From an uncultured bacterium (GTDB taxonomy: Bacteria > Atribacterota > Atribacteria > Atribacterales > Caldatribacteriaceae), in assembly GCA_937922705.1 (NCBI GenBank), contig CALAIW010000011.1, forward strand, positions 1-35,379: a stretch of DNA of 35,379 nt, given 5' to 3'. Positions 1-35,379 of this stretch are shown here, piece after piece (within the stretch, counting starts at the first letter, position 1; each line of letters begins with the position of its first letter). Below the pieces are notes generated by a model. The model saw only the letters and a list, made by a program, of their open reading frames with translations. It was not told the origin of the DNA and did not search any database. The position numbers and the translations under genes were made by a program.

Positions 1-19
1 CTCAAGGAGTGACTATCCT

Positions 20-787
20 ATGCTCTTTGCCGGTATTGATGTCGGTTCGCAGTCAACAGCCTGTGTCCTCTGGGATGGGCACAACATCCTGGGTTTTTCC
101 GTTCTCCCAAGCGGTGTAAACCCCAAAAAACGGGCCCAGGAAGTTTTAGAAAAAACCCTGGAAATAGCAGGAAAAAGAGGAAATCACTGTCTCATCGCCG
201 CCACAGGATATGGTCGCTATCAGGTCGAGGGTGCGCAACTCGTAGTGAGCGAGATTACTTGCCAAGCCAAGGGTGTTGCGTACTTTTTCCCTAAGGCGAA
301 GACCGTCATCGACATTGGGGGACAGGACAGCAAAATCATCCGCCTTGGAGAAGGAGGAAAAGTCCTTGATTTCGTCATGAACGATAAATGCGCTGCCGGA
401 ACAGGGCGGTTTCTAGAGCTTATGGCCCGGGTCCTCGAGATACACCTTGAGGACTATGGGGAACTCTTCACCCAGGCAAAAGAACGCCTTTCCCTTTCTC
501 ATACCTGTGCAGTTTTTGCCGAATCAGAACTTATTGGTTACATCGCTCAGGGGAAGAGAAAGGAAGACCTCGTACGAGCGGTAGCCGATGCGGTAGCTGA
601 GCGGGTCGCTGCACTTGGAGAACGCCTTGGAATTGTTCCTCCTCTTGTCGTAACCGGTGGAGTGGCAAAAAACAAGGCAGTACTCAGTCTTTTGGGGGAA
701 CGCTTGAAATGCCCAATTCTCGTTCCCAAAGAGCCACTTATGACCGCTGCTTTAGGGGCTTGCCTTTTGGCGGAGAAGAAAAGGTAA
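20..787 (+). CDS. 2-hydroxyacyl-CoA dehydratase activase (BadF/BadG/BcrA/BcrD ATPase family)
   Basis: This 255-residue protein is a homodimeric [4Fe-4S] ATPase of the HgdC/BcrA type. It passes one electron at low potential, driven by ATP hydrolysis, to a 2-hydroxyacyl-CoA dehydratase or benzoyl-CoA-reductase-like partner in the cytoplasm of anaerobes. Visible motifs are the N-terminal phosphate-1 loop GIDVGSQST (residues 5-13), DIGGQDSK (98-105), NDKCAAGTG (121-129) and VTGGVAKN (211-218). Cys124 and Cys163 fit the two cluster ligands per monomer. The length is normal for the family. The ATG at 20 follows AAGGAG at 4-9. A TGA at 10-12 in the reading CTC AAG GAG TGA could be the end of an upstream gene, plausibly the dehydratase subunit, but that lies outside the window. 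The true physiological partner cannot be named. Confidence 0.9.
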   Translation: MLFAGIDVGSQSTACVLWDGHNILGFSVLPSGVNPKKRAQEVLEKTLEIAGKRGNHCLIAATGYGRYQVEGAQLVVSEITCQAKGVAYFFPKAKTVIDIGGQDSKIIRLGEGGKVLDFVMNDKCAAGTGRFLELMARVLEIHLEDYGELFTQAKERLSLSHTCAVFAESELIGYIAQGKRKEDLVRAVADAVAERVAALGERLGIVPPLVVTGGVAKNKAVLSLLGERLKCPILVPKEPLMTAALGACLLAEKKR

Positions 788-983
788 AGAGCAGAGGAAC
801 TACCCGAGCATACCCCGCACCAAAAGGGAGACTTCCAACCCACCCACGGGGTTTTACCTCGTCATACGTTCCCCCAGGGGAGACCCAAGGAAAAGGCCTT
901 TCCTTCTCCTCTTCGGCTCGCGGAACAAGCACCTTACCTCTCCAGGAAAGGAGTATACCGCAAAGAAAACCCTATTTTCAAGT

Positions 984-1784
984 TCAAGTGGCAGACTTTA
1001 CTGGAACTAAAGTAACCCGGACCCCAAGATCTTCGAGTTTTTGGACTATTGTGGCATCAAGACCATCATCGGTGAAAATCTGGGAAAGCTTTGTAATCTC
1101 ACAAATCTTGAAAAAGGCCACTTCTTGAAACTTTCGGCTCTCCGCAACAAGAATAACCTCTTGAGCTGAGGTAACCATAACTTTTTTGAGGTGCGCTTCA
1201 AGCTCAAAGACATCGGCAAGATACCCCTCATCCACAAGGATTGCTCGAGCTCCCAGAAAAAGCTTATCGGCGTAGTAGTTCCGTACTGCGTTCTCCGCTT
1301 GGGGCCCAACAAAGGAAAAGGAAAGGGGATGCAGTGTTCCACCCGTGGCGATAATGTTAAAATTTGGCTGCCGAGCCAAACTCACACAGATATCCAGGGA
1401 GCTCGTGAGAATCGTAACCCTCTTTGCCGGATCAATGTTTCGGGCAACCTGCAAAGCCGTGGTGCTTGCATCAAAAATCACCGAGTCCCCATCTTCAATG
1501 ATCTTTGCCGCTTCTCTCCCAATAGCCTCTTTAACCTCTCGGTTGGTAATTTCCCGAAGTTCTACCGGAATCTCGACGTTACTCGTCTTTACCCGGGAGG
1601 CTCCGCCATAAATGCGCCGAAGAAGCCCCTGTTTTTCAAGGGCACGGAGGTCCTGACGGACGGTGTCTTCGCTCACCGTAAACATATTTGCCAGTTCCTT
1701 CACGGTAAGGGTTTGACGAACCCGTAGAGCTTCAAGAATTTTGAGTCGCCGTTCCTCAGCAATGAGACCCGCCTTCCTCGGCAT
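984..1784 (-). CDS. DeoR-family transcriptional regulator of the adjacent sugar ABC importer
   Basis: A 266-residue repressor-type protein. The N-terminal winged helix-turn-helix (about residues 8-60) carries the DeoR pattern RRLKILEAL, TVKELANMFTVSEDTVRQDL and LLRRIYGGA. It is followed by a DeoRC ligand domain with DASTTALQVARNI and a late GARAI..DEGYLADVFELE segment typical of sugar-phosphate sensing members. The ATG (1784-1782) lies 3 bases after the TAG of the upstream permease, so it is the last gene of the importer operon and is probably translationally coupled. By family precedent (DeoR-type RhaR beside rhaSTPQ in rhizobia) it most likely represses the operon promoter near 6479-6508 and responds to a phosphorylated sugar. 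That assignment is inference. Confidence 0.9.
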   Translation of the reverse strand: MPRKAGLIAEERRLKILEALRVRQTLTVKELANMFTVSEDTVRQDLRALEKQGLLRRIYGGASRVKTSNVEIPVELREITNREVKEAIGREAAKIIEDGDSVIFDASTTALQVARNIDPAKRVTILTSSLDICVSLARQPNFNIIATGGTLHPLSFSFVGPQAENAVRNYYADKLFLGARAILVDEGYLADVFELEAHLKKVMVTSAQEVILVAESRKFQEVAFFKICEITKLSQIFTDDGLDATIVQKLEDLGVRVTLVPVKSAT

Positions 1785-1787
1785 AGA

Positions 1788-2777
1788 CTACGAGACCACC
1801 GTCCTTTTCTTTCGGGACATGACAAGGTTTGGAATCATCACTACTCCAATAAGGACGACTCCAATGGCCACCATCATGACTTGACCTGGGATATTCCGAA
1901 GTCCCATACCGTAGCGTAAAAGTCGCATGAGAATAAAAGCTAGACAAGCTCCAAAGATACTCCCCTTTCCTCCAGAAGGGCTTGCACCCCCAAGAACGGC
2001 AATGGCAATGACTTCAAGTTCATAACCCGTAGCGACATTGGGTCGAGAGCTTCCAAGTTTTGAGGTCAGAAAAATTGCCGTCACCCCAGCCATAAGTCCA
2101 TTCAGGGTGAAGAGGATTTGCCGGATACGGGCTACCGGAACGCCCGAGAAAAGCGCCGCTGTCCGATTCGTTCCAATGGCAAAGACCTTGCGCCCAAAAG
2201 CGGTTCTGTGGAGCACAAGTCCATACACCAAAGCACAGGCAAAAAAAGCAGCAAGCATAAAGGGAATCCCCGTGTTTCCGATGTACCCCCAGGCAAGATA
2301 GGAGTACCAGGAGGGAAAACCGCTCACTGCTCTATCTCCGAGGAGAACATAGGCAATGCCCCGATAGAGGGAAAACCCCGCAAGAGTCACAATGATTGCT
2401 GAAAGGTTTGGAACCCGGGAAATGAGAAACCCGTTAAAGTATCCACAGGCTACTCCTACCCCAAGGGCTACAAGCATCGCAAGACCCATGGGAAGCCCTG
2501 CCTTGTGTGACAGAGCCATAAGTACAGAGGACAAGGCAGCAATAGAGGCCACAGAAATGTCAATGTCTCCAGCAACAAGGATCATGACCATAGAGAAGAC
2601 CATAAATCCTGCCTCAAGGAAGACCGACAAAGCGTCCATAAAACTCCGGTAGTTCCAGAAATACGGCGAAAGACGCACGTTAACGAAAAAGGCTCCGAGA
2701 ATGAGTACCAAAAGGAGCCATTCCCAGCGGAAAGAAAGGGACTTTGCTCGCTGCACACGAAGACTTTCAAGCTCCAT
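1788..2777 (-). CDS. Sugar ABC transporter permease, RbsC/RhaQ type (second permease)
   Basis: A 329-residue inner-membrane protein of the BPD_transp_2 family with about eight to ten hydrophobic segments. It has the family motifs GDIDISVASIAALSSV near residue 70 and a late EAA-like loop, AVLGGASPSGGKGSIFGA, near residue 265 that contacts the ATPase. The length matches ribose/rhamnose permeases (about 320-340). The start overlaps the end of the first permease gene by 11 bases (2767-2777), which indicates translational coupling. Two non-identical permeases plus one double-domain ATPase and a RhaS-like binding protein match the RhaSTPQ or Lsr arrangement rather than the ribose system, where a single RbsC is used. 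The substrate is therefore probably a deoxyhexose or related sugar, with moderate certainty. Confidence 0.88.
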   Translation of the reverse strand: MELESLRVQRAKSLSFRWEWLLLVLILGAFFVNVRLSPYFWNYRSFMDALSVFLEAGFMVFSMVMILVAGDIDISVASIAALSSVLMALSHKAGLPMGLAMLVALGVGVACGYFNGFLISRVPNLSAIIVTLAGFSLYRGIAYVLLGDRAVSGFPSWYSYLAWGYIGNTGIPFMLAAFFACALVYGLVLHRTAFGRKVFAIGTNRTAALFSGVPVARIRQILFTLNGLMAGVTAIFLTSKLGSSRPNVATGYELEVIAIAVLGGASPSGGKGSIFGACLAFILMRLLRYGMGLRNIPGQVMMVAIGVVLIGVVMIPNLVMSRKKRTVVS

Positions 2778-3780
2778 GGCGCACCATCCTCAGTTCCTCA
2801 CGCTGCCTGAGTTGCGCACGCTCTACGTTTCGGGCAACAGCAACATTCACAAGGGCAGCGACAAGAATGATCAGTCCTTGAAGCGCCATCCTCCAGAAAG
2901 GTGAAACCCGAATCATGGGAAGCGCGTTGTTGATGATGCCAATGGTAATCGCTCCAAGAAAAACACCTGGGATTGTTCCCGCTCCCCCAGAAATACTCAC
3001 TCCTCCAAGAACACAGGCAGCAACGACGGTAAGCACAAATCCTGCTGCGGTGTCATTCTGTGCCGAGGCATACCTTGCTACCCACATGACGCCTCCAAGA
3101 CCAGAAAGAGCCCCAGAAAGGGTATACACAAGCCAAATTACCCAATCGGTGTTAATGCCAATGATACGTGCCGCTTCGAGGTTGCTCCCTACGGCATAAA
3201 TTTCTCGCCCAGTACGAGTGTGATTCGCAAAATAGTAAAAGAGGAGGTATACCCCAAGGGCAATGGCAATGAGGTTAGAAAACCCAAGAACCCTCCCTGT
3301 AGCCAGGGCTTTAAAGGACTCGGGCATCTCGTGGGCGTCAATCCACTCACCCCGGCTTACAATGAAGGTAATTCCTCGGTAAATATACATCATGCTCAAG
3401 GTCGCAATAATGGGAAGCACCCTTCCCTTGGCAACAATAAGACCCGTTACAGCTCCAAGAAATCCTCCAAAGAGAAGGCCAAAAAGGAGCATAAAGACCG
3501 GGGAAAGATAAGGATTGTCTTTAATGATAATCCCTGCCACCATCCCCGTGAGAGCAAGGACCGATTCTGCTGAAAGGTCAATACCTCCGGTGACAAGAAC
3601 AAACATCATGCCCACGGCGACAACCGAAAGTACCGCAGTATCAAGGAGCATATCATGAAGGTTTCCCCAGGTGAGGAAGCGGGGGTTCCGGATACCAACA
3701 AGGATAGAAATGATAATGATAAATACAATGATACCAAGTTCTCGAAGACCTCGAATCTGTACCCCACCTCCTTTACGCAT
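2767..3780 (-). CDS. Sugar ABC transporter permease, RbsC/RhaP type (first permease)
   Basis: This is a polytopic permease of the same family as its neighbour, with GGIDLSAESVLALTGMV near residue 65 and ACVLGGVSISGGAGTIPG near residue 260 as the ATPase-coupling loop. It pairs with the second permease to make a heterodimeric channel. The start is uncertain. A GTG at 3789 and an ATG at 3780 both lie inside the end of the ATPase gene. The best Shine-Dalgarno (AAAGGAGGTG), however, begins right at the ATPase stop and points to codon ATT at about 3759, where no ATG, GTG or TTG exists in frame. ATG 3780 is used here, with a weaker AAGGTGG about 9 bases upstream. If translation begins at the ATT, the protein would be about seven residues shorter. 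Confidence 0.86.
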   Translation of the reverse strand: MRKGGGVQIRGLRELGIIVFIIIISILVGIRNPRFLTWGNLHDMLLDTAVLSVVAVGMMFVLVTGGIDLSAESVLALTGMVAGIIIKDNPYLSPVFMLLFGLLFGGFLGAVTGLIVAKGRVLPIIATLSMMYIYRGITFIVSRGEWIDAHEMPESFKALATGRVLGFSNLIAIALGVYLLFYYFANHTRTGREIYAVGSNLEAARIIGINTDWVIWLVYTLSGALSGLGGVMWVARYASAQNDTAAGFVLTVVAACVLGGVSISGGAGTIPGVFLGAITIGIINNALPMIRVSPFWRMALQGLIILVAALVNVAVARNVERAQLRQREELRMVRHGA

Positions 3781-5320
3781 AGTCCACACCCACCTTCTCC
3801 TTCTTTTGGAGTTTTGCCCAGTTCACGTTCACGGCCATCTCCATAATCTTTTCTTGGGTCGCTTCTTCCCGCGTCAGTATTCCACTCACCCGTCCTTCAC
3901 ACATCACAAGAATGCGGTCACTCATGCCAAGGATTTCGGGCATCTCTGAAGAAATCATGATGATGCCAAACCCCTCCTGGGCAAGGTCAGACATAATCTG
4001 GTGGATAGCCGCTTTTGCTCCCACATCGATGCCATGAGTGGGCTCATCAAGAATGAGAATACGAAGCCTTGCGGCAAGAAGCTTTGCCACAACGACCTTT
4101 TGCTGGTTTCCCCCCGAGAGAGAACTCACCAGGCTAAAGATTGAGGGGGCTTTAATCTTCAAAAGCTCAAGCATTTTCGAAGAGACCTCGTATTCTCGCT
4201 CCGGCTGAAGCCAACCACGTCGGGTGAGCGAGTCAAGAATAGCAATAGTAATGTTATCGTTGATACTCATGGGAAGGAAAAGTCCCTGTTGGAGGCGATC
4301 TTCCGGTAAGTACCCAATGCCGCAGGCTATGGCATCAAGAGGACTTCGGATGGTTACTTCTTTCCCTTCGACGAAAATCTTCCCCCGATCCGCCGGGGCA
4401 ATACCAAAAAGAGCATGAGCCACTTCGGTACGCCCTGAACCCACAAGACCACTTACCCCAAGAATCTCCCCTGCGTGAAGGGTAAAAGAGACATTCGAAA
4501 AGTACCCCGTTTTGGAAAGTCCCTCCACTCGGAGGAGTTCTCTCCCAGGGGTGACCCAAGCTTTGGGGAAGAGCTGGGTAATTTCGCGACCTACCATGGC
4601 CCGGACGAGGTCTCTCTCCGAAATATCCTTGACCATCCAGGTTCCAACTTTTTTCCCATCGCGAAGAACAGTAACCCTGTCAGCCACTTCGTAAATATCC
4701 TCGAACCGGTGGGAGATAAAAATAATCGCCGTACCCTGAGACTTGAGTTCCCGCATAATTCGGTAGAGTTCCTCGGCTTCACGCTTCGTCAAGGCAGCAG
4801 TGGGCTCATCCATGATGAGAATCTGGGCATTAATAGAGAGTGCTTTGGCAATCTCTACAATTTGTTTCTGAGCAGTACTCAAAGTGCCTACCGGAGTTAT
4901 AGGGTCAAGGTCAGAGCCGAGAGATTTCAAGAGTTCCCGAGCCCTATCGTGCATCCTTTTCCAGTCAAGACGCCTCGAGAAAGGGCGCAAAAAGGGATGA
5001 CCCAAGAAGATGTTCTCAGTAATGGAAAGGTGGGGGAATGAAGCTGGTTGCTGGTACACTGCAGCTATCTGGTAGCGGCTTGCAACTGTTGGGTTTGGGA
5101 TGGTAACTTTTTGCCCTCGCCAGAAAATTTCTCCCTCATCTGGCTGGTGGACCCCAGTAATGATTTTGATAAGAGTGGATTTTCCTGCACCATTCTCTCC
5201 CACAAGAGCGTGGATTTCACCGGTTTCAAGGTCAAAATCCACCCGTTCAAGGGCTCTGATTCCCGGGAAAAACTTTGAGACTCCCCGAAGCTCAAGGATA
5301 CGCTCGCCCAAAAGCCTCAC
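3773..5320 (-). CDS. Sugar ABC transporter ATP-binding protein, double ATPase domain (RbsA/RhaT type)
   Basis: This 515-residue protein has two fused nucleotide-binding domains and energises import through the two neighbouring permeases. Domain 1 (about 8-245) has Walker A GENGAGKST, the signature-like LSTAQKQIVEIAKAL, and Walker B ILIMDEPTAAL. Domain 2 (about 260-500) has the degenerate Walker A typical of this family (SGLVGSGRTEV), an intact signature LSGGNQQKVVVAKLL and Walker B ILILDEPTHGIDVGA. So one ATP site is canonical and one degenerate, as in RbsA. The GTG at 5320 gives the longest frame; a TTG at 5311 has better spacing from GAGGTGA and would give a start reading MGERILELRG, closer to family norms. 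The gene follows the binding-protein gene after an attenuator-like hairpin. Confidence 0.93.
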   Translation of the reverse strand: MRLLGERILELRGVSKFFPGIRALERVDFDLETGEIHALVGENGAGKSTLIKIITGVHQPDEGEIFWRGQKVTIPNPTVASRYQIAAVYQQPASFPHLSITENIFLGHPFLRPFSRRLDWKRMHDRARELLKSLGSDLDPITPVGTLSTAQKQIVEIAKALSINAQILIMDEPTAALTKREAEELYRIMRELKSQGTAIIFISHRFEDIYEVADRVTVLRDGKKVGTWMVKDISERDLVRAMVGREITQLFPKAWVTPGRELLRVEGLSKTGYFSNVSFTLHAGEILGVSGLVGSGRTEVAHALFGIAPADRGKIFVEGKEVTIRSPLDAIACGIGYLPEDRLQQGLFLPMSINDNITIAILDSLTRRGWLQPEREYEVSSKMLELLKIKAPSIFSLVSSLSGGNQQKVVVAKLLAARLRILILDEPTHGIDVGAKAAIHQIMSDLAQEGFGIIMISSEMPEILGMSDRILVMCEGRVSGILTREEATQEKIMEMAVNVNWAKLQKKEKVGVDYA

Positions 5321-5323
5321 CTC

Positions 5324-5357
5324 ACAAAAAAGCGGGGCAGGGAGTCACCCTGCCCCG
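5324..5357 (-). terminator. Hairpin plus T-tract between binding-protein and ATPase genes (attenuator)
   Basis: A perfect 10-base stem, CGGGGCAGGG (5333-5342) with CCCTGCCCCG (5348-5357), closes a 5-base loop. Read on the minus strand it is followed at once by GCTTTTTTG (5332-5324). This is a textbook rho-independent terminator inside the operon, 15 bases after the stop of the binding-protein gene. Partial read-through would give excess binding protein over membrane components. The hairpin also protects the 3' end of the first cistron. Confidence 0.85.
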
Positions 5358-5371
5358 GGGGAAAATGCGCA

Positions 5372-6376
5372 TCAGAAAACGTCTTTCCATTCGTCAATAT
5401 TGGAGGCATCAAAGCGGAACGGAGGCCCAAGAAGAACTTCGGTTCCACCGTCTTGAGACTTCCGAATGGTGTACTCACCGAGCCGTCCTGCGGTAAAGGT
5501 TTCGCCCTCTTTGCCAGTGATTGTTCCTTCACAGAGAAGCCCAGCAACATATGTTGCAAGGTACCCTAAATCCACCGGGTTCCAGAGGAAGAAAGCTTCA
5601 CAAGCACCGTTTTTGACCCACTCAGCCATCTCGCTTGGGAGACCAAGGCCGGTGAGTTTAACCTTCCCAATGAGTCCAGCATCGGTTATGGCTTTTGCCG
5701 TTGCGCTCACCCCGACAGTGGTTGGAGAAATAATGCCTTTGAGGTCGGGATACGACTTGAAAAGACCCATAGCCTCGTTGTAGCTTTTGTCTCGCAGGTC
5801 ATCGCCATAGACGATAGCCGCAAGGCGCATTTTAGCGTATTTCGGGTCTTTGAGTTCTTCTTGCATGTACCGGATCCAGGTATTCTGGTTGGTCATCGTA
5901 GCTGCCGCAGAGAGAATGGCAATCTCCCCTTCGTACCCAATCATTTCAGCAATGGCCTGAACCTGGAGTTTTCCAATTTGCTCTGCATCGGCCTGGTTCA
6001 CGTGGACAATGCGGCCCTCGGGATTTACTGCAGAGTCAAAGGAAATGACTTTAATGCCATTGGCCATGGCTTTTTTGAGCACTGGCACCAGGGCATCAAA
6101 GTCATTGGCGCTGACACAAATAGCATTGACTCTTTGCGCAATGAAGTTCTCAATGATTTCAATCTGACCCTCAACTGTTGGCGTTGGTGGCCCCTGGAAG
6201 ATAAAGGTGTTTCCAAGTGCATCTGCCGCTTCCTGACCACCCCGAGCGCAGGCCTCAAAGAATGGATTGCCAACATTTTTGACCAGCATAGCAATGGTAA
6301 ATCCTTTTGCCAGAGCAAAAGAGGAGAACACACTCACAAGAAGCAATACACTCAGAATAACGAGGCTTTTCTTCAT
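5372..6376 (-). CDS. Periplasmic sugar-binding protein, RhaS-like (rhamnose/AI-2/ribose family)
   Basis: A 334-residue precursor with a clear Sec signal peptide (KK followed by a hydrophobic run ending FALAKG, cleavage about residue 22-24). The mature part is a Peripla_BP_4 fold. I recognise RhaS-type segments: SPTTVGVSATAKAI, a GLGLPSEMAEWVKNG stretch, then FLWNPVDLGYLAT, and a C-terminus ending FDASNIDEWKDVF. These fit the rhamnose-binding subfamily better than LsrB or RbsB. ATG 6376 is preferred over GTG 6382 because AAGGGGG sits about 9 bases upstream of it. It is the first gene of the importer operon and has its own promoter and leader hairpin. No rhamnose isomerase, kinase or aldolase lies next to it, so the actual ligand is inferred only from similarity. 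Confidence 0.85.
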   Translation of the reverse strand: MKKSLVILSVLLLVSVFSSFALAKGFTIAMLVKNVGNPFFEACARGGQEAADALGNTFIFQGPPTPTVEGQIEIIENFIAQRVNAICVSANDFDALVPVLKKAMANGIKVISFDSAVNPEGRIVHVNQADAEQIGKLQVQAIAEMIGYEGEIAILSAAATMTNQNTWIRYMQEELKDPKYAKMRLAAIVYGDDLRDKSYNEAMGLFKSYPDLKGIISPTTVGVSATAKAITDAGLIGKVKLTGLGLPSEMAEWVKNGACEAFFLWNPVDLGYLATYVAGLLCEGTITGKEGETFTAGRLGEYTIRKSQDGGTEVLLGPPFRFDASNIDEWKDVF

Positions 6377-6394
6377 AAACACAACCCCCTTCTT

Positions 6395-6411
6395 TCAGAA
6401 GTTTTTTCTGA
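6395..6411 (-). promoter_or_regulatory. Leader hairpin just upstream of the binding-protein ribosome binding site
   Basis: TCAGAA (6395-6400) and TTCTGA (6406-6411) form a 6-base stem around a 5-base loop in the 5' leader, a few bases before the AAGAAGGGGG ribosome binding site on the minus strand. It could stabilise the leader or modulate translation of the binding-protein gene. It is A/T-rich and modest. Confidence 0.4.
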
Positions 6412-6478
6412 GGAAAGCTAAACTATACCCAAGTTATATCGTTATTTTCTCCCACCTCCCCAACCATTTTCTAGAAAA

Positions 6479-6508
6479 ATTTTAGGATATTTAGCAAACA
6501 GCTGTCAA
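6479..6508 (-). promoter_or_regulatory. Sigma-70-type promoter of the RhaS-like importer operon
   Basis: On the minus strand TTGACA (6508-6503) and TAAAAT (6484-6479) are separated by 18 bases. This is a full -35 match and a five-of-six -10 match. Transcription would start near 6472, leaving a leader of about 95 nt before ATG 6376. No other promoter of similar quality was seen within the operon. Confidence 0.75.
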
Positions 6509-6531
6509 CATTCTAAGGGAAGAAAACCATT

Positions 6532-7629
6532 TTAAGGGATATTAAGAGGAAAAGAAGATGGAAAACGCAGGAAATTTGCCCCAATTATCTGATACTCTTT
6601 CCGGATTTTTTCGAATTCTGTACCTTCACCATGCCCAACAATCCATCGGTACAGCTTTACATGTAACCGCTCAAGCCGAAAAGGTCTCCCAGCAAGGAGG
6701 GCCTCTGCTTCTTCAAGAAGTGCTAAAGCCCTGTTTTTTCGTCCCTCAAGAAACGCGATTTCCGCCATCGAGAGGCAATAGTACACCCTTCCTCGAGTGT
6801 CTTGCGTTTTAGTGAAGAGCTTTTGTGCTTCCTCAAATTTCTCTTGAGCCTCAGAAAATCGCCCAAGAACCTTAAGGGCTGTCCCCCAGGACCACAAGGT
6901 CCAGGCATAGGAAACCTCGTCACCGATTTCCTCATAGAGTTTGGCCGCTTTTTGGAAGTATTCCAAGGCTTTTGGAAAATGCCCCATCATCCGGTGGGCA
7001 TTCCCTACACCACAGAAGGAATACGCCTGCCCAAAACGATCTCCAATCTCGTGGAAGAGAGCATTCGCCGTACTATAGTGGTACAGTGAACGCTCAAAGT
7101 TCCCTGCTACTCGCTCAAGACCCCCAAGGCCGCAGTGGCAATACCCAAGACCTGAAGGATCGTCACAGTGCTCAAAAAAGAAAAGGGCTTCGGTGAACAC
7201 CTCTCGTGCCTTTTTCAGTTCTCCCATAACCCGGAAAAGCCCGCCCAAGGCCCAGAGGGTAAAGGCTTCTCCTTCCGGGTCATCGTATTCCTCGTATATC
7301 TCCCGAGCCTTCTCGAAATTCCTAAAAGCCTCCTCAAGCTCTCCAAGCCCCCGCTGGGCCAATCCAAGACCAACAAGGCTGTCCGCAACTTCAAGGTCAT
7401 CCCCCACCTCTTGTGCAACCTCGAGAGCCTTGCTATAGGCGCTCTTTGCCTCCTCAAAATTCCCTACCATGCGCAGACAGTCTCCAAGACGCCTCAAAAG
7501 GAGGAGTCTCAGAGCAGAGTCAGAGAGGGGGACAACCTCAAGAGCTTGACGGAAAGTTTCTACCGCCTTTCGAAACTGCGACGTTGCTCGAAATTCTTCT
7601 CCTCTTTCGTAAAGCTCTTTGGCATCCAT
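6532..7629 (-). CDS. Tetratricopeptide-repeat protein, function unknown
   Basis: A soluble protein of about 365 residues made almost entirely of TPR units. Eight or so 34-40-residue repeats are visible, each with a G-x-F/L-x-x-A-x-x-x-[FY]-x-x-A pattern (for example GNFEEAKSAYSKALEVA, GELKKAREVFTEALFFF, GRFSEAQEKFEEAQKLF). The repeats with ...YxxxGD endings resemble the GPSM/LGN-Rapsn type that binds peptides. There is no signal peptide and no catalytic domain. ATG 7629 is chosen; a longer frame from 7656 would run through the -10 element. The gene is divergent from the mgsA remnant and ends just before the importer promoter. A scaffold or protein-interaction role is all that can be supported. 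Confidence 0.8.
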   Translation of the reverse strand: MDAKELYERGEEFRATSQFRKAVETFRQALEVVPLSDSALRLLLLRRLGDCLRMVGNFEEAKSAYSKALEVAQEVGDDLEVADSLVGLGLAQRGLGELEEAFRNFEKAREIYEEYDDPEGEAFTLWALGGLFRVMGELKKAREVFTEALFFFEHCDDPSGLGYCHCGLGGLERVAGNFERSLYHYSTANALFHEIGDRFGQAYSFCGVGNAHRMMGHFPKALEYFQKAAKLYEEIGDEVSYAWTLWSWGTALKVLGRFSEAQEKFEEAQKLFTKTQDTRGRVYYCLSMAEIAFLEGRKNRALALLEEAEALLAGRPFRLERLHVKLYRWIVGHGEGTEFEKIRKEYQIIGANFLRFPSSFPLNIP

Positions 7630-7638
7630 AGCACCTCT

Positions 7639-7657
7639 ATTATACCCATGGTACAAT
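7639..7657. promoter_or_regulatory. Divergent -10 elements between the TPR gene and the mgsA remnant
   Basis: On the minus strand TATAAT (7644-7639) lies only 9 bases before the TPR ATG at 7629, so the transcript would have little or no leader. On the plus strand TACAAT (7652-7657) would start a transcript near 7665 reading into the mgsA remnant and serpin. Convincing -35 elements are not seen for either. Confidence 0.45.
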
Positions 7658-7687
7658 GGTAGCGGAAGTTTCCTTGAGGTGAGCGCT

Positions 7688-7962
7688 ATGAAATACAGTG
7701 AAATCCCTATGAAAGCCCAAAAATCTCTTGCCCTTATTGCTCACGACAACAAAAAAGAAGAACTTCCGGGACCCCTTGAGCCCTACCTCATGACCCTGAT
7801 GTCCAAGCACTCTTTCGTATTGCTGTTGTTTGGAACATCCCTTTTGCTTGTAATCGGGCTTCGGCAGACTTCCTCATCTCTTCACCTCTTATGCACGGGG
7901 AGTACAAGCGCCTTGTCCCCGAGTACTCAAGCTACCGTGAGCGCCTCAAGGTAAAAGAATAG
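7688..7962 (+). pseudogene. mgsA: Methylglyoxal synthase remnant with internal deletion and frameshifts
   Basis: The gene starts normally: ATG 7688 behind GAGGTGA, then an MgsA N-terminus including SLALIAHDNKKEEL. The reading then jumps to a segment in the next frame around 7767 (RDPLSP, equivalent to the RDPL of MgsA just before the PHEPDV segment). It jumps frame again at 7789, where [20 protein letters not shown], then [15 protein letters not shown], continues to a stop at 7962. Compared with the usual 120-140 residues, about 63 residues in the middle are missing. They include the GTTG phosphate-binding part and the GPLGGDQQ segment with the catalytic aspartate. The first frame would run on into unrelated residues to about 7954. 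The enzyme, which converts dihydroxyacetone phosphate to methylglyoxal, cannot be made from this locus. The remnant keeps an intact promoter and leads into the serpin gene 12 bases later. Confidence 0.85.
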
Positions 7963-7974
7963 GAGGGGAAAGCA

Positions 7975-9174
7975 ATGCGCTTCGTTCTGATTCTTGCCCT
8001 TGGTGTTTTTGCCCTTTCAGGATGTCTTTTTGGCCTTTCTCAGGAAATATCCACTCTCGAAACCGACTTTGTCCTGGGGACAAACGACTTTGGCCTGAAA
8101 CTTTTGCGAACAACCTGGGAGAAAGAAGGAGGAAATGCTTTTGTTTCTCCAGCAAGTCTTGAAATCTGCTTGGCAATGATCGCCTATGGAGCAAGAGGAG
8201 AAACCCAAAGGGAAATATACAAGACCCTGGGACTTTCTGGACTCAGCGGAAGGGTTGACGAGGAAAATCGTAAACTCGTCGAGTCTTTGCATGTTACCAC
8301 CTCTGGAATCACCCTCAAGACAGCAAACTCCCTCTGGGCAGAAAAGAGCATGCCTTTTTACGAGGAATACCTTAAGGCTATAAAAGACCTGTACTATGCT
8401 GAGGGGTACAGTGTTGACCTTACCAATCCTGGAATACTCTCTCGAATCAACGATTGGGTACGCACAAAAACCCAGGGAACCATAGAGCGTATTCTTGACT
8501 CCTTGCCGGCAAATGCTATCCTTGTTCTTCTCAATGCCACATACTTTCAAGGGAAGTGGGAAATTGCCTTTGACCCTGCCCGTACCGAAGACCTCCCCTT
8601 TTGCACCCCACAGGGTCCAAGGAATATCCCCACCATGTGGCAGGAGGGAGAGTTCCTGTATCTTGAGAGCAGCACCTTCCAAGCAATACGCCTACCCTAT
8701 ACTGGAAAAACTTTCAGTATGTACATTTTCCTTCCCAAGGAAAGAGATGGCCTTAAGACACTCCTTGAAACTCTTAGTGCGCAAGCCCTAAATGCCTATT
8801 TTGAGGCAATGCAAGAAAAAAGGGGTGAGGTTTTCCTCCCCCGTCTTCGGGTCACCTTTGAGAAAACCATAAACGACACTCTCCAGGAACTGGGGATACG
8901 GCGTGCCTTTGACCCTTACGGAGCCGACTTTAGCGGAATGCTCCCACTATCTCCAGCCTACAACGCCTATTTGAGTGAGGTGCGGCACAAAACCTTCCTT
9001 GAGGTGCATGAGGAAGGAACAGAAGCTGCGGGAGTTACCTCAGGGGTCATTGCCATTACTGCTGTCCCCCTAGATCGCTTCACTATGCGGATAGACCATC
9101 CCTTTTTCCTCTGCATTCGGGATGAACGGACGGGTGTCCTCCTTTTTGCTGGAGCCATAGAGAACCCAGTTTGA
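7975..9174 (+). CDS. Serpin-family serine protease inhibitor, predicted lipoprotein
   Basis: A 399-residue serpin. The N-terminus is a lipoprotein signal ending LSGC, so Cys17 would be lipidated and the inhibitor anchored outside the cytoplasmic membrane. Serpin landmarks are NAFVSPASLEICLAMIAYGA (54-73), LLNATYFQGKWEIAFD (185-200) and an RCL hinge EEGTEAAGVT (346-355) with the small residues needed for loop insertion. The C-terminal DHPFFLCIRDERTGVLLFAG (374-393) is also present. Counting from E346 as P17 puts P1-P1' at about Thr362-Ala363, suggesting an elastase- or subtilisin-like target. The hinge composition argues for an inhibitory serpin. The start is ATG 7975 with AGGAGG at 7961-7966, 12 bases after the mgsA remnant. 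Confidence 0.93.
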   Translation: MRFVLILALGVFALSGCLFGLSQEISTLETDFVLGTNDFGLKLLRTTWEKEGGNAFVSPASLEICLAMIAYGARGETQREIYKTLGLSGLSGRVDEENRKLVESLHVTTSGITLKTANSLWAEKSMPFYEEYLKAIKDLYYAEGYSVDLTNPGILSRINDWVRTKTQGTIERILDSLPANAILVLLNATYFQGKWEIAFDPARTEDLPFCTPQGPRNIPTMWQEGEFLYLESSTFQAIRLPYTGKTFSMYIFLPKERDGLKTLLETLSAQALNAYFEAMQEKRGEVFLPRLRVTFEKTINDTLQELGIRRAFDPYGADFSGMLPLSPAYNAYLSEVRHKTFLEVHEEGTEAAGVTSGVIAITAVPLDRFTMRIDHPFFLCIRDERTGVLLFAGAIENPV

Positions 9175-9180
9175 TATAAT
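9175..9180 (+). promoter_or_regulatory. TATAAT element immediately before the TudS-DUF1722 gene
   Basis: A perfect TATAAT begins one base after the serpin stop codon and ends 7 bases before ATG 9188. A transcript started from it would begin at or within a base or two of that ATG, giving a leaderless mRNA. No good -35 hexamer and no Shine-Dalgarno accompany it. Confidence 0.4.
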
Positions 9181-9187
9181 GCAAGTG

Positions 9188-10183
9188 ATGCATGGCGAAA
9201 CGTTCTGGACAAGGACTTTTCCCCGACCAAAAGTTGTGGTAAGCAAATGCCTCGGTTTTGCCCCCTGCCGGTACGACGGGGCAATTATTGAGGATGCTTT
9301 TGTCCGCGAACTCAAACCCTATGTGGACTTTATTCCCGTCTGTCCTGAAGTCGAAATCGGCCTTGGAATTCCCCGAAAACCCATCCGTATAGTCCTGAAA
9401 GAGGGGGAAAGACATCTTCTCCAGGAAGAAACAGAAAAAGACTGTACCGAAGCTATGAGACGTTTTTCAGAGAGTTTTCTCACCCTTCAGGGAATTCATG
9501 GTTTCATCCTTAAGGCCAAGTCTCCTTCCTGTGGCCTTAGGGATGTGAAAATCCATGCACCCTCGGGGAAAGTACTCTCCTTAGGAAATGGTATGTTTGC
9601 CGAAGCAGCTCTCAAAAAGTATCCCCACGTAGCTATCGAGAGCGAAAAGCGCCTCGAGAACCTTGCTATTCGTGAGCACTTCCTCCAAAAGATTTTTGCC
9701 CTTGCCGACCTTGAAGAAGTATTCCAAAAGCAGTCCCCAAAAGCACTCGTGGACTTCCACACTCGCTACAAGTTCTTTCTCTCGGCTCACCACCAGAAAG
9801 AAGCCCAAGTTCTTGGGAAAATCGTCGCTCGCGCTGGAGAGGACACCAACAAGGTCTTCGAGGAATACAGGGTGCACTTTCTCCAAGCCTTACGGAGAGC
9901 TATGAACCGAAGGCTTGTGGTCAACGTCTTTTTCCACGTCCTTGGTTACTTTAAAGACAAAATCACCCCCAAGGAGAAAGCATTTTTCCTTCGCCTCCTT
10001 GAGGACTTCCGGAAAGGTCAAGTCACATTCCCGGTAATGGCAAAGCTTGTAGAATCTTGGATCATTCGTTTCGAGGAACCCTATCTTGCTCATCAGGTCT
10101 TTTTCCGCCCCTATCCTGAAGCCCTACAACCTAAAGAGCTTGAGGATTTCCTCCCAGAACGGGACTTTTGGAAAACATCCTAA
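9188..10183 (+). CDS. TudS-type (DUF523) plus DUF1722 (YbgA) fusion protein
   Basis: A cytoplasmic protein of about 331 residues in two parts. The N-terminal half is a DUF523/TudS domain with VVSKCLGFAPCRYDG, VCPEVEIGLGIPRKP and KAKSPSCGLRD. Its cysteines fit the [4Fe-4S] cluster known for thiouracil desulfurase TudS. The C-terminal half is DUF1722 (YbgA), with LVDFHTRYKFFLSAHHQKE near its start and FEEPYLAHQVFFRPYPEAL near its end. The fused order is common in bacteria. TudS domains remove sulfur from thiouracil, but a role in this fusion is not established. The frame also opens at ATG 9179, which overlaps the TATAAT box; ATG 9188 is preferred if the mRNA is leaderless, whereas 9179 would allow coupling to the serpin stop. 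Confidence 0.88.
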   Translation: MHGETFWTRTFPRPKVVVSKCLGFAPCRYDGAIIEDAFVRELKPYVDFIPVCPEVEIGLGIPRKPIRIVLKEGERHLLQEETEKDCTEAMRRFSESFLTLQGIHGFILKAKSPSCGLRDVKIHAPSGKVLSLGNGMFAEAALKKYPHVAIESEKRLENLAIREHFLQKIFALADLEEVFQKQSPKALVDFHTRYKFFLSAHHQKEAQVLGKIVARAGEDTNKVFEEYRVHFLQALRRAMNRRLVVNVFFHVLGYFKDKITPKEKAFFLRLLEDFRKGQVTFPVMAKLVESWIIRFEEPYLAHQVFFRPYPEALQPKELEDFLPERDFWKTS

Positions 10184-10376
10184 TGAGTATGTGCAATAGC
10201 CTAAAAACAAAGATTACCTCCTCCCTCGAAGTAACCCTTGAAAGGACACACGAAAGAGGGGATGCATCCTCCGGCACACCGGCTCAGAGAGAACTTCATG
10301 AAAGAGGTACAAGAATTTCAGCTCCTCCCCGAATCTCTTCGGGAAAGGAAGGACATCCCCTTTGGTTCTTTTGGTA

Positions 10377-11351
10377 TCACTCTGCACCTTTTTCCTCTTC
10401 CTTTCCCAGTCTCTCCCTCATGCGGGTGTCGGCCTGAAGATTCTGGAGGGAGTAGTAGTCGAGGAATCCCATCTTCCCCTCTCGCAACGCATAAGCCAAA
10501 GCCCGAGGAATCTCCGCTTCTGCTTCCACAACTTTAGCCCGCATCTCCTGAGTGTAAGCCTTCATCTCTTGCTCCCGGGCAATAGCCAGAGCTCTCCGCT
10601 CCTCAGCTTTTGCCTGGGCTACTCTTTTGTCTGCCTCAGCCTGGTCAGTCTGGAGCCTTGCACCAATGTTCTCCCCCACATCGATGTCCGCAATGTCAAT
10701 GGAGAGAATCTCAAAGGCTGTACCGGCATCAAGACCCTTGTCAAGAACCGTCTTTGAGATCGTATCGGGATTCTCCAAGACTTCTTTGTGAGAATGAGAC
10801 GAACCGATGGTGGTAACAATGCCCTCGCCTACCCGAGCGATAATAGTCGCTTCGGTTGCCCCACCAATGAGACGATCGATATTCGTTCGCACCGTCACCC
10901 GGGCTTTAACCTTAAGTTCAATACCGTCTTTAGCCACTGCCGCTACCGTCGGTGTCTCGATGACTTTGGGGAGTACGCTCATCTGCACCGCCTCAAGGAC
11001 ATTGCGCCCGGCAAGGTCGATGGCACAGGTCTTTTGAAAGGAGAGAGGAATACCTGCCCGTTCGGCAGCAATAAGAGAGATAACCACCCGGTCAACATTA
11101 CCCCCAGCGAGGTAGTGGGCTTCAAGGGCTCCAACGCTCAAGTCCAAACCAGCTTTGGTAGCCTTGATGAGAGGAAGGATAATGCTTGCCGGAGGAACAC
11201 GACGCAACCGCATTCCAATGAGAGTGACAATGCTCACCCGTACCCCTGCCGCCAAAGCCGAAATCCAAAGCCCCAGGGGCACCAGGGAGAAGAACACAAT
11301 GACCACAAGAAGAATCAGTACTGCCGGAATAAGATATCCGCCTATATTCAC
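10377..11351 (-). CDS. floA: Flotillin-like protein FloA
   Basis: A 324-residue SPFH-family membrane-microdomain scaffold of the FloA/YqfA (UPF0365) type. One N-terminal hydrophobic segment (about 7-35) anchors it. A band-7 domain follows ([27 protein letters not shown], split around residues 140-170). Then comes an alanine/glutamate-rich coiled coil ([20 protein letters not shown] near 235-255). The ATG overlaps the nfeD stop as ATGA (11348-11351), the usual nfeD-floA coupling. FloA oligomers recruit and organise membrane proteins, and NfeD-type partners are thought to process or stabilise them. The length and motifs are intact. Confidence 0.94.
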
Positions 11352-12724
11352 GGCTTGTCCTCCTTCCTTCGTCGCACAATAATGGTATTACCCTGCACCG
11401 CATCTACCGTCACTTCCGCCCCCTTCTCGATGAATTCGCCCCGACTGACCACATCGTACGACCTCCCCTCAATCTCGGCGACACCGGCTGGGCGAAGAAC
11501 GGTTTTTGCAACCCCTTCCTTCCCCAAAAGGTGCTCATAGGAAGAGGAGACTCTTTCTTTTTCTCGAGCAGGACTTCGTTCCCAAAGCCCTATCTTCTTC
11601 CAGATGGGATTCTGGGGAAGGAGGAAAAAAAGAGCCAGGAAAATCGCTCCCAAAATGGCTACATAGAGAAGGGTTTCTGAAAGTGCAGCAATAAAAGAAA
11701 ATTGTGTGGTCCTGAGCGTGAGATAGAGAGAAACAATCAAAGCCCCAATTCCAGTCACTCCCGTTACCCCAAACCCCGGAATAACCAAAAGTTCCAGAGC
11801 CAAAAGGACAATGCCAGCAAGAAAAAGCAGTAAAGGTTCCCACCCAGACAATCCTGCCAGATACCGTCCGCCGAAAAAGAGAAAGAGCGAGGTAAGACCC
11901 AGTATTCCAGGAACCCCAAAGCCCGGAGTCATGATTTCAAGGAAAATACCTCCAAAGGCAAGGAAAAGAAGAAGGGGTACTATTGCAGGATGGGTCACAA
12001 TACGTGCTAAGGTTTCCGACCAGGAGGGAGAAAGGGACACAATTGGACCCTCAAGACCAAGCTGGGCAAGAACCTCCTTTTGAGTTTGCGCAATTCCATC
12101 GATTGCCCCAAGCTCAAGGGCCTTTTTTGCCGGAAGGGTGAGCAAAGTTCCCCGCTCTTTCACCCCTTCGATGACCACTTCTCGGTCTACCATGGCGGCA
12201 AAAGGAAGCGGGTCTCTCCCACGAGCCTGCGCCAGAGCCTCAATCTGAGCTCGAAGAGCCGACACCGTTTTCGGATCGGGCTTTGCTGCTTCCTCTTGAG
12301 AGCCTCGCGGCTCACTTGCCCCCATGCTTCCATCAGGGGCCATAACAATCTTTTCGCAGGAGAGGGCCAGAAAGACTCCCGCCGACCAGGCTCTGGGATT
12401 CACAAAAGCCACAGTCTTTACGGGTGCACGAAAGACAAGGTCACTTATGAAGAGCATGGCATCTACCCGCCCACCAAAGGTATCGATTTCAAAGACCACC
12501 GCCTGAGCATCCTGCTTTTGAGCCTCCTGGAGAGCTCTCTTCACAAAGCTTGCTAATCCCCACTCAACTGCTCCCACATTGGGGACATCCTTGAGAGGAA
12601 CCCAGAGGATAGGTTGGGCTGCAAAAGCAAAAAACGTAGGAAAGAGAAAAAGAGAAATTCCCAGAACTGCCTGCCAGAACGTTTTAGAGAGAATCTTTCT
12701 TTTGCTCATGCCTTTTATAGCCAT
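11348..12724 (-). CDS. NfeD-family membrane serine protease (ClpP-like), long form
   Basis: A 458-residue long-form NfeD. It has an N-terminal signal or anchor, then a ClpP-class protease domain (about 38-235), four or so membrane helices (about 245-385) and a C-terminal OB-fold (about 395-458). The serine is in [17 protein letters not shown] (Ser114) and a lysine at about 152 in [16 protein letters not shown] aligns with the catalytic lysine of archaeal 1510-N. The S/K dyad therefore looks complete. It is the first gene of the nfeD-floA pair and overlaps floA by 4 bases. The family cleaves hydrophobic C-terminal stretches of membrane proteins such as stomatin relatives. The start could be ATG 12724 or ATG 12709; neither has a strong ribosome binding site. 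Confidence 0.92.
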
Positions 12725-12748
12725 AAAATTCTCTAATTATTCCCTGTG

Positions 12749-12822
12749 TTTTGTAGTCTCCAGGAATAAGTTTGCCTTTCCCTACAAAATTTTTTGTAGA
12801 GTTTGAATTTTTGGCTCTACAA
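12749..12822 (-). promoter_or_regulatory. Alternating TTGTAG repeats in the nfeD upstream region
   Basis: Four copies of one word alternate in direction on the plus strand: TTTTGTAG (12749-12756), CTACAAAA (12782-12789), TTTTGTAG (12792-12799) and CTCTACAA (12815-12822). The middle two form an 8-base hairpin with a 2-base loop. TTGTAGAG (12794-12801) with CTCTACAA (12815-12822) forms a competing 8-base hairpin. The elements could be paired operator sites or mutually exclusive leader hairpins for nfeD-floA. Confidence 0.45.
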
Positions 12823-12889
12823 GTGGAAAAATTCCGCATCTATACCCGAGAATAGGCGTAAAATGGGCATTTTTTTCGTGTAACTCGAC

Positions 12890-12918
12890 TTGACAAAGGA
12901 GGAATCCCAGGGTATCCT
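12890..12918 (+). promoter_or_regulatory. Promoter of the putative structured RNA
   Basis: TTGACA (12890-12895) and TATCCT (12913-12918) are separated by exactly 17 bases on the plus strand. This is a perfect -35 and a four-of-six -10, predicting a start near 12925. No open reading frame with a ribosome binding site follows, which points to an RNA gene. Confidence 0.6.
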
Positions 12919-12924
12919 AAAATT

Positions 12925-13230
12925 GCCATGGGCTCCGAGGAATCGGAGAACCGGAGGGTTGGAAAAAAGAACTCCTTCCTGCGAAGGAACGAGTTCGAAG
13001 CTTTCCTGCCAAGGAAAGTGGAAGTCCAATCCTGAAACACTAGGGGTATTAAGCGGTTATCCGTAAAATCTCCTGGTGAGATTGAGGTTCAAAGGTTCGT
13101 TGGGGTCCATGGTTTTTTATTACCCAAAAGCTGGGATTTCCTAAAGGGGCACGCCAAAAGTCGCCCGTTTGCGAGCATGTCACTCTCTCTCCATGCATTC
13201 CACTCCACCCTCACCTCAGGGTGGTTTTCT
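12925..13230 (+). ncRNA. Putative ~300-nt structured non-coding RNA, class not recognised
   Basis: The 673-base gap 12725-13397 holds no credible protein gene. Between a consensus-spaced promoter and a rho-independent terminator the plus strand can form many perfect helices. These are CTCCGA/TCGGAG (12933-12938 with 12943-12948, GGAA loop) and a 9-base closing helix at 12955-12963 with 13025-13033 (one G-U pair). Inside the closing helix is GAACTC/GAGTTC (12969-12974 with 12991-12996), enclosing CTTC/GAAG (12975-12978 with 12983-12986). Also inside is CTTTCCT/AGGAAAG (13001-13007 with 13012-13018, GCCA loop). Outside it lies AATCTC/GAGATT (13067-13072 with 13078-13083). The closing helix with two enclosed hairpins makes a three-way junction. 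I looked for the conserved cores of RNase P RNA, tmRNA, SRP RNA and 6S RNA and did not find them. It may be a lineage-specific RNA; transcription and conservation are untested. Confidence 0.5.
13205..13230 (+). terminator. Rho-independent terminator of the putative RNA gene
   Basis: CCACCCT (13205-13211) pairs perfectly with AGGGTGG (13218-13224) around a 6-base loop and is followed by TTTTCT (13225-13230). It is oriented with the upstream promoter and lies in the gap between convergent transcripts, so it would stop the RNA before the TspO-like gene. Confidence 0.75.
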
Positions 13231-13334
13231 CCTTGGGTATTCCATTTTTCAGCAACGTTACATGGTAAGTTATACCCTTCTTAGCCATGAATGACCCGAC
13301 CACCAATGAGGGCAATACCCAGGTGGGATAGGGG

Positions 13335-13358
13335 AAAAGTCCCAAGAGCATTTTGGGA
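13335..13358 (-). terminator. Weak terminator downstream of the TspO-like gene
   Basis: On the minus strand TCCCAA (13358-13353) and TTGGGA (13345-13340) form a 6-base stem with a 7-base loop, followed by CTTTT (13339-13335). It lies 40 bases after the stop of the TspO-like gene and faces the RNA-gene terminator. The stem is short, so the call is tentative. Confidence 0.4.
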
Positions 13359-13397
13359 AAATGTCCTGCTTTCTTTCGGGCTAAGGGTATGGCTTCC

Positions 13398-14204
13398 TCA
13401 ACCATACACCCTCCCTCGGGCGAACTGGACAGTAACGCACAGACTGATAAGCACAAGACAGATTACCGAGGCAACTATGACTTTTGGGGTAGAGGTCGTC
13501 GTATCAGCCATGCGCTTTAGGAGGATCCCAAGAATTGCCCAATCCACAACCAGGGCGTAAAAAGGGTCTTTGCGTCCAAAAAGGACAAAGAGGGCAAGCA
13601 AGGTTCCAACGCCTATCACCGCCACGGTCCAGAACTCTTCACTCAAACCAAACCGACCCCACCCGTAGGCCACAAGAAGAGTAGCGATATTGGCGATGGT
13701 GGCAATGGAAATCCAGCCAAAATAGAGACTCATCGGCAAATGCACCAGGTACTTCTCCCACACACTAACCCTTTCCTGACCAATGCCAAGTCTCACGTAG
13801 ATTGTCCCGAGCGTTCCCAAAAGGACCAACATAAAAATCATAGACAGGGGCAACACCTCATAGTGCCAGGAGAAAACCCAAAGGACATTGGCAATACAGG
13901 TGAAGAGGAAAAGAAAGCCGATTTTCTGGATGAACGATGGAGCCTGAGTGGGCATTCTCAGCGACTGGATAAGCCCATACACGACGAACATGCCCAAAAG
14001 AGCGTAAATAGCAGTCCATATCACCGAAAAGGTAATCCCAGCTGGTACGAAGAGGTTAGGATATCGATCGGCAAGCTCTCCGGTGGTTCTCCCGGCAAGA
14101 GGAAGTCGTACTGCTAAGGTGTTCACCATAACCACAACCACAAAACCAACGATGTTCAACACAGAAAGAAGAAGCGGAGAAAGCTGAGACGACAAGAAAA
14201 TCAT
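13398..14204 (-). CDS. TspO/MBR-like polytopic membrane protein
   Basis: A protein of about 268 residues with seven or eight hydrophobic segments. The N-terminal part resembles the TspO/MBR (tryptophan-rich sensory) superfamily: VNTLAVRLPLAGRTTGELAD, then PNLFVPAGITFSVIWTAIYALL. Later it has VLWVFSWHY and LPMSLYFGWISIATIANIA. This longer form (about 260-270 rather than 160 residues) is annotated in many bacteria without a known ligand. The frame is open from 14276, but hydrophobic sequence begins near 14200. ATG 14204 sits directly on AAGAAGGGG, and a TTG at 14195 would have ideal spacing. It ends 14 bases before the DJ-1 gene's downstream neighbour region and shares orientation with that gene, so the two may be co-transcribed. 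Confidence 0.72.
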   Translation of the reverse strand: MIFLSSQLSPLLLSVLNIVGFVVVVMVNTLAVRLPLAGRTTGELADRYPNLFVPAGITFSVIWTAIYALLGMFVVYGLIQSLRMPTQAPSFIQKIGFLFLFTCIANVLWVFSWHYEVLPLSMIFMLVLLGTLGTIYVRLGIGQERVSVWEKYLVHLPMSLYFGWISIATIANIATLLVAYGWGRFGLSEEFWTVAVIGVGTLLALFVLFGRKDPFYALVVDWAILGILLKRMADTTTSTPKVIVASVICLVLISLCVTVQFARGRVYG

Positions 14205-14290
14205 CCCCTTCTTGTTGTTTCGACGATAGCACACCTCAATAACAATACCAGAGAAAACAGCGTTTCCCAGATGCAACTAGATAAACCTCT

Positions 14291-15580
14291 TTAAGCTTGC
14301 AAGAGCGCCTCAGTCATGGCGTCCATGAATTCAGGGACATCGTCAGGAACCCTTCCAGTGACGATGCGACCGTCAATGACTGCGGACCACTCAAAACTAT
14401 ACACTCCGCCCATGATGGGCACCGCGTCCTTACAGGCAAGCCAGCCAGCGCTCTTCTTCCCTTCTAAAAGCCCCGCAGCAGCAAGGGCAATAGGAGCGTG
14501 ACATATGCCAGCGACAACTTTTCCCGCTTCATAGGCTTTGCGCAAGAAACGAAGAGGGGTTTCGGCAACAACGCAATTCCACGGGCAGAAGGCTCCAGGA
14601 ACCATGACAAGGTCGATACTCTGAGGAGCAATATCCTCAAGGGGAGCGATACTGTAGTACCCCAAGGGAACTTCCTGAAGAGGTACAGAAACACCAAAGT
14701 TTCCTACGACAACGTCAAGACCAAGAAGGGGCGGACGAGACCGGAGGGGTGCCTTGAAAGTGCCAAGGGTAATCGCAGCTCCTCGAAAGAGGAACTCAAG
14801 GACTGGTACCACAAGCTCCACGTCCTCAAAGTCCTCTCCAGCTATAATGACTGTCCGCTTTCCCCGAAGGATGCCCTCCCGTGGGTCGGAAAAGGCCGGA
14901 TCAAAGTATTGGCAGAGTCTCCGAACAAAAAGCGGGGTATCTACGGTATCCCGAGCAGTAAGAACCGTACCATCAAGGACTACAGGGACATTTTCGAAAC
15001 TTCCAATACGCTCGATAAGGAAGGAGACAACTCTGCTCCCCGTTGCCCGCTTTCCCTGCAAAATGCCTGCACTCAAAAGAACCAAGGCACCATCTCCAAT
15101 GGACCCCAAAAGAGCTCCACGTTCGGCAACTCTCTGCACAAAACCCAAAACCGCATCCTCAGTCATCATGATATCCGCTGAATGCCCTCCAAGGGCAACA
15201 AGGACATCATAGTCCTCTGGATGAGCCTCTTTAAGGGGCTTGAAGCTATAACGATTCTCCCCAAGAGTAGGGATAGGGTCAACGCTCATATCCCACATGC
15301 CGGTAACCCCTTTTCCCTTGACATGGGGTCTTGTCATCTTCCAGGTTACCCAGTCAACGAGAAGAAACTCTGGCAACCCCCCAAACTCGCTTAAATACTC
15401 TGCCAGGTAATAGGCCTGGAAGTCGCTAAACTCACTTGCCACAAGAAGACCAATCCGTTTCCCCACAAGGGGACCCTGGGGTTTACGTTTTCCAGCATAT
15501 TGACCCTCGAAAAAGATAACTCCATCCTCTTCCCGTATGGTCACACCCGTTTTCCGAGCAACATCAAGGAAAGCGGTCAT
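14291..15580 (-). CDS. Tandem DJ-1/PfpI-domain protein with one degenerate active site
   Basis: A 429-residue protein from ATG 15580 (GGGAGGG about 6 bases upstream; a longer frame to 15619 is disfavoured). Two DJ-1/PfpI (class I glutamine amidotransferase-like) domains lie in tandem. Domain 1 spans about 38-225 with a nucleophile-elbow equivalent SIGDGALVLLSAGILQGKRA, in which Asp163 replaces the cysteine. Domain 2 spans about 240-429 with a canonical VAGICHAPIALAAAGLLEGK and Cys360. The upstream acidic residue is expected in domain 2 near GEDFEDVEL. Family members act as glyoxalase III/deglycase-like or chaperone-like enzymes. Here one half seems catalytic and the other structural. The substrate is unknown. 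A link to reactive carbonyl handling is only suggested by family, and is interesting given the broken mgsA nearby. Confidence 0.88.
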   Translation of the reverse strand: MTAFLDVARKTGVTIREEDGVIFFEGQYAGKRKPQGPLVGKRIGLLVASEFSDFQAYYLAEYLSEFGGLPEFLLVDWVTWKMTRPHVKGKGVTGMWDMSVDPIPTLGENRYSFKPLKEAHPEDYDVLVALGGHSADIMMTEDAVLGFVQRVAERGALLGSIGDGALVLLSAGILQGKRATGSRVVSFLIERIGSFENVPVVLDGTVLTARDTVDTPLFVRRLCQYFDPAFSDPREGILRGKRTVIIAGEDFEDVELVVPVLEFLFRGAAITLGTFKAPLRSRPPLLGLDVVVGNFGVSVPLQEVPLGYYSIAPLEDIAPQSIDLVMVPGAFCPWNCVVAETPLRFLRKAYEAGKVVAGICHAPIALAAAGLLEGKKSAGWLACKDAVPIMGGVYSFEWSAVIDGRIVTGRVPDDVPEFMDAMTEALLQA

Positions 15581-15617
15581 CTCTATCCCTCCCTCAGGAA
15601 ACAAAAATTCTTGGGCC

Positions 15618-15730
15618 AAGCTAAAAAGCTTCCATACAATTGCGTATTGTGCCGTTATGACTTTAGATTTCAGAACGTATCAGAAGGGAAGACGTTCAGA
15701 ACAGCTCGATGAGCAGCAAGCATACGCAAT
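15618..15730. repeat. Inverted repeats in the gap upstream of the DJ-1 gene
   Basis: The 280-base gap 15581-15860 has no credible gene. It holds three inverted repeats: AAGCT/AGCTT around AAAA (15618-15631), ATTGCGTAT (15639-15647) with ATACGCAAT (15722-15730), and nested inside these GAACGT (15673-15678) with ACGTTC (15692-15697). They may be operator or leader elements of the DJ-1 gene, or the scar of the neighbouring cassette. No promoter of quality was seen. Confidence 0.4.
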
Positions 15731-15860
15731 ACTGCAAAACACCCCCTGGCATATTCCTTCGCCCAATGGAGGACTAGTTACACTCGGTCACAATCGGGAT
15801 TCACCTGATACATTTAGAGAAAATCCCAAAAAGAACTTACTAAAGGAGGGTACCACGACC

Positions 15861-16430
15861 TTAACTCTTTCTGCCAAACTGGGACTTTCCAAGGACAGCC
15901 CTCTGAATTACTGTGAACCGATCTTTGACACCAAAATCCCTGTAAAGGCTCTCGGTAAGCGATCCTCCTGGATAGTTTGTTTTCTCCTGAATGGCGATAA
16001 GTTCAGTAACAACAAGGAGAAACTCAACAGTGAATTCTCCAACCCTGTCAAGCTCTCGGAAGGGTTCAACATGTTGAAGCTGGAAAAACTGAAGACTTGG
16101 AGGAAAGTAATCGATGGGTCTAATGCTCTGCATCATTTCGAGGATATGTTCTTTGAGCTTTAAAGTGAGATCTGGGTTGTAGGCATACTTCACATACATC
16201 TCTACAATTATATGGACATGTGCCGGAGTCCGCTCTCCCTTACCTGGCTCCCTGAACTTTACCTTAAAGTCCCAGCGGGATTTTTTCCCAGGATAGACGT
16301 TTATCTCCACACCCTTTCTCGTGATATAGATATTATCATCAACTCGGAAGCTCCGAGCACGACACATTCGGTACGATGATTGAAGGTAATAATAGAGAGC
16401 AACGAACCAAGCAAGGATTTTTTTCATCAA
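15861..16430 (-). CDS. Small protein overlapping the DNA methyltransferase; candidate restriction endonuclease
   Basis: A 189-residue protein I do not recognise. It begins with a short hydrophobic stretch (KILAWFVALYYYLQSS, 4-19) and then a mixed region with WDFKVKFREPGKGERTPAHV (53-72) followed by HIIVEMYVKYAYNPDLTL (73-90). The rest is predicted largely helical (LKEHILEMMQSI, FTVEFLLVVTELIAIQEK). Acidic and lysine residues in WDFKVKF could be part of a nuclease core, but no PD-(D/E)XK or HNH motif can be asserted. Its ATG overlaps the methyltransferase stop by 4 bases (ATGA), so the two are translated together. Position after a DNA methyltransferase makes a cognate endonuclease the leading hypothesis; a specificity or accessory protein is the alternative. 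Confidence 0.6.
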   Translation of the reverse strand: MMKKILAWFVALYYYLQSSYRMCRARSFRVDDNIYITRKGVEINVYPGKKSRWDFKVKFREPGKGERTPAHVHIIVEMYVKYAYNPDLTLKLKEHILEMMQSIRPIDYFPPSLQFFQLQHVEPFRELDRVGEFTVEFLLVVTELIAIQEKTNYPGGSLTESLYRDFGVKDRFTVIQRAVLGKSQFGRKS

Positions 16431-18019
16431 AGCACCTCGTAAATAAGAAGATACCGATGCACTATTTGAAGGTTGTTACGATCCTTCCGGGGAGATAGTT
16501 TCTTCTCGTCTTTTGTTACAACTACAATCTCCTTGAGCCAGAGCCCTTTTTCCTGGCGAAGGCGATCAACAATATATCTACCAAGGGGCTCGACGTATCC
16601 TTCGATACGGATGTCTTGCGTCTCAATAGCAAGAAAGCCTCCCGAGACAAGATAACCAAGGCCTTTCTTCACAACTTTTTCCAGAAACTCAAGATACGAA
16701 GCAACAGTCTCCCGATCCCTTACCTCTGGAAGAATGGGTGACCTAATACAGAGAAGATTCAAAGGGCCTGAGAGAAATGCTTCTGTTTCTTCACACTGGA
16801 GTTCAATGGAAAGGAGCTGGTACGATTTCCCCAGGGCGTACCTCTGTATGACATTAGAATTGAGGTATATATCGTAGGCATCCTGGGGGAAGACCCAGAC
16901 CGAGGTAGTTTCAAGATCGATACTTGAGAGAGGCACATGGTTCAAAGCTCGAACACCTATTGCTAATTTCGAGGAAGGGTTACATAGACTCCAGGAATCC
17001 TCCTTCAAGGGCTTTTCGAAAATGGGTAAATACTCGTGAGCCAGGAGGAGAAAATTATAAGCAATACTTTTCTCTCTCCAAAATCCGGTAGTCTTGCAGT
17101 TGTACTGTCGCTTGATGACAAGCTCCTTCAAGCGAAAACCGGCTTCAAGGAAAACCCCCATGAGATCAAAACCAATAGGCACAACGTGTTTGCGCCTGCG
17201 GGTATCTCCAATAAGAAGGGCACATTTTCCACCGGGCTTGAGGACTCGGAAACTCTCTCTGGCAACCTTGCGCATCTCTTCAAGAAAATCCTGCACATCA
17301 AGTGCCGAGAGATCCCCCTCTACACCGCTACTGTAATTGATAATGCCAGCATAGGGTGGATGAGTACAAATGAGGTCAATGGAACTGTCTCCAATATCCG
17401 AGAGGTCTCGGGCGTCTCCGACAGAGACCACGGGTTCAAAAAACGGACCGTCTCCAAAGAGAGTCTCCGGGGGGGAGAAGTTCAGATGTTCCCGCGTCAT
17501 TGCGACACAAGCAGGGTTGATGTCTCTTGCAATACACCGACGTCGAAGGAGCTTGGCCTCAATTGCTGTCGTTCCCCCACCCACAAAGTAGTCGAGCACA
17601 AGATCTCCAGGCTTAGAGTACTTAAGAATCACATTACGGGGGATATAGGGAGACCAGTTCCCCCGATATCCTCCGTGGTGTGTGGCCCAGCCTCCTCGCC
17701 GGGGATAACTCCAGACCGTGGTTGTTTCTTCTCGGAAATCTTTTGGCCCCCAAGAGGTAATGCACCGGTGGTGTTCGAGTGTCGAGATATTCACTCCATA
17801 CGCCTCAGTGATTATGCGCTCAAGTTGCCGGAAAGTGATCCCAAATATTTCTCCAATCTGGGAATCAGAAAGTCCAGACTTCTTTGCCTCGAGAATGGCT
17901 TTCCGGAAGATCTCTTCTCCATGTACTTCTCGGAGGTGTTTCCCCAGTTTCTCTCCCTGGTATTGCTGGCACACTGGACAAGAAAAGGTCTCCTTTGCCG
18001 CCGTTTCCATATGTTTCAT
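16427..18019 (-). CDS. N4/N6-type DNA methyltransferase with zinc finger and a degenerate second methyltransferase domain
   Basis: A 530-residue protein. Residues 14-33 form a C2H2-like zinc finger (CPVC then HLREVH), followed by a helix-turn-helix-like LSDSQIGEIFGITFRQLERI (50-69). The methyltransferase core has the SAM-binding motif DYFVGGGTTAIEA (143-155) and the catalytic motif CTHPPYAG (218-225), with VLKPGGKCALLIGD (259-272) as a later strand. Residues 371-530 repeat the scaffold without active motifs: TTSVWVFP mirrors TTTVWSYP (99-106), NLLCIRSPILP replaces IDLICTHPPYAG, and YLVSGGFLAIE mirrors the VLKPGGKCALL strand. LWLKEIVVV mirrors FRLKELVIK. The segment holding motif I is missing. 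The protein would methylate adenine N6 or cytosine N4; the target site is unknown. It has its own promoter and overlaps the 189-residue partner gene, a restriction-modification-like arrangement. Confidence 0.88.
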   Translation of the reverse strand: MKHMETAAKETFSCPVCQQYQGEKLGKHLREVHGEEIFRKAILEAKKSGLSDSQIGEIFGITFRQLERIITEAYGVNISTLEHHRCITSWGPKDFREETTTVWSYPRRGGWATHHGGYRGNWSPYIPRNVILKYSKPGDLVLDYFVGGGTTAIEAKLLRRRCIARDINPACVAMTREHLNFSPPETLFGDGPFFEPVVSVGDARDLSDIGDSSIDLICTHPPYAGIINYSSGVEGDLSALDVQDFLEEMRKVARESFRVLKPGGKCALLIGDTRRRKHVVPIGFDLMGVFLEAGFRLKELVIKRQYNCKTTGFWREKSIAYNFLLLAHEYLPIFEKPLKEDSWSLCNPSSKLAIGVRALNHVPLSSIDLETTSVWVFPQDAYDIYLNSNVIQRYALGKSYQLLSIELQCEETEAFLSGPLNLLCIRSPILPEVRDRETVASYLEFLEKVVKKGLGYLVSGGFLAIETQDIRIEGYVEPLGRYIVDRLRQEKGLWLKEIVVVTKDEKKLSPRKDRNNLQIVHRYLLIYEVL

Positions 18020-18042
18020 TATGGAACCCCCACCCAGCAGGT

Positions 18043-18072
18043 ATTATACCTTACTGCTCGTTTCCTGGATAA
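18043..18072 (-). promoter_or_regulatory. Promoter of the methyltransferase cassette with a small palindrome
   Basis: On the minus strand TTATCC (18072-18067) and TATAAT (18048-18043) are 18 bases apart; the -10 is perfect and the -35 matches at four of six. The -10 sits inside GGTATTATACC (18040-18050), an 11-base palindrome that could bind a controller. The start codon at 18019 follows GGTGGGGG. The rest of the 200-base gap 18020-18220 shows no gene. Confidence 0.5.
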
Positions 18073-18220
18073 GCCCCAAAAACGCACTTCGGGAAGTATC
18101 TGTGAATGTACCAAGATCTCTCTAGTACTAAAAACTTAGCCCACAAAGAGCGCTTCTTGATACCCCCTGAGAAAGCCACCAGCTGCCACTACCGATAAGC
18201 CTAAATCGTACCCATCTCCC

Positions 18221-19450
18221 CTATACCATAAGGGCAAAGGGTTCCTCAAGAAGGGTCTTCAAAAACTGCATGAACTGAGCAGCCAAGGCACCATCAACAA
18301 TACGATGATCGCAGGAGAGGGTAAGTTTCATGACCGAAAGAGGAACTATCTCTTTTCCATCAAAGACTGGGCGCTTCTGTATCGCTCCACAGGCAAGGAT
18401 CGCTGACTCTGGAGGATTGATAATAGCGGTGAAAGCATCAATACCGAACATCCCGAGATTGGAAATGGTGAAGGTACCACCGGAAATATCCTGAGGAGTA
18501 AGCTTGTTGCTCTTTGCCCGCTCAACAAGATCATGGAGTTCAACCGTAATCTGGGCAATGCTCTTTTTCTGGACCTCTCGAACTACTGGAACAATGAGTC
18601 CATCCTCTAAAGCGACCGCAACGCCAATGTTAATGTCCTCATGGAGCACGATACCTTCGTCGGTGAAAGAAGCGTTAAGCAAGGGATAGCGTTCTAGAGC
18701 TTTAGCCACCATTTTCACTAGGATATCTGTGTAGGAGACCCGAAGGCCGGTTTGCTTCTCCACAAGGGGTAAAAGCCGTTCCCGCATGCGTACAAGCTCT
18801 TCAGCAAGGACTTCCTGAAAGATGAAAAAGTGTGGTTTTGTCCGGGCACTCTCGGTCATACGCTCGGCAATGATGCGGCGCATTCGGGAGAGGGGCACGA
18901 CCCTCTCGGGGACTTCCTGTGCCACCGTAACTTCTTCCACCTTCTCGGGAGCAGCAACTTTCCTCCGTTCTTCTTCCAGAGCCTTCCAGGCCCGTTCCAC
19001 ATCTTCTTTCACAATGCGGCCTCCTGGTCCAGTACCCTTTATAGTGGCAAGGTCAATGCCATATTCTTGTGCCAGTTTTCGGGCAAGGGGAGAAGCTTTG
19101 ATACGTTCTTCTCTAACTTCTTCTTTCGGGATTGCCTCCTCTTTTTCTGGAACGGGTTTTTCCTCAGCTTGAACTGCCTGTGCCTTTTTCTCAGGAAGGG
19201 GAACTTCCTCGCCTACTTCCCCAATATAGGCCACAACCTCGGTAATAGGGACGGTTGCCCCCTCGGGATAGAGGATTTTGAGGACAACCCCGGATGCAGG
19301 AGATTCAACTTCCATATTGACCTTGTCAGTTGCCACCTCAAAGAGGGGATCCCCTTTTTCTACCCGATCACCCTCTTTAACCAGCCATTTATTGATGACT
19401 CCCTCTTCCATAGTCAGCCCAAGTTTCGGCATAATGACTTCCTTTGCCAC
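18221..19450 (-). CDS. Dihydrolipoyl acyltransferase (E2) of a 2-oxoacid/acetoin dehydrogenase complex
   Basis: A 409-residue E2. The lipoyl domain (1-80) has MPKLGLTMEEGVINKWLVKE and the lipoylated lysine in ATDKVNMEVESP (Lys43). A Pro/Glu/Lys-rich linker leads to the peripheral-subunit-binding domain (IKASPLARKLAQEYGIDLA, then IKGTGPGGRIVKEDVE). The catalytic acyltransferase domain ends with SCDHRIVDGALAAQF, where HRIVDG holds the active histidine and aspartate. The frame is open up to 19762, but GTG 19450 has AAAGGAG 8 bases upstream and starts exactly at the lipoyl domain. That start lies 62 bases inside the upstream AcoX-like gene. It is the last gene of the twelve-gene operon; its E1 partner is encoded 8 kb upstream in the same operon. 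No E3 is present here. Confidence 0.92.
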   Translation of the reverse strand: MAKEVIMPKLGLTMEEGVINKWLVKEGDRVEKGDPLFEVATDKVNMEVESPASGVVLKILYPEGATVPITEVVAYIGEVGEEVPLPEKKAQAVQAEEKPVPEKEEAIPKEEVREERIKASPLARKLAQEYGIDLATIKGTGPGGRIVKEDVERAWKALEEERRKVAAPEKVEEVTVAQEVPERVVPLSRMRRIIAERMTESARTKPHFFIFQEVLAEELVRMRERLLPLVEKQTGLRVSYTDILVKMVAKALERYPLLNASFTDEGIVLHEDINIGVAVALEDGLIVPVVREVQKKSIAQITVELHDLVERAKSNKLTPQDISGGTFTISNLGMFGIDAFTAIINPPESAILACGAIQKRPVFDGKEIVPLSVMKLTLSCDHRIVDGALAAQFMQFLKTLLEEPFALMV

Positions 19451-20435
19451 ACCATCCACTCCTTTCCTGGGAAAGCTCAAGAATACGTACCATGTCCGCC
19501 CGGATAGGGCCGTCATGTTCAAGGCAAACCCGCCATTCTTCTCCAGGGTATACGAGGATTTCCCTCTCCCCATCAAGGGCAATCGCTCCAGGTCCTTCTG
19601 GCAGAGGCACCACCTCCCCCACCTCAAGAACTCGGAACTCCGAAACACACACTTCCCGCACAAGCCCTGGAGCAAGAGGGGCAAGAACCCGCTGCCCTTC
19701 CTCCCCAAGGAGGGCATAGGCTCCGTAACGCTCCTCAGGGAGAATATGGACCATCCTTCCAATGACTGAACTCAAGCCTATAGTCAGCGGGCTACTCTGG
19801 GTCACCGCAATAAAACGCACCGTTTCAGGCTCCCATACGGCCTTTGTACCCAGAATCCTTTTGGTCACAAATACCACATCCACAAGAGCGATGTCCTCAC
19901 GAGTCCCTGAAAAGCAACGCAAACGCTTACACCGCCTCAGCACCTGGTCCCTTTCTACCTTCCCCTCAAGAAAAAACCCCAAAGCCATGCCAGCAAGAGT
20001 TGGTTCAATGGTCTCGGCAAAGACGTTATTTGTACCACAGGAGAGAGCAAAAAGAGGGGTATCACCGCTTCTTTTGGCCACTACCCGATTCGTTCCGTCT
20101 CCTCCAAAGGTCACAAGAACAGAAACCTTCGCTTCCTCGACTGCCCACTCCGTGAACCGGAGGGTATCGGAAGCATCTCCGAAAGAAACTATGGGCGCTC
20201 GCTCAAAGGAGAGTCTCGCCGGAGAAGAGTATTCCCGGAGAGCCGCTTCCACAAGGTCATAGGGGTCAGGCATATAGACCACATGATGTTCTCCATAGGT
20301 TACCCCCAAAAACCCCTGAAGGAACCGGATAAGGGTGTTCACCTTTTCCCGGTTCCCAAAAACTGACCCCCAGGCCACAAGGCGGCGAATGTCCTTTCCT
20401 GCTGCCGGGTTCACCACAAGGCCAATGGTTGCCAT
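19389..20435 (-). CDS. AcoX-like / ATP-NAD kinase-family protein
   Basis: A 348-residue member of the ATP-NAD kinase superfamily, AcoX branch. It has LVVNPAAGKDIRRL at the N-terminus, the phosphate-binding LVTFGGDGTNRVVAK near residue 110 and LSCGTNNVFAET near residue 130. The branch is named from acoX of acetoin dehydrogenase operons, and here it directly precedes an E2 gene, which supports that link. The biochemical role of AcoX is not settled; NAD kinase activity is a possibility. ATG 20435 follows the TGA of the SDR gene with no gap. The last 20 residues lie in the stretch that also encodes the start of E2 and look unlike the rest of the family, so the tail may be an extension or the result of a late frameshift. 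Confidence 0.8.
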   Translation of the reverse strand: MATIGLVVNPAAGKDIRRLVAWGSVFGNREKVNTLIRFLQGFLGVTYGEHHVVYMPDPYDLVEAALREYSSPARLSFERAPIVSFGDASDTLRFTEWAVEEAKVSVLVTFGGDGTNRVVAKRSGDTPLFALSCGTNNVFAETIEPTLAGMALGFFLEGKVERDQVLRRCKRLRCFSGTREDIALVDVVFVTKRILGTKAVWEPETVRFIAVTQSSPLTIGLSSVIGRMVHILPEERYGAYALLGEEGQRVLAPLAPGLVREVCVSEFRVLEVGEVVPLPEGPGAIALDGEREILVYPGEEWRVCLEHDGPIRADMVRILELSQERSGWCGKGSHYAETWADYGRGSHQ

Positions 20436-21224
20436 TCAATGCACTTCCTGTCCACCAGTGACGTTAATTGCCTGTCCAGTCATGTAATCGGAGTATGAGG
20501 AAGCTAAAAACACTGCAACATTGGCAACGTCCTCAATCGTGCATTCCCGACCAAGAGGAACCTTTTCAACGTAGATTTTCCGCACCTGCTCAGGAGGCAC
20601 ACCGAGTTTTTTCGAGTACTCTTTGTCGAGGAGGTCCCACATGGGAGTAGCGAAAACGTTCCCAGGACATATGGCATTAACATTGATTTTGTACGGAGCA
20701 AGGTCCATAGCTGCGCTTTGAGTAAGGCCAATGACGCCGAACTTTGACGCAGAGTACGCCGCAAGCCACAGACCTCCACGCTTTCCCGACTTTGAGCTGA
20801 TGTTAATAATTTTCCCGCTTTTTTGCTGAACCATGTATTTTGCCACTTCCCGAATGCAAAGAAACGTCCCCTTAAGGTTCACGTTGATGATGGCATCCCA
20901 AACCTCCTCGGGAACGTCGGTGATAAAGTGAGCCCGAATAATCCCTGCTGAGTTCACGAGAATGTCAATTCGCCCCCATCGCTCATACACCTGACGAGCC
21001 ATTGCAGCAACTTCATCGCTCTTCGTAACATCGACTTTGATAGCCATGGATTCTCGACCAAGAGCTTGAATCTCCTGGGCAGTTTTCTCTGCACCTTCCA
21101 GGTTTACATCGCAACAGGCTACATGGGCTCCTTCTTGGGCAAAGCGTACCGCAATGCCCTTTCCAATACCTGAAGCCGCTCCCGTTACAATGGCAATTTT
21201 GTCAAGCAATGGTTGGGGATGCAC
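20436..21224 (-). CDS. Short-chain dehydrogenase, sorbitol-6-phosphate 2-dehydrogenase (SrlD)-like
   Basis: A 262-residue classical SDR. It has the TGAASGIGKG nucleotide-binding turn, the NSAG motif and the catalytic triad in NISSKSGKRGG...AAYSASKFG. The C-terminal half matches the SrlD pattern: a PGNVFATPMWDLL loop, KKLGVPPEQVRKIYVEKVPL, and MTGQAINVTGGQ. The equivalent enterobacterial enzyme oxidises D-glucitol 6-phosphate to fructose 6-phosphate with NAD. An acetoin/diacetyl reductase or another polyol dehydrogenase is the alternative, given the aco-type neighbours. The start is GTG 21224 behind GAGGTGAGGG, 11 bases after the MDR dehydrogenase gene. The substrate is not proven. Confidence 0.85.
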   Translation of the reverse strand: MHPQPLLDKIAIVTGAASGIGKGIAVRFAQEGAHVACCDVNLEGAEKTAQEIQALGRESMAIKVDVTKSDEVAAMARQVYERWGRIDILVNSAGIIRAHFITDVPEEVWDAIINVNLKGTFLCIREVAKYMVQQKSGKIINISSKSGKRGGLWLAAYSASKFGVIGLTQSAAMDLAPYKINVNAICPGNVFATPMWDLLDKEYSKKLGVPPEQVRKIYVEKVPLGRECTIEDVANVAVFLASSYSDYMTGQAINVTGGQEVH

Positions 21225-21235
21225 AATCCCTCACC

Positions 21236-22276
21236 TCACACAAGAGAAATCACTGCTTTCAAGGCTTTTCCGCTTCTCACCAGCTCAATACCCTCTACAA
21301 TACGCTCAAGAGGCAAAATATGGGTGATAAGGTCCCGAACCGGGACTCTCTTGGCGTGGATAAGTCGAGCTGCCTCCTCGTACTGGGACGCGTGGGAAGC
21401 AAAGACCCCAAAAACTCCAATTTCCTTGTAATGCACGATATTGCTGTTAAAGGTTATGGTAGGTTTATCCTTGGGCAATCCCCCAAAGAGGCTAATACGC
21501 CCCTGAGGAGCCACAAGTTCCAGAGCTTCTTCCTGGGCACTTCCAGAAGAAGCGGCGACAATGACCACGTCTACCCCAAGGCCATCAGTCAGTGCAAGAA
21601 TGCGCTCTTTGAGGTTCTCCTTTTGCGGGTTGATGTAGACATCGGCCTGAACCCTTTGAGCCAAGGCGAGACGCTCATCAGAAATATCGGCAAGAAAGAT
21701 CCTTCCTGCTCCGTGGTTGCGCGCCATAGCCACATGCATGCACCCAATGGGGCCAGCACCAATGATAAGGACTGTTTCTCCAAGACCAATGTGGAGGTAC
21801 GACTGCCCGTTAATGACACAAGACAGAGGCTCAATGAGGCTTGCTTCAAGAAGGTCCATATCCGGTGGAAGGACGAGGAGATTGCCCCGTACCACACCCT
21901 CTTTGGGCATTTTCATGTACTCGGCAAAACCCCCGGGGTAATGGTATCCGATATAGCGCTGCTCCGGACAGAGGTTTTGCAAACCCCGACGACAGTACCG
22001 GCACCTCCCACAGGAAATGACCGTAACCACTGCGACTTTATCTCCTACCTTGTATCCCTCAACTCCTTCTCCTACGGCAACGATTTCTCCCGCAATCTCG
22101 TGTCCAGTAACTTGCGGAGGCTTCACATGGGGATGGCCAAATTGGAAAATCCGTACATCCGTCCCACAAATTGCACAGGCATGGACCCGGATGAGCACTT
22201 CTCCTGGACCAACCTGTGGTTCCGGGACATCTTGAACCTCAATGTTCCCCGGACCAAGGAAAACAGCCGCTTTCAT
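21236..22276 (-). CDS. Zinc-dependent MDR dehydrogenase (polyol/2,3-butanediol dehydrogenase type)
   Basis: A 346-residue medium-chain dehydrogenase. The catalytic-zinc residues are in ACAICGTDVRIF (Cys37) and GHEIAGEIVAVGEGV. The structural-zinc cysteines form SCGRCRYCRRGLQNLC, and the Rossmann core has VLIIGAGPIGCMHVAMA. It resembles sorbitol/threonine/2,3-butanediol dehydrogenases and would oxidise a secondary alcohol of a sugar alcohol to a ketone with NAD(P). The ATG overlaps the preceding FGGY kinase stop as ATGA. Context gives two readings: polyol oxidation with the kinases and SDR, or butanediol-to-acetoin conversion feeding the E1/E2 complex. Sequence alone does not choose between them. 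Confidence 0.86.
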   Translation of the reverse strand: MKAAVFLGPGNIEVQDVPEPQVGPGEVLIRVHACAICGTDVRIFQFGHPHVKPPQVTGHEIAGEIVAVGEGVEGYKVGDKVAVVTVISCGRCRYCRRGLQNLCPEQRYIGYHYPGGFAEYMKMPKEGVVRGNLLVLPPDMDLLEASLIEPLSCVINGQSYLHIGLGETVLIIGAGPIGCMHVAMARNHGAGRIFLADISDERLALAQRVQADVYINPQKENLKERILALTDGLGVDVVIVAASSGSAQEEALELVAPQGRISLFGGLPKDKPTITFNSNIVHYKEIGVFGVFASHASQYEEAARLIHAKRVPVRDLITHILPLERIVEGIELVRSGKALKAVISLV

Positions 22277-23799
22277 AGGCCTTTGCCTCCCTGAAAGATA
22301 ACATTTTTGAGCGCTGGATACAAACGCTGGTACACCACAAAGCGCTCCTCGTAGATTTTGGCTCTCTCGGGATCTGGCTCATACACCTTTTGTACTCGAA
22401 CAAGGTCATTGACCAAAGCCCCAAAATCCCTGACTTCCTCTTTTGCCTTTCGCCCAAGGAGCGCTGCCCCAAAACAGGCTGCCTCAGAGACCGAAAGGGT
22501 CTCAACCGGCATGCCATAGATATCCGCCTTAAGCTGCAACCACACGGGACTCTTTGCCCCTCCCCCAATAGCCCGAAGACGATTGACGTGAATTCCTGCC
22601 TCACGGAGGAGTTTGAGATTCAGCTTCATTTCATAGCTCACACCCTCAAGGAGAGCCTTGGTGAATTCCTTTTTGGTGGTGTTGAGACTTAAACCAACCA
22701 CCATACCTGCAGAGCGGCTGTCAAAGTACGGTGTTCCAGTCATCGTGAAGTGGGGAAGGACAAAGAGATTTGTGGGGTTTTCGGGAAGTCCCGCAAGGAG
22801 AAGTTCATAGGCGTCTTTTCCAAGACGCTCCGCCATCTCCTTTTCTTTCTCCCCAAATTGGTCCCGAAACCAGCGCAAAATCACCCCTCCAGTAAAGTTG
22901 TACACCAAGGTCGTGTAGAGTCCTGGGAAGGCATGGTGGTAGCAACAGAGGTTATTTCGCCACATGGCCTCTCCGGCAATAAAGCGGGGGATAGCTGGAG
23001 CAATGCACTCCACAGTCCCCGTGGCATCCATGGCAAGGCCTTCGGCCACAACCCCTGCCCCCAGAGCACCACAAGGCTGATCATGACCTCCAGTAGCGAC
23101 AACTGGAAGATTTGCCCAGCGGAGCTCTTCGGCAAACTTTCGAGATACCTCGCCAAGAGGAGTTCCTGAAGGATATACCTGAGCAAGGCGTTCCGGCTCA
23201 ATCCCAGCAATACCAAGGATTTCCGAAGACCACGTACCCCCTTCCACATCGAACATCATAGTTCGAGAAGCAAGGGGGAAACTTATTGCTGGAGGAAGGC
23301 CAAAGCGAAAAATGAGGAAATCCTCAAAGCACAGGAAATACCTGGCTTTTTTGAACACCTCTGGAGCGTACTTTTTCCACCAGAGGATCTTATGCACTGT
23401 CCCAATACCTGAGAGGGGCATTCCGGTAATGGTAAAGAAACGTTCTTCCCCAAGCCTCTCCCGAAAGAGGGGGACAAACTCGTCCCCCCGAGTGTCAAAA
23501 GTCACAATGCTTCGGGCAAGGGGTTTCCCCGAAGCATCAACCGGAACCACCGCTTCACCTTGAGAGGAGATACCGATGCTTACCGGGGGGTCATGGCGGA
23601 TATTCTCGGTGACCTTCCGGAGACATGCAAGGACTTTCTCGTATACCTCGAGAGCATCAAGCTCGCTCCACCCATTCTGGGGACGGTAGAGGGGGTACTC
23701 GGCATACGCTTGGGCAAGGATATCCCCTTTCTCGTCAAAGGCGATAACCTTACACCCCGTGGTTCCCACATCAATTCCAAGGTAGCTCACACCACCCAC
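22273..23799 (-). CDS. FGGY-family carbohydrate kinase (second of two)
   Basis: A sugar kinase of about 505-508 residues with two actin-like ATPase domains. Motifs are YLGIDVGTTGCKVIAFDEKG at the start, VTFDTRGDEF near residue 100 and ASRTMMFDVEGGTW near 180. GGHDQPCGALGAGV (near 240) and RAIGGGAKSPVWLQLKADI (near 415) follow. It phosphorylates a ketose or polyol with ATP; the substrate is unknown, xylulokinase-like by general architecture. It is a clear paralogue of the kinase two genes upstream (both have FTITGMPL, KILW, SLASRTMMFDV, ATGGHDQPCG). The frame opens at GTG 23799, but GTG 23790 lies 9 bases from GGAG and fits better. It overlaps the next gene by 4 bases. Confidence 0.9.
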   Translation of the reverse strand: MGGVSYLGIDVGTTGCKVIAFDEKGDILAQAYAEYPLYRPQNGWSELDALEVYEKVLACLRKVTENIRHDPPVSIGISSQGEAVVPVDASGKPLARSIVTFDTRGDEFVPLFRERLGEERFFTITGMPLSGIGTVHKILWWKKYAPEVFKKARYFLCFEDFLIFRFGLPPAISFPLASRTMMFDVEGGTWSSEILGIAGIEPERLAQVYPSGTPLGEVSRKFAEELRWANLPVVATGGHDQPCGALGAGVVAEGLAMDATGTVECIAPAIPRFIAGEAMWRNNLCCYHHAFPGLYTTLVYNFTGGVILRWFRDQFGEKEKEMAERLGKDAYELLLAGLPENPTNLFVLPHFTMTGTPYFDSRSAGMVVGLSLNTTKKEFTKALLEGVSYEMKLNLKLLREAGIHVNRLRAIGGGAKSPVWLQLKADIYGMPVETLSVSEAACFGAALLGRKAKEEVRDFGALVNDLVRVQKVYEPDPERAKIYEERFVVYQRLYPALKNVIFQGGKGL

Positions 23800-23804
23800 T
23801 CTCC

Positions 23805-24776
23805 TCAGATAAGGCTTCGGATATATCGGAAAGCAGAGAGTGCATCGGCTTTTTTCTGGTACTCTCGCAGTGTCGCCACATCAATCTTCTCAACAATAGC
23901 AAGCATCATTGTGATGTTTTCAATACTTACGGTACAAGCCAAAGAAGGATCCTCCCGATATGGGAAGATGTCCAAACCAAGCCACCCCTCGTAATCAGAG
24001 TGGAAGAGGTAGTAAAGGAACTCTAAGGTCTCAAAAAAGTGCACCGTTCCCACAGCCATATCGTCGTCCCAGTCTCGGAAGTTATCGTTGAGATGGAGGG
24101 CAAAAAGTTTCCCAAAGCGAGAAAGAAGCGCTACGACGTTTCCTGGGGATTCCTTGCAGTTAAAGGAGTGTCCAAGGTCAATCGTTACTCCCACATTGGG
24201 AAGTCCAACTTCTCTGGCGAGGAAGAGCGCAAGCCCTGAAGTGGCAATAGTCGAGTGCGTCCGGGGTTCCCGAAGCTTGTACTCAAGGCTCAGCTTGACC
24301 CGAGGATTGTGGCTTGCAATTTCGCGAAGAGCATCAAGGAGAAGGTCCCACTGGGCACGGTAGTCAATTTGGAAAGGGTAATCAAAGCCGTCCTGTCCTG
24401 GCCAGAGGTTCATGACCTCGGCCCCAAAGTACTCCGCCATGTCCATGGCTTTTTTAGCAAGGTCAATGGCTCGTTTTCGCACCGCTTCGTCCTCTGACAT
24501 CAAGCTCCCTAAAGCAAAAACGGGATCTCCAAAAAGGTCCACGTCACAGGAAGCAAGGGCAAGACCACGGGCATCAAGCTCCTTTTTAATGCGCTCAGCC
24601 GTTTCTTCGTTGATAGGGTTTGGGTAGTGCATGATGACTCCTTTGAGGTCAGGGGTAGCAGCAATGGCATCAAGTGCCTTTTCAAGAGGCACATCTTGCT
24701 TGTACCCTCGAGGGCAGAAGCGATCTGGGCACCCTCCAAAAACCCAAATCCCTGTAGCAAATCCCTTACTCTTCAT
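23805..24776 (-). CDS. Sugar isomerase/epimerase, xylose-isomerase-like TIM barrel
   Basis: A 323-residue AP-endonuclease-2-like TIM barrel (PF01261 type). Likely metal ligands are the acid in KLSLEYK, the aspartate and histidine of GVTIDLGHSFNCK, the histidine of LFALHLNDN, and the aspartate in GWLGLDIFPYRED. A NLWPGQDGFDYPFQ loop resembles substrate loops of xylose and rhamnose isomerases. It likely interconverts aldose and ketose, or epimerises a ketose, between the two kinase genes that flank it. The ATG overlaps the upstream kinase gene by 11 bases, so translation is coupled. I cannot tell an isomerase from a 3-epimerase by eye. Confidence 0.85.
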   Translation of the reverse strand: MKSKGFATGIWVFGGCPDRFCPRGYKQDVPLEKALDAIAATPDLKGVIMHYPNPINEETAERIKKELDARGLALASCDVDLFGDPVFALGSLMSEDEAVRKRAIDLAKKAMDMAEYFGAEVMNLWPGQDGFDYPFQIDYRAQWDLLLDALREIASHNPRVKLSLEYKLREPRTHSTIATSGLALFLAREVGLPNVGVTIDLGHSFNCKESPGNVVALLSRFGKLFALHLNDNFRDWDDDMAVGTVHFFETLEFLYYLFHSDYEGWLGLDIFPYREDPSLACTVSIENITMMLAIVEKIDVATLREYQKKADALSAFRYIRSLI

Positions 24777-26295
24777 AACGCTCCTCCTTTCGCTCCAAAG
24801 CGCTTATGAGCACGTTGATTTCTCGAAGACCATTGTACAACTTCTGATACACCTTGTAGTACTCCTCGTACACGGCGCTTTGAGGAGAAGGACGAATCTC
24901 CCCTCGGAAACGCACCATGGCTTCGATACCCTCCTGGGTGTTGGCGAAAACTCCTTTTGCCTTCCCTGCAAGAATGGCTGTTCCTAAAGCAACCGCCTCT
25001 TCCGTTTCAGGAAGGAGCAAGGGTTTCCCCAGAATGTCCGCTTTTATCTGCAACCACTCCAGAGACCGTGCGCCCCCACCAATTGCCCGAAGGTCCAAAA
25101 CGGGAAGACCAAAGGAGGCGAGAAGGTCAAGATTCAGTCGCATCTCATACGTCAAACTCTCTAAGATTCCCCGGAGAATGTCAAAACGAGAGGCAGCAAG
25201 AGTAAGACCAACAATCGCTCCCCGAGAGTGCTCATCAAGGTAGGGAGTCCCAGAACCAGCAAAGTGGGGCAAAACAAAGATTGAAACAGGATGCTTTGGA
25301 AGGCAGGAAAAGAGAGCCCGGTAAGGATCCTGCGCCTTCTCTTTTATATCAGGGGCTAGAGCATCCCGAAACCAGCGGACAATGGATCCTCCCGAGGCGA
25401 TATAAGCCAAGGTAAGGTAAGCATTTTCGCCCACATGGGGGGAAGCACAGAATCCATGCTCCATCATATCCCGGCTCAGGAGGGGTTCTGGACCAATGTT
25501 GAGCGCCACGCATTCGGAGGTCCCAATACCATACATAGCCTCACCAGGCCTCTGTACCCCACACCCCAAAACCCCACAGGGCTGGTCGTGCCCTCCAGTG
25601 GCAACGGGAACTTTCCCCTTTATACCCAAATCCCAGGCCAGGTCCTTTCGAAGGTATCCCACCAAAGACCCCGCGGGAAGGAGTTTGGGGAGTCTTGCCT
25701 CGTCAAGGTTTGCCACCTCAAGAACTTCTTTCGACCAAGTCTTCTTTCGTACATCGAACATCATGGTTCGGGAAGCAAGCGAGTAGTCCATAACCGGTTC
25801 TTCCCCAGTAAGGTACAAGGTGACACAATCGGCAACACAGGAGAATTTCCAAACCTTTTCAAAAATCCGAGGCTCATTATCCCGAAGCCAGAGGATTTTA
25901 TTCACTGTGTACATCCCATGGAGAGGCATTCCGGTGATGGTAAAAAGGGTAAAAAGGTCAAAATGCTCCTGGAAAAAGGTAGTGTACGTATTTGCTCGAG
26001 TATCGAAGTTCGCAATGGCCAGGGTCAGGGGAGAGCCATCGTGTCCCAGGGGCACAAGAGTTTCCCCATGAGAGGTTACAGCAAGGGCATCAACAGATGC
26101 ACCAACCTTTGCAGCTACTTCTCTGAGGGCTTCACGTACTGCATGCAGAATCCTTCCCGGGTCAATCTCAAGCCATCCAGGTCTTGGAGTCACAAAAGGG
26201 TACTCTCGAAACGAAGAGGCAAGAACCTTTCCATCCTCCCGGAATGCCACCACTTTGCATCCTCCAGTTCCCACATCAATACCAAGAAGCGCCAT
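24766..26295 (-). CDS. FGGY-family carbohydrate kinase (first of two)
   Basis: A 509-residue FGGY kinase. It shows LLGIDVGTGGCKVVAFREDG, ANFDTRANTY, SLASRTMMFDVRKKTW, ATGGHDQPCGVLGCGV and RAIGGGARSLEWLQIKADIL in the expected order. It has the same subfamily marks as its paralogue at 22273-23799, and the two probably arose by duplication and split their substrates. It begins 3 bases after the MFS stop and overlaps the isomerase gene by 11 bases. A role in phosphorylating the isomerised sugar or polyol of the operon is likely, but the substrate is not identifiable. Confidence 0.9.
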   Translation of the reverse strand: MALLGIDVGTGGCKVVAFREDGKVLASSFREYPFVTPRPGWLEIDPGRILHAVREALREVAAKVGASVDALAVTSHGETLVPLGHDGSPLTLAIANFDTRANTYTTFFQEHFDLFTLFTITGMPLHGMYTVNKILWLRDNEPRIFEKVWKFSCVADCVTLYLTGEEPVMDYSLASRTMMFDVRKKTWSKEVLEVANLDEARLPKLLPAGSLVGYLRKDLAWDLGIKGKVPVATGGHDQPCGVLGCGVQRPGEAMYGIGTSECVALNIGPEPLLSRDMMEHGFCASPHVGENAYLTLAYIASGGSIVRWFRDALAPDIKEKAQDPYRALFSCLPKHPVSIFVLPHFAGSGTPYLDEHSRGAIVGLTLAASRFDILRGILESLTYEMRLNLDLLASFGLPVLDLRAIGGGARSLEWLQIKADILGKPLLLPETEEAVALGTAILAGKAKGVFANTQEGIEAMVRFRGEIRPSPQSAVYEEYYKVYQKLYNGLREINVLISALERKEERYEE

Positions 26296-26298
26296 TAC

Positions 26299-27459
26299 TT
26301 ATCCCCTCCGAAAGAGCCGGCTCTCGGTAACACCAAAAAGAACCGCCACAAGAATCAGAGCAACAAGAAAAACCCACCGAAGCCCTATAGCGTCTGCCAC
26401 TATCCCCATGAACCAGGGGAAAAAGAGTGCTCCCAAACCCCCTGAAGCAACGGTCAAGCCAATAGCCGTAGCCTGGAGCGAGTTGATGTGCTTTGCTACC
26501 CAGGCGACAATAAGAGGCCAAATAGGAGCAAAGCCGAAACCAAGAACAAGAAGAGACAAAAGAGCAAGGGGAACCTGGCGTGTCACATTGAGGCCAAGAA
26601 GGGCAAAGAAGCTCAAAATGACCGCAATTCGAAGAAGCAGAGGATAGGAAGCCTTTCGGGCAAGAATCCCAAAAATGAGCCTTCCTACGGTCATCATGCC
26701 CCAGAAAACCCCCATGGCTGCTCCGCCCAAAGCAATGTTCTGTTTGAGCTCCCGCACAAAATAGGTACTCATCCAGGCGGAAGAACCAATTTCTGCCCCC
26801 ACGTAGAGGAAGATGGCTAGAAAGCTCATTCCAAGAAAAACTGCAAAAGGCGAGAGTGCTTTAAGGCTCTTCCCAGAAAACCTTTCGTTGTTCCCAAAGG
26901 CAAAGAGCTCTCGCTCCCGGAGAAAAAGCCCAAAGAGGAGGAGGGAGCATATGCCAGGGACAAAATACAGTATTCTAAAGCTCACCCCACGGGCAAGCAA
27001 AAACCCAGAAAGATAAGGACCCACTGCCGCTCCAAGGCCAAAAGAGATTTGACTTAAGTTGAGTGCCGATCCTTCTTTTCCTGGGAAAACCTGGGAAAGA
27101 AGCCCAGTAAGTGGTGCTTCGCAGAATCCCCCACCAATTCCCGCAAGGAATATTCCCCACTCAATGGTGGTAAAACCTTCCGCAAGGCTCACCACGAAAA
27201 ATCCTAGGGCAAGGAACGCTTGGCTCATCACAATGATGGGTTTTTTCCCAAAGAAATCGCAGAGTGCTCCACTCACAAAGGTGGTCACCACATAAGGAAG
27301 GTAGTAAAAGGCAAAGAGGCGTCCTGCCCGGGTAGCAGAAAGGTGGAAAAGTTCAATCCACCGGGGCAGGACTGCCCCGGTGATGAGCATGGACACCGCC
27401 AGGAAGAAAAACGCTATACCAACAGTAACCGAGAGCCGAAGAACTGCTCTTTTGTCCAT
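26299..27459 (-). CDS. Major facilitator superfamily transporter (sugar/polyol uptake candidate)
   Basis: A 386-residue protein with about twelve hydrophobic helices in two six-helix halves. It shows the MFS loop-2/3 motif as GALCDFFGKKPIIV and a matching second-half GILARKASYPLL. The frame is open to 27798, but that part is a shadow of the E1 gene; ATG 27459 lies one base after the E1 stop and begins MDKRAVLRLS. No Shine-Dalgarno is evident, so it is probably translated by coupling. It sits between E1 and a sugar kinase, so it is the operon's likely importer of sugar or sugar alcohol. Export of a product is possible. Confidence 0.85.
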   Translation of the reverse strand: MDKRAVLRLSVTVGIAFFFLAVSMLITGAVLPRWIELFHLSATRAGRLFAFYYLPYVVTTFVSGALCDFFGKKPIIVMSQAFLALGFFVVSLAEGFTTIEWGIFLAGIGGGFCEAPLTGLLSQVFPGKEGSALNLSQISFGLGAAVGPYLSGFLLARGVSFRILYFVPGICSLLLFGLFLRERELFAFGNNERFSGKSLKALSPFAVFLGMSFLAIFLYVGAEIGSSAWMSTYFVRELKQNIALGGAAMGVFWGMMTVGRLIFGILARKASYPLLLRIAVILSFFALLGLNVTRQVPLALLSLLVLGFGFAPIWPLIVAWVAKHINSLQATAIGLTVASGGLGALFFPWFMGIVADAIGLRWVFLVALILVAVLFGVTESRLFRRG

Positions 27460-27460
27460 T

Positions 27461-29503
27461 TTACTTGCCACAGAGAGATCGTGCCGCCTGGACCACGTCT
27501 TCCACCCGGGGAATGTAGTTATCCTCAAGGTAGCGGCTACAAGGGACTGGGGCGTCGGCTGCCCCAAGGCGGACAATAGGTGCATCAAGGTAATCAAAGG
27601 CGTGCTCCATGATTTGGGCAGCAATCTCTGCCCCTGCGCCTCCCGTTTTGCAGCCTTCGTACACAATGATAACTCGGTTTGTCTTCCGCACCGACTCGCA
27701 GATAGTCTCAATGTCAAGAGGGAGCAGGGTTCTTGGGTCCACCACTTCCGCCTCAATGCCTTCTTTGGCCAGAACTTCTGCTGCTTCAAGGGCCACAAGG
27801 AGCATTCGAGAATAGGCTACAATGGTGACGTCTTTTCCCTCTCGTTTCACGTCGGCAACACCGATGGGGATAAGGTACTCTTCCTCAGGTACTGGACCTT
27901 TGGTGTTATAGAGCATTTTGTGCTCAATGAAAAGAATCGGATTGTCTTCCCGAATTGCCGCTTTCAAAAGACCCTTGGCATCAAAAGGCGTTGCCGGCAT
28001 GACCACCTTGAGTCCCGGAACATGGATAAACCAGGCTTCAAGGCTTTGGGCATGCTGCGCACCGGAAGACCGCCCACACCCTCCTTCGGTGCGGATAACC
28101 ATGGGAACCCGGGCTTTGCCACCGAACATGTACCGGATTTTTGCCCCCTGGTTCACCAACTGATCCATGCAAAGGGTCGTAAAGTCGATGTACATGATTT
28201 CTCCCACGGGGCGCAGACCAGTCATTGCTGCCCCCACACAGCAACCCACGATCGCCGCCTCAGAAATGGGAGTGTTGCGAACTCGCTCTCCTCCAAATTC
28301 TTGCCAGAGGCCTCTGGTAACTCCATACGCTCCGCCATAGAGCCCGATGTCTTCCCCAATAAGAACGACATTCTCATCTCGGCGCATTTCTTCCCGCAGG
28401 GCTTCGTTGAGGGCATCCCGGTAGGTGATAACTCGCATCTTTGCCGGGTCAAATTCTTTGATGCTCCGTACCACTTTTGTGCCCCTTTTCCGCTCAATTT
28501 CGGCAAAGTCCTCCTCAACGTAGACATCTTTGGTGATTTCCTCCAAAGGTGGATATGGACTTTGCTCAGCAAAGACAATGGCCTCCTCGATTTCTTTTTC
28601 AACCTCTTCGTGGATTTTCTGGAGTTCCTCCTCCGTTGCCACCCCCTGTTCCAAAAGCCAGGTACGGTACCGCTTGATGGGGTCTCGAGCTTTCCATTCC
28701 TGTTCCTCTTCCCGAGTTCGGTACGCCCGAGGGTCATTTTTGGAGTGCCCCAGGTAGCGGTACGTCTTGCACTCAATGAGGGTTGGTCCTTCACCCCGGC
28801 GGGCACGCTCTGCCGCCTCTTCCACTGCTTCTTTCACCGCTAAGACATCCATGCCATCGACTACCACCCCAGGCATCCCGTAGGCTGCGGCACGCTCAGC
28901 AATATCCTGAATCGGGAAGGCCTCCTTCACCGGCATAGACATGGCATAGAGGTTGTTCTCGCAGACAAAAACCACAGGGAGCTTCCACACCGCGGCAAGG
29001 TTCAATGCCTCATGAAATGCTCCGGTATTGGCCGCCCCGTCCCCAAAAAAGCACACCGTAACTTTCCCAGTATTTTTGTACTTTGCAGTAAGGCCCGAAC
29101 CAACAGCAATGGGAATGCCTCCGCCAACGATACCATTTGCTCCTAAGTTCCCCGCAGTGAGGTCGGCAATGTGCAGGGAACCGCCCTTCCCCTTACAGTA
29201 CCCGTCAATCTTCCCGTATAGTTCCGCCATCATCCGGTCAAGACGTGCACCCTTGGCAATACAGTGGCCATGGCCTCGGTGCGTCGAGGTAATGTAATCA
29301 TCTGGACGTATAGCGTAACATGCCCCTACTGCTACCGCCTCTTCCCCAATGTACAAGTGCGTCGTTCCCCGAATCTTATCCTGACTGAAGAGATCACTTA
29401 CCGTCTCTTCGAAACGGCGAATACGAAGCATATCCCGGTACATGCCAAGGAGCCGCTCTTTCGACTCCATTTGCACACCCTTGGGCTCTACCCGTGCTTC
29501 CAT
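27461..29503 (-). CDS. Thiamine-diphosphate-dependent 2-oxoacid/acetoin dehydrogenase E1, alpha-beta fusion
   Basis: A 680-residue protein in which E1-alpha (1-330) and E1-beta (370-680) are joined. The alpha part has the ThDP motif [20 protein letters not shown] through CENN (154-184), an RGHGH loop (76-80) and phosphorylation-loop-like [15 protein letters not shown]. The beta part has [59 protein letters not shown] and a transketolase C-domain. The fusion is known in some bacterial branched-chain and pyruvate complexes. Its E2 lies at the end of the same operon, with an AcoX-type gene, favouring an acetoin or pyruvate dehydrogenase role. It starts at 29503 behind GGGGGTGA; ATG 29470 is the alternative. 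No E3 is nearby. Confidence 0.93.
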
Positions 29504-29514
29504 ACCGTCACCCC

Positions 29515-30696
29515 CTATAGCATTCCCCTTTTGAGTCGCTCAAAATACTCAAGAATTCGCTCTCCTAAAGGTTCTTTTGGTGATACCCCACAGACTTTCT
29601 CAAGCACCGCTTCGACCCCTTCTTTTACCAGCATATCCTGAAGCGCTCTCGCCTCGGCATCTTCAGGAAAGTCGTAAAGCAAAGCTGCGGCACACCCGAA
29701 GGCGATATTCTCGGGGAAAACCCCCCATTTGAGGCAGAACCGTGCACCCCCAATAAGGCGATCTTCTGGAGCAAGTTTCCGGAGTGGTTCTCGCCCCACT
29801 CGAGTAACCGTATCCATCATGGCGGGGTTAGCAAAACGCTCTTTGAGGTCCGTAAGGTATGCTTCGTGTTCTTTCCTCTCCCAGAAAGGATACTTCCGGA
29901 AAAAGGCTTCGGTGACTTCTTGCCAAGCTCCAGAAAACACCCTAGCAATGCGATCGTCCCAAAGAGCTTCGTGGATGTACGCGTACCCAAAGCGATACCC
30001 AAGGTACGCAAGCACTGCGTGCCCCAGATTGTGGAAAAAGAGCTTTCGCTCTTCCTCAGCCTCAAAGTGCTCCGTCCCCTCAAAACCAAAAAGAGGCGGA
30101 AGAGAACCCTTTACCGCTTTGGCATCAAAGGGGAGCCTCGTGTACGCTTCAGCAACCACACAGAGAGGGTCCAAAACCCCAAAGCGCTCGCTCACCACCG
30201 GAACCATCCGAGCAATAACCGTCCCCACAAAGCCAACATTCTCTTTAAGGAACTCTTCCTCTTCCTGGGAAAGGTATTCCCGCACCATCTTTTCGAAGAC
30301 ATGGGGGGCATCTTTAAGATTTTCGCAGAGGAAGACGTTAAGAGGCTTTGGGTTCTCCTCTTTTCGCCTCCTGATTCCCAAAGCTACAAGAGGAGCAATA
30401 TGAGGAAGGTTCTTGGCCCCGACAGCGGTAAGCACAAGGGTAGCATAGGCAATGCGCTCAGCGATGGTCTCCTCTTCCTGTGCCGATAGAACCTCAAAGT
30501 GGCTGATTCGCACGTCTTCAAAGGTTCCATCCTTGCGCAAAAGCCGTATAGGGTACGATCCCCGCTCTCTAAGTGCAGCAACTAGGGTTTCGTTTGCCTC
30601 GACAAAGACCGTGTAAAGACCTGATTGCTCAAGGAGATGCCCAATGAACCCTCGTCCAATATTTCCTGCACCAAACTGCACTCCGTATGGTTGCAT
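29515..30696 (-). CDS. mtlD: Mannitol-1-phosphate 5-dehydrogenase (MtlD) family
   Basis: A 393-residue long-chain polyol dehydrogenase. The N-terminal Rossmann motif is [20 protein letters not shown] (6-25). The catalytic lysine segment of the family is expected in [16 protein letters not shown] or the preceding [12 protein letters not shown]. The downstream [13 protein letters not shown] is typical of MtlD. The length equals the family (about 380-390). The enzyme oxidises mannitol 1-phosphate to fructose 6-phosphate with NAD. ATG 30696 starts 2 bases after the PfkB-kinase stop; the longer frame to 30783 is a shadow of that gene. Together with the SrlD-like SDR it makes hexitol catabolism the leading theme for the operon. 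A related tagaturonate- or altronate-type reductase is a less likely alternative. Confidence 0.88.
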
Positions 30697-30698
30697 CG

Positions 30699-31637
30699 CT
30701 ACACCGCCTCGTGTTCCTCTATAAACCGCTGCACCTCTGCAAAACTCCCCACACCTTCTGTAGCCCCCATCTTCTCCACACACATTGCTCCACAGGCATT
30801 GGCAAAGCGTCCAATCTCATAGAGGTCCCATCCTCGGAGGTACCCAAAAAGAAACCCTGCGGCAAAGGCATCCCCTGCGCCCGTGCCGTCAACCGCTTGA
30901 ACCTTAAAGGGGGGAGCGAGAACCTTTTCCTCCTTGGTCATGATGAAACTCCCCTCCTCTCCCATCTTGATAGCCACAACCTTTGCCCCATAGTCGAGGA
31001 AAAAAGAGGCTATATCGGAGAGGGTGCTTTTCCCTGAGATTCGTGACGCCTCATCCCGATTCGAAATGAAAATATCCACCAGAGGGAGCACCGGGGCAAT
31101 GGTAGCAAACCATTTCCCGGTATCATCCCAGGCAGTATCAAGGGAAGTCAAAACGCCAAACTCTTTTGCTCGGGCAAAGACTTTTGCCGTTTCCTCTCCA
31201 TCAAAGCCAGGCATGAGAAAACTCCCAGCCACATGCACAACTTTTGCTCCCTGAAGGAATTCGTCTTTGACGTCGTGTGCCCGAAGAGCCTGGTTTGCAC
31301 CGGGGTAGTGGAGGAAAGTCCTTTCTCCCGCCTCATCAAGAAGTACCATGGTAGCAGAAGTGTGAAAACGAGGATCTTTGGTCACTCCCCGGGTATCGAC
31401 CCCATGGCGCCTCAAGGAATTGATGACCACATCCCCCAAATCGTCGTCCCCTACTTTTCCCACCACAAGAACTTCTTCACCAAGCTTTTTCAAATCCACT
31501 GCCGTATTGTGGGCGCATCCTCCCACATGGAGCTCCATCTCCGGCACAAGGAGAAGTTTTCCCTTCTCGGGAAAGCGATTAATAGGTCGCCCCATAAGAT
31601 CAGCAACAAGAATTCCTATGCAGGTTACAAAAGACAC
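30699..31637 (-). CDS. PfkB-family carbohydrate kinase
   Basis: A 312-residue ribokinase-like kinase. It has the first signature around GGCAHNTAVDLKKLG (39-53) and the ATP/anion-hole signature DGTGAGDAFAAGFLFGY (about 249-265) with the catalytic aspartate. It starts at GTG 31637 behind AAAGGAGG, 2 bases after the regulator's stop. It could phosphorylate a ketose, a deoxy-keto-acid or a sugar phosphate produced by the downstream dehydrogenases. The specific substrate cannot be read from sequence. It is the first metabolic gene of the operon. Confidence 0.9.
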   Translation of the reverse strand: MSFVTCIGILVADLMGRPINRFPEKGKLLLVPEMELHVGGCAHNTAVDLKKLGEEVLVVGKVGDDDLGDVVINSLRRHGVDTRGVTKDPRFHTSATMVLLDEAGERTFLHYPGANQALRAHDVKDEFLQGAKVVHVAGSFLMPGFDGEETAKVFARAKEFGVLTSLDTAWDDTGKWFATIAPVLPLVDIFISNRDEASRISGKSTLSDIASFFLDYGAKVVAIKMGEEGSFIMTKEEKVLAPPFKVQAVDGTGAGDAFAAGFLFGYLRGWDLYEIGRFANACGAMCVEKMGATEGVGSFAEVQRFIEEHEAV

Positions 31638-31639
31638 CT

Positions 31640-32593
31640 CTATCCCTCCTTTGCCTCAAGCTCTACAATACGCTGTGCTGTATGCTCATCGGTAATGAGG
31701 ATTTTAATGTACCTCCCTCGCAAAGCCCCGAGGATGGCCTCAACTTTCTCCTTTCCTCCAGCAATACCTATAACGTTCTGCATATCGCGTAAATCCTCGA
31801 GGGGAAGCGCCACAGTTCGCCGGTGCAAGGGTGTATCGATGATGTTTCCCTGAATGTCGTAGAACTGGCCGAGGATGTCCCCAACCCCACCTTTACTTCG
31901 GATGAGCTCAAGCTCGTGGTAGTCGATGAACCCGGTGAGGGCATAGATAGAGTGTTGGGCATCCACTGCTCCGATGCCCACAATGGACCAGCGGGCTTTC
32001 CGAGCAAGTTCCAGAGTCTTCTGGTTTATACGTTCACTCAGATAGAAATTTCGGGTCTCTTCATTTTCTACAACCGCTGGAGCATAAAGGTAGTAACACT
32101 CTCCCTCAAAAATTGAGGCCAGTTTCTCACCAATGGTGTAGGGATTCAAAGAAGCTGAGGCAGTTAATCCTCCAATGAGGGTGACGAATTTCAGGTTTTT
32201 CACTGTGACTCCCTGAAGGGACAAAGCCACCGATTTCAGGGTCCTTCCCCAGGCAATTCCCACAAGATCCCCATCTTGCAGCACCCGCTCAAGGTACCAG
32301 GCTCCAGCCCGCCCGAGGCTCTCAAAGAGATTCCCACCCCTTGGAGTTGGGACAACTACAGCATCTTTAAGATGGGGAAAAAGCTTGCGAAGCTCACCCT
32401 CAATGCGAAGGCAGTTGGCATACGGGGAAGCAATAGAGATGCGGACAATGCCACACTTCTGTGCCTTATCGAGGAGTCGGGCTACCTTAGGCTGCGAAAG
32501 GCCAAGGTACCTTGCAATTTCCCGCTGGGTGACCCCCTCCATGAAATGGAGCCAGGCAACTCGCGTTAAGAGTTCAAGCTCGTCCGTGCTCAT
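31640..32593 (-). CDS. SorC/DeoR-type sugar-binding transcriptional regulator
   Basis: A protein of about 317 residues. The N-terminal helix-turn-helix is EGVTQREIARYLGLSQPKVARLLDKA. It is followed by a SorC sugar-binding domain with VAWGRTLKSVA-like text (GIAWGRTLKSVALSLQGV), VTLIGGLTAS and GIAGGKEKVEAILGALRG near the end. This family senses phosphorylated sugars or sugar alcohols and usually controls the operon it heads. The ATG at 32593 is chosen; the frame is open to 32626 but the extra residues read through the operator. It is the first gene of a twelve-gene operon, so it is likely autoregulated with the whole pathway. Confidence 0.92.
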   Translation of the reverse strand: MSTDELELLTRVAWLHFMEGVTQREIARYLGLSQPKVARLLDKAQKCGIVRISIASPYANCLRIEGELRKLFPHLKDAVVVPTPRGGNLFESLGRAGAWYLERVLQDGDLVGIAWGRTLKSVALSLQGVTVKNLKFVTLIGGLTASASLNPYTIGEKLASIFEGECYYLYAPAVVENEETRNFYLSERINQKTLELARKARWSIVGIGAVDAQHSIYALTGFIDYHELELIRSKGGVGDILGQFYDIQGNIIDTPLHRRTVALPLEDLRDMQNVIGIAGGKEKVEAILGALRGRYIKILITDEHTAQRIVELEAKEG

Positions 32594-32600
32594 GAATGAA

Positions 32601-32617
32601 TATTCCTTTTTGGAATA
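32601..32617. promoter_or_regulatory. Inverted repeat in the leader of the SorC operon, candidate operator
   Basis: TATTCC (32601-32606) and GGAATA (32612-32617) are perfect inverted arms around TTTTT. The element lies between the operon -10 and the regulator start codon, where a bound SorC-type protein could block transcription. A single copy was seen. Confidence 0.45.
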
Positions 32618-32630
32618 ATCTTTCAAAATA

Positions 32631-32660
32631 ATTTTGGCACATCGGGGGTAAAATCGTCAA
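32631..32660 (-). promoter_or_regulatory. Promoter of the polyol/aco-type operon
   Basis: On the minus strand TTGACG (32660-32655) and CAAAAT (32636-32631) are separated by 18 bases. The -35 matches five of six and the -10 four of six. Transcription would start near 32624, just before the inverted repeat at 32601-32617. Confidence 0.5.
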
Positions 32661-32688
32661 TAATTTACAAAAAAGAATAAAAATTCAT

Positions 32689-33393
32689 CTACTTTCCTGA
32701 GGCAACCGCAAGAACGAAAACACTTGAGCACCCAGCTTCTTGAAGCGTTCGGGAAAGGCTTTCAGCTGTCGCCCGGGAAGTCAAAACATCATCGATAACG
32801 AGGATACGCTTCCCCCGGATAGCCTCAGGCCATTCCACCTGGAACGCCCCCTCCACATTCTTTCGGCGCTCTTTTGCCTTAAGACCTGCTTGAGGAAGCG
32901 TGGGCTTTATCCGCGACACCCCTTGGGCAAGAACGGGAAGGCGAAGCGCTCTCCCCACAAAATCGGCAAGAAGGAAAGCCTGGTTGAATCCCCGCTCTCT
33001 CTCCCGTACAGGATGGAGCGGCACAGGGAGTATGAGGTCAACGCTTCTGAGCAAAGGAAACTCCTCACAGTACGCCACAAGGAGCGTTCCCAAAAATTTC
33101 GCCAATGATACCACACCCCGATACTTCAGGGCATGAATCGCCTCCCGAAGCGGTGAAGCGTACACACCGACTGCCCGAGCACAAGAGAAATGGTACTTGA
33201 TACGGCGGCACACATGGCACAACGGTGCTCCCCCATAAGGAATCGCTCTCCCACACCTAGCACATATCCGATCCCGAAGAAAGACGATTTTCTCTTGACA
33301 ACCCTTGCAGAAGGGGAAATGGGAAGGGAAAGGTATATAGGCGCCACAGACTACACAGTGCTCAGGGAGAAAAAGGTGGAGCAGGGGATTCAT
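32689..33393 (-). CDS. comF: ComF-family phosphoribosyltransferase-like protein
   Basis: A 234-residue ComF/ComFC protein. The N-terminal zinc-ribbon part has CVVCGAYIPFPSHFPFCKGC and ICARCGRAIPYGGAPLCHVC. The phosphoribosyltransferase fold has the PVPLHPVRERERGFNQA segment and the PRPP loop VIDDVLTSRATAESL. The family is needed for DNA uptake in competent bacteria, though many non-competent lineages keep it and the reaction is unknown. ATG 33393 overlaps the upstream lipoprotein gene as ATGA; the longer frame to 33444 is not needed. No other competence genes are in the window. Confidence 0.9.
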   Translation of the reverse strand: MNPLLHLFLPEHCVVCGAYIPFPSHFPFCKGCQEKIVFLRDRICARCGRAIPYGGAPLCHVCRRIKYHFSCARAVGVYASPLREAIHALKYRGVVSLAKFLGTLLVAYCEEFPLLRSVDLILPVPLHPVRERERGFNQAFLLADFVGRALRLPVLAQGVSRIKPTLPQAGLKAKERRKNVEGAFQVEWPEAIRGKRILVIDDVLTSRATAESLSRTLQEAGCSSVFVLAVASGK

Positions 33394-35318
33394 GGGTTTA
33401 TAGGGATAGACCAGGTAAGGGACAGATTGGCCTGGTATACCCAAGCCTCAACGGCAAAGACACCCTCTTTTTCTGGAACGAGGGAAAAGAGGGCCTTTCC
33501 CTCCCCGTCCGTAGAAACACTCAAGACCTTCACAGGAGTACCATTTTCCCGGCGATAGACACTTATCGTCTTCCCAGGGCAGGGATTTCCGAAAGTATCT
33601 CGCACCCTGACGGCAAAAGGAATTGGTTCGCCAACTTTGCCTAGAGAAGGAAGACAAGAAAGGTCGTCAAAGTACCTTGGGTTTGTCGGCAGAACAGTGA
33701 CTTCCCAAGATATGGGTGGAACATCCCAAAAGGGCAAGCGAGCCTCAAGGGTATACGTTCCCACTTTCCGGGGCATAACGATAGTCCCTGAGCACTCTCC
33801 AGAGGAATTCGTTCTCTCATGTACCAAAAGATCTTCTGGAGGAACGGGAAACACCTCACCTTCGCTTTTCCACACCCATTCCACCTTTGTACCGCATACC
33901 GGAGCCCCCAAAGCGTCTACCACCCGAACCGTAAAGGAGTGCTCCCTGCTTCCTGCCACAGGCCGCAAAACCGGACCCGGTTGCCCTCTGGAAAGTGAAA
34001 CCGGCTGTCCCAAGATAAGGTAAAACTCCCTCTGCCACTCCTTTCCCTCACTTGAGAGCCGTAACGTTCGCTTTCCAAAACCAGAAAGGTTCTCAAAGGT
34101 AAGAGCCCATTTCCCCAGGGCATCCGACACAGTCTCTAGCTGAACGGCAGAAGAACTCGAACGAACCTCACCCCATACCTTTCTCCCCGGGGAAGGGTCG
34201 CCATCGGCATCCTGGAGCATCCCCAAAACCACGAAAGGAAATCCTGCCACTACTTCCTCAGGAATACAAGAAGTTACGAAAAGCAGGGCGACCGGAGGGG
34301 CGTAAACCTCAAGAGGAACACTCAGCGCCTTGACGCCCTCCAAGCTCAAGGTGAGGGTAAACTCTCCTTCTTGGGAAAAAGCTAACGCTAAGGTGCCTTC
34401 GCCCTTTTCAAGGGATACCTGCACATCCCCACACTTCACTTTTCCGCCCTCAAGGGATACGTCTCTATACCTACATCGCACAAAGAAAGAGGCTTCTTGT
34501 CCCACTTTGACCCGAGAAGGACCAGTAACTTCAAAAGAGACATCCCGCGCCACAGAAAAGACCTCTTCTCTTATGTTCCCTGCCCGATCCTGGAGGAGAA
34601 CTCTTCTTTCCCCCTGCCAGGGAACAAGGACCTCCCAGTTTTGGCTAAAACTCTCTGCAACCCCGAGACGCACTTCTTCATTTGCCACCCCAAAGACCCT
34701 AATCCCCTCAGAGGTCGCAACTGCCCGGGAAAGAGAAATTGTTGGTGGTGTCGTATCACAAACGACATGCTTTCGGAAAACTTCTCTGTCCCCAAGAAAA
34801 ACGTAGAGCTCGTTTTCTCCCTCTTCGAGGGTTAAAGAGAGGGAAATCTCTCTCGTCTTTTCGCAAAAGCCTTTTTGCACCGCAACCCCATTGAGAACAA
34901 CACGGAAGCCTCCCCGGACTCTGAAGGTAAAAGGTAGGTACTTTGAGCGCACCCATGAGGGGGGATCGGCAAGAACCTCAAAAAAGGGCAAAGAAGGGAA
35001 CACCTCTGAAACTTCTGGATCGCTTTGATTCGCAACCACGGGAAAAGTGACTTCCCTCCGAAGATATCGAGAAGTAACCCTCACCACCTCCTGACAGGGG
35101 AAATCAGGGGCCTGGTAAAGACCTTGAGAGTCGATGGAACCGTAACGAGCATCCCAAAAAAGAGGGTACAGAGGGAGACGAGAAGAGGTCACAAGAAACT
35201 GGTACTTCGCCCCGCAGAAGAGGTACGCAGGAGGATTGATGATGTCCAGATCCCCGTTTAATTGACACGAACTGAGAAGAAAAACGAATCCAAGAAAAAG
35301 GTACAACCCTTGTCTCAT
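33390..35318 (-). CDS. Large lipoprotein with Ig-like repeats
   Basis: A 642-residue exported protein. The signal ends FVFLLSSC, with Cys18 the likely lipidation site. The rest is beta-rich and contains several bacterial Ig-like modules. At least two late repeats share a pattern of V-x-D-x-x-G-x-P-x-x-G-x-x-V and DG-x-G-x-x: VVDALGAPVCGTKVEWVWKS (near 490), VRDTFGNPCPGKTISVYR (near 590), plus DALGKWALTF and DGEGKALFSL. A DTTPPTISLS motif near 190 introduces another module. Such invasin/intimin-like or carbohydrate-surface domains mediate cell-surface contacts. There is no catalytic domain. It is transcribed from a strong promoter and coupled to comF by a 4-base overlap. Confidence 0.8.
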   Translation of the reverse strand: MRQGLYLFLGFVFLLSSCQLNGDLDIINPPAYLFCGAKYQFLVTSSRLPLYPLFWDARYGSIDSQGLYQAPDFPCQEVVRVTSRYLRREVTFPVVANQSDPEVSEVFPSLPFFEVLADPPSWVRSKYLPFTFRVRGGFRVVLNGVAVQKGFCEKTREISLSLTLEEGENELYVFLGDREVFRKHVVCDTTPPTISLSRAVATSEGIRVFGVANEEVRLGVAESFSQNWEVLVPWQGERRVLLQDRAGNIREEVFSVARDVSFEVTGPSRVKVGQEASFFVRCRYRDVSLEGGKVKCGDVQVSLEKGEGTLALAFSQEGEFTLTLSLEGVKALSVPLEVYAPPVALLFVTSCIPEEVVAGFPFVVLGMLQDADGDPSPGRKVWGEVRSSSSAVQLETVSDALGKWALTFENLSGFGKRTLRLSSEGKEWQREFYLILGQPVSLSRGQPGPVLRPVAGSREHSFTVRVVDALGAPVCGTKVEWVWKSEGEVFPVPPEDLLVHERTNSSGECSGTIVMPRKVGTYTLEARLPFWDVPPISWEVTVLPTNPRYFDDLSCLPSLGKVGEPIPFAVRVRDTFGNPCPGKTISVYRRENGTPVKVLSVSTDGEGKALFSLVPEKEGVFAVEAWVYQANLSLTWSIPINP

Positions 35319-35348
35319 AAAAACTTGGAAAAAGCCTGTTTTTTAGGA

Positions 35349-35378
35349 ATTCTAAAGGGATGATAAAGGTGCTGTCAA
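35349..35378 (-). promoter_or_regulatory. Strong promoter of the Ig-like lipoprotein-comF operon
   Basis: On the minus strand a perfect TTGACA (35378-35373) and TAGAAT (35354-35349) are 18 bases apart. The predicted start is near 35341, about 25 bases before ATG 35318. The Shine-Dalgarno itself is weak. Confidence 0.7.
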
Positions 35379-35379
35379 G

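Follow-up and report, generated by a model that had tools for sequence, protein, structure and literature searches.

Introduction

Structured noncoding RNAs of unclear function that do not serve as the leader of a single gene are already known as a kind, with OLE, ROOL, GOLLD, and raiA as examples. The RNA that we describe here, from the Atribacteria, is like them in these respects, yet it is shorter than OLE, ROOL, and GOLLD, and it differs from all four in being multicopy, in its paralogous classes, in its concerted evolution, in its restriction to one order of Atribacterota, and in having no Rfam match.

Three other systems also invite comparison. 6S RNA is present in two copies in some species. 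The Atribacteria RNA resembles it in being free-standing and about 190 nt long, with a long closing helix and its own promoter, whereas its branched three-way junctions, its GNRA-capped arms, and its up to 10 copies set it apart. The bacterial Y RNAs (YrlA), found together with Ro60, likewise join their 5' and 3' ends in a long stem that contains a mismatch, have a branched upper domain, and occur in several copies per genome; unlike them, the Atribacteria RNA has no Rfam match, and its host genomes lack a gene for Ro60. Finally, CsrA sponges of the CsrB and RsmZ type are free-standing, multihairpin RNAs, sometimes several per genome, and the copy studied here has several GGA triplets, but its compact, covarying junction architecture is unlike their chain of hairpins.

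That copy lies in a 35,379-nucleotide stretch of DNA (the window), which is contig C11 of a 1.85-Mb, 99% complete genome of an uncultured bacterium of the Caldatribacteriaceae (G000). An earlier reading of the window, here called the original prediction, had proposed a free-standing structured RNA of unrecognized class at this locus.

The locus and its predicted transcription unit

As first reported, a gap of 673 bases without a protein gene (12725-13397) separates the genes at 11348-12724 and 13398-14276. These genes had been described as convergent; both of them are on the minus strand. Relative to the plus-strand RNA, nfeD is divergent, and only the gene for a 292-amino-acid protein is convergent. 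The locus has the following features.

11348-12724, minus strand: nfeD, with floA downstream of it
12890-12918, plus strand: promoter, with -35 box TTGACA (12890-12895), 17-base spacer, and -10 box TATCCT (12913-12918)
12923-13121, plus strand: RNA, long form, about 195 nt, matched by models R1 and R2; fold z score, -7.3
12925-12944, plus strand: 5' strand of closing helix P1 (12925-12938, G.G mismatch base 12939, and 12940-12944)
12949-12952/13086-13089, plus strand: helix P2, which opens the outer three-way junction
12955-12963/13025-13033, plus strand: helix P3, which leads to the inner three-way junction (the closing helix of the original prediction)
12969-12996, plus strand: arm P4, with GNRA tetraloop GCGA
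13000-13019, plus strand: arm P5, with a GNRA-like tetraloop (GCCA in the window copy)
13038-13045/13071-13078, plus strand: arm P6 of the outer junction
13094-13113, plus strand: 3' strand of P1 (13094-13098, mismatch partner 13099, and 13100-13113)
13113-13118, plus strand: run of six T's directly after P1, with P1 a putative intrinsic terminator
13205-13228, plus strand: second terminator-like hairpin (stem 13205-13224), downstream of where the conserved model ends
13398-14276, minus strand: membrane-protein-like open reading frame (ORF) of 292 amino acids, with no Pfam hit

The promoter was found just as originally proposed, with TTGACA at 12890, 17 bases, and TATCCT at 12913. On the plus strand, positions 12918-13232 fold with an energy of -129 kcal/mol, compared to a mean of -95.8 for shuffled sequences (z = -7.3, with none of 100 shuffles as good), and the minus strand of the same segment folds only weakly better than its shuffles (z = -1.65). 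A protein-coding role was discarded: the median longest ORF across copies is 13.5 codons, with lengths spread evenly over the three frames, and in other copies nothing of such length corresponds to the 47-codon ORF found in the window.

Two further observations concern the surroundings of the RNA. Interleaved CTACAAA/TTTGTAG palindromes, a possible operator or terminator, lie upstream of nfeD at 12785-12822, and elsewhere in the window a serpin gene (7975-9174; PF00079, 336 bits) adjoins a 2-thiouracil desulfurase/DUF1722 gene. Genes for related ClpP-fold proteases stand beside two different copies of the RNA, namely, NfeD1b in the window (11348-12724) and an SDH protease in G019 (L075, 2449-3309), possibly by chance.

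Comparison with described RNA families

The window has no match in Rfam 15 at the gathering threshold, and when the region 12700-13400 was searched up to an E value of 10, the sole match was a chance microRNA hit (mir-196, to the palindrome part at 12794-12822) that lies outside the RNA. Representatives of the other structural classes likewise gave no Rfam match on the RNA. The original claim of an unrecognized class therefore stands, both at the gathering score and, for anything overlapping the RNA, at relaxed thresholds. With no relative among 4,227 models, the family is new. In their main text, two genome-wide surveys of structured bacterial RNAs mention neither Atribacter nor Caldatribacterium, and searching the literature on Atribacteria and noncoding RNA returned nothing relevant, although unpublished or subscription-only reports may escape such searching.

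These results bear on whether the RNA could be a divergent form of a known housekeeping RNA (6S, SRP, RNase P, tmRNA, or Y RNA). Such an identity would account for the long closing helix and for two copies in a genome, both of which can be found in 6S RNA. However, cmscan found no such RNA in the region at E values up to 10 and none in the other classes, in agreement with the original statement that cores of RNase P, tmRNA, SRP, and 6S RNA are not seen. The 6S model (RF00013) in particular had no match up to that value within 12700-13400; its matches, in 20 of the 25 genomes of the order, are at a different locus, which in the genome of the window is on contig C26 (G000:C26). As many as 10 copies per genome would also be ill-fitting for SRP or RNase P RNA, and no Ro60/TROVE gene was found in any of the 25 genomes. 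We consider a divergent housekeeping RNA extremely improbable.

Family membership and distribution

A DNA search of the window's own genome led to a second locus (G000:C21), with 37 bases in common at 86% identity. It holds a 139-nt RNA with a closing helix and promoter spacing as in the window copy and with a U-run after the helix. We then built two models. R1, made from five short forms of one genus with neither a long form nor the window copy among them, recovers the window copy at 54.6 bits with an E value of 5.6e-10 (model E values are rough, owing to a short calibration) and has matches in 24 of the 25 genomes of the order. R2, for which we used 30 sequences (the long form plus close relatives of it), matches all 25, with the window copy among its matches. 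Together, the models give at least 93 loci at E values of 0.001 or lower, from 1 to 10 per genome, with copy numbers in draft genomes influenced by contig breaks. The single-contig genome G016 has 10 copies, plus weaker copies of one class, and the genome of the window has 4 or 5 paralogues.

Outside the order, R2 gave no credible match among 25 genomes from the rest of the phylum, where one weak match passes; weak matches from a laxer search of the sister class were set aside, since by eye they are short terminator hairpins or coding sequence. There was no match in 336 genomes beyond the phylum under stricter filters. A degenerate 25-base pattern of the 3' strand, searched across 84,980 species that were represented by a single genome each, was found in eight contigs, all from Atribacteria, and in no viral contigs, and an exact 23-base pattern returned nothing over genome contigs. 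Among the lineages searched, the family is thus confined to one order of Atribacterota.

A covarying fold with two stacked three-way junctions

For the covariation analysis we aligned 30 sequences and took the commonest minimum-energy pairs as the structure. In this alignment 89.8% of the cells at paired positions could pair, compared to 81.3% in shuffled controls and 34 to 55% when the alignment was slid. The covariation score was 0.411, versus 0.257 for shuffled and 0.10 to 0.16 for slid controls. Since the structure was derived from the same sequences, the slid control on its own is generous, and changes on both sides of a pair are the stronger evidence. Such changes occur in 42 of 58 pairs, compared to 26.9 in shuffled alignments, and in 219 cells, compared to 76 ± 10. 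The compensatory changes that the original prediction had asked homologues to display are therefore present, and we regard it as nearly certain that this is a real structured RNA family, undescribed so far and absent from Rfam.

The fold is enclosed by P1, a closing helix of 19 pairs in which 97.2% of the cells are paired over the 30 copies and nine pairs have two-sided changes. It contains a conserved G.G mismatch, with G at column 19 in all 30 sequences and at column 182 in 28. Above it lie two stacked three-way junctions (P2-P3-P6 and P3-P4-P5) with GNRA-capped arms. P6 has 91.7% of its cells paired and two-sided changes in all eight pairs; the corresponding values are 89% and seven of nine pairs for P3 and 67% and three of four pairs for P2, the weakest helix, and these counts understate P2 and P3, because the alignment, which had no manual curation, is shifted by one base around P3 in one genus. 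The unpaired positions conserved to at least 90% are the G.G mismatch, two G's before P3 (columns 33 and 34), and a few A's, each standing singly, in the junctions and in one loop. G.U cells far outnumber A.C cells (235 versus 66), which suggests that the plus strand is the one that folds and that it folds as RNA rather than as single-stranded DNA.

Several helices of the original prediction (12955-12963/13025-13033, 12969-12996, and 13001-13018) correspond to P3, P4, and P5 of this consensus. Its three-way junction corresponds to the inner one, but the main closing helix (12925-12944/13094-13113), which encloses both stacked junctions, had been overlooked. The stem once drawn at 13067-13083 gives way to another reading of that sequence, P6 at 13038-13045/13071-13078. 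The two similar loops taken for a repeated receptor are both GNRA-type tetraloops on like closing pairs, a feature of the whole family: GNRA sequences account for 67 of 119 tetraloops in 74 copies, compared to 34 of 337 in shuffled sequence. This points to tertiary docking rather than to a repeated binding sequence.

Predicted promoters, putative terminators, and structural classes

Nearly every copy has a promoter of the form TTGACA-17-TATAAT just upstream. A complete upstream flank is available for 71 copies: 51 of them have TTGACA itself, 64 have the 17-base spacer, and in 59 the distance from the end of the -10 box to the start of the model is 4 or 5 bases. At the other end, a U-run directly follows P1 in nearly all copies, with T at columns 198 to 201 in 90 to 100%. 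Given that the U-run lies right behind P1, the two together probably form an intrinsic terminator. For the window copy, we infer a transcription start near 12924-12926 and an RNA end near 13116-13121, at about 13118. The conserved RNA is thus about 195 nt long, rather than the roughly 300 nt with an end near 13228 that had been proposed; the terminator called at 13205-13230 does exist as a terminator-like stem (13205-13224), but as a second one, outside the conserved RNA.

A terminator-shaped P1 with its U-run is also what a cis-acting switch (a riboswitch or attenuator) would have, with the closing helix as terminator and a local 5' hairpin as its alternative. In the window copy, the 5' strand of P1 can indeed form a perfect GGAA-capped hairpin (12933-12948), which the original prediction had listed as a stem of the RNA and which is an alternative use of that strand. 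Across the family, this hairpin is fully formed in only 29 of 74 copies and disrupted in many, and its pairing is no more than expected by chance (at least as high in 276 of 2,000 shuffles). In addition, of the 66 copies that have a gene downstream, 42, the window copy included, have the nearest one on the opposite strand, and of the 24 genes on the same strand most are more than 200 bases away. A cis-acting switch therefore seems very unlikely to us.

The family comprises at least six structural classes, all of which have P1 and the promoter in common, with lengths of 102 to 204 nt (mostly 140 to 200). In two of the family's genera (g1 and g3), the second unit of tandem pairs belongs to a 140-nt class and carries the U-run, while the first units (102 to 194 nt) are without one. 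Tandem pairs in one likely transcript were seen at L065, L074, L092, and L047 (in G002, G004, G007, and G000, respectively). At the last of these, on contig C2, a T-box leader (L047, 3380-3630; RF00230, 117 bits) precedes an anthranilate-synthase-like gene that is divergent from the tandem RNA copy.

Evolution and genomic neighborhoods

Several loci are syntenic among species of genus g5. At three such loci, copies of one class differ at 1 to 6 positions within a genome and mostly at 9 or 10 or more between species (for instance, 2 differences between G012d and G012e and 10 between G012d and G016d); G014 and G016, near-identical at these loci, stand apart from this pattern. Greater similarity among the paralogues of one genome than among syntenic copies of different species indicates concerted evolution, and some paralogues have thus been homogenized.

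Could the RNA instead be a selfish or mobile element, such as a MITE-like or intron-like repeat, whose transcription is incidental to its spread? Genomes do hold several copies, in orientations independent of their neighbors and with many at contig ends. Within its genus, the copy beside nfeD is found only in G000 and G003; it was not detected in G001, G002, G004, G005, G007, or G009, several of whose contigs end close by. One pair of copies (G024, L049) lies inside a duplicated 2.7-kb segment, 97% identical, together with genes for ArsR and an ACR3-like transporter. Against mobility stand the copies kept at the same loci across g5 species, the compensatory changes that maintain the structure, the single transposase among about 30 nearest neighbors, and the flanks of near-identical copies, where similarity runs unevenly upstream without shared sharp edges. 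On this evidence, we judge a mobile element to be quite unlikely.

The neighbors of the copies include transporters, hydrolases, an Lrp-type regulator, an anthranilate-synthase-like gene, polynucleotide phosphorylase, and the transposase; none is shared, and no pathway is indicated. This diversity, along with the lack of a consistent codirectional downstream gene, argues that the RNA acts in trans.

Three other features were noted near copies. Between the two G024 copies (L049, 5032-7200) are repeats of about 30 bases with a period of about 66 bases, resembling a CRISPR array. A single ORF in G016 (L052, 3712-5661) joins a DruA-like region (DruA being a Druantia protein) to Tn5-type transposase domains, as either a fusion or a DruA-domain-carrying transposase family. 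Just upstream of a divergent class of 158 to 180 nt, also in G016, is a gene for a secreted-looking protein of 121 amino acids with no Pfam family (L057, 3284-3649), with orthologues at L080, L088, L086, L087, L084, L083, and L077, in eight genomes of three genera.

Partner genes of known RNA systems

We searched the genomes for the protein partners of described RNA systems. Ro60/TROVE is absent from all 25 genomes of the order (the positive control was detected), and a Y RNA reading was dropped for lack of this partner gene. CsrA was not found in the six g5 genomes (G012 to G017), which include those with 7 to 10 copies of the RNA, among them the single-contig G016; we abandoned a role as a CsrA sponge, as these are the genomes richest in the RNA. 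Hfq is missing from all 25 genomes as well, with positive controls detected, which disfavors the commonest antisense route, and the reading as an Hfq-dependent small RNA was dropped.

Base-pairing regulatory RNAs could also work without Hfq, targeting mRNAs through loops or junctions like the multicopy csRNA and LhrC sets. The family is consistent with this in being multicopy and free-standing, in its strong promoters and its own terminators, and in arms that differ by class. Nevertheless, Hfq is absent, GNRA tetraloops, which make poor seeds, often cap the arms, and most of the conserved unpaired bases are in the junctions. Base pairing with mRNAs is, in our estimation, unlikely.

Discussion

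Our results describe a real RNA family that is in all likelihood transcribed and acts in trans; what goes beyond this, we infer. We favor an independently transcribed, trans-acting structural RNA that serves as a ribonucleoprotein scaffold or as a protein-binding regulatory RNA, a reading to which we give a probability of roughly 45%.

If the favored reading is right, sigma-70 polymerase would start just after the -10 box, and the RNA would fold as two stacked three-way junctions; its arms, capped by GNRA loops, may dock elsewhere on the fold, judging by loop type alone. The 3' strand of P1 would displace any local 5' hairpin and pair with the 5' end; this pairing and the U-run would end transcription, and the pairing would also protect the ends of the RNA. 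The conserved core (the G.G mismatch and the A-rich junctions) would most likely be held by a common protein partner, although a single partner is an assumption, since the arms differ strongly among paralogue classes (102 to 204 nt in all). The variable arms could give each paralogue a role of its own.

A bolder proposal, which we find possible but on balance doubtful, is that the RNA represents a new ribonucleoprotein class, unique to one Atribacterota order and present in all its members, with several specialized paralogues per genome maintained through gene conversion and with a function novel among bacterial RNAs, perhaps in cell organization. Atribacter has an intracytoplasmic membrane around its nucleoid (PMC7736352).

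The RNA is missing from the catalogue used for genome annotation. Transcriptome sequencing data, from rRNA-depleted RNA of late exponential cells, have been published for a cultured Atribacter, A. laminatus RT761 (PMC7736352), which makes it testable at once, and its paralogue classes and tandem arrangement offer a natural series for structure-function work. All 25 genomes of the order have the RNA, often in more than one version, and no relative that we searched does; this distribution makes it a candidate for an important function in these bacteria.
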